Positions 1 through 64,000 of a stretch of DNA of 64,000 nt are shown in pieces. The translations under genes and the position numbers were made by a program. The notes beneath the pieces are model-generated. The model did not search any database. It was not told the origin of the DNA and was given only the letters and a program-made list of their open reading frames with translations. The stretch lies in contig OX345636.1 of the NCBI GenBank assembly GCA_947044365.1, forward strand, positions 50,834,746-50,898,745, given 5' to 3'. Positions within the stretch are counted from its first letter, which is position 1; the number at the start of each line of letters is the position of its first letter. This DNA is from Petrosia ficiformis (Eukaryota; Porifera; Demospongiae; Haplosclerida; Petrosiidae).

Positions 1-70
1 TATCCTTCGTTATTTGCTGGAAGGTAGCAAGGCGAGTGTTTGAATTGAAGTGGGTGGCTATATATCAGTT

Positions 71-180
71 ATAGAATGCTCACGCGGTCTATTTTACTGA
101 AACATAATCCCGCACACTCGGGCGTGCCGCCCTCGTTGCTAGGGATTATATTTCAGTAATAGACCGCGTGCGTATTTTAT
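71..180. repeat. Palindromic MITE-like element
   Basis: The arm at 71-111 is nearly the reverse complement of 142-180; both carry the core ACGCGGTCTATT followed by a run ending in TAATCCC. The GC-rich spacer between them can form the loop. No coding content is seen. It is probably a small inverted-repeat transposon copy. Confidence 0.7.
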
Positions 181-185
181 AACTA

Positions 186-780
186 TAACATATATAGTAT
201 GATGGTGACATCATCCCTTTGATGTGGTGAGTCCTATATATTATATATAGACCTTCCATTTGCACACTATGCAGGAGATGTCACCATCATACAATGTATT
301 GTATATAGTATGGTAATAGGTCCTATATACTGAATATAGGACCCTCGATTTGTGTCCTCGGATGTGATATAGCCCTCGCAAGCTCGGGCTATATCACATC
401 CTTGGACACAAAACTCAGGTCCTATATAGGACATATTAACATACTATATATACATATAGTATGATGGTGACCTCATCCCTATGATGTGGTTAGCTCTATA
501 TAAACCTAAGAGGAGGTCTATATTTTTTAATATAGACCTGTCTGACCACTCTATGTACACTATGCAGGAGATGTCACATCATACAATATATTGTATAATG
601 TATATAGTATGCTAATAGGTCTTATATACTGCATATAGGATCCTCGTTTTGTGTCCGAGGATGTGATATAGCCCTCGCAGGCTTGGGCTATATCACATCC
701 TCAGACACAAAACTCAGGTCCTATATTTTGTATATAGGACCTATTAACATACTATGAAATATACATATATAATGTATATA
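186..780. repeat. Two tandem copies of a nested palindromic element
   Basis: Each copy has an outer inverted pair (ATGGTGACATCATCC against GGAGATGTCACCATCAT) followed by a second palindrome in which GGATGTGATATAGCCCTCGC meets its complement, flanked by AGGTCCTATAT. Copy 1 is about 190-450 and copy 2 about 455-770. Another copy lies at 49985-50240 and a fragment near 63290-63330, so this is a dispersed, probably non-autonomous DNA element family. Confidence 0.75.
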
Positions 781-852
781 TAATATATATATTATATATA
801 TATATATATATATAATATATATATATATAATATATATAATTATTTATATATT
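768..852. repeat. AT-rich simple repeat
   Basis: A run of mostly alternating T and A with few interruptions, directly upstream of the first recognisable exon. No gene content. Confidence 0.85.
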
Positions 853-880
853 TTTGTTATATACACATGATATAATGTAG

Positions 881-1417
881 AGCTATGGAGAACGAATTGC
901 AGCACAGTTGATTGGAGCTATACTAATGATTGGTATCACTGGTGTAATCAGTTTCATAATGTATGGAGTGCTGTTCATAATACCAATCAAAACGTATTTC
1001 ACCTCAGATAATAAGTGTGCGAATGGTTGTAACAAGTTCTTATCACGGTAAGTTATTTAGTATTATAGCTTTGGAGTTATTAATTACTAATTCTTATTTT
1101 CTATAAGGATCTTTCGTATAGTATTTAATCGTGAAACTTTGAATTTTGAAGGTAATCTACTCTTTACTGGACCAGGTGAAATACCACATCCTGATGACAG
1201 GCTGATGAGGGAAATTGCTCGAGTCGATGATGATGATGAATATAGATCAAGTCTCAGTGAAGCATTTAGTCATCATAATAATTATGGGGCAGTAAACAGA
1301 CATTTACCTAGAGAAACTCATAGTAATGTTAGTACAGTTAGTGTGGAAACCCCTCTCAATGCAATATCTGGTGATAGCTGGTCGTATTCAAGATTCAAAA
1401 GTGGAGGACAGAAGTAG
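881..1417 (+). CDS. Membrane protein, last two exons (partial)
   Basis: Two exons are inferred, 881-1047 and 1108-1417, joined by a 60-base GT-AG intron. The frame continues across the junction and gives a 158-aa C-terminal piece; the 5' part is not in the window or not recognisable. The first exon encodes one strongly hydrophobic segment of about 25 residues (around AQLIGAILMIGITGVISF) and then a short region with two cysteines (KCANGC). The second exon is a hydrophilic tail with an acidic run (VDDDDE) and many Ser and Asn residues, which suggests a cytoplasmic tail after a membrane span. I do not recognise the family; the YGERIAAQLIGA start faintly recalls the last helix of ammonium transporters, but this is weak. 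A duplicated fragment at 21239-21372 keeps reading to an acidic tail (TKDDEE), so the stop here may follow a 2-base deletion. Confidence 0.6.
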
Positions 1418-2584
1418 CAACTCAACAAAAGATGATGAAGAACAATAATTACTAGTTATTATGTTTATTTGCTGGAATCATTCTATGAGATATTTAACAA
1501 CTCTACTATGGTTTGTTAATGGAAAGAACTATTGTGTTATAATAAATGCACATAATTATATTACTAAATATTTACAGTCTATCCTACAGGTATATAGATA
1601 GATCTAATTGAATTCATGGGAATAAAAATGTAACTCATTCATGAATAAACATAACTCTGACTACAATGATTGGAAACACTGATATTCTCCCAAGCAATGT
1701 TTTTGTTGTATGATGTGCCTACTTCATAGTATGTTGGGTCTGGCTATGCAACACTGACATAAACACACCCAATATTTGGCAGGGTTATTAATTACTTCCA
1801 GCAAAGTAGTGCGAGGCAGTTCCTGTGCATACGTATTCCTAGTTATAATTATACAGTGAGACTTACAATTAAATTCAAAGCATGTTATTTATTATACAGT
1901 TCAAAGCAGGTTAATTATTATACAGTTCAAAGGAAGGTAGTAAATACAATTTCACTTTATAATAGGGACATTCCTCTTGTACTCTATCCTGAAGTCACGT
2001 TAATATTATAAATAGGGGTCAAAGTACCATCCTGCTTTCATATGTAAAGTCCTATATACAGTACAGTGCTAAGTAACAGAATGGAATCTCAAGCCATTTC
2101 CTTCAGTAGTATAATTATTTTAATTAACTTGATTTATGTGGTATGTCCAGAATAATCATAATGCAAATTATATAATTCATAATAATTATTATGCCATTTT
2201 GAGTTAATTAATTTATTCATCTGTAGATCTGTTATTCAAATTCCTATTACTGTATAGGATTTATACACTCATGAATCATTATATGTAGGGCAGTATTAAA
2301 CTATTGATAATAAAATATGACTATGATTATAATTATGTTCAAGATGCATGTGCTCAATAAATTAGATTTTAGTAGAAATATTATTTATACTGAAATAATA
2401 TTTATTGGCTTCCTAATTTCATCATTCTGCAATAATTACATTTGATCTGTAAAAAAATACAATAAAATATAATTATGTAGCTACAACAGATTATAATTAA
2501 AACTTTTTTTAATCATAACGAATTTATGATTAAATTTTTTACTAATAAGTGTTCAATCATTACAACTATTGCTCCATATATTTT

Positions 2585-2705
2585 ATTTTATTACCCTTGC
2601 TGCGAAGCATAGGTGGAAAGGTATAGTAATCACATTGTGTGTCTGTCTGTGTGTGTGTTTACAAATCTCAGAAAAAACTACAAACATTGGCGGCTCGAAT
2701 GAGCT
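2585..2705 (+). repeat. Dispersed repeat fragment, GCTGCGAAGC type
   Basis: TACCCTTGCTGCGAAGC followed by a GTGTGTCTGTCTG tract. The same unit occurs at 22455-22590 and, on the opposite strand, at the right end of a longer copy near 8940-9045. It reads as the terminal part of a dispersed element, not a gene. Confidence 0.6.
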
Positions 2706-4045
2706 ACTAGTACATAGAACTCGAAGTGCATATACACTCTTAAATTCTTAATATATATTTAGATATTTACTGTAACTGATCTCTCAGTTATAAGTCAATG
2801 TACATACACCACCTTAATACTTATTTAATAATAATACATTTCACACTAAAAAGTATGTATCAAGTATTTATCAGTGCCTTGTAATACCCTATATATAACT
2901 ATAGCTACAACAGAGATTCATCTACATGTGAATTATACAGAATGTAGACAGCAGTCCACACAACTATAAAGTACTGTTTCTCAGTCATAATAATGTGATT
3001 GGATATAACAAAAATGATAATTTCTATTATTTTGGTGAAATTGTAGTTGAAGTAGTGTTCAATTATAAATATATACATATTTTTTTTATGCTATCAATAG
3101 ACCCACCAACACTGATAATATTATCTTTCCATGATTGCTGCATGAGGATTGCTATAATTATATGTTACTTGTTTTGCTTTCTTGTATGCCTTAAAGATGC
3201 TATTATGTATTTCCATTATGATCTCAATTCATTGTCCAGTTACTATTGATTATGTCACTCAACTATATATTTTACTCAATAATTGTTCCACTATTGTTAT
3301 CTCATAGTATAACTTCAAAATTGTCTGACAAATAACCAAAATTATAACACAATTTTGATATGCTTTCATTATTGTATAATATTTTTTTACTACTTACGTG
3401 AACATAAGTATGATTTTAATAATACATAATCCATGAGTTTGATTTCCTTGTAAATTGGGATAATGATATAATTATATATAGTAAGGCTTATATATAATTA
3501 TAATTATTCAAAACAGCTTTATTATTATACGTATACAGTTCAAAGGAAGGTAGTTAATATATGATTAAGGATTTTCCTCTTGTAATCTATCCTGAACTCA
3601 AGTTAATAGGGGTCAAAGTACCATCCTGCTTTCATATGCAAATCATATAGTACACGTACTAGGCCACATAATGTATCTCGAGCTCACTTCAGCATTACCT
3701 TCATTATTATAATTAACTCTGGTATGTCCAGTATAAATATGACACGTAATATTATAATTATAACACTACAATTATTTATAATTTTATGTCCTTTTAAATC
3801 TATTCATCTGTAGATTTGTTATTCAAATTCCAGCATGCAACTGCATAAGATTTATACATTCATTCATTTAAACTACTGAGAGTGAAATATGATGACAATT
3901 ATATCTTCAAGATATATATGCTCAATAAATTACATTTTAGTAGAGATATACTTTATATTGATATGATATTTGATTTCAAGAGCATAATCATTGGAAGTGA
4001 TTATATATATGTATAACTATGTAAGATTGCTGCTATATAGATGTT

Positions 4046-4296
4046 AGCAATGAAGTCCACAGAAAGACAGACACTCTCTTTTCAGGAAACAACATGACCA
4101 CAGTTGGACTCAAACCACCGACCTTTCGATCAGGAGGCTCAAGCTCCAACCTCTAAGCCACGCTGCCCCCTTAAAAAAAAAAGAGTGCCGGGACTATTTG
4201 ATGGGAATGACTAACCACAACTTATATACACACGAGTGTGTATATAAGACCGTAGTCTGCAGATGTGGGGAACCGAAGTTCTGTTATACGCCCCAA
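4046..4296 (-). mobile_element. SINE-like insertion with 12-bp target duplication
   Basis: The insertion is flanked by TATATAGATGTT at 4034-4045 and 4297-4308. The duplicated segment near 24350 has this 12-mer once and no insert, so the boundaries are directly visible. On the minus strand a tRNA-like head at about 4170-4085 shows an A-box-like TGGCTTAGAGGTTGGAGC and a B-box-like GGTTTGAGTCC, followed by a non-tRNA body. A 10-base A run lies at the head boundary. The target duplication suggests LINE-driven retrotransposition. Confidence 0.7.
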
Positions 4297-4665
4297 TATA
4301 TAGATGTTGTTAGTAATAATTTCGTTGCTATATGGTACCATCCGAATGTTGTTGGTGTACTTTTGATACTCCCCCAAAAGTCATCCAATCTATGCATGTG
4401 GTTGATATATAATTCAATCTTGAACTCACAAATTCTAGTTAATTGCTTTATATTATTATTATGTTTGGGAAATTCAGGTATCAGGCAATATTCATAATTT
4501 TAATTTTTTGCTATAATTGACCTTTTAATTAGATTTTAGAACATGCAAATCTACAATTACCTTGAAATATTCCAAGAAAAGGATATGACATTCTTCCCTT
4601 ATTTGTGTCACTTTCCTTTGTGATATAATTGTATGGTAATTTCACCTGTATAATTTCAATTATTA

Positions 4666-4709
4666 CATTGCATCATGTAAGGATAGAGCTTCTATTCAAG
4701 AGTATAAAT
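4666..4709 (+). promoter_or_regulatory. Type B promoter with TATA box
   Basis: TATAAAT at 4703-4709 lies 80 bases before the start codon and is preceded by a partial palindrome (CATCATGTAA) and GCTTCTATTC. The same block stands at the same place before the other three type B genes. Confidence 0.6.
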
Positions 4710-4788
4710 TGCAGACAGTTCTGAACAAATTCAAGCAAACTATATTTCAATTATCTTATAGTTCATTACAGAAAGAAAAAGAACGACA

Positions 4789-5465
4789 ATGTCTACTATC
4801 AACTTTGTTCATTGTCAAGGAACTGGATATTACTTGACCCATTTACCATTTGTTGGATTAACATCACAGGGAAATAGAACTAGTGGATGTAAGAATTGTT
4901 AATTAATTGTTTGTGATTAATAATAATTATTGAATTTAATATTATAAACAATATATTGTTATCATTTTTATTTTTGTCCATTCAGATAATCTTGAAATTA
5001 TCGATAACAGTAATGGAACACATGTAATGCGCAAAATATATGGAGCCTATGAAGAATTAGGTACAATGGAGGTCAACAATACTATTGTACACACACTGGT
5101 AAGGGAATTAATCCTATTTTCGTTGTGTGCTATAGCTAATCATAATTACAGCATTCTGAACTTAAATGTGCTTTTGAAATCAATTGCAGGAATCACAAGG
5201 AAATGGAGCATCATTTCATAGAGAGACAACTACCTCAAGCTCCCAACACAATGTCCTCCTCGCCACTATTCATGATGGAGATAAATATTATATTCTGGCA
5301 TCTGCTGATCAAAGTGTATCATTTGTGGACGAGGCATACAAGACAGCAAAAGAACAAAATCAACAAAGCAATCCTCAAGCATGGAAAGAGCTACTCTTCA
5401 ATATTATTAGTGTCGATGAGAGTACTGTTAATACTCCGGATCCATTCCTGCTATCCAATGCATAA
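4789..5465 (+). CDS. Tandem family protein, type B, copy 1 (162 aa)
   Basis: Three exons, 4789-4888, 4986-5098 and 5190-5465, with GT-AG introns of 97 and 91 bases and matching phases. The start ATG follows a TATA box and a 5' leader without a better start. Exon 1 encodes a conserved segment (VHCQGTGYYLTHLPFVGLTS). Exon 2 holds NLEIIDNSNGTH and YEELG. Exon 3 holds VLLATIHDGDKYYILAS, SVSFVDEA and KELLFNIISVD. There is no signal peptide or membrane span, so the product should be cytosolic or exported without a leader. Only this copy has a 2-residue insertion near the C-terminus (TPDPF). The family is not known to me. The alternation of short hydrophobic strands (YYILAS, VSFV, LLFNI) would suit an all-beta fold such as a beta-trefoil; that is inference only. 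Confidence 0.85.
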
Positions 5466-5639
5466 ATGCTGCATCACCAGTACCAGCAGTTTTATCAAAG
5501 CTAAAGAAACAATGATCACTTATATACAAGAAATATTTATTATAATTATATTTTGATATTTTAATTTTAGAGTGATGAAAGTATTATAATTATGCTGCAA
5601 GTCATGCTGACACAATGATCTTGAGTTGTTTAATCGATT

Positions 5640-6360
5640 CTTCTTCAAATTAAGTAAGCAACTCCTTCAGAGTATTTATTGACCTGCATGACATAGGATG
5701 TTTGCACACTCTACAAGTGTATTCCTTCACCCCTTCACCAAAGACTCTGTTTCTACTTCAATTTCTACGAAGGCTGTGGAAATTGTTGGAGTAATCATTA
5801 GAATTCACTCCTCTGAATTTTGTAGTACAATATATAGTAGTGATACAAGACATCACGGATCTAACGTTTGGCTGCCTACTTGTGTCCTCTTGTCCCCTAA
5901 ATATACAAGGACAATTAGAAGGGACTGCATGGTGGAGAGGATGTTTTTGTATGTTTCACACAAGTGGAATGCAAATGGTTTCAACCACTCTGCTTTTCAC
6001 TGTTGAAGTAGCTGGTGAACCACTGGACAGGTAATTCAAGAGGATTAATGAATTATAGTAAGTTTTCACTATGGTGTACTTATCACACAAGTAGTCATGA
6101 TCTTCGTGATATCTCAGTTGCTTGGTCATTTGTGGTTCAAACATTAGTGGTCTCTTGTCGTAGTCATTGACAAGCTAAAAGACTGTTGTAAAACTTTGTC
6201 ATTTCTTTGCCTGCAGAGAGTCATTTAAGTTGAAACAAGGCTGTAACTATTTTTGTTGGTTCAGTAATCTACTCTTTGTAGGACCAGAGCAAATACCACA
6301 CAGGCTAGGGAATTTATTAGGTCAATCATGATGATGGTGAATGTAGATGTAATCTTATCA
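5640..6360 (+). pseudogene. Decayed exons of a membrane/receptor-like gene
   Basis: An open stretch ending at a GT splice donor near 6031 encodes ITDLTFGCLLVSSC and, further on, GMQMVSTTLLFTVEVAGEP, which looks like an extracellular-type exon. About 230 bases on, 6265-6330 resembles the last exon of the gene at 881-1417 (AATCTACTCTTT then GGACCAG and AAATACCACA) but with disrupted frame. The copy at 25870-26680 has an in-frame TAG in the same exon and a third relic lies at 30370-30660. I read these as remains of neighbours of the first gene that were carried along with type B genes. The ancestral function is unknown. Confidence 0.5.
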
Positions 6361-6949
6361 TCATTATAACTAATCATGTAAAAGTGTAGCTATAGAGAAA
6401 CAAATAGTACAGTAAAATTATATAATTTAATAGGTCAGTCATACAGTTGTTATGACTGCATGATAAAATATATGTATCAATTATCATGTCTAATATCTCA
6501 TATTAAATGCACCAGAAAAGTTTGGAAACCTACCAATGATAGTTAAAATATTTATTCTACTTCTTTGTAGACAGTATATATATATAAGCCAATTGAAACT
6601 GCTGGAGTATAATTGGTACAAGTACATATTATGTCACAATGCAGTCATAACAGCCTGCATGACCAATTAGTTACTATTCCTGCAACTGTACTTAGTTATT
6701 TTAACAATTCTATTTTTATAGTGAATCTATATACTAGATATTATGTTTACGTACAGTAATTATTCTTGATGATACTAAGCAAACACTCATGCAAAATACT
6801 TGCAATGCCAAGGGAACTCTATATTTCTGAGCAATTCTATACATGCAGCTAGTACTTGAGTGCATACAATATATAATCAATTGGGAGATAAAAATATCTT
6901 CCCATCTCAAGATCAATTAATAAATTTGTATCAACTTTCATAAGGTATA

Positions 6950-7210
6950 GTATACAAGACAGCAAAAGAAGTATGTTGTGCAACACATCATACAAGCATG
7001 GAATGATAATACTATCAGTGTTCATGTGAACAGTATTGTTATTCCAAGACCTAGAAAGCATCAAAATCTTTAAATGCTAATTCAACTACATTGTTTATCA
7101 AAATTATTTTGGATGTAAATTCCTCCGCCATTGTGAGTACAAGAGTATTGTTGACTTCCTTTATATGCGAAAGATTTCTTCATAGATTTGTGTAATATAT
7201 TATGTGACTG
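6950..7210. pseudogene. Two decayed family exons in opposite orientation
   Basis: 6950-7043 resembles the last family exon on the + strand (ATACAAGACAGCAAAAGAA, then ACAAGCATGGAA, then a degraded ATTATTAGTGT block) with internal deletions. 7085-7205 resembles the second exon on the - strand (reverse of GTCAACAATACTCTTGTAC and of CTATGAAGAA). Neither is open. The same pair sits at 27302-27560 in the duplicated segment. Confidence 0.6.
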
Positions 7211-7720
7211 CTACATGTTATCTATAAGTTCAAGCTATTACTAATGAATGAACACAATTATACTTTGATTATTGTATAATACTATTTTTTTATTACTAAA
7301 CACAACAATTAATTTATTACCATTATATATGCACTAAAATTTTCAATAATAATTGCATTCATTATTTTGATTTCCTTGTGATTTTAATCCAACACAGGTA
7401 AAGTGGGACAATATAGGCCTATAATTACGGTTATTATTATGTACAGTTCAAAGAAAATAATAATATATTTTAAATTCATTAAGGACACTCTTCTTTTAAG
7501 TTCTAGATCAATATTACAGGGTTTGAATGTACTATCCTGCTTTCATATGCAAAGTCATACAGTAGAGTGTTAAGTCACAGGATGGAATCTCCCTTTTGAA
7601 TTTCCTATTTCAATTATAAGTATTTTAATATTTAAATTAGGTTTTATACATAATTAGACATACAAATTATATATAATTATATTTTACATATAATTATATA
7701 TAATATATTATATATGGATA

Positions 7721-7816
7721 GGTTATATCACAGCACGAGTGATATATCATAACCGAGCGCGAGGGCGGAGCCCGAGGGCGAGGTTTTGATATAGCACGAG
7801 TGGCTGTGATATAACC
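7721..7816. repeat. Palindrome with GC-rich loop
   Basis: GGTTATATCACAGC at 7721-7734 is the exact reverse complement of 7803-7816. The loop contains GAGGGCGGAGCCCGAGGGCGAG, much richer in GC than its surroundings, and GCACGAGTG occurs twice. It resembles a small inverted-repeat element. 7830-8100 adds short direct repeats (TGCTATATCTGACCACAG, CAGTTATAGTCTTGGTAT) and no gene. Confidence 0.6.
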
Positions 7817-8239
7817 AATATATATCACGAAAGACAAAACCTTTGTTGATGTCTGATGCTTCTCCTACCTTTTTGTCTGCACTTTGGAGAAGGTAAGCGT
7901 TGTTTTCTTGTAGTCTGTTTTAACGGCAGGTGCTATATCTGACCACAGTGCTATATCTGCTAACCGCAGTGCTATATCTGACCACAGGGTGCTATATCTT
8001 ATATATATCCCTGTGGTTTACTTTGATGTTTCGCCGTATCGGGATATATATACAGTTATAGTCTTGGTATATTTACAGTTATAGTCTTGGTATCCTTTGC
8101 ATATATTATATATATTATAATAATTACATGGTTAAATAATTAGCGTGCGATATATACTGGGGCGGGTGCCGAGACTAGTCGTCTTGTCTATGTTTGCTGA
8201 TGATTACCGGATATTGTTACGTATTATACACAAACGTAA

Positions 8240-9060
8240 TGCAGACGTGATAATCAATGAATATGATTTAAATGGGTAGTACTAAAACGAGCGCCGTCGG
8301 GACGGGACCCTCGCCTAGGCAAAGTAATACAAAGCACTACAATTTTTTTCAAAATATTATAAAGTTTGTGTATGAAACAAACAATACGTTTGTTACATGG
8401 AATACACATAAATTTGAAGAACATTAAAACTGTTATAACTATATCCTAAAAGACAAAAAAAGAATATCAATGAAAGAAATGTATACAATTTGCTACATAT
8501 CTTACATGTTTTCCTTCGAAAAACAATGAAGAAATCCTCAAGTCTACCTCTAAAGTCTCCAACGTGTGAAAACGTATTGAATGACCTCTATCACGTGTTT
8601 AGTACATGACGCTTTGCAAGAATGCATGTGCACATACCTGTAGGTGGAGCTAGGTAGCTTTCTATCTTGCATCAATGGTGGTGTAGCAGCAACAATTACC
8701 TCGATTGTTTTTGGTTTGAAGTGTTTCTTGGCTAGCGACAGCCATGAAACAGAATCACTTGTGTTTGTGTGTCCATATTTACTCTCGTTATTGCCATCGT
8801 TTCATCTTAAAGTCGTGAAACGATAACAGTGAGTTATAAAAATTGTCATAACTTTAGAACCAAAAGGTTTTAGATTTCCTACGTTATTTTTTTTTCCTTG
8901 TATAATTTGGAGTCTGCAAGTACACTGTTTCAAATGTCAATGTTGTTATTTTTCCAGAAAAACTGCTAACAGACAGACAGACATACACACACACAGACAA
9001 AACGATGACCATACCCTTCCGCCTACGCTACGCAGCGAGGGTAATGAGGAATGAGAAATG
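8240..9060. mobile_element. Inserted dispersed element ending in ACGCAGCGAGGG
   Basis: This stretch is missing from the related segment at 36120-36180, where sequence similar to 8200 runs into sequence similar to 9085. Its right end carries the CACACACAGACAAAACGATG and ACGCAGCGAGGGTAATG block found as fragments at 2585 and 22455. The exact edges are not clear and there is no clear coding region. It may be a non-autonomous transposon. Confidence 0.45.
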
Positions 9061-9179
9061 GAGAAATCAGAAATAGGAAACTGAGAAACACGAAGTATAG
9101 GAGGGGCTACACTCTCCAGACTATACTAGCTATATATCTGTATGTTGTACAGTATTATGTATAACAATAAAAATATAAA

Positions 9180-9320
9180 GTATCCCTATGACCTGCAGCT
9201 TTGTGGTGCCAGCATTCAGTAATCATGGTTGTCTTTATCATTGCATGCCTGAAACACAACAACTACTACTATGTGCAACGCATACTCGCTTAAGTGGCCA
9301 CAAGCATAAAGTAGAATAAA
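9180..9320. repeat. Deleted copy of the ATCCCTATGA MITE family
   Basis: TATCCCTATGACCTGCAGC, then CAGTAATCATGGTTG, GCATGCCTGAAACACAACA and CGCATACTCG follow the order of the full elements at 54270, 55502 and 60906, but the middle is lost. The same deleted form lies at 36230-36370 within the duplicated segment. Confidence 0.6.
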
Positions 9321-9614
9321 CTTTAGTTATATCCCTGTGGTTTGTTTAATGAATTTTAAGCCACAATGCCTCCTCTCATCAAACGGTTATGGTTATGACC
9401 CCAAACAGTGATCAAATAACACAAATTATTTATGCTTAGGATATTCATGATTCAGTTTTAAACATTTTGCCCTTGGGTGCTATGTGCCCTTGGCCTCATA
9501 CTTGAGATAACTACATAATTTTACTTTTAGTGTATTATGAATTAATTCCATCACTTTAATTTGAAATTAATGAAAGAGGGCATTCTAATATGAGATTACT
9601 TCCTGCATGAGTAA

Positions 9615-9730
9615 GACTGCACAGGATATACATGATTCACCTTTAAACTTTGTCTGCATGGTGGATGGTTCTTAAACCATCCACCAGACAAAGTTTAAAG
9701 GTGAATCATGTATATCCTGTGCATGCAGTC
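9615..9730. repeat. Near-perfect promoter hairpin upstream of gene A1
   Basis: The left arm runs from GACTGCACAGGATATACATG to GGTGGATGGTT and the right arm returns as AACCATCCACC and so on to the reverse complement, ending GCAGTC. Arms are about 50 bases and the loop is only a few bases. It lies 47 bases before the TATA box. The same hairpin precedes A2; A3 has only one arm. Confidence 0.85.
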
Positions 9731-9757
9731 TTCAGTTAATTTCCTGCATTGCTAGAA

Positions 9758-9784
9758 TAGGGCTTCTGTTCAGTAGTATAAATA
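9758..9784 (+). promoter_or_regulatory. Type A promoter TATA box
   Basis: TATAAATA at 9777-9784, preceded by AGGGCTTCTGTTCAGTAG, 92 bases before the start codon. The block is shared with A2 and A3, and its core GCTTCTRTTCA is shared with the type B promoters. Confidence 0.6.
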
Positions 9785-9875
9785 TGACAGACAAATCTAA
9801 ACTCGATTCATAAACTCAAGTACTACATTTTGTATTAACTATATAGATACTAAATCAAGGCAAGTATAATATACT

Positions 9876-10448
9876 ATGTCAGAAAGGATGACTTCTACAA
9901 AGTTTGGTAGGTTTATAAAGAATATTTCTTTTAATACTTTATTTACTAGCTGTCCTTTCCTATCGAGGTGATAAATCAATTGACATTATTCCTGATGGTT
10001 CCAAACTAACTGTAGCACCTGAGTTTGTGAACTTTGTTCATTGTCAAGGAACAGGATATTATTTGACCTACTTACCATTTGTAGGATTAACATCACAAGG
10101 GAGTAAAACTAGTGGATGTAAGCTATAGCTATGCATATATGATAATATTATAAATATATATATAATATGATGTGCTCTAGATGTATTATACAGTTTTGTG
10201 ATAATTATTATTCTTTACAGATAATCTGGAAGTTATTGATCACAGCAATGGCACTGGCACTCATTTATTACGCAGAGTATTTTTACCCTATGAAGAATTG
10301 TTTGCAATAGAAACGAACAATACAATCAATGTGTCATTGGTAAGGGATTTATATATAATTATGTATTACAGTCACATCATTATATATTCATAATTATATA
10401 TGCAGATACGCATATATAATTTTATATGTTTATATATATATATATATA

Positions 10449-10502
<54 letters not shown>

Positions 10503-10927
10503 TATGTATAATATAATATATAGTTGTCTAAACATCATAGTATGTTAATGTTAATGTTAATTAGATTAATATTATAAAAATTTATAATTGCATTCTTTGA
10601 AATCAATTACAGGAATCACAAGGAAATGGAGTATCATTTCATAGAGAGACAACTACCTCAAGCTCCCAACACAATGTCCTCCTCGCCACAATCCATAATG
10701 GAGATAAATATTATCTTTTGGCATCTTCTAATCAAACTGTATCATTTGTTGATGAGGCAGACAAGACAGCAAAAGAACAAAATCAACAAAGTAATCCTCA
10801 AGCATGGAAAGAGCTACTCTTTAACATTATTAGTGTTGATAAGAGTACTGTAAATACTCCATTCCTACTATCAAGTGCATCAAATGCTGTTAAAGCTACT
10901 TCACCTATAGCTTTGTCAAAATTGTAG
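9876..10927 (+). CDS. Tandem family protein, type A, copy 1 (204 aa)
   Basis: Four exons, 9876-9906, 9968-10117, 10221-10339 and 10613-10927. The first intron is only 61 bases; reading through it gives a stop, so splicing is required. Compared with type B the protein has an extra N-terminal exon and the segment GDKSIDIIPDG, and a longer C-terminus ending SPIALSKL. Shared blocks are FVHCQGTGYYLTYLPF, SNGTGTH, YEELF, LLATIHNGDKYYLLAS, SVDKS. It has no signal peptide or membrane span. The start chosen is the first of two in-frame ATGs (MSERM). The third intron carries a long AT run (10430-10497). Function unknown; this is the same family as the type B genes. Confidence 0.85.
10430..10497. repeat. 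AT microsatellite in an intron
   Basis: An almost pure run of TA repeats in the third intron of the type A gene. The equivalent introns of A2 and A3 are AT-rich but much less regular. Confidence 0.9.
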
Positions 10928-11460
10928 ACATAATTATTGTGAGAATGTTGCACTTAATTGCAAAACTATATGTATATAATTATATTGATAGAATCGTTAC
11001 ACGTATCTAATTAGCAAGTTATTCTATTTATTATAATATTCCTCTATTTCTGCTATATTTTTTTTTGCTATTTAATTAATTATTTTATGATGGGTGTAGT
11101 CAATTATATTAATTGCTTTTGGCTATAAAATAATGACACTAAATGTGGGCGTTGCCACTGACATTTGCACTTTAATATGTTAAAACACTCGCCCTGCTAA
11201 TTTCCTTAGCTTTCTAAGCATGGTTTTTGCATCTATGGCTTTCTTTGAAGGTCTTCTGTAGAACTAAAAGGCATTTTTATTTAAAATGTGGAAGTTATAC
11301 AAGCGATAAATTTTCAAAGCCTTGCTGTCTTCCTGCCACGTACATTTTACATACATTTTATATAGATGGTTTTACTTAGTGAAAGCAAGAATTCTGAGCT
11401 TTACAAATGTGAGAGTTACATTTCAGTAATAATTATTAGTACCCTCTGCCAACACATTTA
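10928..11460 (+). other. 3' flank shared by type A genes
   Basis: This stretch resembles 20369-20830, 37940-38280 and, for its start, 40848-41000: AATTATTGTGAGAATGTT after the stop, then TATCTAATTAGCAA and CTATTTCTGCTATATTT. It contains GGCTATAAAATAATGAC but no gene of its own. Confidence 0.7.
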
Positions 11461-11469
11461 TTTAGTCAT

Positions 11470-11690
11470 TTGTGTGTCATATTTATACTACTGAACAGAA
11501 GCCCTATTCTGGCAATGCAAGAAATTAACGGGATATTCCCAAGCCTTTATTTAACACCAACCGGACGAAGTTTAAACATGAATCATGTATATCCTGTGCA
11601 GTCATACCCATGCAGGAAAGAATCTCATAGTAGAATGTCCTCTTTCATTAATTTAAATTTAAAGTAATGGTTTCATAATACATTAATTAT
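11470..11690 (-). promoter_or_regulatory. Orphan type A promoter in reverse orientation
   Basis: On the minus strand this is nearly the same as 39585-39794, the promoter region of A3, including the TATA box (11480-11487) and the GCTTCTGTTCAG block. No type A gene follows on the minus strand; the next thing to the left is the 3' end of gene A1. If active it would transcribe A1 in antisense. Confidence 0.6.
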
Positions 11691-11700
11691 TAGGTAGCTA

Positions 11701-12108
11701 GAGTAAGCGACCAATAATCGGACGAACTCATTTTCGGACAGTAGTATTTCTTTAGGACTATGTGCTAGCCGTCTGAAACTTCACAGCATAGTAGTGTCGT
11801 CTTAGTCCTATTTGCTTGCCAAATGAGAGCTTCGAATGTCCACTTATTAAAAAGTTATGTGATGCTAAACGAGCTGTCCGAAAACCGCATATTTCAGACA
11901 AATTTCTCAATCTCCGGACGATGCTTAAACAACAAAGAATGAAAAGAGGAATCTCGAAATTACTTTGCTATGATTGTACCTCTATTGTTTATTCAAGGAA
12001 TCTTTAGGTCTTTGTTTATGAAAGTCAGCATCACTTCACAGAAAAAAAAATACTCGAGAGTTGACAGTGTAATTGAAGTCCGGACATATCCGGATACTTC
12101 CGTTTATT
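11701..12108 (+). repeat. Left terminal inverted repeat of the transposon
   Basis: It matches the reverse complement of 18912-19320 with scattered substitutions and small indels. CGGAC/GTCCG occurs repeatedly (for example ATCGGACGAAC, TTTTCGGACAG, CTGTCCGAAAACCGC, GTCCGGACATATCCGG), so these could be repeated transposase-binding sites. Confidence 0.9.
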
Positions 12109-12223
12109 GGAAATTAGAACAAGAAATAATACCACACCCCTTAATTAAAACAAAAAAAAAAAAAAAGACTTAAAAACATTCAACATTGTTTCATTACATC
12201 AACAAAAAACTGTAACAGTTGAT

Positions 12224-15200
12224 TCATACTGTTTTGCTTCCACGGGCTGGTGGAGTAAACTCCAGTGGTTTACTCACTATTTCAAGTCCTCTACCTTGAC
12301 AAATGGAACAGGTCCAACTTTCAGGAATAACTCTATTGATGCCAGCACAAGAAAAATGGAACCATTTCTTACAGTGGTCACAAGATATCATGTTTAAATC
12401 ATACATTTCTGGCATGTTGCAGAAACAGTATCTTTTAATTTCAATAACTTTAGATTTGGACAGAGGAACTTGTTTATGAGTTGAAGGAAATCTTTTTAGG
12501 ACACCATAGGTTAGACACTTGTGTAAGTGTTTACGCATTTTACCCTGATCAAATTGTATTGGCATCCGACCTTCGCATATTTCAAATGCAAAGGCAATTG
12601 AAAATAATCCACAGTCTAACATGCCACTTTGTTGTTGCACACCCATTTTGTGAATTTTCAATATGGCAGAATCATCTCGAAATATTGCAGCAATCTGCAA
12701 AATCAGGTCACGTCCTAGTGTCATTGAACTGGCAAGACTATCTAGAAGATCAATCCTGCCAGCTTCTTCAGTAGAAGACACACACACCCAATGATGAGAT
12801 GAACCTGAGAATGAGTTTGATAACTGAAATTAACGGAAATGAATATTCAGTTACAGTACACACTCATAATTAAGGTGTGGTTAGTGGTGAACAAGTATAA
12901 CTTTTGAATGCTAATGAAAATCTCCATATTTACAAGTACATGTACACATGACTACATGTACTCTATGTCATCTCAGCATCAAAAGCAACCTGCTTCTAAT
13001 AATGGCAGGTAACACTCACAATGTCTCACATACAAAAATTGAAGTAATCCTCTGCCTAAATGAATTAATCATCTGTTATTCAGTCATTTACATGTATATA
13101 CATGCTAACTAAATGTACATGGCTATTAGAAATTAATTGCTGGTTGTAAGGATGCATTAACAGATAAAATTATAATTATCATTTGTATGTTCAGTTTACA
13201 GTCCAATACTCAAAATATCATGTTGAGCATACACATGCATTCTGTACTGAGTGTACTATTTCGATTATAATTGGCTGCAAAGCAAGAGGATTTCAATAAA
13301 TCTGAGCAGAGTGCCCCACCCTGATCCAGCATAAATATAACTATTATGTCAATCAAAAAAAAACATTTCCTTTTTTCGGACATACATGACATTGCTAGTC
13401 ATTATTATAACATCAATTAGCTTTACCTGTGTGTAAAATCTGAACACCTTTATTAATAGGTGAGAACTTGAGATAAGTACTTAGAGTAGTGTCTTGAAAA
13501 CCTTTAAGATGTTGAAATTGTTTAGCCAAAAGTAGTTGAGCTGCATTGATTATTGAGGAATTCAATTCTCTTCCTGAGATCAATATATCACTATCAGCTG
13601 TAGTCAGCTTAAGCTTCTCATTCCACCACTTTGAAACAACCACTTCACAGTCATCTATTAAAACAAATACTGCAATAATGCACCCTTGCCACATTTACAC
13701 ATTTTTCTCAATTTACAAACATGCACACAATTAAAATTATATAAACATTTGCAGACAAAATGTAATAATTAATATGGCATATATTTCACTCTGTATTGTT
13801 CCTGAGGCCTCCTGGTATAATAAGACATCAGAGAAGCAAGTAGTACATAATTAATTAAGCTTGAAAATAACATGACATCCAATAAGTGACTGATGATATA
13901 GAAAATCTTAAGATCCAGTTGATTTTCCAGCAAAAGTACATACTAGGTTTAAACAAGTAAGTTTCCATGATTTACATGTGTAATTGTTACCACATCTTCT
14001 CAAGGTCAGGAAAATATTACTGTGCATGAGTTGTAAAAATTCCCATATCCTTATGACCAAAATGTTTTTAGCAACAGCCAATTGTTATTTTTCGTCCTTG
14101 CACTTGTATGATTTGAGTATGAATACATGTAGCTCTTAAAAAGTATTAATGCTCATAGTATACAGAGACAATTAAACAGTGGTAAGGTATACTTCTTACA
14201 GTATACAATTTACTGACACAAACAATGACAGTTTCAAACAGTGACTACTAACCAGCGATTGTAGAGAACTTTACAATCTTTTCTTTAACTTGAGGTTGTT
14301 TGTCACACACTAATAATAATAACAGTTATTAATAATTCAATCACAATCATCTCACTTACCAGGTTCTTTTAATTCTTTTCTTCTACGAGTGACTATAGAT
14401 GACTTTACTATGTTCCCTTTAACTTGAGGTTCTTTGTTACAACCTAATAATAATAACACATATTAATACTTCAAATGTGAGTACTTTCACTTACCAGGTT
14501 CTTTTAAATCTTTTCTTCCACTAGTAACTACAGATGATTTTAATATGTTCCCTTTAACTCGAGGTTCTTTGTCAAACAAAAACAGGTATTAATAATTCAA
14601 ATTCAAATTCAAATCATATGACCTACCAGGTTCTTTTAAATCTTTTCTTCCACGAGTGACTATAGACGACTTTACTATGCTCCCTCTAACTTGAGGTTCT
14701 TTGTCACACCCTAATAATACTAACAAAAATTAATACTTTAAATTTCAACACTGTCACTTACCAGGTTCTTTTAAATCTTGTCTTCCACGAGCAATTGTAG
14801 ACGACTTTACTATGTTCCCTTTAACTTGAGGTTCTTTGTCACACCCTAATAATACTAACAAAAATTAATACTTTAAATTTCAACACTGTCACTTACCAGG
14901 TTCTTTTAAATCTTGTCTTCCACGAGTAATTATAGACGACTTTACTATGTTCCCTTTAACTTGAGGTTCTTTGTCACAACCTAATAATAATAACACATAT
15001 TAATACTTCAAATGTGAGTACTTTCACTTACCAGGTTCTTTTAAATCTTTGCTTCCACTAGTAACTACAGATGATTTTAATATGTTCCCTTTAACTCGAG
15101 GTTCTTTGTCAAACAAAAACAGGTATTAATAATTCAAATTCAAATTCAAATCATATGACCTACCAGGTTCTTTTAAATCTTTTCTTCCACGAGTGACTAT

Positions 15201-17690
15201 AGACGACTTTACTATGCTCCCTCTAACTTGAGGTTCTTTGTCACACCCTAATAATACTAACAAAAATTAATACTTTAAATTTCAACACTGTCACTTACCA
15301 GGTTCTTTTAAATCTTGTCTTCCACGAGTAATTATAGACGACTTTACTATGTTCCCTTTAACTTGAGGTTCTTTGTCACAACCTAATAATAATAACACAT
15401 ATTAATACTTCAAATTTGAGTACTTTCACTTACCAGGTTCTTTTAATTCTTTTCTTCCACGAGTAATTATAGATGACTTTACTATGTTCCCTTTACCTTG
15501 AAGTTCTTTGTCATACCCTAATTAAGTTATTAGAATTTGAAGTACATGTATTAATATATCATTATTAATAACACATAGTAATACTTCAAATTCCAATACT
15601 GTATCTTACAAGGTTCTTTTAAATCTTTTCTTCCATCATTAACCATAGGCAACTTTACAGTGTTCCCTTTCTCTTCAACAAGTGGTTCTTTGTCATATTA
15701 ATAATAACATAATATAATTCAAATTCCAATTATCTCACTTACTAGGCTCTTTTAAATCTTTTCTTCCACGAGTAATTATAGACGACTTTACTATGTTCCC
15801 ATTAACCTGAGGTTCTTTATTACACACTAATAATAATAACTCATATTAATACTTAAAATTCCAACAGTCTCACTTACCAGGTTCTTTACACAATTTATCC
15901 TTCATTCTTTGTTTTTCTTTCTCATATTCCCTTTTTTGGGCATTTTCTTCTCTTAATCTTTTCCGCTCTTCCTTCTTCATTGCTTCTTCTTCCTTCTTTT
16001 CTTCCCTCATTCTTCTCCTTTCTTCTTTCTGAAATGTTTCTTCCTGCTTTTTCTTAGCATTTTCTTCCTTCATTCTTTTTCGCTCCTCTTTCTTCCATGC
16101 TTCTTCTTCCTTTTTCTTTTCACGCTCTTCAAGTATTTGTAAACTTTCTATACTAGTTAAAACCTTACCTGGGCATTTAGTATGCTTGGTAGGCAGTTGA
16201 CTTGGAGGTGTAGGAATAACAAAAAACTTGCTTATGCTAGTACAATTATGAAATGGCATAATAAACTGATCTTCGCTACGACTATCATCCGAAGTTTCAA
16301 GAAACGTTTCTTCTAAAACAGATGAGCTTTGATGTGATAAAGGACTGTCAGGAACTGGATAATGCTTTGAGGGTTTTGGACTATACAGTGGAATGTAGGC
16401 TAGTCCAGATGTTTTAACTACATTCTCTGGCTGAAAATGCATGTATGTAGTGTCTTCTTGTATTGGAATTTGAACTATTGTTCTGTCAAAAGGACAGACA
16501 CCAGTAGTTTTAAAACCAGCTGCAATGTTCTTCATTGTCATTGATTTATACCAGGCCTCAGAAAAGAGGTAACAAAAATCGTAACGCGTTACACATCTTC
16601 CAGGGTTTTTTACTATAAAATTATGACAGGCTTCTTTCCAGGAATACTTAAGGGGAGAAAATGGTCCTTTATCAAGAGGCTGGGTGAGATGTGTAGTATT
16701 TGGTGGAAGTGCAAATATAATAATTTTTTGTGCAGCAGCAGCACGAATCACTTCAGGACAGTAATGACTAGAATGACCATCTAACAATAGTAAAAGTGGA
16801 CGTGACGAAGGAGCATAGGGTAAGAAGTGATTAAAAAACCAGTCAGAAAAGAGAGACCTGTCAATCCACCCCTTCCTGGATAAACCATAAAGGGTTCCTG
16901 GTACTTCCCCAATGGTCAATTGAGGGTTAAGAGTCTTTCTGTCGAAGATAACAAAAGGTGGAATTACGTATCCAGCTGCATTAGCACAAACTAATACCGT
17001 AATTTGTGATTTAGTATCACTTGTCAAATGAGAAGGTTGTTTCAATCCTTTTTTAGAAATAACTTTAGGTGCTTTTGGACTAAGTGGAAAGCCTGTTTCA
17101 TCACAATTAAAGATGTTACTAGGTTGGTTAAAAATACCATTGGCTTCAAGTGTCTCCTGTAGCATATCAAAGTAGTTTTCTAACATGGTATAGTCTGTTG
17201 CCATTGCTCTTGCCAATGATAATGGTACTGCTGTTCGTAAAGTTAAAGACGGATGCCTTATACAGAATCTTTCCCACCAACCATTTGAGACAATAGTATC
17301 AATACCTTTGGAATTTAAAATTTGCTGCACAAGGCTTAGTACATGCTTACGAGTGTATGGATATCCTATTGTAGCACTCTTGTCTAGAAAACTGACCAAT
17401 TCTTCCTCTTCTTCAATAGTAAGGTAAGGTTTGGGGCCAGACTTTGATCCCATTTGATGCTTTCCCACATAATGATCATGTAGAGTTGAACGTGGGACAC
17501 CATACATCTCAGATACCTGCCTTAGTGATTTCCCTTGTTCAACAGCAATAACTGCCTTCTCCAGACATATCTGCTCATACTTTCTATAGTTTCCACGGCT
17601 GTTTGGTGTAGGGTTAAGGGTGGGAGTAGGAGTGGTAGATCGAGAATGAATGATCCGTTGATGCAGTGAAGGATAGCCATATGCATACAT
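12224..17690 (-). CDS. Pogo-type transposase fused to repeat array, Ulp1 protease and PHD finger (about 1,190 aa)
   Basis: Fifteen exons are inferred on the minus strand: 17690-15878, twelve small exons from 15826 to 14253, 13654-13427 and 12804-12224. Every junction keeps the same phase and the spliced length is 3,573 bases, exactly divisible by three. Residues about 35-75 form a psq-type helix-turn-helix (SLRQVSEMYGVPRSTLHDH) and 90-150 a CENP-B-like second one. The DDE_1 catalytic core shows FNCDETGF (D197), LLLLDGHSSHY (D304) and QPLDKGPF (D340), that is DD35D. Residues about 525-600 are a Lys/Glu coiled coil. Residues 605-921 are twelve KEPQVKGN-type repeats. A C48 (Ulp1/SENP) protease follows with SSIINAAQLLL, HHW (H1002), LLDSL (D1019) and QSGMLDCG (Q1056, C1062). 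A C4HC3 PHD finger is at 1124-1166 (CFC, CDHC, HFSC, WTCSIC). The DDE part should cut and move the element; the protease may remove SUMO; the PHD may bind histone tails. Two separate genes with coincidentally matching phase is the alternative. Confidence 0.8.
14253..15826 (-). repeat. Tandem array of twelve micro-exons (about 135-bp unit)
   Basis: Exons in plus coordinates: 14253-14309, 14360-14443, 14495-14566, 14627-14710, 14762-14845, 14897-14980, 15032-15103, 15164-15247, 15299-15382, 15434-15517, 15610-15687, 15743-15826. Most are 84 bases (28 codons), with introns of about 50 bases. Each encodes a version of DKEPQVKGNIVKSSIITRGR plus KDLKEP. Units 14360-14845 and 14897-15382 match with a constant 537-base offset, a recent four-exon duplication. 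Three units (ending 14566, 15103, 15687) lack the usual TAG acceptor but have an in-frame AAAG one 10-11 bases further in. Confidence 0.85.
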
Positions 17691-18911
17691 CTGTGAACAA
17701 TTATTTAAAAGATGTTATTAAAAATGATTATATATCAGTCAATCAAACATACATGTATATACATTTCATAGAGGGGGGTGGGTAGGGTGTGGTTGGGATT
17801 CTCCACAAAGTTAATATTATAAGGCAGCTGTTAAACCATCATGTTTTTGAATATTTACACATCAGCTATAGGCTCCAGAAGCCACCACAAGAAACCCTTG
17901 AATTAAAACTTTTCATGGTGGGGCATAGCCCCTATGATAATTCACCTATGCAAATCTTCTGTTACATATATTTCACTTATTTCCCTCAAATATACATGTA
18001 TATACATGTGTGTGTGTGTGTGTGTGTGTGTATAATTATATATACACACACATGGTATATAATTATATTATATATAATTATATACCATGATTGCTGAAGT
18101 CAACTATTGAAAACTCAAGTGGTATAGTCAGCATATACCACCTGTGAAACCACAAGAGGTGTATTTGAGACTGCAACAAGGTGTAAATGAGACCACAGGT
18201 GTATATCAGACTGCAAGGAGTTGTATTTATGCAGAATTTAATAATAAAATCATATTATTATGTGATATGTCATTTATAGCCTGTGGATGTAACACCATCA
18301 TTATAAACCTCGAATCAAAGCAAGTTGATATACAAAATATAAACCTGGTAAAAATAATAATCATGTTTGCAACAATTAAATACCCATCTGTAGTTAATTA
18401 GAAGACTACATGGGTATAAGCACACGGTAGGTGAAATAGAATAAAAGATGCAATAATAGTGAGTCTTTTTCTAACTTTGCGCAAGTAATTATTACATGTA
18501 TTAACTGATACATTGATGAACATGAATTTGTAAGCATTTGCATATCTGAATAAAGAAGGGAGGGAGGGTTGGCCCGGATCCCACCAAAATATCATTAAAC
18601 CACATTTCCAGTTCCTAAGACCAAATGGTCCTGACATCAGAGCATATGTTAGTAGTTAAGATTGTTAAATAATTTTCATAACACTAGTCAACTCAAAAAA
18701 AGAGACACTGACAAGCATACATGCCCGGATTTAAATAGTAGGAAGGTAAAATCAATACATGGTTAGAGAATGCAGAGACCCATCGGTTGACTATAAATAC
18801 TCCCAAACATAATACAATGTACAAAATAAATTATTATAATTATTTATATATCATACCTTATCAAAAAAAAAAACAACCAACTTGAACAGAGAAGATTACC
18901 ACGAGATCACA

Positions 18912-19320
18912 AATAAACGGAAGTATACAATATGTGTCCGGAGTTCAATTGTATTAAAGCAACTGACATAGCCTTTGGCTTCGAAGTGATACCGAACGTT
19001 CATAACTTTAAGACCTGAAGATTAGTTGAATTACCAATAGAGGTACAATAATAATAAAGTTGTTTCAAGATTCCTCTTTTCATTCTTTGTTGTTAAGTAG
19101 AGTCCGAATATTGAGAAATTTGTCTGAAATATGCGGTTTTCGGACAACTTGTTTAGCATCACATAACTTTTTAATACTTCGACATTGGAGACTATCCTTT
19201 GGTAAGCAAATAGGAGACAGAAGATACCACTATCCAGTAAAGTTTCAGACAGCTAGCACATAGTTCTACAGAAATACAAGTGTCCGAAAATTGGTTCGTC
19301 CGATAATTGGTCGCTTACTC
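18912..19320 (-). repeat. Right terminal inverted repeat of the transposon
   Basis: Reverse complement of 11701-12108 with scattered changes; it ends GGTCGCTTACTC next to the TA target duplicate. The CGGAC motifs occur at the same relative places as in the left repeat. Confidence 0.9.
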
Positions 19321-19439
19321 TATATCTTGAGTACAAGGGATGTATCCAGTTTACATCTTGAGGTCCAACGGTGTTTGTGCCTATGGGTCGAATGCTTTAA
19401 ACTGGATAATATCCTGAGAATGAGGGATATTCGACCATT

Positions 19440-20340
19440 TTTTGGGTCACAACTATGACAAATGGATGATATCAAAGAATTAATTAGCTATATACACGAT
19501 ATCTAATTTAAAAGGATATATGTAACTAAAATCATCATGATATAACTAAAAATGTTGTGTTTTATCTGATTTGTAGCACTAGCAGTTACTTTGATACGTG
19601 TCATCATAATAACACAATAATAATTATTATCTTAATTATAAATAACAAACTTGTCAGCCCACCTGTTTTTCTTAATTTCCTTGTTACTCAAGTAATAATT
19701 GTGTTCATTGACTGGTATTTGTGTGTAAAGCGAATCGAGAGATTGTTATGTAGAAGTTGCGCTTAATTTTGTTGCTAAGACACCATCCCAATCTTGTTCA
19801 TGTGCTTTTTCAGTTTTGATATATATCTCTATATACTCTTTCGTTTTTTTTAATGATTTTTTAACTATCTATTCAGAATGTTATGAATACTGTTATAGAA
19901 CTAGTGTGTAACATATCTTTGAGTAATTTGCAACTCGCTAAATTCAATGTCTATTCATTGAAATTATTTCATTCACTTCAATAGTATTTGAGCTTGTACT
20001 CATACGAGTTGCAATTGATAACAAACAGTCTGAGATAGAACATTGAGTCATTGTGTTGTTGTACATGTATAGCCAGTTTTAGCATCAATCATTGTATCTA
20101 TTGCAAATATATAATATAGAGACTATATTGTACATAGTATATCAGTTGAATTGTAAATCGTAAACATGTACGTAGTCAGCTATATAGCGCTACTATAAAA
20201 AGTCTGTTTTTGTAAATGAACTTGATCATAAATTCATATCAGTTATATATCCAAAACTTTGATAAGATATAACATACTGCCTGCAGTTCTGGAAAGTATT
20301 AAGATTTTCCATATATGTAAAACACCATAATGACATGTAA
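19440..20340 (-). repeat. Inverted copy of 38745-39590
   Basis: On the minus strand this follows the order of the A2-A3 spacer: the CACAATGACTCA block, the GTACATGTATAGCC block, and CAGCCCACCTGTTTTTC. With 11470-11690 it formed one reverse-oriented block that the transposon then split. No gene is seen. 19323-19440 is unique sequence with nothing recognisable. Confidence 0.75.
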
Positions 20341-20368
20341 TGACCTATAGCTTTGTCAAAATTGTAGA
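20341..20368 (+). pseudogene. Orphan last codons of a type A gene
   Basis: ACCTATAGCTTTGTCAAAAT and the following TTGTAG equal the final codons (PIALSKL and stop) of the type A genes, with no upstream exon: sequence to the left belongs to the inverted block. It marks a rearrangement breakpoint at about 20340. Confidence 0.75.
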
Positions 20369-21236
20369 AATAATTATTGTGAGAATGTTAGAAAACTTTT
20401 TAATATATTGATAGAATAATAATTATTTATACTGTTATATCGTTACAGGTATCTAATTAGCAATTTATTCTAATATTCCCCTATTTCTGCTATATTTACA
20501 ACAAAAATTTTGGAAATGTTTTTCATGTTATTTATTTATTTCATAATGGGGTGTGGTAAATAAAGACACAAATGTGTGGCGTTGCCAATGACTTTTGCAC
20601 TTTTAAACACTCGCCCTGCTAATTTCCTTTAGCTTTCGAAGCATGCTTTTTGCATCTATGACTTTCTTTGAAGGTCATCTGTAGAACTTAAATAAGTCAA
20701 AAGGCATTGTTATTTAAAATGTGGAAGTTTACTTAGAGAATGCAAGAATACTGAGCTTTACAAATTGAGAGCTACATTTCAGTAATTTAATAATTATTAG
20801 TACTCTCTGCCCACTAATTTTTTGCATAATTAGTTTAAATTATGAATTGGATGTAAATAATATTTTTGAATTATACCACGACCAGTTAGTTGTTGTTTCG
20901 ATGCAGATATGAACCGGATACGGACTATGTTCCACTACACAATATACACAGCAGCAGAAGCCCCATGAAAAAACTATTGTTTTTTCATGGGGTCCTGCTG
21001 ACAGCAGATATTGTTTCACAGCGTTTCCTCTTTCTGCTGGTAGTTTTATGGACTCCTGGTAATATAATTTAATTTCTAGCTATACATCCACCACAAAATT
21101 GTGTTGTACAGTATTATAGAAGCAAATTTATAATAATTATGATACCAGCGATTTGGCAAAGGCCTTTACACAGGCTTAATGTACAAACACCATAAACTCA
21201 TTTGGTGCAGTGCTTAATGAAATACTATTAAAGTGA
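20369..21236 (+). other. Type A 3' flank with hairpin
   Basis: Matches 37940-38740. It includes a hairpin at 20952-21000 (CAGCAGAAGCCCCATGAAAA against TTTTCATGGGG and CTGCTG), also present but less perfect at 38452-38500. No gene is seen. Confidence 0.7.
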
Positions 21237-21238
21237 AT

Positions 21239-21372
21239 GAAACTCATAGTAATGTTAGTACAGTTAGTGTGGAAACCCTTCTCAATGCAATATCTGGTGA
21301 TAGCTGGTCGTATTCAAGATTCAAAAGTGGAAGACAGAGAAGTAGCAACTCAACAAAAGATGATGAAGAATA
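21239..21372 (+). pseudogene. Truncated copy of the membrane-protein last exon
   Basis: Equal to the 3' part of the exon at 1108-1417 from ETHSNVSTVSVETL onward, without the upstream exon. It has two extra bases before the position of the first copy's stop, so it reads on through RSSNSTKDDEE to a TAA. It is the left edge of the duplicated segment. Confidence 0.75.
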
Positions 21373-24300
21373 ATAATTACTAGTTATTATGTTTATTTGC
21401 TGGAATCATTCTATGAGATATTTAACAACTCTACTATGGTTTGTTAATGGAAAGAATTATTGTGTTATAATAAATGCACATAATTATATTACTAAATATT
21501 TACAGTCTGTCATACAGGTATATAGATAGATCTAATTTGTATTCATAGGAATAAAAATTTAACTTAAACATAACTCTGACTACAATAATCGGAAACACTG
21601 ATATTCTCCCAAGCAATGTGTTTCTTCTGGGATGAGCCTACTTTGTGGTTTGTTGGGTCTGGCTACATGACACTAACATAAACAATTTAGGGTTATTAAT
21701 TAATTACTTACAGCAAAGTAGTGCGAGGCAGTTCCTGTGCAAATGTATTCCTAGTTATAATTATATAGTAAGGCTTACAATTAAATATATTCAAAGCAGA
21801 TTAATAATTCTTTATAATAGGGATATTCCTCTTGTACTCTATCCTGACGTCACGTTAAGATTATAAATAGGGGTCAAAGTACCATCCTGAATGCTTTCAT
21901 ATATAAAGTCATATGTACAGTACAGTGCTAAGTAACAGAATGGAATCTCAAGCCATTTCCTTCAGTAGTGTAATTATTATAATTTTAAAATGAACTTGGT
22001 ATGTCCAGAATAATCATAATGCGTAATTCATAATAATTATTATGCCATTTTGAGTTAATTAATTTATTCATCTGTAGATCTGTTATTTAAATTCCCATTA
22101 CTGTATAGGATTCATACATTCATGAATCATTATATGTAGGGCAGTAACTATTGAACTATTGGGAGTAAAATATGACTATGATTATAATTATGTTCAAGAT
22201 ACATGTGCTCAATAATAATATTATTAGTAGAAAAATAATTTTACTTATTCAACCGCATAATCATTGGCTTCATAATCCTATCATTATACAATAACTACAA
22301 TGTTTTTCATTTGAACTGTACAAAAATACAATAAAATTATATATGTAGCTACAGCAGATTATAATTAAAGGTCTTTTTAATCATAACGAATTTATGATTA
22401 AAATTTGTCACCAATAAGTGTTCAGTCATTACAACTATTGCTCCATTTATTTTATTTTATAACTACCCTTGCTGCGAAGCGTAAGCAGAAGGGTATAGTA
22501 ATCACATTGTGTGTCTGTCTGTCTGTGTGTGTTCACAAATCTCTTAATAAACTACAAACATTGGTGGCTCGAATGAGCTACTGCACTTGAAGTGCATATA
22601 CACTCTTAAATTCTTAATATTTAGATATTTACTGTAACTGATCTCTCAATTATGAGTCAGTGTACATACACCAGCTTAATACTTATTTAATAATAGTATA
22701 TTTCACACTAAAAAGTATGTATCGAGTATTTATCAATGCCTTGTAATACCCTATACCTATAGCTACAACAGTGATTCATCTACATGTGAATTATACAGAA
22801 TGTAGACAGCAGTCCGCACAACTATATATAGTACTGCTTAATTTCTATTATTTTGGTGAAATTGTAGTTGAAGTAGTGTTCAATAATAAATAAATAAATA
22901 TATACATATATATAAATTATATTAAAGTTTTTGATGCTACCAATAGACTAGTACTGTTAGAATAATAATATAGTACTCCCACCAACACTGATAATATTAT
23001 CTTTCCATGCTTGCTGCATGAGGATTGCTATATATGTTGCATGGCTTACTTGTTTTGATGTCATGTATGCGAATTAAGGATTTCCATTATGATGTCAATT
23101 CATTGTGTGGTTGCTATTGATTATGAGTGATGTTTTCCCATTCAACTATAGATTTTGCTCAATAAGTGTTCCACTATTGTTATCTCATAGTATAACTTCA
23201 GTGTCTGACAAATGACGAAAATTATGACACAATTTTGATATGCTTTGATTATTGTATAATATTTTGTTACTACTTACATAAACATAAGTATAATTTTAGT
23301 AATACCTAATCCATGAGTTAGATTTCCCTGTAAATAGGGAAATCTAACTCATGGATTATATATATAATTATTATATATAGTAAGGCTTATAGTAGGGGTT
23401 ATAATTATATTAAAAACAGGTTTATTATTACACGTATACAGTTCAAAGGAAGGTAGTAAATATATGATTAAGGATTTTCCTCTTGTAATCCATCCTGAAC
23501 TCAAGTTAATAGGGGTCAAAGTACCATCCTGCTTTCATATGAAAAGTCATATAGTACACGTACTAAGCCACATAATGTGTCTCGAGCTCACTTTAGCATT
23601 GGCTTCATTAGTATAATTAACTCTGGTATGTCCAGAATACTTATGACACATAATATTATAATTATAATACTATAATTATTTTTAATTAAAAATCTATTCA
23701 TCTGTAGATCTGTTATTCAAATTCCAGCAATTGCATAGGATTTATACATTCATATGTAGGAAAGTATTAAACTACTGAGAGTAAAATATGATGACAATTA
23801 TATGTTCAATAATTATTTATACTGATATGATATTTTATTTCAACAGCATAATCATTGTGTTCGTAATTTTATTATTAGTGTCAATAACTACATTTTTTTT
23901 CATTGGAACTATAAAAAATACAATAAAATTGTAATAATTATGTACAATAGATTAAAGTCATACAGTTGTAACATGTAAATTATAAATAAGTGTTTAATCA
24001 TAAGCGCTATGGCTAAAAATAATTTATAGAGTCGACATAGGGAAGTTTATTTTATAATTATACATAGCAATAATTATAGCTAGAGTATAAAAGCAAAGAA
24101 GACAAAAAAGAAAAAACATTTTTAAAAATTAAAGAGTATGTAGAGATATCAAAACCGAAAAAGCACAGTAACAAGATTGGGATGAATATACATAGCAACA
24201 AAATTAAACTAATCACTTCCACATAACAATCCTACGTAAGTATGTATATAATATATAGCTAGAGCAAAAGTAAAACACAACGAAACAATACTTATGTGTG

Positions 24301-24722
24301 GTTGTTAATGTGGAAGTCATTATATATATGTATAATTATGTAAAATTTTTGCTATATAGATGTTGTTAGTAATAATTTCGTTGCTATATGGTACCATTCG
24401 AATCTTGTCGATGTACTTTTGATACTCCCCCAAGAGTCTTCCGATCTATGCATGTGGTTGATATATAATTCAATCTTGAACCCACAAATTCTAGTTAATT
24501 GCTTTATATTATTATTTATGTTTGGGAAATTCAGGTATCAGGCAATATTCATAATTTTAATTGACCTTTTAATTAGATTTTAGAACATGCAAATCCACAA
24601 CTACCTTGAAATATTATAAGAAAAGGATATGAGATTCTTCCTTATTTGTGTCAATAGTCTAGCACTTTCCTTTGTGATATAATTGTATGGTAATTTCACC
24701 TGTATAATTGCATAATTAAGGC

Positions 24723-24765
24723 ATTGCATCATGTAATGATAGAGCTTCTATTCAACAGTATAAAT
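24723..24765 (+). promoter_or_regulatory. Type B promoter with TATA box
   Basis: Near-palindromic GCATCATGTAATGAT, then AGCTTCTATTCAACAG and TATAAAT at 24759-24765, 90 bases before the start codon. Confidence 0.6.
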
Positions 24766-24854
24766 TGCAGACAGTTCTGAACAAATTCAAGCAAATTATA
24801 TTTCAATTATCTTATAGTTTATTACAGAAAGAAAAGAAACGACTATATAACATA

Positions 24855-25525
24855 ATGACTACTATCAACTTTGTTCATTGTCAAGGAACTGGATATTACT
24901 TGACCCATTTACCATTTGTTGGATTAACATCACAGGGAAATAGAACTAGTGGATGTAAGAATTGTTTGTGATTAATAATAATTATTGAATTTAATATTCA
25001 TGCAGTTATACACAATATTATTGTTATCATTTTTATTTTTGTCTACTCAGATAATCTTGAAATTATCGATAACAGCAATGGAACACATGTGTTGCGCAAA
25101 ATATATGGAGCCTATGAAGAATTAAGTACAATGGAGGTCAACAATACTATTGTACACACACTGGTAAGGGAATTAATCCTATTTTCGTTGTGTGCTATAG
25201 CTAATCATAATTTACAGCATTCTGAACTTAAATGTGCTTTTGAAATCAATTGCAGGAATCACAGGGAAATGGGGCATCATTTCATAGAGAGACAACTACT
25301 TCAAGTTCCCAACACAATGTCCTCCTCGCCACAATTCATGACGGAGATAAATATTATATTTTGGCATCTGCTAATCAAAGTGTATCATTTGTGGATGAGG
25401 CTTACAAGACAGCAAAAGAACAAAATCAACAAAACAATCCTCAAGCATGGAAAGAGCTACTCTTCAATATTATTAGTGTTGATGAGAATACTGTTAATCC
25501 TCCATTCCTACTATCCAATGCATAA
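24855..25525 (+). CDS. Tandem family protein, type B, copy 2 (160 aa)
   Basis: Exons 24855-24954, 25051-25163 and 25256-25525, GT-AG introns of 96 and 92 bases, same phases as copy 1. The protein begins MTTINFVHCQGTGYY and ends PPFLLSNA. Differences from copy 1 are few (ASANQ for ASADQ, DENTVNPP for DESTVNTP), and the reading frame is intact. It is the partner of the gene at 4789-5465 inside the large duplication. Function unknown; no signal peptide is seen. Confidence 0.85.
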
Positions 25526-25869
25526 AATGCTACATCACCAGTACCAGCAGTTTTATCAAAGCAGAAACAATGATCACTTATATACAAGAAAATACTGAAT
25601 TATTTATTATAATTATATTTTGATGTTTTAATTTTAGAGTAATGAAAGGATTTTTAAATATTATATACTTCATTCCTACATTTGCTATTATCAGATAACA
25701 ATCCTTATATACAAACTATTGTTTGGAGTCATGTACATAGCTGTAGGAGATAGAGAAAGTAGTTAACTAAATTTACATAGCAAGACAAGCTAAGCAATCA
25801 AACTAATACAATGAATATGTTGAGCATGTGCTTACGATCCACAGAGTGGATTTTACTTGAAAAGTCAAT

Positions 25870-26680
25870 CATTAAATTATGCAAGTCATGCTGACACAAT
25901 GATCTTGAGTTGTTTAATTGATTCTCCTTCAAATAAAGTAAGCAACTCCTTCGCAGTATTTATTGACCTGCATGACATAGGATGTTTGCACACTCTACAA
26001 GTGTATTCCTTCACCCCTTCACCAAAGACTCTGTTTCTACTTCAATTTCTACGAAGGCTGTGGAAATTGTTTGAGTAGTAATTGAGAATGTGGGTGTAAA
26101 TGAGGTTGAATTCGCTCCTCTGGATTTAGTAGTACAGTAGTAGTGATACAAGACATCACAGACCTAACGTTTGGCGGTCTGCTTGTGTCCTCTTGTCCCC
26201 CAAATATACGAGGGCAATTAGAAGGTTCTGCATGGTAGAGAGGATGTTTTTGTATGTTTCACACAAGTGGAATGCAAATGGTTTCAACCACTCTGCTTTT
26301 CACTGTTGAAGAAGCTGGTAAACCACTGGACAGGTAATTCAAGAGGATTAATAAATTATAGTAAGTTTTCACTATGGTGTACTTATCACACAAGTAGTCA
26401 TGATCTTTGTGATATCTCAGTTGCTTGGTCATTTGTGGTTCAAACATTAGTGGTCTCTTGTTATAGTCATTGACAAGCTAAAAGACTGTTGTAAAAATTT
26501 GTCATTTCTTTGCCTGCAGAGAGTCATTTAAGTTGAAACAAGGCTGTAACTATTTTTGTTGGTTCAGTAATCTACTCTTTGTAGGACCAGAGCAAATACC
26601 ACACAGGCTAGGAAATTTATTAGGTCAATCATGATGATGGTGAATGTAGATGTAATCTTATCATCATTATAACTAATCAT
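25870..26680 (+). pseudogene. Decayed membrane/receptor-like exons, second copy
   Basis: Counterpart of 5640-6360. The stretch before the GT donor at about 26334 still shows ITDLTFGGLLVSSC and GMQMVSTTLLFTVEEAG, but an in-frame TAG replaces a TGG tryptophan codon near 26236. The later AATCTACTCTTT and GGACCAGAGC block near 26570 is the decayed last exon. Confidence 0.5.
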
Positions 26681-27301
26681 GTAAAAGTGTAGCTATAGAG
26701 AAACAAATAGTACAGTACAGTTATATATATATAGTGCATGATTATATAATTTAATAGGTCGGTCATACAGTTGTTACGACTGCATGATAAGATATATGTA
26801 TTAATTATCATGTCTAATATTTCATATTAAATGCACAAGAAAAGTTTGGAACCTACCAATGATACATGTAGTTAAAATATTTATTCTGCTTCTTTGTAGA
26901 CAGTATATATAAGGAAATTGAAACTGCTGGATAATAATTGGTACAAGAACATATTATGTCACAATGCAGTCATAACAGCCTGCATGACCAATTATATTAA
27001 TCATAATTTGCAACTGTACTAACGAATAAATTAGTTATTTTAACAATTCTATTTTTGTAGTGAATCTATATACTAGATATTTTGTTTATATATATACAGT
27101 AATTATTCTTGATGATACTAAGAAAACACTCGTGCATGTACTTGCAATGAAAAGGGAACTTATATTATGTGTATATATTTCTGAGCAATTCTATACATGC
27201 AGCTAGTAGTTGATGCATACACTACATAATCAATTGTGAGATAAAAATATCTTTGCCATCTCAAGATTAATTAATATAAGTGTATCAATTATTCATAAGG
27301 T

Positions 27302-27560
27302 ATAGTATTCAAGACAGTATGTTGTGCAACACATCATACAAGCATGGAATGATAATACTATTAGTGTTGATGTGAACAGTATTGTTATTCCAAGACCTAT
27401 AGAAAGCATCGAAATCTTTAAACCGCTAATTCAACTACAATGTTTATCAAAATTATTTTGGATGTAAATTCCTCCACCATTGTGAGTACAAGAGTATATT
27501 GTTCACTTCTTATATATGCAAAAGAATTCTTCATAGATTAGTGTAATAGATTATGTAACT
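27302..27560. pseudogene. Decayed family exons, second copy of the pair
   Basis: Counterpart of 6950-7210: last-exon relic on + (27302-27396), second-exon relic on - (about 27465-27560). Both are closed by stops and indels. Confidence 0.6.
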
Positions 27561-28059
27561 ACTGCATGTTATCTATAAGTTCAAGATATGAATGAACACA
27601 ATTATACTTTGATTATTGTATAATACTATTTTTTTATTACTAAACACAACAATTAATTTATTACCATTATATATGCACTAAAATTTTCAATAATAATTAC
27701 ATTCATTATTTTGATTTCCTTGTGATTTTAATCCAACACAGGTAAAGTGGGACAATATAGGCATATAATTACGGTTATTATTATTATGTACAGTTCAAAG
27801 AAAATAATAAATATAATTTCACTTCATTAAGGACACTCTTCTTTTAAGTTCTAGATCAATATTACAGGGTTTAAATGTACTATCCTGCTTTCATATGCAA
27901 AGTCATACAGTAGAGTGTTAAGTCACAGGATGGAATCTCCCTTTTGAATTTCCTTTTCCTTTGATTTCAATTATAAGTATTTTAATATTTATTAAACATG
28001 AATTAGGTTTCATACATAATTAGACATACAAATTATATATAATTATATTTTATTATAAT

Positions 28060-28080
28060 ACATAATTATATATATATATA

Positions 28081-28172
<92 letters not shown>
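28060..28172. repeat. Long AT microsatellite
   Basis: About 110 bases of almost pure AT repeat just beyond the end of the duplicated segment, in a place where copy 1 has an AT-rich stretch. 28173-28990 then carries AT-rich sequence related to other spacers and no gene. Confidence 0.95.
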
Positions 28173-28173
<1 letters not shown>

Positions 28174-28993
28174 CAGGAAGAAAGCTAATTGTAGCTTACA
28201 TAGAAACAGGTATTCTACCTGTAATATATTCCTATTGTTCTACAAGATCTTTTTAAAAAAGTAAGGAGAGTATAGATAATCAATTGCAAAATCATACAGT
28301 AAAACGCAAACAAAGAAATCCTTTTTTCTCCATACATCTTGTATTTTTTCATAATGATTATCTTGCTATTGGATGCCATTATAACACGTCAGTATAAGAA
28401 TCTGCATAATTTTAGAGTCAACATAATATCAAAGTTGGCTTTGTAATTATACATAGCAATAGCATTAATGATATACTTCTTAACAATTCGTAAGTAGAGA
28501 ATTTAAAACAAAATTGACAAAGATGATATACTTACATAGGGTTACAAAGTTGAAGTTGTTAGTATAAATTTACAGCTAAAGTACCATCCCAATTTGTTGG
28601 TGTGTTTTCAGTTTTCATATCTCTACACAGGTTCTTTCATTTTTTGGGAAAATGGTTTTAGCAATAGAATGATTAATCTAAATTAATGACAAAATTAGAA
28701 ACCTTGAAGTCAATCATTTTAAGACTTTTGACACAGTACAGAGTTGCTATACAATTCAATCTTAAGCTCAGTTGCTTTATATTTATTATTTGTACATTTG
28801 GGAATTGATGGCATCAAAGGCAATATGTGCAACTATTAATTTCATGTACAATTGTACAATAACTTTGAAATATCCCAAGGGGAGATAGAAGGATGTGAGA
28901 TTCTTCCTTGTTGGTGTCAACAGTTTAGTACTTTACTTTATTATGGTACTGTGACTTGTTTATATGCCATTACAAATGGAATACCCCTAGTAC

Positions 28994-29036
28994 ATTACAT
29001 CATGTAATGATGAAGCTTCTATTCAAGAGTATAAAT
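28994..29036 (+). promoter_or_regulatory. Type B promoter with TATA box
   Basis: ATTACATCATGTAATGA palindrome, then AGCTTCTATTCAAGAG and TATAAAT at 29030-29036, 90 bases before the start codon. Confidence 0.6.
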
Positions 29037-29125
29037 TGTAGACAGTTCTGAACAAATTCAAGCAAATTATATTTTAATTATCTAATAGTGTATTACAGAA
29101 AGAAAAGAAACGACTATATAGCATA

Positions 29126-29806
29126 ATGTCTACTATCAACTTTGTTCATTGTCAAGGAACTGGATATTACTTGACCCATTTACCATTTGTTGGATTAACA
29201 TCACAAGGAAATAGAACTAGTGGATGTAAGAATTGTTAATTAATTGTTTGTGATTAGGAATAATCATTGAATTTAATATTCATGCAGTTATACACAATAT
29301 TATTGTTATTATTTTTATTTTTGTCTACTCAGATAATCTTGAAACTATCGATAACAGCAATGGAACACATGTGTTGCGCAAAATATATGGAGCCTATGAA
29401 GAATTAAGTACAATGGAGGTCAACAATACTATTGTACACACACTGGTAAGGGAATTAATCCTATTTTCGTTGTGTGCTATAGCTAATCATAATTATTGCA
29501 TCCTGAACTTAAATGTGCTTTTGAAATCAATTGCAGGAATCACAGGGAAATGGAGTATCATTTCATAGAGAGACAACTACCTCAAGCTCCCAACACAATG
29601 TCCTCCTCGCCACAACTCATGATGGAGATAAATATTATATTCTCGCATCTGCTGATCAAAGTGTATCATTTGTGGATGAGGCTTACAAGACAGCAAAAGA
29701 ACAAAATCAACAAAACAATCCTCAAGCATGGAAAGAGCTACTCTTCAATATTATTAGTGTTGATGAGAGTACTGTTAATCCTCCATTCCTACTATCCAAT
29801 GCATAA
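29126..29806 (+). CDS. Tandem family protein, type B, copy 3 (160 aa)
   Basis: Exons 29126-29225, 29333-29445 and 29537-29806; introns of 107 and 91 bases; all phases as in the other type B copies. The protein starts MSTINFVHC, has NLETIDNSNGTH in place of NLEII, LLATTHDGDKYYILAS, and ends PPFLLSNA. It is intact. Function unknown. It is followed by its own relic of the membrane/receptor-like gene at 30370-30660, repeating the order seen after copies 1 and 2. Confidence 0.85.
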
Positions 29807-30369
29807 AATGCTACATCACCAGTACCAGCAGTTTTACCAAAGCTAAGAAAACAATGATCACTTATATACAAGAAATATATAATTGAATTGTTTATTATAA
29901 TTATTTTTATATTTAAATTGTGTAGAGTAAAGAAATGATTAATTTGTAGCTATTACTCTCAGTTCTATATTTGCTATATTAGATAACAACTCTTATACAA
30001 ACTATTTTTGGGAGTTATGTATTATATATCTGTAGGATTGACTGTAGGAGATAGAGGCAGTTTATGTGGCAAGACACGCTAAATAATCAACCCCACAATT
30101 CAATGAACATTTTAAAACCTGCCTTGATTTTACTATTGAAATTGTCCTAAAATAATATAGATGGACATCCAATTGTGAAAGCGACTTTGGAACAAATGAT
30201 CATTTGTACATGCTTTCTTGAGTTGTTTTATGTATTTTCCTTCAACGATAAGACTATGGGACTGTAGCCATGCATATATCCTTCATATGATTGTGAGATA
30301 CAATTTTATCTGTTCCATTCTATCAGTTTGTGCCAAAAAATATAATTATACTGAAGACATAAAAATGTT

Positions 30370-30660
30370 TCTGGCCACATAATTCTGTGTAGCATAATGA
30401 AGTAAATAACTCCTTTACAATCTTTACTGACCTACTGGCATAGGAATTTTGCACACTCTGCAAGTGCATTTCTTCCTTCCCTCACCAGCCCTCTTGTGCG
30501 ATTCAGTAGTATGCAAAACAGGTTTTGTTTCAACTTATTATTCTATGGAAGACTTGGAAATTTGTGGAGTATTCATTGAGAAAGTGAGTGCAAATGAGGT
30601 TGAATTGGCTGCTCTGTATAGCACAATAGCAAGGATATAATACATAATAGACCTAACGTT
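30370..30660 (+). pseudogene. Decayed membrane/receptor-like exon, third copy
   Basis: An open stretch to about 30640 encodes CKTGFVSTYYSMEDLEICG and then EKVSANEVELAALYS; the second part matches ENVGVNEVEFAPLD read near 26085-26125. The later exon (ITDLTFG block) is largely lost. It gives the clearest view of the upstream part of the ancestral exon. Confidence 0.4.
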
Positions 30661-31138
30661 TACTTGTCCACCTCTAAATATATGAGGGTTACTAGGAGGT
30701 TCTAGTGGACAGTTTGTTTGTGGCTCAGGTGTGGGGAGATTGGTGGCACACTCCCTTATATGTATTGGTTGGAAATGTCAGATGACATAATTCAACTTGC
30801 GTCGTTAAAACTGTTGGTTATCAATAGTATTCAGAGTTTAATCATAGATAAGAGTACGTAAATATCTATGGTTTAATAATAACACTAGCACTGTTACTAG
30901 AAAATGAAAGCACTTATCAAAACCAAACAAGATTGGGATAGTAAAAATTATACTAGCACCTACAAATTCCATAATTATAACAATTGTACATAATAAATGT
31001 ATATATCATCTTTGTTGATTTTGCTTTTATACTCTATAGCAAAGTTATATATTACTGTACTATTTATATTTCTAAAGAACAAATGTTTAATTATTTGCGC
31101 TGATAATTAGGAAGCTAATGATTATGCTGATGATTTAA

Positions 31139-31144
<6 letters not shown>

Positions 31145-31190
<46 letters not shown>
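31145..31190. repeat. AT microsatellite
   Basis: A pure AT run between two spacers. 30661-31300 otherwise shows no gene. Confidence 0.9.
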
Positions 31191-31195
<5 letters not shown>

Positions 31196-31309
31196 ATCTC
31201 CACTAGAATTTAATTTATTGAGTACATGTATATGCATGTGTCCTGAACATATAACTATTATAATTATTACTCTCAGTAGTTTAATACTCTCTTACATATA
31301 ATCATTCAA

Positions 31310-31850
31310 AGAAAATTAATTAATTTCATTTCATTAAGGACATTTCTCTTGCAATTCATCCTGAATCAGGTCAATTTCAATGTACTATCCTGCTTTCATA
31401 TGCAAAGTCATACAGTAGAGTGCGAAGTCACAGGATGGAATCTCACATTAGAATTTCCTTTTCCAAAATAATTTTTAATAATACTAATTTGATTTATGTG
31501 GTATCTCCAGAAAGATTATAATGCATATAATTATAATTATTTATATATTATAATTTATAATTTATTCATCTGCAAATGAATAAACTTAATTATAAATTAT
31601 ACATAACAATAATATATGTTATATATTTCATTCTGGACATAACACATAAATCTTGTTCAATTACAATAATTATTGAAATCAAAGGAAAAGAAAATTCTAA
31701 AGTGAGATTCCATCCTGTGACTTTGCACTGTACTGTATGACTTTGCATATGACAGCAAGATAGTACATTATTTATTGGGACTTCAGGATGAAGTACAAGA
31801 GGAATGTCCTCAATGAAATGAAATTACATTTACTATTTTCTTTTGAACTG
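31310..31850. repeat. Large imperfect palindrome
   Basis: 31310-31575 (with GTACTATCCTGCTTTCATAT and TTCATCTGCA) is followed by its reverse complement to about 31850 (with ACAGCAAGATAGTAC). Arms are about 265 bases, and the centre at about 31577 has almost no spacer. The arm sequence is the usual upstream spacer of the family (also at 2030, 3610, 7525 and 34115). Confidence 0.75.
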
Positions 31851-31919
31851 TATAATTATAATAATTAACCTAAATTATATTCCTTAATAATATTGTCCCA
31901 CTTTACCTGTGTTGTATTT

Positions 31920-32345
31920 AAAGCACAGGGAAATCAAAATAGTGGATATAAGTATTACTAAAATTTTGGTTTTATGATAGTAATAAAATGCTGTGTGTAG
32001 TAAAAAAATAAATGGTATTATACAATAATCTAAACATCACACGTACAATAATTTCATTCATTCATTAGATAATATCTTGAACTTATAGATAATAGTAGTT
32101 ATATAATTTATTACACAAATCTATGAAGAATTCTTTTGCATATATAGGAGTCAACAATACTCTTGTACAAACAAACAATGGTGGAGGAATTTACATCATC
32201 TCTAATTCTGGGTATACTATATAGCTAGTTAATCCATAATAATTGAGTGATAGAACATCATGTGTACAATAATACATAATCAATTTCAACCAGACATACT
32301 TCTGAAACCAATTACAAGAATCACAAGGAAATGCATAATTGCTAG
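31920..32345 (+). pseudogene. Decayed type B gene
   Basis: Three pieces lie in correct order: an exon 1 end (CACAGGGAAATCAAAATAG, 31922-31945), an exon 2 relic (about 32068-32170, with CTATGAAGAATTC and GTCAACAATACTCTTGTAC) and an exon 3 start (AGAATCACAAGGAAATG, 32319-32335). Stops, deletions and loss of most of exon 3 make it non-coding. Confidence 0.65.
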
Positions 32346-32645
32346 ATATATACTTCCCAATATAATGATGCCCCTCATAACAAATGCTTAACTGCATTAT
32401 ATTTATTTGTTTGGAAAGTTGAAGCATCAGGCAATATTCACCAGGTACAATTGTAATGTTTTTCCTATAATTGCTAGAACTTGCAATCGCACAATCACCT
32501 AGAAATATCCCAAGGTGAGATAAAACCCAGAAAAGGATATGAGATTCTTCCTTGTTGGTGTCAATAGTTTAGTACTTTTACTTTGTGATGGTACTTTGAC
32601 TTGTATGTATGCATAATTCCAATTACAAATGGAATACCCCTAGTA

Positions 32646-32689
32646 CATTACATCATGTAATGATGGAGCTTCTATTCAAGAGTATAAAT
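32646..32689 (+). promoter_or_regulatory. Type B promoter with TATA box
   Basis: CATTACATCATGTAATGATG palindrome, then AGCTTCTATTCAAGAG and TATAAAT at 32683-32689, 90 bases before the start codon. Confidence 0.6.
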
Positions 32690-32778
32690 AGTAGACAGTT
32701 CGAAACTGATTCAAGCAAATTACATTTCAATTATCATTATAGTTTATTACAGGAGAAAAGAAACGACTATATAACATA

Positions 32779-33457
32779 ATGACTACTATCAACTTTGTTC
32801 ATTGTCAAGGAACTGGATATTACTTGACCCATTTACCATTTATTGGATTAACATCACAGGGAAATAGAACTAGTGGATGTAAGAATTGTTAATTAATTGT
32901 TTGTGATTAATAATAGTTATTGAATTTAATATTCATACAGTTATACACAATATAATTTATTGTTATAATTTTTATTTTTGTCCATTCAGATAATCTTGAA
33001 ATTATCGATAACAGCGATGGAACACATGTATTGCGCAAAATATATGGAGCCTATGAAGAATTAAGTACAATGGAGGTCAACAATACTATTGTACACACAC
33101 TGGTAAGGGAATTAATCCTATTTTCTTTGTGTGCTATAGCTAATTATTGCATCCTGAACTTAAATGTGCTTTTGAAATCAATTGCAGGAATCACAAGGAA
33201 ATGGAGTATCATTTCATAGAGAGACAACTACCTCAAGCTCCCAACACAATGTCCTCCTCGCCACAATTCATGACGGAGATAAATATTATATTCTGGCATC
33301 TGCTGATCAAAGTGTATCATTTGTGGACGAGGCATACAAGACAGCAAAAGAACAAAATCAACAAAGCAATCCTCAAGCATGGAAAGAGCTACTGTTTAAT
33401 ATTATTAGTGTTGATAAGAGTACTGTAAATACTCCATTCCTACTATCCAATGCATAA
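32779..33457 (+). CDS. Tandem family protein, type B, copy 4 (160 aa)
   Basis: Exons 32779-32878, 32990-33102 and 33188-33457, introns of 111 and 85 bases. The product has LPFIGLTS where the others have LPFVGLTS, and its last exon ends SVDKSTVNTPFLLSNA, which combines a type A-like stretch (DKSTVNTPF) with a type B end (LLSNA). That mosaic suggests gene conversion between the two types. Function unknown; the frame is intact. Confidence 0.85.
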
Positions 33458-33779
33458 AATGCTACATCACCAGTACCAGCAGTTATATCAAAAAAAAGTT
33501 ATAGAAACATTGATCACTTATATACAAGAAAATACTGAATTATTTATTTTATTTTTATTTTGAAAATTGTACAATGTAATTAAACGATTAATTTTTTTAA
33601 ATATTGTACTACTCTCTGTTCTATATTGGCCATGCAGAAAACAATCCTTACAAACTATTTTGGGGAGTTGTGTATTATAACTTATAATATTGCAAATTCA
33701 TTAGGATTGACTGTAGGAGATAGGGGCAGTTTATACAGCAAGACAAATACTCAACATAAATCCATTCCTTGTATATGGA

Positions 33780-33970
33780 ATTCTTGTACGTAATTGGTTT
33801 CAGATGTATGTCTGGCAGCAGTTTATTATGTATTATGTGTCACTCAATTATTATGGACTAACTAGCTATATACTATACCCACACTTAGATATAATGTAAT
33901 ACCCCCACCATTGTGGATACAAGAGCATTGTTGACTTCTGTTGCAAAAGAATAGTTTGATTTCCTTGTGA
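33780..33970 (-). pseudogene. Inverted relic related to 32150-32340
   Basis: Reverse complement of the decayed type B region, recognisable by GTCACTCAATTATTATGGAC and CACCATTGTGGATACAAGAG. It is non-coding. Confidence 0.6.
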
Positions 33971-34529
33971 AACATTGTAAAGTAGGACAATATATAATTT
34001 TTATAGTAAGGCATAATTATATTTAAGGTTAGCTATTACACGCACTTCAAGTAAATGTAATTTCGTTTCATTAATAGCATTACTCTTGTAATTCATTCTG
34101 AACATTATAGGGATTCAATGTACTATCCTGCTTTCATATGCAAAGTCGTACAATACAGTGCTAAGTTACAGGATGAAATCTCACTTGACAATTATTGTAA
34201 CATTTATTTCAATATGGATTAGCCTGTATATTTAGAATTATAATACATATAATTTATAAATTTATATGTATATATATATATATATATCATTATATATGGA
34301 TATTACATACAATTATATTATATATATATAATACTATTATATATAATATAATGATAATTATAATTATATTATGATTTTCTTTTTCATATTTTTAATGCAA
34401 ATGCATAAGAGTTTAGCTAATAGCTAATATTCCCTAAAATTATGTATAATTATAATGATATGATGATACATTTTCATAGATGAGTAATATATAGAGAAAT
34501 AAATCTGATGTGTAGCTATAGCACTCCCA

Positions 34530-34535
34530 AAAATA

Positions 34536-34576
<41 letters not shown>

Positions 34577-34742
34577 TTATAATTATATATATATAGCAAT
34601 ATATAAACTATAGAAGAAGTATTTCAGAAATTGACAGAACTAATAAAAGATACAGATTTTAAGCCCTTTCTTAAAAGAGGATAGAGAATTGAATTGAGTC
34701 TGGCAATCGATTCCAAATGAGTGCACCACTTATAAAAAAAAT
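34530..34742 (-). mobile_element. LINE reverse-transcriptase tail fragment
   Basis: On the minus strand from about 34737 the sequence reads GALIWNRLPDSIQ and, after a frameshift, SSFKKGLK. The pattern (G..LWN.LPD.I...SF.K.LK) is the known C-terminal end of non-LTR retrotransposon polymerases in animals. It runs into an AT tract (34540-34575) like a retrotransposon tail. The fragment is short and broken. Confidence 0.55.
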
Positions 34743-35842
34743 GACTGAAATTTTTATTTTATTCATCTGTAGTTGATATGTTATTAAATTTCTTATTACT
34801 GTGTAGGATTTGTACAATCACGAATATATATTTGTATATAGGGAAGTACAGAGTAAAATATCACTATAATTAGTATTTAGTAGACATGATTATATTTATT
34901 CTGAAATACATGATTCTTTTTAAATCATTGGCATCCTAATTTTATTTGCAGTGAAAAGAAAGACAAATAATTACAGTTCATTTGAACTAATGTTATGTAC
35001 AATAGATTACAATTTTATAATTATTTATTTGTTTATTTATCTATTGCATACAGTTATAACACATAAAGCATAAGAATCTATATACTTATAGAGTCAACAT
35101 AATTACTCAATTTCCCTAAAGTACAAATAATAAAGCAACTAACTGAGCGTAAGATTGAAAATCTGCAGAGTCTTAAAATGATTGTTTTCATTAGCAATAA
35201 GTAATTAATCAGTAAGTTAAATGCTAGTTCTATTGCTAAAAACATTTACAAAAAAATGATCGATCAGGAAATACTTACAATTGCATTTTTTTTAATTATA
35301 AGAATAATATTATGATATTGGATCCTTATGAGTGCTCTTGGGGATTGTCCAGAAGCTCTGACTCACGCTGTATATGTTTTGAGACTTCTGTATAGCATGA
35401 GTGCTGACAGTACTTAATAACTGGTTAATATTACCAGCAGTGTAGAAAAAGAATGAAGCATCTTTTGATCATAAAACCATGTCAAATACACTAAATACCC
35501 TCATACCTTTTTGTGTATTATGTTTATAAATAATTATTGTTTGTTTCACACATGTGTAATATTACTTTGCCACATAGGTGAGGGTCCTATCCTGACGGTG
35601 TTCGTTTTATTCAGCCAGCACCATGTTTCCATTATGGCACCTTTAATGTGGCTTCAGCCTCCAACACTCCTCCACCCACTTTATAAAGTAGAGGCTGAGC
35701 CTCTCGACTTTTGAAACTATGGACATTGTACTGTTATTGTGTAAGAATGAATTGGAGTCTCTCTGAGGAAAATTGGGAGCATTACTGTTGTTAGTTTAAT
35801 TGGTTTTGTTATAGTAATCCATCCAGTGCTGGCACCTTTGAT

Positions 35843-35845
<3 letters not shown>
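34743..35845. other. Spacer without recognisable gene
   Basis: AT-rich sequence, partly the family spacer type (TTCATCTGTAG near 34760). A less AT-rich piece at 35560-35720 has a short ORF without recognisable features. Confidence 0.5.
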
Positions 35846-35904
<59 letters not shown>

Positions 35905-35940
35905 ATATATATATTATATATTATAATAAATTTATATATA
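35846..35940. repeat. AT microsatellite
   Basis: Interrupted AT repeat at the left edge of the second duplicated segment. Confidence 0.9.
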
Positions 35941-36695
35941 TGTTCATTCAACCTCTATTGATTTTCAGTCATCTATGTATGTATTCAGAGGGTTTTGAAT
36001 TTTAAGTATACACAGTGGTTAAATAAATTAATGATGCGTGCGATACCAGACTCTATGCAAAGGGGGCGGGTACCGAGGCTAGTCGTCTAGTCTATGTTTG
36101 CGGATGTTTACCGGATATGGTTACGTACGTATCCGCTACTCAATGGGTACAAGACTAACTAACGAGTGCAGCCCTCGAAGTATAGGAGGGGCTACACTTG
36201 CCAGACTAGCTATATATCTGTATGTTGTACAGTATTGTGTATGACAAGATATATAGAAAAAATAGTGCAGTAATCATGGTTGACTTTATCATTGCATGCC
36301 TGAAACACAACACCTACTACTATGTGCAATGCATACATGCGTAAGTGGCCACAAACATAAATTATAATGAGCAATGTAGAAAAGTGAATTATGGCTTTAG
36401 TTATATCAATGTGGTTATTTTAAAACACAATGCCTCCTGTAGTTACACAGTTGTTATGGTTATGACCCCAAACAGGGATCAAATAACACAAATTATTTAT
36501 ATCCCTCATGCTTAGGATATTATCCAGTTTAAAACCTTCTGTCCTTGGCCTGGTGCTATGTGCCCTTGGGCCTCACACTTGAGATATAACTACTTAATTT
36601 TGTATTATGAATTAATTCAAAACTAGCACCATCACTTTAATTTGAAATTAATGAAAGAGGGCATTCTAATATGAGATTACTTCCTGCATGAGTAA

Positions 36696-36803
36696 GACTG
36701 CACAGGATATACATGATTCACCTTTAAACTTTGTCCGGTGGATGGTTTTTAAACCATCCACCAGACAAAGTTTAGAGGTGAATTATGTATATCCTGTGCA
36801 GTC
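36696..36803. repeat. Near-perfect promoter hairpin upstream of gene A2
   Basis: 108 bases running from GACTGCACAGG to CCTGTGCAGTC with centre GGATGGTTTTTAAACCATCC. Partner of 9615-9730, with slightly shorter arms and one mismatch cluster. Confidence 0.85.
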
Positions 36804-36837
36804 TTCCCTAATGCAGTTAATTTCCTGCATTGCCAGA

Positions 36838-36865
36838 ATAGGGCTTCTGTTCAATAGTATAAATA
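36838..36865 (+). promoter_or_regulatory. Type A promoter TATA box
   Basis: AGGGCTTCTGTTCAATAG then TATAAATA at 36858-36865. Confidence 0.6.
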
Positions 36866-36969
36866 TGACACACAATTCTAAATTCAATTCATAAAATCAA
36901 GTACTAAATTTTGTGTTAACTATAATAGATATTAAATCAAGGCAAGTATAATATACAAAGTCAGAAAGG

Positions 36970-37939
36970 ATGACTTCTACAGAGTTTGGTAGGTTAATAA
37001 AGAATATTCCTTTAATACTTTATTTACTAGCTGTCCTTTCCTATCCAGGTGATAAAACAATCGACGTTATTCCTGATGGTTCCGATCTAACTGTAGCACC
37101 TGAGCTTGTGAACTTTGTTCATTGTCAAGGAACTGGATATTATTTGACCTACTTACCATTTGTAGGATTAACATCACAAGGGAGTAAAACTAGTGGATGT
37201 AAGCTATATGCATATATGATAATATTATAAATATATATATAATATGATGTGCTCTAGATGTATTATACAGTTTTGTTATAATTATTATTCTTTACAGATA
37301 ATCTGGAAGTTATTGATCACAGCAATGGCACTGGCACTCATTTATTACGCAGAGTATTTTTACCCTATGAAGAATTGTTTGCAATAGAAACGAACGATAC
37401 AATCAATGTGTCATTGGTAAGGGATTTACATATATGTATTATATATCATTATATAATTATGTACATACGCATATATAATAATTATATATATATAGATATA
37501 CATATGTATATATTTATATTTATATAATTATGTTTAATATAATATATAGTTGTCTAAACGTCATGGTATGTTAATCATGTTTATTAGATCAGTATTATAT
37601 TTATATACTTGAAATTAATTGCAGGAATCACAAGGAAATGGAGTATCATTTCATAGAGAGAAAACTACCTCAAGCTCCCAACACAATGTCCTCCTCGCCA
37701 CAATCCATAATGGAGATAAATATTATCTTTTGGCATCTTCTAATCAAACTGTATCATTTGTGGATGAGGCATACAAGACAGCAAAAGAACAAAATCAACA
37801 AAGCAATCCTCAAGCATGGAAAGAGCTACTCTTTAACATTATTAGTGTTGATAAGAGTACTGTTAATACTCCATTCCTACTATCAAGTGCATCAAATACT
37901 TTTAAAGCTACTTCACCTATAGCTTTGTCAAAATTGTAG
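36970..37939 (+). CDS. Tandem family protein, type A, copy 2 (200 aa)
   Basis: Exons 36970-36988, 37049-37198, 37298-37416 and 37625-37939. The upstream ATG used in A1 and A3 is changed to AAG here, so the protein starts at the second ATG (MTSTEFGDK). The first intron is 60 bases, a multiple of three and without stops. If it is retained, 20 residues including NIPLILYLLAVLSYPG are added, which would look like a signal peptide or membrane anchor. In A1 and A3 retention gives a stop. The rest follows the family: FVHCQGTGYYLTYLPF, SNGTGTH, LLATIHNGDKYYLLAS, C-terminal SPIALSKL. Function unknown. Confidence 0.85.
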
Positions 37940-38740
37940 AAATAATTATTGTGAGAATGTTGCAAAACTATATATATATTGATAGAATATATAAAATAAT
38001 ATTTATACTGTTATATTGTTACAGGTATCTAATTAGCAATTTATTCTATTTATTATAATATTCCCTTATTTCTGCTATATTTACAACAAAAATGTTTGAA
38101 AACAAAAGTTATATATACAAGCAAATAAAGATAAACTTTCAAAGCGTTCGCCTTGCTGTCTTCCTGCTGCATAGATTTTACATAAATGTTTTACTTAGCG
38201 AATGCAAGAATACTGAGCTTTACAAATGTGAGAGTTACATTTCAGTAATTTAATAATTATTAGTACTCTCTGCCCACAAATGTTTTTCATAATTATGCAC
38301 CAAAAAAACGTACCAGGGCATGCGCTCGCCTATGCTAACACGTTATTTATTAATTAAGGAAAATGAATTATAACCACGACCAGTTACTTGTTGTTTCGAT
38401 GCGGATATGAACCGGATATAGATACGTTAATCCACTACTCAATATACACAACAGCAGAAGCCCCATGAAAAAACCAAAGTTCTTCCATGGGCTCCCGACA
38501 GCAGATATTATTTCACAGCGTTTCCGCTTTCTGCTGGTAGTTTTATGGGCTCCTGGTAATATAATTTAATTTCTAGCTATAATATTTTATCAAAAATGTG
38601 TTGTACAGTATAAAAATTATAGAAGCAAATTTATAATAATTATGATACCAGCGATTTGGCAAAGGCCTTTACACAGGCTTAATGTACAAACACCATAAAC
38701 TCATTTGGTGCAGTGCTTAATTAAGCACTACCACTTTTTA
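37940..38740 (+). other. Type A 3' flank with hairpin
   Basis: Partner of 20369-21236, including the partly conserved AGAAGCCCCATGAAAA hairpin at 38452-38500. No gene is seen. Confidence 0.65.
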
Positions 38741-38744
38741 TTTT

Positions 38745-39590
38745 TTTTGCAGAACTGCACGCAGTATGTTATATCTTATTAAAGTTTTGAAAATATGAAT
38801 TTTATGATTCATTTACAAAAACAAATTAAAACAGACTTTTTATAGTAGCACTAGCTGACTACATGTTTACAATTTACAATAGATATAATATGTACAATAT
38901 AGTCTCTATATTATATATTTGCAATAGATACGATGATTGATGCTAAAACTGGCTATACATGTACAACAACACAATGACTCATTGTTCTATATATCTCAGA
39001 CTGTTTGTTATCAATTGTAACACAGTAGGACAAATATACTATTGAAGTGAACGAAATAATATTAATTTCAATGAACAGACGTTGTATTTAGCGAGTTGTA
39101 ATTATTAGCTCTGTAATGGTATTCATACTTGTTGAAGTTACTATTATTTGAATAAAGATAATAAATAAAAACATTTTTTAAAAATGAAAGAGTATAATAG
39201 AGATATAATTATATCAAAACTGAAAAAGCACACGAACAAGATTGAGATGGTACCTTAGCAACAAAATTAAGCATAACTTCCACATAACAATCTGTTGATT
39301 CACTTTACACACAAATACCAGTCAATGAACAATTATATATTACTTGAGTAACGTGGGAAATTAAGAAAAACAGGTGGGCTGACAAGGTTGTTATTTATAA
39401 TTAAGATAATAATTATTATTGTGTCGTTATGATGGCAAACATCAAAGAAACTGCTAGTGCTACAAATCAGATAAAACGCAGCAGTTTTAGTTATATCATG
39501 ATGATTTTAGTTATATCCTTTTAATGAATTTTAAACTAGATATAGTGTATATAGCTAATTAATGTCCTTGATATCATATCATGTATTATG
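38745..39590 (+). repeat. A2-A3 spacer, inverted partner of 19440-20340
   Basis: Reverse-complement match to the block interrupted by the transposon; it gives the likely pre-insertion arrangement. No gene is seen. Confidence 0.75.
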
Positions 39591-39757
39591 AAACCATTAC
39601 TTTAAATTTAAATTAATGAAAGAGGACATCCTACTATGAGATTCTTTCCTGCATGGGTATGACTGCACAGGATATACATGATTCATGATTAAACTTTGTC
39701 CGGTTGGTGTTAAATAAAGGCTTGGGAATATCCCGTTAATTTCCTGCATTGCCAGAA

Positions 39758-39784
39758 TAGGGCTTCTGTTCAGTAGTATAAATA
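39758..39784 (+). promoter_or_regulatory. Type A promoter TATA box
   Basis: AGGGCTTCTGTTCAGTAG then TATAAATA at 39777-39784. Only one arm of the hairpin found upstream of A1 and A2 is present (about 39660-39700). Confidence 0.6.
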
Positions 39785-39874
39785 TGACACACAAATCTAA
39801 ATGAATTCATAAAATCAAGTACTAAATTCTGTATTAACTATATAGATACTAAATCAAGGCAAGTATAATTTACT

Positions 39875-40847
39875 ATGTCAGAAAGGATGACTTCTACAAA
39901 GTTTGGTAAGTTAATGAATATTTCTTTTAATACTTTATTTACTAGCTGTCCTTTCCTATCCAGGTGATAAAAGAATTGACATTATTCCTGATGGTTCCAA
40001 TCTATCTGTAGCACCTGAGCTTGTGAACTTTGTTCATTGTCAAGGAACTGGATATTATTTGACCTACTTACCATTTGTAGGATTAACATCACAAGGGAGT
40101 AAAACTAGTGGATGTAAGCTATAGCTATGCATATATGATAATATTATAAATATAATTTTTATATATAATATGATGTGCTCTAGATGTATTATACAGTTTT
40201 GTTATAATTATTATTCTTTACAGATAATCTGGAAGTTATTGATCACAGCAATGGCACTGGCACTCATTTATTACGCAGAGTATTTTTACCCTATGAAGAA
40301 TTGTTTGCAATAGAAACGAACAATACAATCAATGTGTCATTGGTAAGGGATTTACATATATGTATTAAATATCATTATATATGTATATACGAATATATAA
40401 TTGTATATAACTATATAGGTATATATATATGTTTATATGCATAATATAATATATAGTTCTCTAAACGTCATAGTATGTTAATCATGTTTATTAGATCAGT
40501 ATTATAATTACAAACTTTGAAATTAATTGCAGGAATCACAAGGAAATGGAGTATCATTTCATAGAGAGAAAACTACCTCAAGCTCCCAACACAATGTCCT
40601 CCTCGCCACAATCCATAATGGAGATAAATATTATCTTTTGGCATCTTCTAATCAAACTGTATCATTTGTGGATGAGGCATACAAGACAGCAAAAGAACAA
40701 AACCAACAAAGCAATCCTCAAGCATGGAAAGAGCTATTGTTTAATATTATTAGTGTTGATGAGAGTACTGTTAATACTCCATTCCTACTATCAAGTGCAT
40801 CAAATGCTGTTAAAGCTACTTCACCTATAGCTTTGTCAAAATTGTAG
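39875..40847 (+). CDS. Tandem family protein, type A, copy 3 (204 aa)
   Basis: Exons 39875-39905, 39964-40113, 40224-40342 and 40533-40847; the first intron is 58 bases. The start is MSERMTSTKF as in A1. It shows GDKRIDIIPDGS, FVHCQGTGYYLTYLPF, SNGTGTHLLRR, LLATIHNGDKYYLLAS, SVDESTVNTPF and the end SPIALSKL. It is the last member of the cluster on the right. The DES of the last exon is type B-like, another sign of exchange. Function unknown. Confidence 0.85.
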
Positions 40848-41676
40848 AAATACTTATTGTGAGAATGTTGCACTTAATTACAAAAACTATATAATATTAT
40901 ATATATATATATAATTATAATTATATTGATAAATATATACAATTATTATCGTTACAGGTATTAGCAAATTATTCTACTATTTATTATAATATTCCTGCTT
41001 TATTTGCAGCAATTTTTGAAATGTTTGTTTATTTGAATTCAATTTATGTATCTACAAAGAACTTTGACATATTAAAATTATTCTCAATTAAATGGAAAAA
41101 AATATGCTTTAAAGGAATGTATTATAGTCATCTATCGTGCAAAAAAGGTCATTAAAAGCGGAATATTTATCTCTTTCATTAAAATAGTGTATTGAGAGAA
41201 AGAATAAATTAAAGGCAAATATGACCCGGCATTCTTTATTCATAATTATTAATAATAACAGTTTACAAAGAAGTGCGATAATATCCCAACGACTGGCCGT
41301 GTCCATGTGCTGCTACCAATAAACGACTGAGAGAAACTCAAAGGTCCCCTATTTTGGTGCAATATATATATATATATATATATATAACCAGACTCTGATT
41401 TTGTGATTGCTGTTGTAATCCTAGATCGCGATGTATGTTCACCAAATGTCTACTTTGTATGAGGTATGTACGTGTACACGTGTTCACCATGTTTTAATGT
41501 GTGTAGGCAAATATTGTAGCAAGAATAGTGTATATTTACCTCTATAATTATAATTCAGGAGCACAACACTATGTATATAATTTTGATAGCTGTATAGCAG
41601 AGAGATGCATGTCTACTGTGACTTTAGGCCAAGCAAACTACTAGAATGTTAGTTTCTTGTCCCCGCCCACATCACT

Positions 41677-41991
41677 TTGGAACCAGCCTTCCAAATTTTC
41701 ATTATTTCCACGCGAATTGTGTTGATGTTGTCGATCGTGATGACGCTTGTTAGTTTAACTGTGCAGGGTAGCCACAGACGTTATATGCCTTGGACAGTGA
41801 CCAAAGTTTCATGTGGACAAACATTTAGTGGCCTATTTGAAGAGATATGTGCTGGAGGCCACCCTCGTTTGATTGTGGATGAAGAGTTGTCAAGATGCAC
41901 TCTGAATACTGTTTATGTTGGTCAAAGCAAAGATTCTCTTAGTGCTGTAAATCAACAGAGGACGTTTGCAAAGTGTTTGGGCAATATATAA
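41677..41991 (+). CDS. Small secreted protein candidate with insulin B-chain-like cysteine pattern (104 aa)
   Basis: The N-terminal 30 residues are a signal-peptide-like hydrophobic stretch (RIVLMLSIVMTLVSL), followed by a dibasic pair (HRRY). Residues 46-58, CGQTFSGLFEEIC, match the B-chain rule of the insulin/relaxin family: C-G, then hydrophobics at the places of insulin Leu11, Leu15 and Val18 (F50, F54, I57), and the second Cys twelve residues after the first. Two more Cys follow (C74, C100). No normal A chain (CC-x3-C-x8-C) is found in this frame. About 120 bases downstream another frame reads KRTSCYSAGYEGIPYC, which has Tyr codons one base away from Cys at two A-chain positions but wrong spacing to the last Cys. 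It may be a real gene with a missed exon, a decayed one, or chance. Confidence 0.35.
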   Translation: MEPAFQIFIISTRIVLMLSIVMTLVSLTVQGSHRRYMPWTVTKVSCGQTFSGLFEEICAGGHPRLIVDEELSRCTLNTVYVGQSKDSLSAVNQQRTFAKCLGNI

Positions 41992-42239
41992 AATATTCTG
42001 TAGTACTGAAAGTTACAGAATCTACAGAGTCCTCCTCACAAGTTCTCACAAATGCTTTTATTGTTTTAATTTCACAAATGGAGATAAGTGGGAAGAAGCT
42101 GCCATCCAAAAGGACAAGCTGTTATTCTGCTGGGTATGAAGGCATACCGTATTGCAGGAAATTATCGTGGACGCAAAATTCGTGTTATTCGAGGTTGAGG
42201 GCTGCTCCACAGATAATTTATACCCAAAATTAATTGAAA

Positions 42240-44730
42240 GGGGCGGGCCTGTTATTGATGAATTAACACAGTGTATACACGAGGTGAAGAATGGAGCGAT
42301 ATTTTAGACGTCTGTTTCCGGTAATGACACAAGAAATAGTGCCTCCTTGCCTAATGAACATACATGTAGAACACATCGTGCTTATTTTTTGGGGTACATG
42401 ACCGACTTTAATCATTCCAACAGCATAAATGTCTTGTTACCATGCTCTCTTTGACAGGACAACTGTTCCTGTAGAAATGGGGTCCAAACACTCTTATATA
42501 CGTGATGACCTCTTACACAACTATTAAAACTCACTGTAGCCATTTTGCAAATTGCTGTTATCAGTGGGTGTGGCCATAGTTACACTCATGCGCATGCAAA
42601 AACAAACGAAAATAAACCCCACGAAAACCTTCATTTTCCGTTTCCATGAAAATTTACACCCACGGTATGCATATATTGTGCTACTTCTATTCATCTAGTT
42701 ATAGACCTACCTGAGTCAACATATCCAATTTGTTCTTCATGCCATGAGGATAAACAGCCCATTAGTATGAGAAAGAGTTAACTATTTTGTTGAATTTTCT
42801 ACTTCCAACATATTTTCAAAAATATTTTAATTTTAAAATGAATAATGAATAATGAAGTGCCTGTCCGCTTCCGTTTAATGAGTGAGAAACTAACAATCTA
42901 GTTTGCTTGGTCTTAAGTGATTTCAGTAAGAATTTTCTGAAATGTATATTATTATTGATTATTATGTATTACATGTGTATATAACTATCCTTATTCAATT
43001 ATTATCAGTAACTTGCTGTGCTCTTAGATGTATATAATATATATTTTATATTATAGAAAACCTATAGTGTTGATCCTAACTCTAAATACTGCAAGTGTGT
43101 GTGGGATTTTTGGTGTGTACACTGACACTTGCTTTTACTACAACAATAGTTGGCTGGCCAAACAATAGAATCATGTTACAGGATGCCTTTTACGGCTTGA
43201 AGGATGTATGATGTATGTTTGTTTTGATAGAATCACAAGTAGTTTAATCAGCATGCCGACTACTGAGCAATTACCCTTTTCACTCCTATTATTACAAAGG
43301 ATAGAGTAGTCTCACACTAGACCCTTGCTATAGAATGGAGCAATAATTATAATGTTGTAACACAAATTGCATAATACTCTCCATAGGAATAATATTTCCC
43401 ACGTATTTCATTGACCAACAGATGTGGGAATTATTAATAACTAAACATGGATTGGGTTCTTCCCAACTATTAGTCCACATTTATATTAAACTGCTTTACG
43501 AAATTTATCAAATACATGTACCAGCTGGATAATAAACTATAGCAGAGACTTTCCAAATCCAGTAGTAAGAGATACGAGGATGTCTCTACCCTCAACAGCT
43601 TATTTTTGCTTTTTCTTTCACTATTTTGTATCCAAGGTGCAAGTGTGATTCAACTGAAATAATAAATTAAAAAAATAAAAAATAAGCTACCTACCATGAG
43701 TATATTTCTCTAGTATTTAGAAGTTTAGATCTCCAAACTAAAAAGGAAAAAACTCTGAAATTATAGTGTAGTGAAGTGTCACGTTTCCGTACTTAGTCTA
43801 TTGAGAACACAAACTAAATAGTTTGCACCAACTCCCATTGCAACTGTGTAGTGTATGCATGATAACTGAATATGTTATTTACATAAAGAGACGCCTCACC
43901 TGAATAAGTGTCTGACTTGTTTAAACACCAGGGTGAAAGCTAATGCAATGTTGATAACGTAATTAAGCGGCTGGGTGTGGCATCTGGCAACAATATTACA
44001 GAAATTATTTCATAGCTTGGTGAGAGAATAAACGCCTCCTATCCTATTTCATTTTAATGCTATGTGTGGAGGTCCAGAAGACAAGTAAATGTCCAGCCGT
44101 TTTTGCAAATATGGTATGTTATTTTTTTTCCCACTGTGTTATAAATTGATATTAATCTTGCTTGTTTCAGACCTCCTCTTTACAAAGCATGGGTCTGGTT
44201 TGTGAGACTAACTAAAGATTCTCCATGTGTTACCAACTACAAGTATAACTATAGCTAAAAGTCTTTTTAGTAAGGCGTTTCGACTTTTAGTTAACTAAAT
44301 TATAAATTGATTACAAGTCTACTGTTAATAACTACATCTCACTAAAATAGAAATTAGCCAATAATGAGCACTTTTAGTTAGTTTGCTAAAACTAAAACCC
44401 TTTTGGTAAGCCCCATATACTTTTAGTTAATTAAAGTATAGCTAAACTAAATGTTTGAGAACCAGGCATAATGTAATAACTATAACTAGAAGTAGTACTA
44501 AAACAACACTGTGTGTTCAGTATAACAAACATTTACTCTAACAGGCTTCTGGTTCACCTCATCCAATTTAGACAAGTGTGTTTTTTTTAATGTCTAACGT
44601 ACTACTCACTCATCCTAGTGATAATAATTAGTTTTAGATAGATATATTAAATGAGCTGAGGATATCCTTGGCTCCCAGCTATACTTGCTCAATTTTGTCA
44701 TTTTGTTCAACACAACTTTATCATGAGTAC
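42240..44730. other. Spacer without recognisable gene
   Basis: No ORF that I can support. 44250-44460 has short repeated AACTAAAAG / CTTTTAGTTA motifs in both orientations, possibly an old inverted-repeat element. Confidence 0.5.
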
Positions 44731-44955
44731 ATTCATATTCATCATGACCTCAGAAAAGTGTTCATAACTTAGAGTTTGGAATGACCAACAATCTTTTTCT
44801 TGCACCATTTTCATATAATTATATAATCCTTCCCATTCGATTTTGTGTGTCAAGCTGCAATCAATTGCTTCATTATTGGGTTATAGTATAATCATGTATT
44901 AACCTTATGATATTAAATATACAGTGTCCTAATTTTGAGGTCATCGTGAATGTGA
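44731..44955. mobile_element. MITE with TGACCTCA ends
   Basis: Starts ATTCATCATGACCTCA and ends TGAGGTCATCGTGAATGTG, an inverted pair; the body has GTTCATAACTT and CATGTATTAACCTTATGA. A copy in reverse orientation is at 53858-54060 and a partial one near 51600-51690. Confidence 0.65.
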
Positions 44956-45183
44956 ACAGGCTACAGTAATTATGGTGTAGCTTAAATGTTTGATGAAGTT
45001 GTTTACAAGTAAGCGACTAATATCTTATGATGTGTAATAAGTATAATTTAGAGGATGTATGGGATTTGGAGGATGTAATGTTATATTTATATTGTCATAT
45101 GGTACATGTATGTTAAGTGTATATATCGGCATTGTTAGGTATATACGTTCTCACTCAAGCTTGAAAATATTGTGGTATTATAC

Positions 45184-45536
45184 CAGGGCTGCAACGAATA
45201 GTAGTTTTATTTGAATGAATATCAGGATATTCACTTGCTTTTAGAGAAATTTTGTCACAACTCGATTCTACTGCGATATTAAATATTAGCTCACCATTTT
45301 GCTGTTAACAGTTGCTATAGATGTTTATAACAACAGCCAAAGTTGTTTAAACTATCCACTACAGGTGTAGAAAGCCGATAACATGGAGCAAGAAACTTCT
45401 CTACATTTGCCATTTTATTGCAATTATAATTTCACGTGTTCAATTTCTGCTCACGCACAAACATTAAACGAATATCTAAAATATATTCGAATACCAAAAT
45501 AACGAGCGAATATCCGAACAGAGCGAATATTCCCTA
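45184..45536. mobile_element. Non-autonomous hAT-like element (353 bp)
   Basis: Starts CAGGGCTGCAACGAATA and ends GAATATTCCCTA; 8-bp direct repeats TATTATAC flank it at 45176-45183 and 45537-45544. The CAGGG/CCCTA ends and the 8-bp target duplication are typical of hAT transposons. The interior has GAATAT-type subterminal repeats and no ORF. Confidence 0.7.
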
Positions 45537-45544
45537 TATTATAC

Positions 45545-46375
45545 TCCATATAGTTTGTTAGAATAATGTAGCTACAATACTATCCTTACATGAAGTAACA
45601 ATCAGATTTATACAGTATCCCTCGATAAAAGGATCCCGTAAAGTAAATATAGTATACCCATAGTATGCTTGTTACATTGCTCTGTTCCATACTAAATTTC
45701 TATGTGACTAGTTTGTTGTGCTATGTGTATATCAGTATGATATTACTGGTAAATTAATTGTTACCCCTTACATGGCTAATGTTGCAAATATGCAACATTT
45801 TAAAAATTCATTGATTATATCAAGAATGTTGCAGATTTGGAACCAAGATACCCAAATACAAATATTTGATAAAATCACACACTGTGAAGACGATTTAGTT
45901 TAAAGCAGTGGAAAAATCGAGTTACAGGCCAAAAAAAATGATAAAGACACTAAGTATGGGTGTCACCACTGACTACTAGACTTTTTAACACTGCCTTGCT
46001 GCTTTCCTGCAGTGAACGAAGCAGATTTTTGGCTTTGGTATTCACTTGTCCAGGACTGCCATAAAATGTCCAAGTTGTACTGATGGTACACAAAAACAAC
46101 TAAGGACACTCCAGGAATAATCCAAATACCACTACTGTACCATGTCCTAGTTGTCCAGGGATATGTATCCAGGACAACCCAAGAATATTCCAAATGTCCT
46201 AGTCTGTGGAGATCTCTGTGGTGACTGTTTTGGTGACATGCATAGAGTCTTGTAAGCTTCAGGCTGAGATGACACAAGCATTTATTGGCTGAGACTGGTG
46301 AGGTTCTGTAACAAAATATACATATATGTAACTTCTAATTATTCACTTAGTATAGCCTATGTCGTATTCGTTACA
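45545..46375. other. Spacer with CCAGGA repeat cluster
   Basis: Short ORFs only. 46045-46210 has repeated TCCAGG and ATTCCAAAT motifs that produce a Trp-rich minus-strand ORF. No gene is supported. Confidence 0.45.
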
Positions 46376-47975
46376 CTAGTAAAACTTTAGGTTAGCTTGC
46401 AGTTTTATTTCTTTCTGCTTGAATGCAGCAGCATACTGTACTAGTGAAACATTATACTTCTGTAGCTTTCTACTGAACTCCGCCTTTTCATCTGTTGTAT
46501 CTGGTAATTTCATCATAGTAAATTCATATTGCTGGAGAGGGATCAAACATGCATCTCAGTTTACAGGTCAGTATAATTAGCCATGCCACTTACAACTACA
46601 CAATGATACATATAGCTGCAGGTGATGTACAGGCTCACTGCACATGAGTATGATTCAATAGTCAAAACCTTCATTCTATTAATTTGTGCTATGCAATTCA
46701 AATTGAAGCCTCAAAAACTGCTAAAATGGGTTCCTATGGACTGAGTATGTATAGTTTTGATCTAACCTGAGTTATTCCTTTATTTCCCCCAATCACAACA
46801 GTTATTCCCAAGCCTTCATCTTCCAATTGAAAAAAAGGGTCTGATAGCTCCACCTTTGTTTTGATGCTTGGTTTCAAAACGTCTTGGCAGCAAGTAAGTG
46901 GGCATCTCCGAACTAAAGGTTATACGCTTAATGTCACAGTGCCACTACTGCAAGACCCCCCCCCCCCCCCCCTACTAGGCGTACAAATTTAGTTTGGAGA
47001 TGCCCCCTAAGAGTGTAAGGTACAGAGTTTCACCAAGAAGACTGAGACAAAATGCTGCTACTGCATCATCTTCTGTTACATTGTCATCATGCTCACTATC
47101 TTTACCTTTAATGCACGGTCCTTTAGATACAGTAATAGTCAAGTTAGTTACATACTTTTAAGTCTTTGTATCTATTCTCCAAGACTGCTTCTACCTGCAA
47201 TGTAGGCAGTTTGCTGGCAAGCAACTTGGACAAAATTAATTGCAGCCTTCATGTAATCTTCAGACACAACATTATCTATTGGTTGATCACACCGAATAGT
47301 ACATGTATCACTGCTGCCAAATGTAGGACCTACCCACATTTTGATGAATTCATTAATTTTGTGTTTAAATTTATGTATATATAATCCTTTGTGTTTAACC
47401 AGAATGGTTGATTTTCCTGGTCCTTGGAGACAATTTTATTAGCATTTCTGAAGATTTAAGGAAAATATAACTTGTGTGGCGGTTCATGTTATAACTACAA
47501 ATACCTACTAAAAGCTCATCCATATCAGATAGGAGCTGTAGGTACTCTTGAATTTGATCATAATACTCCTCAAAGGCAACTGATCTTGGTGCAAGACAGA
47601 AAGTATTTGGTGGTAGCTCAGTCTGTGGTTGACATTTCCTCCACTGCTTAGCTAACAAAATTGATGCATTAAATGGCAGAAGTGGAGTGCAAGAGATACC
47701 AACACTATTTATAGTTACTGCAGATAATGACATATTTAGTTTTGCATAGCTTACTAATTTCATTGGTGAAAGTCTCATCAACTTCTTCAAGAAATGAAAG
47801 AAAACTTCCAATATAGCGGCCATGGAATTTGATGGAAACACTCACAAAAATCAATGAGAGAGATCCTTTTCACTGTTAGATGGCATGTCTATCAAACTTC
47901 TCACAACACCTGCTTGGGTAAACCCACCAATCGTTAGCCTAGTTGATGACATTATGAAATTTGTTTCACCACTCA
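46376..47975 (-). pseudogene. Broken multi-exon gene with two in-frame stops
   Basis: Coding-like stretches follow each other on the minus strand. 47975 to 47395 reads STRLTIGGFTQAG, EKDLSH, then a stop (47851-47853), FL, a stop (47842-47844), and VFPSNSMAAILEVFF onward. 47390-47190 includes GPTFGSSDTCTIRCDQP. 47185-47145 reads VEAVLENRYKDLK. 47140-47020 includes AVAAFCLSLLGETLYLT. 46915-46768 includes VELSDPFFQLEDEGLGITVV. 46530-46376 ends KLQANLKFY and a stop. The two stops look like CGA-to-TGA and TGG-to-TGA changes within an expected EK-LS-RFLW-VFP motif. TIGGFTQ with that motif recalls DUF3987-type proteins seen in invertebrate genomes; I hold this weakly. A MITE lies between the last two exons but one. 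Confidence 0.5.
46903..47010. mobile_element. Small MITE with GGGCATCTCC ends and poly-C
   Basis: TGGGCATCTCCGAACTAAA at the left and TTTAGTTTGGAGATGCCCCC at the right form inverted ends; TAAG lies on both sides. The middle has a run of about 18 C (46956-46973). It sits in the broken gene. Confidence 0.65.
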
Positions 47976-49980
47976 CTGGGGAGGAACAATGGCATTAGCT
48001 ATATATAGTACAGCATGCACTCACTGTCAATCTGCCTGTGTCGTTTTTCCATGGGTGACCATTGAAAAGTTGGAGAAATAGTGCTTCGATTCTTTAGCTA
48101 CAGAATCAGCTACAGTAGTAGAAGTAGAGGCCATTCTAGAGGTAACATTTGCAAACTAATTCAGCATGTCATCGTTGCTCACATGACTGATTAATGTACT
48201 TTGATCCCTACTGCACTAAAACTGTAGAATTGAAGAATGAAATTTGCATGGAAGTTCTAGAGAGAACTCGCTTTCAAGTAGCGATAAAAACTACATAAGA
48301 GTGAAAATGTCACTTATCTACTCAGCCATTATTACAATAATATGTAATTTCCTAAGATCTTTCTGTAGTATATTGATGTGAACTTAATGATATAACTTCT
48401 GTGCTAGGAGTGTTTTAATTGTCTTTAGATATATAAAAAAGTATAATTTGCTGTATAACTATAATAGTTGTTTTCTACACATTTCACTTCAGCAGTAGGA
48501 TACCAGTATACAGATTCGTGTCTTTGGCCTTATACTTTCACACATTGTTTATATATTTGTCCTTCTAACATATATTCACATGAATATATAGCAGTTTCTC
48601 AAGCATAACCTGTTGTTGTATTTACTTGACCATATGCATGAGATCCTACTATCTTGATATTTAATGTTTTTATGTTATCTTATAAACTGAAGTGTCCTTT
48701 AAAATAAACATAAAGAGAATACGAGAATGTTCAATGTCTCGTGACGAGATACGGGTCTTGCAATTTTTTCCCAAATAGTTGCTAATATATTGCTAATATA
48801 TGGCTGATCATACACATAATTATGTGAACGTACTTCTGTTGAGATGGCGGCAGTCGTTGTTTTTTTCTAGCACAAGTACACCAGATATTCCCTACAAAGA
48901 AAATGAGAAACAGTGTTATTACTTACTGATAGCATTGATCAGCAGCGGTCTTTGGTGGTATAAGTTTTGATTTCAATGAAGCTGACATTGATGATGATGA
49001 ATTTGAATGTTGGGACAAGTCACTTGATTCTGATGATTCATCTTTAGGGCTCTAGAGTCCTGACGGCTAATTGACTGGGTTCAATTTCAGAATCTTGGTT
49101 GCTGCCGGCCATTAAATATTTTGTACATCTACCTTAATCTCAAACCCTTCTAAATCTGTAGTACTTTTAGATCTTGTACTGTAAATAAAAAAACTCCAAG
49201 CAGAGACAGAATATATAATAGCAGCTGGCCTAGCTGAGATATTTGTAAATGAGTTAATCCACTATACTCCACACTTGGTTTGATGTATTTGTGTTTTTGC
49301 CTACTGGCTTTGTTAAGACACTGTTAACATTGTTACACTTCAGTTCCGGGACAACATTAATGAATGGAACAACTTACATGCCTACGAACTCAGAATGTAT
49401 ATATAAAAATATCTTGTATGTTGAACTGAGTGGGTTACCACAGTACCAGTAGACCCACATCTATGAAAAAGATGTGTAACCTTGCTAGGACAGCACATGT
49501 GATATCATTTTCTCTACACCCCCTCATGATAAAAGATGCCAGGGCCTCCATTTTTGTACCTTCTTAGCCTGCCAGATAAGCAGCTAAAACAGCTTTTGCC
49601 TTTCTGATTGTATTTATAGTGGCCCTGTCTATTACAGTGGCAGCAGTTACTATATAGTCATCTTGGAACAGTTATCTCTTCAGCTTTCTTCTTTTTCAGT
49701 CAAGTAGCCTCACTGAGCTGGTTTTGTATTTAGAAGTGTTAGTTGCAATCTCTTCTTTGCTCCAAATGGCATACACTTGAATCCACTGTCACAGACTTTA
49801 ATTTCTCTATGTGCACACCCAATTGGTGGTCTAATTTGTTTTATATTTGTACCAACTCCACATCCATCAGTTATAACTTGCACTTGTTTTGAACTGAATA
49901 CCAAAAAATACATTTGAATACCAAAATAACAAGCAAATATCCAAATAAAGTTAACATTCATTTCAGTCATAATGTATATA
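47976..49980. other. Spacer with possible exon remnants
   Basis: A minus-strand stretch at 48040-48140 can be read as DSVAKESKHYFSNF and may be the preceding exon of the broken gene. 48965-49050 on + reads FNEADIDDDEFE and may be a decayed acidic N-terminus. 49710-49870 on - reads GVGTNIKQIRPPIGC. None can be joined into a gene. Confidence 0.35.
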
Positions 49981-49984
49981 TAAT

Positions 49985-50240
49985 CATATATATGTATATT
50001 ATATAGTATGCTAATACGTCCTATATACAAAATATAGTTTTGTGTCCAAGGATGTGATATAGCCCAACCCTGCGAGGGCTATATCACATCCGAGGACACA
50101 AAACGAGGGTCCTATATTCAGTATATAGGACTATTAGCATACTATATACAATATATTTTATGATGGTGACATCTTGTGCATAGTGTGCAAATGGAAGGTC
50201 TATATATCAAAGGGATGATGTCACCGTCATACTATATATA
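49985..50240. repeat. Nested palindromic element, third copy
   Basis: Same family as 186-780: ATATAGTATGCTAATACG, then the GATGTGATATAGCC palindrome, then GATGGTGACATC and GATGATGTCACC arms. Confidence 0.75.
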
Positions 50241-50329
50241 ATTATATATATATATTTGTGTATTTTATAATATGTATATTTTTCTACATGTATATGCTCA
50301 GGATGTTCTACATGTTATTTGTTAATGTA

Positions 50330-50960
50330 CCTCATTATTTCAATGCATACATATCAGGCAGTCTGCTGTGTTACTATAGAGTAGCATGTTTTCAATTGGA
50401 CATTAGTTCATTAGCTTGGATACTGAGTATTAACTAGGTTGCTGGTTATGCCATGTGCTTTATTAAGGTGTACATTTTGGTGTTGTTTGCACAAGTGTAC
50501 AGGATATTGCTAGTGTGGTGTGTTCTTTATAGAGCAGCATGTTTTCAACTGGACTTAAGTTCATGCTGCTTATGCCATATGCTTGTAATTTGGTATTGTT
50601 TGCACAAGATGTATTAGCTGAAGTGTGAAGTGTACAGGATATTGCTTGTGTGGTGTGTTCTTTATAGAGCAGCATGTTTTCAACTGGACATAAGTTCATG
50701 CTGGTTATGCCATATGCTTGTAATTTGCAGTGTTCTGCCCACACTGGTCGGGAATACCCACCTCTCAGATAATTTAACCACCTCTCAGATGAATTAACCA
50801 CCTCTCAGATAAAACATATACAGGCTATTGAGATAGTATTAAGTATATACTGGATAAACAGCACTAAATACAAGTTAGAATCCAACCACCACTCTAAATA
50901 TCCTGGGCAGAACACTGAATTTGGTATTGTTTGCACAAGATGTCACTATAAACTCACACA
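50330..50960. repeat. Tandem repeat of about 150 bp, three units
   Basis: Each unit has AGCATGTTTTCAACTGGAC, GGTTATGCCATATGCTTG and GGTATTGTTTGCACAAG. The third unit is interrupted by a 190-bp insertion at 50728-50917. The minus-strand ORF over this region is a by-product of the repeats. Confidence 0.75.
50728..50917. mobile_element. 190-bp MITE with CAGTGTTCTGCCCA ends
   Basis: Perfect 14-base terminal inverted repeat (CAGTGTTCTGCCCA and TGGGCAGAACACTG), flanked by AATTTG on both sides (50722-50727 and 50918-50923). Inside, ACCACCTCTCAGATAA occurs about three times in tandem. Confidence 0.8.
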
Positions 50961-51343
50961 TTTATTGTTAGTAAGCAATCATACAAATGTTCTAGGACAG
51001 CTGGTGTTGATAATACAAGTACATGTACATATATATAATATATGTATATTATTACAATACACTAAGTATATGCACACAAGTGTATGTACATGTATGTATG
51101 TGTACTCCTGTTGTCAAGTTTGAAGTGTACATGATAATTCATTTACATGTAGTCATTATTTCAATATTATTTTATTCTTATCCCCCTTTCTATAGATCAT
51201 ATAACTCATAGAAGCTCTACTGCAAGTTTGCAATACAATGTATATTTTTACATTCAGAAAAAGGTTTTGTTCAAAAGGTGAATACACATTTTGTGTTAAG
51301 ACCAAACAAACAACATTCATAGTTTCTCAGGCATGTAGCAAGT

Positions 51344-51495
51344 TTTTATGGCCCAGAGGGCCATCCCTATGATTGCTTTCCCACGGGTTCGATGTATGTT
51401 TATATATTTATATTCTTGTGTCACATACACGAGTATGTGTTGTATACGTAGTTAAGGAAGTTTCGTCATTCCCGGGGGCTCAGTCAAAATATATT
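51344..51495 (-). repeat. Terminal fragment of the ATCCCTATGA MITE family
   Basis: ATCCCTATGATTGCTTTCCC followed by CACGGGTTCGATG and GGGGGCTCAGTC corresponds to the right end of the full elements in reverse orientation. 51500-52230 otherwise holds a partial copy of the TGACCTCA MITE (51600-51690) and no gene. Confidence 0.7.
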
Positions 51496-52234
51496 TCTAA
51501 AGTTCTTAAGACCTGAAATGTTTGACACACCCCCAATTAAAAGTAAATCTTGTCTATCTTTAATTAGCTTTTGATTTTTTCCACACATCAATGAACATGT
51601 TTGCCAGTATCCAGAACATCATCTTGTCAAAGTCACCATGACCTCAGGATAATGTCCCTACCTTTAGCTTGGAAGGACAAACAATCTTTTTAGAGTACCA
51701 AAGCCGATATCAAGTGTAAAATGTAAATAATTCAAACTGTCACTCCAGGAACATTTTATTATTACAGTCCATCTGTTATTATTTATGATCTAAAGAGAAA
51801 AGGTATGGCATCTACTAATATTCCCTACAAAAGCATAGTGTTAGTTTACTGTAGTAGGGATATTGATTCTAAAAAGGAATCAAAGATTACCTATTTTAAT
51901 AGTACTACACCCATCATTAATTATCAATGAAATCAATATTAGTTTGAGTAATTCTAGGAAATGTTAGTACATGCTCTCATGGTAATCATATTCATCACTT
52001 GTAAACAAGTAATGAATTTGCCCTCAATGATACTATACTAACATGAGAAAATGGTAATCGTTTCTTGGAATGAGAGTTGCTAGAATACCTAACTGCACCT
52101 GCATCTCAGGGAAAAAAAAACATGATACTAACACAACAGTATATAAACATCTTTATAATCTTGTATGTGTATAATACTTCAGTTCGTTTGTGTTTAATAT
52201 TTTTATTACACTAATTTTGTTCAAGGTGACAATC

Positions 52235-53148
52235 ATGCCTGGTTCAAATGAGTGGGCACACGGAATCTGCTGCTGCTTTGACGACTGTTCTATATGTGAG
52301 TATTTATAGCACTCTTTACAGTGCAATACATGTATTAATGTAGTATTAGAGTAGAGTAATAGAGGTTGAGATTAAACAATGCAAAAGGCGATTGCATTAT
52401 GTAATTGCGACCTTTATTGGCACCACCTGAGTGCCTGCAATAAAATACATATGGCTAATGGGTGGTATAAGTATTTATGTATTAGTTATAGCACTCTGTA
52501 GTGCAATACATGTTTTAATGTGGTATTAGAGTGGGGCAATAAAGGTTGAGATTAAACAATTCCCTCGCTTTGCTTGTGCATTATGTAATTGAGACCTTTA
52601 TTGGTCCCAACCGAGTGCACGCATTGCACTCTAAAAGGTGGTATAAATGTGCATTGCGTGATTTAAAGCACTGGCAGGGGATAACTTCCTACAATCTCAT
52701 TGGTCAGAATTTCATGAATTTTATTATTTATTGTAGATTTGCATAGAAAAAACCCTAGCTTGCACTAGAGAATTCAACAATAGCCACAAATAAGCTCTTC
52801 GATGTTTTGATGCATTATAGTACCTAGATAAGTTAAGTATTCCTGATGGTGAAAGTGGCTGTCTATACCTCCTTGGCATGTGTACTCCTTTCTATAAGTG
52901 TTATGCACGGGATAGTTTGTGTACAAACATTAGACAACAAAGAGATATATCTGGAACACAATGTGGAGACTGGTTATAAACAACATGCTGCTTTCCACTG
53001 TCACTTGCGCAGGAATCACAGTTTAAAAAAATAAATCATTACTGATATAAAATATTATTATCCTGTTTCAGTCAAATATTTTATTCTTCATTTTGTTTTT
53101 TTTTTCCTTCTACAGGAGATGAAGGAACTGCGTATGGAACGGAGTTAA
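52235..53148 (+). pseudogene. PLAC8-like gene, probably broken
   Basis: Exon 52235-52295 encodes MPGSNEWAHGICCCFDDCSI before a GT donor, the typical W-x-x-G-x-C-x-C-x-D-D-C start of the PLAC8 (Cys-rich) domain. 52837 to about 53020 reads GCLYLLGMCTPFYKCYARD, ISGTQCGDWL, then a TAA stop (52977-52979), then TTCCFPLSLAQE, the remainder of the domain. No GT donor follows LAQ. The last exon 53116-53148 reads EMKELRMERS and stop after a pyrimidine tract and CAG. The domain order is complete, but the stop, the missing donor and an unclear acceptor before 52837 indicate a pseudogene. The first intron is filled by a duplicated repeat. PLAC8 proteins are small Cys-rich proteins of varied roles. Confidence 0.65.
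52300..52640. repeat. Direct repeat of about 190 bp in the PLAC8 intron
   Basis: GTGCAATACATGTATTAATG, GTTGAGATTAAACAAT, ATTATGTAATTG and CCTTTATTGG occur at 52320-52430 and again at 52500-52610, each with inverted ends (TAGAGT / GCACTC types). Two adjacent copies of a small inverted-repeat element. Confidence 0.65.
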
Positions 53149-53289
53149 GCAACTCGGACGCTGACAGTTATACATACAAGCTACATTTTAATTATATTTT
53201 AGTTACTATAAATATGACACTATAATAATTATTGCTTGGTTATTAGTATTTTTTGAAAATAAATAATAACAAATTATATATTATATCTG

Positions 53290-53700
53290 ATCAATAATAG
53301 TCGCGTACTCAGCTCAGACTTATTATTGCCGAAAACATTAATGGTCTCGTCCCCAGTCTCCCTGCCCACGACCTCGGCCACACAATGGGGACACACCCGC
53401 GTGAGAGCCTGGGATCGAGGCAATGCAGAAAATGGTGCAGGGAGAAGAGGACAAAAGGTTAAGTTTTTTTTACATTGCATTGTTTGCTTTTTAGACCATT
53501 GCCAAAAAATGTGTGCAAGCTGGTCTCAGGTGGTGGCTAAAAGGGATGGTGTACGTAGACAGATTCTAGAGAAGACTATAATCACAAATGAAACTCTGCC
53601 ATTATTTGTCACAACAGACTATATTGAGCCATTTTTTATGTCATTAATTACAATTGAACATTTGTTGACTGTTTTTTACTCTCTATAGTTTAAATACTAT
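53290..53700. repeat. GC-rich dispersed-repeat candidate
   Basis: GGTCTCGTCCCCAGTCTCCC, ACACCCGCGTGAGAGCCTGG and GGTGCAGGGAGAAG are far richer in GC than the surroundings and partly inverted to one another. A 120-aa ORF covers it but has no recognisable features. Confidence 0.35.
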
Positions 53701-53857
53701 TGAGGTGCTTATTAAGGATTAGACATTTTAAATTGTGATTTATCAAGGGCTCAAACTTTCACCAAAGACTTCACAGTATGACAAATCGAAGGATCTCATT
53801 GAAACAGAAGGTATTTCTATAATTATTATTTTATTTAGACTTCATTTAAAGTCCGTT

Positions 53858-54060
53858 TACATTCATGATGACCTCAAAATTATGATATGATGTCTTTATA
53901 TGTAATTTAGTGTATACTTTAACGTCATAAGGTTAATACATGATTATACTGTAACTCAATAATGAAGTGAAATTTGATATACACAAAAAGAACAGGAAGG
54001 ATAATTGATTCCAAACTAAAGTTATGAACATTTTTCTGAGGTCATAGTGAACATGAATGA
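53858..54060. mobile_element. MITE with TGACCTCA ends, reverse copy
   Basis: Reverse-oriented relative of 44731-44955, with ATTCATGATGACCTCA and CTGAGGTCATAGTGAAC at its ends. Confidence 0.65.
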
Positions 54061-54269
54061 CCTTTAATTAAAACTCCCTGCAATCTGATTGGGCAGTATC
54101 TAAATCACTTATAACAGAGGTGTAGCCACACATGGGGCCATGCTCGGGCAAACTTTTTATTGACAAGTGAATGTGGCAATTATTCCACTTCATTTCATTC
54201 ATTTGTTGCTATTGTAAATAAAAGTTATTGAACAGACTAGAACTTAGTATAACCAACAAGATATGTAAC

Positions 54270-54710
54270 AACCTATGACTGCTTTGTGGTGTCCAGCATT
54301 CAGTAATCACAGCTGACTTTATCATGCCTAGAAACACAACAGCCTTTTATACATTTATTATTTTGATTTTCTACTCTCTTTACCTTTTAAGGGACCTCGT
54401 AGACCTTAGGAATATATTTCAGGTAGAATAGCAGTTTGTAGTGTGTACATAAGCTACAAGCAGCTTACTTCTGTAGAGCTTGAGCACGCGTTCTATTACG
54501 CACCACGCTTATTAATTGACCGAGCACCCCGGAATGCCTTAACTTTCTTAACTACGTATACAATGCATACTCGTGTAAGTGACAAGTGACGCAAGAAAAA
54601 AATTAAATAAATAAATAAATATATATATAATTATATTGTATATATGTATATATATATATTAAACCCCGTGGAAAGCAATTATAGGTATGGCCCTATATAC
54701 GGGCCATAAA
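54270..54710 (+). mobile_element. ATCCCTATGA MITE family, copy
   Basis: The left end CCTATGACTGCTTTGTGG and right end GGAAAGCAATTATAGG are inverted to each other. Shared interior: GAACTTTAGGAATATATTTC type block, GAGCTTGAGCACGCG, TTAATTGACCGAGC, ACTACGTATACAATGCATAC, then an AT tract and CCCCGTGG. 54711-55500 has no gene. Confidence 0.7.
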
Positions 54711-55501
54711 ATACTTACCTGACTAATTTGTAGTCCAATTTCAAACCTTCCAAGTGTTTAGTTAAATAGCATTTGTTATTCTGTTGATTAATTAAGGGAT
54801 GGATATTATAGCTAATGACACAAGATTGGAAACAGATCACATGAGCAACTAAATGATTTAAACCATGGCAAACAATGTCTGTAACAGCTGTTCAGATACT
54901 TTCTTGTTGGCGTGAGAGAAAAGCAGAGTTTTCTACAGCAACTAAAACTTTGCATCAGACTTACTGTAGGTTTACAGTGTCTAGTATACCTCACAGATCA
55001 ATTATTATTAAATTTGTGATTTTTTGAGTACTGAACTGCTGCAGTACTACCGCTTTTTAAGTTGTAGCGGAACACATCTGAAAGTTTGTGTTTCTATAAC
55101 TACCAGTTAGAATGATTTTATTATGCATTACTGGACAAGGGCATTGCAAATGGGTCTATGTAGTAGGGACAACCTTAGTGCTACTAACCTTGGATGAAAC
55201 TATATAGGTTTTTTTTTTGGTGTCAGAACACTGGAGTCTATTTTCTTCTTGGGCATGTACATTTGCATACCCAATTTTTAACTGGTTATTATGATCTTCA
55301 GTTAACTAGTTTTTCAGTTTAAATACACACACAACACTATGTCATACATACAAATACATGTAGCAAGTACACTTGGTAAGGTGGAGGAAGAAAGATATAA
55401 GTGAGGTCTACCACCTGAAGTAGTGACAAAAGCAGGGGTCGAAATGTTCAGTTTTTATTAATTTTATTATTAATAAAAACAAGTGTATATAGAGAAAAAA
55501 A

Positions 55502-55875
55502 CATCCCTATGATTGCTTTACAAATTTAAGTGAAGATAAAAGTATCCTTATGACTGCTTTGTGGTGTCCAGAATTCAGTAATCATGGCTGACTTTATCAA
55601 GCATGAAAGACAACAGCTTATTATAGTTATTATTTTGATTATCTACTCTCCTGACCTTTCAAAGGACCTTGTAGAACTTTAGGAATATATTTCAGGCAGA
55701 ATAGCTAGCTATTAGTTACAGTTTCTATGTATAAGCTCAACAGCTTTCTTTCTGCTGGTGTGTAGAGCTTGATCGCGCGTTCTTTTACGCGCCACGCCCA
55801 TTAATTGACCGAGCCCCCGGGAATGATGTAACTTCCTTAACTACGTATACAATCCATACTCGCGTAGGTGACACA

Positions 55876-55914
<39 letters not shown>

Positions 55915-55975
55915 ATACATCGAACCCGTGGGAAAGCAATCATAGGGATGGCCCTACGGGCCATAATAAAAATTC
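55502..55975 (+). mobile_element. ATCCCTATGA MITE family, full copy
   Basis: ATCCCTATGATTGCTTT at 55503-55519 is the reverse complement of AAAGCAATCATAGGGAT at 55933-55949, followed by GGCCCTACGGGCCAT. A second start (TATCCTTATGACTGCTTT) at 55543 suggests a nested or duplicated end. It defines the ends of the family. Confidence 0.75.
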
Positions 55976-56830
55976 AATTGTGTTAATAAGGCTCAATAAT
56001 CAACTCCATTGAATATTTGTATATGATTGTTCGTTTATTTGCATTCTCTTTTATTATACACTATACAGTTTGTGTGATTAGACAATATAAGATTTCTGAG
56101 CTACAAGTCCATGAAATATACATTCCAGTGATGAATACTAAGGTACATGATAGATATTCTCCATGTCATACAATGTATATAACCATTAAGGTGGCGGGTA
56201 AGCAACCACATGTAATTTTTGTAAAAATTAAATCTTAATACATCTGGAACTTCACCAAGGTATGCAGTCAAGAAACGCTCTTCCACCAATGAGATTTCTT
56301 TAACTCCAATCATACTACATGTAATACAACTTACAGAAAGGGGTACGGAGCCTTTTCCAAAAAAAAAAGTCAAGCCGATAGCTTGTGCTACCAAAAAAAT
56401 GACAGATCAAACATTGCTATCACATAGTGTACCGTATCAACTAAATTCTCGGTACCCCCCTGTAAGATGGACCTACATCCCTCCAGAATAAATTTGAAAT
56501 CTTATTCCTTTGTAGTCTTCATGAAAGAATGTTTCTTAGAGCTACGATATCCAGCCAATGTCGCCTGCTTTTAAACTGTCAGAAAGACTCTATCTTTTTC
56601 AAAACATTTGACTATGTGTCTTTTAGCCAAAGTGTAAGTGTAGAATTGTTATCTTTTTTTATAAACAAGATGTAATCATTGTGTTTAAAAATAATTTATG
56701 CATTATGCGCCACCTTAAAGATGTCATGTTTGTAATATTCAAGCATATACAATGTACCTTGTTTTTGATTACTGATATTGCTAATACTTATAAACAATTC
56801 ATTCTAGTAACAGGGTCTTATATAGAGTTT

Positions 56831-57256
56831 TTATGGCCTGTAGGGCCATCTATATGATAGCTTTTCACGGGGTTTAATGTATAATTATTATATGTACATG
56901 ATGTATATATATATTCTTGTATCACTGGCGTGAGAATGCGTTGTATACATGTATGTAAGGAAGTTTGTCATTCCGGGGGGCTCAGTCAATTAATGGGCGT
57001 GATGCATAATAAAACGAGTGCTCAAGCTCTATAGACAAGCAGAAAGTAAGTTGTTTGTATACATGTAGCTTACAAAGAAAAGAAACTGTAACTAATAGCT
57101 AGCTATTCTACCTGAATTATATTCCTAAAGTTCTACAAGGTCCTTTAAAAGGTAAGGAGAGTAGATAATCAAAATAGTAACTTTTGTCTGCACGAATGAT
57201 AAAGTTAGCCATGATAACTGAATGCAGGACACCACAAAGCACTAAATCATAAGGAT
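56831..57256 (-). mobile_element. ATCCCTATGA MITE family, reverse copy
   Basis: Same element on the minus strand: TTATGGCCTGTAGGGCCAT at the left and CAAAGCACTAAATCATAAGG at the right. 55976-56830 between it and the previous copy has only short ORFs without features. Confidence 0.7.
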
Positions 57257-58028
57257 ACGTTTTTTAGGAAGATTCTACTGGTGTGGGGCGTGTGAAGCCT
57301 AAGGGTGTGTGGGGACATGAGTACTTGTTACTATATTTACTACTTCATTGATGTATATTTGTATGCTAATCCTATTAATTAATTAAGCTGTTACATCTTA
57401 CATAATATCATACTTTTTCAAAATCTCTGGGGTGTAGGAGCCAATCCCAGGGCAAAACAGTACAACACTATATAGGAATTTTTTTGTGTAATTAAATGGT
57501 AGGTATATAACTTATACCTACCTATTCCATTTGTATTTCATAAGCTGGTTTTCTCAGAACTGGTCACATATGTACAATTTAGCTATATTCTTTATCTGAC
57601 ATGTAAGTTTCCATTCTCTTATCAACAATGAAAATAGCCCATGTTTTCAATATTGCATGCTTAAATTATGAATATCAAGATAGGCCTATGTGATGTCTGT
57701 GGTTTTCAGGTCGGGTATACATGTATATGTATATGGTATATATTGTGCCTGACGGTGCCTATCACTACTATTGTTGTTACTGTTAACTTAATACATAATG
57801 ATACATATAGATGTATACAATGCCATACTATTAGATGTACATATATTTACTGTTCTATTATCAGTGAATTGCAGAATGTTCAAGAGTAAAAATTCCTTCA
57901 TTTCTTTCCATAAATTAGGAATGTTTCATGATATACTGTACAATATTTCATCAGGACTAGTGTACATGTACATATACATGTGTTTTAGATCTTTACTTTT
58001 TGATTTCAGCTTTTTTCAATGAGCGAAT
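57257..58028. other. Spacer without recognisable gene
   Basis: Only short ORFs without domain features; a small inverted pair (GGTAGGTATATAAC / TTATACCTACC) at 57500-57525. Confidence 0.5.
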
Positions 58029-58036
58029 ATACAAAT

Positions 58037-58641
58037 TAGAGCTGGGCGATAGTGCAATTTTTTACTATCCCGATAGTGATACTGTATGTTCACGATATTA
58101 CGATATAAAACGATAGTTAATTAGTTACATTTATTTGTATTACATAGGAATGATACAATGACAAAAAAGACTTAAGTTACTATGACATCAATATTTTTTT
58201 ATTTCGAAAAATTTAATTTCTGAAAAACAAACAAAATTTGACAAGATAATTGAATATATGCACTGTCAGAACAAGATGATGATTTTCGAGATGAAAATGC
58301 AGATTAGAAGTGCCACCAGTATACTTTAATTCTTTTTTACACAACTTACAAACCACTTCAGTTCGTTTCTTCTTTTCTGTCCTTCCATCAGTACTAGTTT
58401 CAAACCCAAAAAATTTCCATACTAAACTAGTAGCTCGCTCCAATGGTACGAGTAGTGTTGTCTCCACGGTTGTCTCCTGAGAACATCAACTTCCATTTTT
58501 AATTCAACATGAGGTCAATAATGGTATGCGCATGCGCAAACCCACGTGCAAACTATCGACAGTGAAAAAGGTGAATATCGCGAACGATTGGAGCTCTATT
58601 ATCAACGATATGTCGGAATTTTCGAATATCGCCCAGCCTTA
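58037..58641 (-). mobile_element. Non-autonomous hAT element keeping a BED-finger exon (605 bp)
   Basis: Terminal inverted repeats TAGAGCTGGGCGATA and TATCGCCCAGCCTTA, with the exact 8-bp target duplication ATACAAAT at 58029-58036 and 58642-58649. Subterminal ACGATA/TATCG motifs lie at both ends. The interior holds the N-terminal part of a transposase gene on the minus strand; the catalytic domain is missing. Confidence 0.9.
58213..58467 (-). pseudogene. hAT transposase N-terminal BED zinc finger (truncated)
   Basis: The 84-aa ORF reads SLVWKFFGFE, then VVCKLCKKELKYTGGTSN and LHFHLENHH, the aromatic-start C-x2-C-xn-H-x3-5-H pattern of a BED zinc finger, which binds transposon ends. It continues into a hydrophobic tail after the point where the rest of the transposase should begin, so it is a leftover of an internal deletion. 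It could still yield a DNA-binding fragment. Confidence 0.75.
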
Positions 58642-58770
58642 ATACAAATTTTGCCTTGCTTACTTGTTTCTAGTGAAAATTATTATTAATTATTAGCTCA
58701 CTGACTTTGTGACTGTATGTGGCCAGTACTAATCATGGTACATGTGTAGTTTCTAAAATGGCCCTGATGA

Positions 58771-59153
58771 TACAACATGTTATATAGACTATCTATAATG
58801 TACATGGATTGGATAGTACAACATGTTATATAACTATCACATGGATTGGATAGTACAACATGTTATATAACTATCTATAATGTACATGGATTGGATAGTA
58901 CAACATGTTATATAACTATCTATAATGTACATGGATTGGATAGTACAACATGTTATATAACTATCTATAATGTACATGGATTGGATAGTACAACATGTTA
59001 TATAACTATCACATGGATTGGATAGTGCAACATGTTATATAACTATCTATGATGTACATGGATTGGATAGTACAACATGTTAAATAGACTACCTATAATG
59101 TACATGGTTTGGATAGTACAACATGTTATAACTATAATATACATGGATTGGAT
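58771..59153. repeat. Minisatellite, 45-bp unit
   Basis: Eight to nine units of ACAACATGTTATATAACTAT plus CTATAATGTACATGGATTGG plus ATAGT; at least two units are about 10 bases shorter. 59154-60300 has scattered ACATGTAC motifs and no gene that I can support. Confidence 0.9.
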
Positions 59154-60320
59154 CAATTTGCTGTTTGAAACTTGTCTAGGCTATAATGTGTGTGATATCG
59201 AACTTCTGCTGTCGAAACATAATGTGAGTATTGTGTCACAAGTTGGGATTGATGACAAAGACATGTTTGGATCACAACTACAGGAAAAAAGGATTAAGAC
59301 TAGGATCATAGAATATGGACTAAATCACGATTGTAATTACAACAACAGCTTCTGTTAAAGGTATATGATACTTTAATCTTATATTTGAAGCTCATGTACA
59401 CTACAAAAATGAAATCGTTAAAATAACTATTTTATTGGTTAGTACAGTTGCAAGGAATAGCATGAGTTTAAATTTAGATTGTCAATTGTCATAAAGGATG
59501 TTGTGGCTACATGCATGTATGTTACTATAACATAATGTGTGCCAAGAATTAAAAGATACACTAGAATAGCCAGTTTCCAAAACCTCTGATGGCCAAATAC
59601 AATTACATGTACGTGTACTTTAGTACATGTAGTAAATGTATACTAAATTGTTGGCATGAAATATGAATAGTAGCACCCTAAATTTATAGTGCTTCAAGTA
59701 ATTTGAATATAATTAGTACAAAGTAGCAACAGGTATGGTACATGTACATGTACGTATTCTGAATAACATGTACATGTATGTATTCTGAATAACCTGTTAA
59801 ATCTTGCAGCTGTACTAACCACCTAATTAGTTATTTTAACCATTTTGTTTTTGCAGTGTAATAAACAAAATACTATCACTGTAATTATATAACGATGATC
59901 TTCATTATACTGTTAGGTAGAATTGCCTGAAGGTGGCTTTGATTAGAGCAACTACATGTAGAGTATATGATTGTGATATTATTAGTTTATTAAAGATGGT
60001 TCACATAGGGACACAAAGCCTTGTGTTGCATCAATGTGTTGTATTGTAAGCAAGATATGCTTCCATCAACGCCGTCAAATGTAGCGCAATGCGATGTGAG
60101 GATAGGATCTTTGTGTCAACTGCATGGCGTTTTACTAATTAGTTTTTTTAAATGTTATCGCAATACAACGGACGCAATGCTAGGCTTTGTATCACTATTT
60201 GAACCCAGCCTTACCCTTATAACCAACAGAATGTATAACAATATACCATACATGTACATGTGGGTATTACTATGGCATATATAATGTATTGTTCATAAGG
60301 TGTAGGAACATGTTTCTTAT

Positions 60321-60720
60321 TGGGAGGTTGGGGTTGGGGGTGTTACATGTAGAAGAATGAAGAAGGCATTTATATTATTACAATACATCATTCATGACAT
60401 ATAATGTAGATATAGTGTATTGGAGGGGGAGGGGGCACATATAGAGGGATGGAGAAGGCATTGTAGTACATCATTTATGACATATACTGTAGATATAGTG
60501 TATTGGAGGGGGAGGGGGCACATATAGAGGGATGGAGAAGGCATTGTAGTACATCATTCATGACATATACTGTAGATATAGATCATATAGTGTATTGGAG
60601 GGGGCTGGGCACATATAGAGAGATTGTAGTACATCATTCATGACATATAGTATACTGTAGATATAGTGTATTAGGGGGGAGGGGCACATATACATGTACA
60701 TGTAGATTGATGAAGATGTG
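60321..60720. repeat. G-rich minisatellite, about 100-bp unit
   Basis: About four units, each with GGAGGGGGAGGGGGCACATA, GGGATGGAGAAGGCATTG, TAGTACATCATTCATGACAT and TGTAGATATAGTGTATT. Each G-rich part has several runs of three or more G. Confidence 0.85.
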
Positions 60721-60905
60721 GATATTATTGTATTATATGATTTATGTCATATACTAGTTTATAGAGAAATGTTGGCGGGTTGGGGCACATACTCCCTGTT
60801 TCCCCTTGGTACTATGTTTTGTTTTGTTACTATACTTAATTATGACAGATTAAAATCAAGAAAATGTATTAATTGTAAGAATTAACAAGATATCTAGAGA
60901 AAAAA

Positions 60906-61310
60906 GTATCCCTTTGACTGCTTTGTTGTCTGAAGCATTCAGTAATCAAGGCTGACTTTATCATGCCTGAAACACAACAGCCTATTATAGTTATGATTTT
61001 GATTATCTACTCTCCTTACCTTTTACAGAACCTTGTAGAACTTTAGGAATATATTTTAGGTAGAATTGCTTGCTATTGGTTCCAGTTTCTGCGTAAACTA
61101 CAAGCAACTTTCTTTCTGCTGGTCTGTAGAGCTCGAGCACGCGTTCTATTACGTGCCATGCCTATTAATTGACCGAGCCCCCCGGAATAATGCAACTTCC
61201 TTAACTACGTATACAACGCGTACTCACGCAAGTGACACAAGGATATAAATATATATAAATACATTAAACCCCGTGGAAAGCAATCATAGAGATGGTCCTA
61301 CGGGCCATAA
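60906..61310 (+). mobile_element. ATCCCTATGA MITE family, copy
   Basis: ATCCCTTTGACTGCTTTG at the left and GGAAAGCAATCATAGAGAT at the right, with the same interior blocks as the 55502 copy. 61311-62119 has no gene. Confidence 0.7.
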
Positions 61311-62119
61311 AAAGTAGAAGATAAAATTAGCATTGATTTAGTCTTAAGAAGGCATTGAAACTCCTGAAGATTAAACGGTTACTTAATTATTATAATGAGG
61401 AATCATTAAATAATTGAATTTTAGTAGAGTTATATTGTACATATACATGTTCTCACTCAAGCATGAGATTATTGTGTTCTGTGGTTTGTACTATATTAGT
61501 TTATAAACTAACTTCATTAATTTTTACAATTAAATGTGTTTATTGACAAAAGATAATGTATGCAACTATGCATGTATGTACATTGGGTCTAATATTAATG
61601 TACAATGTTTGTACATATAATTCAGATGTAGTGTGAGGTTAATCAGCTAAATCATTAGTATTTGTGTAGGAGAAACGACAGCTGTGATAGAAAGAATATT
61701 CAATAATATTCACATGTGTAAATAATGTGTTACTTACATTACTACTAATAATAATTATCATTAATTAAAGTCATGACCATATATTGGCTACATTGATGAC
61801 CACATACTCACTTTACAACAAGTTCTCATTAAACTTCTTTTGATTATTACTATAATACATATATATGTGGGCGACCAATTGAAAAGGTGTCATATTTCGT
61901 TTAGTTTTCAAAACACTTAATATCAAGTACTCATTGATCAAGTAATAGTATGTCAATGAGGGTCTTATTTCAAATTATTTGATTTTCAATTTTGTTTCAA
62001 CACTTAAGATCATTTTTCAGTTATTTTGTGCACAAAACTTAGTAACTACATGTATGTTGGCTAACAACTTGGTTTCACAAATTGAAACTGTCATTTGTTT
62101 ATTTATTGAGACATCTCAA

Positions 62120-62895
62120 TACATAATGTACACATACAGGTACATTGTATGTATATTTTAGATGAAATATGTACACATACAGGTATGTATATCTAAGATA
62201 AAATAATAATGCATACATAATGTATACATACAGGTATGTATATCTAAGATGAAATAATAATAATGTACACATACAGGTATGTATATCTAAGATGAAATAA
62301 TAATGTACACATACAGGTACATGTATATCTAAGATGAAATAATAATATATACATACAGGTATGTACATGTATATCTAAGATGAAATAATAATATATACAT
62401 ACAGGTATGTATATCTAAGATGAAATAATAGTAATGTATACATACAGGTATGTATATCTAAGATGAAATAATAATGTATACATACAGGTATGTATATCTA
62501 AGATGAAATAATAATGTATGCATACAGGTACATGTATATCTAAGATGAAATAATAATGTACACATACAGGTATGTATATCTAAGATGAAATAATAATGTA
62601 CACATACAGGTATGTATATCTAAGATGAAATAATAATGTACACATACAGGTACATGTATGTATATCTAAGATGAAATAATAATGTACACATACAGGTATG
62701 TATATCTAAGATGAAATAATAATGTACGCATACAGGTATGTATATCTAAGATGAAATAATAATGTACACATACAGGTACATGTATGTATATCTAAGATGA
62801 AATAATAATGTACACATACAGGTATGTATATCTAAGATGAAATAATAATGTACACATACAGGTACATGTATATCTAAGATGAAATAATAATAATA
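62120..62895. repeat. Minisatellite, about 40-bp unit, about 18 copies
   Basis: Unit: TGTACACATACAGGTATGTA then TATCTAAGATGAAATAATAA. Units differ mainly by an optional ACATGT insertion (GGTACATGTA). The minus-strand ORFs over this region only reflect the repeat. Confidence 0.95.
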
Positions 62896-63339
62896 ATACT
62901 GAAAAGATATTAAATTGCAATATATTCTGTATACATATACAATTAGTTTATAATTAATAATAAGTATAATTATGTATAAGTATTTGTGATTTTGATTAAT
63001 AATCGACATAGCATTCCTCTGAGTGCCATATTGTCTTTGTGATATTATCAGGCTTGATGGCTATTAGACCTGAGGTGTGGTGTCATCACAGTGACAATAT
63101 ACTCCACGTGTGAGTGCACAAGGAGGTATGTTGTATTATAATATGGATATGTACAAAGTGTAAATGAATCTTTGATGTGTGGAATATTCCTATCCAATAC
63201 CTTTGGACTAGTCTATGCATAGCGTTTAAACTGTTAATTGTAGAATGCCATCTTGATGTAGTCAGGGCTAAAATTTCAATATTTAAAATATTTTGTATAT
63301 AGGACCTGTTAACATACTTACATGTACTATATAATTATA

Positions 63340-63376
63340 TTACATATATATTATATATATTATATATATATATAAT

Positions 63377-63471
<95 letters not shown>

Positions 63472-63478
63472 ATATAAT
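63340..63478. repeat. Long AT microsatellite
   Basis: About 130 bases of nearly pure AT. It is followed at 63489-63535 by GGAAAGCAATCATAGGGAT, the right end of another ATCCCTATGA MITE copy. Confidence 0.95.
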
Positions 63479-63662
63479 TATATGCATTAAAGCCTGTGGA
63501 AAGCAATCATAGGGATGAGCCTACGAGTTGTAATAACAAAAGTAGTCATTGTTGTTATACTAAAACACTAGTGTACATGTACATGATGTTATCGGAGATG
63601 TAGAAAGAAAAAAAGAAAGAAAGAAAGACACCTGAGGCAATGGAAAAATGAAAATGAGAGTT

Positions 63663-63734
63663 GCCTCAGGTGGGATTCGAATCCACGACACTCTGTACTC
63701 TGGACAGATGCTCTACCAACTGAGCTGCCAAGGC
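63663..63734 (-). tRNA. tRNA-like sequence, probably tRNA pseudogene or SINE head
   Basis: A cloverleaf is possible: acceptor stem GCCTTGG with CTGAGGC, D arm GCTCAGTTGGTAGAGC, anticodon stem TCTGT/ACAGA, T arm with TTCGAAT. The anticodon would be AGA (Ser), but serine tRNAs need a long variable arm, which is absent; position 33 is C instead of U, and the T stem has an A-C mismatch at its closing pair. A GAAA-type tract lies near it. Best read as a tRNA-derived repeat. Confidence 0.5.
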
Positions 63735-64000
63735 AGCTCAGCTGGCAGGGTCTGAATCAAACATCTCATATGCCTGTATGAACAGGCTAACTTGACACTA
63801 GGCATTAGGTGAAGGCCGGGGTAATGAAACCACCAAAGACACCAACACATGCACATGTATATAACAATTTAGAATGTATGTGATAACAGTTAGAAATATT
63901 TTGTAGCTCATTCAGAAATCCATTAACAAGTAGTTTAGTCTAAGATAACAATAAAATGGGATATAATATAATGAATGAATTATAAAATAATATTGCACTT

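What the first reader, a model, noticed from the sequence alone, without database searches (positions are those of the whole stretch)
11701..19320. Pogo-type transposon whose single gene appears to fuse a DD35D transposase, a micro-exon repeat array, a SUMO protease and a PHD finger
Seen: TA-flanked element with about 408-bp inverted ends, and 15 minus-strand exons whose phases all agree, for 3,573 coding bases. The transposase triad (D197, D304, D340), the C48 residues (H1002, D1019, Q1056, C1062) and a C4HC3 PHD finger are all intact. Known: Ulp1-like proteases occur in some other transposon superfamilies, and pogo transposases normally have only DNA-binding, DDE and tail regions. Inference: the element could remove SUMO from host factors and read chromatin marks to choose or protect its sites. 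I do not know of a described pogo element with this set.
Basis: partly seen in the sequence, partly recalled or inferred. Interest (0 to 1): 0.88.

Follow-up and report, generated by a model that had tools for sequence, protein, structure and literature searches.

The report
Pogo transposon with SUMO-protease/PHD tail
This is a young jumping gene of the pogo group whose single gene joins a cut-and-paste enzyme, a chain of small repeated exons, a protease that looks able to strip SUMO-type tags and a chromatin-reading finger; the same plan recurs in related elements, so it is a real and unusual transposon design.

Summary
The element at 11701-19320 (408-bp inverted ends, TA duplication) moves as one unit: paralogous empty sites exist for three insertions tested. 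Of 11 copies examined, 8 carry transposase and C48-PHD sequence (six with damaged transposase) and none transposase alone. It is a lineage trait: 9 of 9 family and 23 of 60 relative transposases have a C48-PHD match downstream on the same strand (0.18 expected); the 11 C48-bearing rows in the tree lie on one side of a well-supported branch; Amphimedon queenslandica has annotated proteins of the same plan (55% identical transposase). A relative's C48 domain is predicted to fold like Ulp1/SENP; the PHD resembles H3K4me3 readers. The underrated part is the array: 10 of 12 examined lineages, with or without C48, carry tandem mini-exon arrays of different sequence at the same place, mostly of the same phase. 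New variant of a known kind: Ulp1+PHD is described in a Ginger1 transposon; my searches found no report in pogo. Expression, protease activity and chromatin targeting remain inferred.

The parts
11699..11700 (.). TA target-site duplication, left
   Evidence: flanks and empty site
19321..19322 (.). TA target-site duplication, right
   Evidence: flanks and empty site
11701..12108 (+). left terminal inverted repeat, 408 bp
   Evidence: alignment to the right end, 81% with gaps
18912..19320 (-). right terminal inverted repeat, 409 bp
15878..17690 (-). exon 1: transposase (HTH_psq about 17564-17460, Tc5-like 17414-17241, DDE_1 17012-16512) and charged coiled-coil-like stretch about 16189-15879 (coiled coil judged by eye); D197, D304, D340
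   Evidence: Pfam; model
14253..15826 (-). tandem mini-exon array: 11 exons of 72-84 nt plus one of 57 nt, all phase 1, unit period about 135 bp
13427..13654 (-). exon 14: N-terminal half of the C48 protease domain
   Evidence: model; no Pfam match of its own; matched in L042, L043, L044 and, within one frame, in L040
12224..12804 (-). exon 15: C-terminal half of C48 (H1002, D1019, Q1056, C1062) and PHD finger (about 12427-12299), stop at 12226-12224
   Evidence: Pfam; model; PDB comparison of the PHD

Best explanation
A young, recently mobile pogo-superfamily DNA transposon (Fot-like domain set, DD35D). SHOWN: the whole 7.6 kb moves as one TA-flanked unit, and the four modules lie in one phase-consistent gene. 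STRONGLY SUPPORTED: the long spliced product (transposase, basic mini-exon linker, Ulp1/SENP-fold protease, PHD) is a real protein, because the same order and exon phase recur in diverged elements and because annotated A. queenslandica isoforms have the same plan and differ only in the number of array units. INFERRED: (1) the transposase core does ordinary cut-and-paste at the inverted ends. (2) Two product classes are made: if the first intron is kept, the frame stops two codons later and gives a 606-aa transposase without the tail; splicing gives the long form with a variable number of linker units. (3) The PHD holds the long form on H3K4me3-type chromatin, and the C48 domain removes SUMO (or NEDD8) from nearby chromatin proteins or from the transposase, lowering SUMO-dependent silencing or easing insertion and repair.
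Against: No transcript evidence from this genome. Substitutions among array units look neutral (12 synonymous against 12.2 expected; pN/pS 0.93), and in five other arrays exons diverge about as much as introns. Copies are too similar for a selection test. In L039 I saw no exon with the C48 His, and 37 of 60 relatives show no C48 match within 8 kb, so the protease is not needed for all spread. Pfam does not call C48 in the A. queenslandica protein P0017 and scores it below cut-off in P0122 (E=0.049), so there it rests on alignment and fold. One of the four PHF2 cage positions (cage recalled, not from a call) is not aromatic in the window. Fold does not separate SUMO from NEDD8 proteases.
Confidence: 0.62

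Rival explanations
1. Two products from two separate genes: a transposase that ends by reading into the first intron (KEPGK stop), and an independent C48-PHD gene downstream, as in transposons with a separate Ulp1 ORF.
For: An in-frame stop lies two codons past the first donor; no RNA data; in L040 the C48-PHD exon is one open frame of 265 codons.
Against: Phase agrees over 15 exons; A. queenslandica sequences join all parts; array exons picked by a fixed score are multiples of three and open in phase 1 in 9 of 10 arrays, which has no reason if they are never spliced in.
Confidence: 0.12
2. The array is an intronic satellite that merely looks like exons; the real gene splices exon 1 straight to the C48 exon, or not at all.
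For: Neutral-looking substitutions among units, exon and intron divergence alike; three window units lack the usual AG; units with a shifted frame occur in L029, L032 and L034.
Against: 61 of 64 window-family units and 88 of 89 units of five other arrays are open in phase 1; 86 of those 89 also keep AG, GT and a length divisible by three; A. queenslandica and Halichondria panicea predicted proteins contain such repeats.
Confidence: 0.12
3. The C48 domain acts on NEDD8, ubiquitin or the element's own polyprotein rather than on SUMO of host factors.
Against: SUMO proteases fill most of the top rows, though the fold cannot decide; I saw no Gly-Gly in the window units that would suggest self-processing (translation).
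Confidence: 0.2
4. Chance nesting of a C48-PHD element inside a pogo element, or a domesticated host gene.
For: C48-PHD matches occur elsewhere in the genome away from scored transposases and the pair occurs in another transposon superfamily.
Against: 8 of 11 copies carry transposase and C48-PHD sequence; empty sites; co-occurrence far above chance; matched distances.
Confidence: 0.01

Closest known systems
pogo superfamily, Fot/Fot-like family (as defined in PMC7386202)
   Same: HTH_psq plus a (weak) Tc5-type DNA-binding match, DDE_1, DD35D, TA duplication
   Different: 7.6 kb against 1.2-5.2 kb, 1,190 aa against 300-977 aa in that survey; 408-bp ends (such lengths reported there only for unclassified insect elements); mini-exon array; C48-PHD tail; the passage seen lists Fot-like elements in protists and algae, not sponges
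Ginger1-9_HM transposon of Hydra (PMC2836005)
   Same: a transposase protein with Ulp1 and PHD at its C-terminus
   Different: Ginger1 has a Gypsy-integrase-type transposase; here the core is DDE_1 with HTH_psq; no mini-exon array appeared in the passages I saw
Amphimedon queenslandica LOC109581489 (annotated, uncharacterized)
   Same: HTH_psq, DDE_1, variable repeat array, C48 residues, PHD; 55% identical transposase
   Different: array unit of unrelated sequence; not known here to lie in an intact transposon
Ulp1-bearing Mutator elements of plants and animals (named in PMC2836005)
   Same: transposon-borne Ulp1 protease
   Different: different transposase superfamily

Membership tests
pogo superfamily (Fot/Fot-like domain set) | DDE_1 catalytic domain with 35 residues between the second and third D | tested here: met
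   Pfam 84.6 bits; D304 and D340
pogo superfamily (Fot/Fot-like domain set) | HTH_psq DNA-binding motif | tested here: met
   21.9 bits, cut-off 20.4
pogo superfamily (Fot/Fot-like domain set) | HTH_Tnp_Tc5 motif | tested here: inconclusive
   18.3 bits, cut-off 22.2
pogo superfamily (Fot/Fot-like domain set) | TA target-site duplication and terminal inverted repeats | tested here: met
pogo superfamily (Fot/Fot-like domain set) | position inside the pogo clade in a tree with reference elements | not tested
   no labelled reference transposases were at hand
Peptidase_C48 / Ulp1-SENP | His-Asp-Gln-Cys catalytic set | tested here: met
   H1002, D1019, Q1056, C1062, kept in 8 of 8 sequences compared, window included
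Peptidase_C48 / Ulp1-SENP | Pfam C48 match above cut-off | tested here: met
   window exon 15, 23.7 bits, cut-off 20.7; not reached by relatives P0122 and P0017
Peptidase_C48 / Ulp1-SENP | Ulp1/SENP fold | tested here: met
Peptidase_C48 / Ulp1-SENP | cleavage of SUMO | not testable with these tools
   needs biochemistry; NEDD8 protease ties in fold
PHD finger | C4HC3 ligand set and Pfam cut-off | tested here: met
   C1124, C1126, C1139, C1142, H1147, C1150, C1163, C1166; 30.6 bits, cut-off 24
PHD finger | H3K4me3-reading cage | tested here: inconclusive
   Y1123, a Met and W1145 align with PHF2; fourth cage position is E; cage positions recalled
Ginger1 transposons | integrase-type (rve) core | tested here: not met
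   Pfam scan of exon 1 lists five families, DDE_1 among them and no rve

The most novel reading that the evidence does not exclude
A whole clade of pogo transposons builds its transposase gene around a self-expanding cassette array: satellite-like tandem repeats in which every unit is one phase-1, frame-neutral mini-exon plus its intron. Any number of units, and any skipping pattern, keeps the reading frame, so each element and each splice form has a different basic linker between the catalytic core and a chromatin-reading (and, in one branch, SUMO-removing) tail. Unit sequences turn over between families, while the phase and perhaps a short T/S-R-G-K/R motif are kept.
Probability: 0.5. Interest if true: 0.85.

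Novelty: new variant of a known kind. Interest (0 to 1): 0.72.

Why it matters
If the tail works as its parts suggest, the transposon carries its own tool to undo the SUMO marks that animal hosts use in transposon silencing, and its own reader to reach open chromatin; that can be tested with two point mutants. Separately, the arrays offer a natural system in which tandem duplication adds in-frame exons to one gene, which bears on how repeat proteins and alternative-splicing cassettes arise. The pogo superfamily has given rise to CENP-B and other host genes, so an accessory-domain branch in early animals is of interest for domestication.

Tried and rejected
Selection test among copies: too little divergence (0-3.2% in the two introns compared), uninformative. 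Selection test within the array: neutral-looking, counted against strong constraint. Exon against intron length changes: 7 of 9 exon and 8 of 13 intron changes are multiples of three, no clear contrast. The T..R..K/R pattern in 9 of 9 unit peptides (2.45 expected) was chosen after looking and is only a lead; 'TR' alone is in 7 of 9 (2.1 expected). The idea that three window units without the usual AG must be skipped was dropped, because an in-frame AG lies 6 or 12 nt further in. The idea that the L039/L045 branch has a dead protease was dropped for L045, whose His exon lies upstream; it stands only for L039 as fetched. Host gene or chance nesting: rejected. Papers: pogo+Ulp1+PHD+transposon gave one paper, on Ginger (passages seen); pogo+transposase+sponge+Amphimedon gave three, of which PMC10027918 was seen in passages; pogo/Tigger/DD35D/Passer (listing), of which PMC7386202 was seen in passages plus the whole of section 8 and PMC7325037 was searched for six terms without a hit; Ulp1/SUMO protease/transposase (listing); Amphimedon+microexon+transposon 0; pogo+peptidase C48+transposase 0; mariner/PHD finger/SUMO protease (listing); SUMO and transposon silencing (listing with abstract beginnings); transposase gene/microexon/tandem array (listing of 12 of 189). 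'Not described in pogo' rests on these searches alone; most subscription papers are not in that library.
Full report
WHAT IS THERE. The element spans 11701-19320 of the window, between TA dinucleotides. Its inverted ends align over 408/409 bases at 81%. Pfam gives DDE_1, HTH_psq, Peptidase_C48 and PHD above their cut-offs; the Tc5-type motif is below its cut-off, and exon 14, the first half of the protease, has no Pfam match alone that reaches a cut-off. The genome is 191 Mb in 29 contigs and unnamed. The species-named proteins among the 120 listed relatives of the transposase come from the sponges Amphimedon queenslandica and Halichondria panicea, so a sponge host is likely but is an inference.

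IT MOVES AS ONE UNIT. A search with the left end gives 20 matches, which group into about 12 places. I fetched 10 of them; one 154-bp fragment (C1:16868631) was left. With the window copy that makes 11: 8 (window, L029-L035) carry transposase, array and C48-PHD sequence; L036 has one end and part of C48-PHD; L037 and L038 have only an end; none has transposase alone. A further family member, C1:37280148, with 95% transposase identity and an 85% C48 match downstream, showed no end match and was not fetched. L030 and L031 have identical flanks, L032 and L033 nearly identical ones with L034 close to them, so several are probably duplicated segments rather than separate jumps. The transposase frame is open end to end in the window copy and in L029; the other six have stops, gaps or missing stretches in it. 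L029 has one frame-shifted array unit. Sequences joining the flanks of the window copy, L030 and L029 each find paralogous places without the element. The window and L030 paralogues show a single TA at the junction; the L029 paralogue fetched has TG there.

IT IS A LINEAGE, NOT A ONE-OFF. The transposase has 83 matches in the genome with only 72 of 2,285 candidates scored, and 150 of 275 C48-PHD candidates were scored, so counts are lower bounds. Of 69 transposase places kept, 9 of 9 with 90% identity or more and 23 of 60 with less have a C48-PHD match on the same strand within 8 kb downstream; none has one downstream on the opposite strand; upstream, 2 of the 60 have a same-strand and 1 an opposite-strand match; 0.18 would be expected. 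L040 is a second complete element, about half identical in transposase, with 92% identical inverted ends, TA flanks, its own array and an intact C48-PHD frame. In a tree of 30 transposases (11 C48-bearing: the window, 9 loci and one A. queenslandica protein; 9 C48-lacking loci; 10 other database proteins) the C48-bearing rows fall on one side of a branch with 100/99 support, together with two C48-lacking loci, one of them a near-copy of a C48-bearing family; three changes are needed against 6.9 in shuffles, and 1 of 500 shuffles is as low. One C48-bearing row, L048, has two C48 matches downstream, so its partner is uncertain. The A. queenslandica protein is sister to locus L049 (100/97). C48-PHD distances follow transposase distances (r=0.72; 38 of 40,320 permutations as high; 8 pairs).

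THE SAME PLAN IN AN ANNOTATED GENE. A. queenslandica LOC109581489 (isoforms X6 and X14-X18) has HTH_psq, DDE_1, a repeat array, the C48 residues and PHD; Pfam itself does not call C48 there. The six sequences have identical beginnings and ends and carry 8, 11, 12, 13, 13 or 18 array units by my pattern. They are computed gene models, and reads on near-identical repeats can be misplaced, so unit numbers per isoform should be taken with care.

THE ARRAY. In the window, 11 units of about 135 bp each hold one exon (72-84 nt), followed by a 57-nt exon. Over eight copies, 61 of the 64 units that still have a recognisable donor are open in the predicted phase; 27 of 30 distinct units are open in it, against 0 and 2 in the other two frames. 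Copies differ in unit number. Other lineages have arrays of different sequence at the same place: L040, L042, L043, L045 and, in 5 of 5 C48-lacking relatives fetched, L067-L071 with 15-23 units counted. Of 12 lineages looked at, the two without such an array are L044, with none in the stretch held, and L046, with a 39-bp repeat instead. A fixed splice-site score, simple and written by me, picked an exon divisible by three in 9 of 10 arrays, with phase 1 open in all nine; several picks won by a narrow margin. L042 is the miss, where a manually chosen exon of 72 nt fits. In L067-L071, 86 of 89 units keep AG, GT, a length divisible by three and an open phase 1; boundaries were allowed to shift by up to 8 nt to the nearest AG or GT, for L070 I used a shorter exon than the score had picked, and in L068 a second frame is also open in 15 of 16 units. 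Against coding constraint: substitutions among window units look neutral and exons diverge about as much as introns. Since C48-lacking relatives have it too, the array probably predates the C48 part and marks the wider lineage. The exons are 48-108 nt, longer for the most part than the definitions of micro-exon (up to 30 or 51 nt) in abstracts listed, so 'mini-exon' is the better word.

HOW IT LIKELY WORKS. The transposase part is conventional. An in-frame stop two codons past the first donor means that keeping the first intron gives a plain 606-aa transposase, while splicing adds linker and tail. The tail most likely places the protein at active chromatin and removes SUMO or NEDD8 there. Anti-silencing is my favoured purpose because SUMO takes part in small-RNA-directed transposon silencing in animals (titles and abstract beginnings only). 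That relatives without a detected C48 also have many copies, and that L039 lacks its His exon as fetched, suggests that the protease is an aid rather than a need.

KNOWN AND NEW. Gao et al. 2020 (PMC7386202; passages and section 8) describe pogo elements of 1.2-5.2 kb with transposases of 300-977 aa, and my term search of that main text found no PHD, C48 or protease. Ginger1-9_HM carries Ulp1 and PHD, and that paper already proposed a role of such proteases in transposition (PMC2836005, passages). New here, as far as the searches listed under Tried and rejected reach: the same pair in pogo, its persistence through a clade present in at least two genomes (this one and A. queenslandica), and the mini-exon arrays.

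Noticed in passing
window 10903-11473 and 20343-20834: A series of direct repeats (79-98% identical pieces) at about 9.4 kb spacing brackets the element, as if it had inserted into or beside an older duplicated segment.
   Followed up: no
window 9548-9796 and 11468-11670: Inverted repeats (87-95%) and a perfect 39-bp hairpin (9618-9656/9685-9723) suggest a second, smaller inverted-repeat element next to the left flank; pieces of this flank recur near window 36.6 kb and 39.6 kb.
   Followed up: no
L032, L033, L034 (contig C1 at 63.23 Mb, 0.22 Mb and 0.16 Mb of 63.28 Mb): Copies with near-identical flanks sit near both ends of the largest contig seen, pointing to a duplicated, possibly subtelomeric, segment.
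   Followed up: partly
L067-L071: C48-lacking relatives carry satellite-like arrays of 15-23 mini-exon units right after the transposase; L068 ends in a PHD-like stretch at 3014-3148.
   Followed up: yes
G000 places, e.g. L047: Many C48-PHD matches are not next to a scored pogo transposase; L047 has a 494-aa open frame. The cassette may sit in other elements or beside unscored pogo copies.
   Followed up: no
P0034 (A. queenslandica, UniRef): A related transposase is followed by what look like Kelch repeats (Pfam labels, their meaning recalled) in one predicted protein, possibly another fusion or a gene-model artefact.
   Followed up: no
P0136 (Daphnia magna, 453 aa): A crustacean protein with a C48-PHD pair (both Pfam matches below cut-off), suggesting that the cassette is not confined to sponges.
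   Followed up: no
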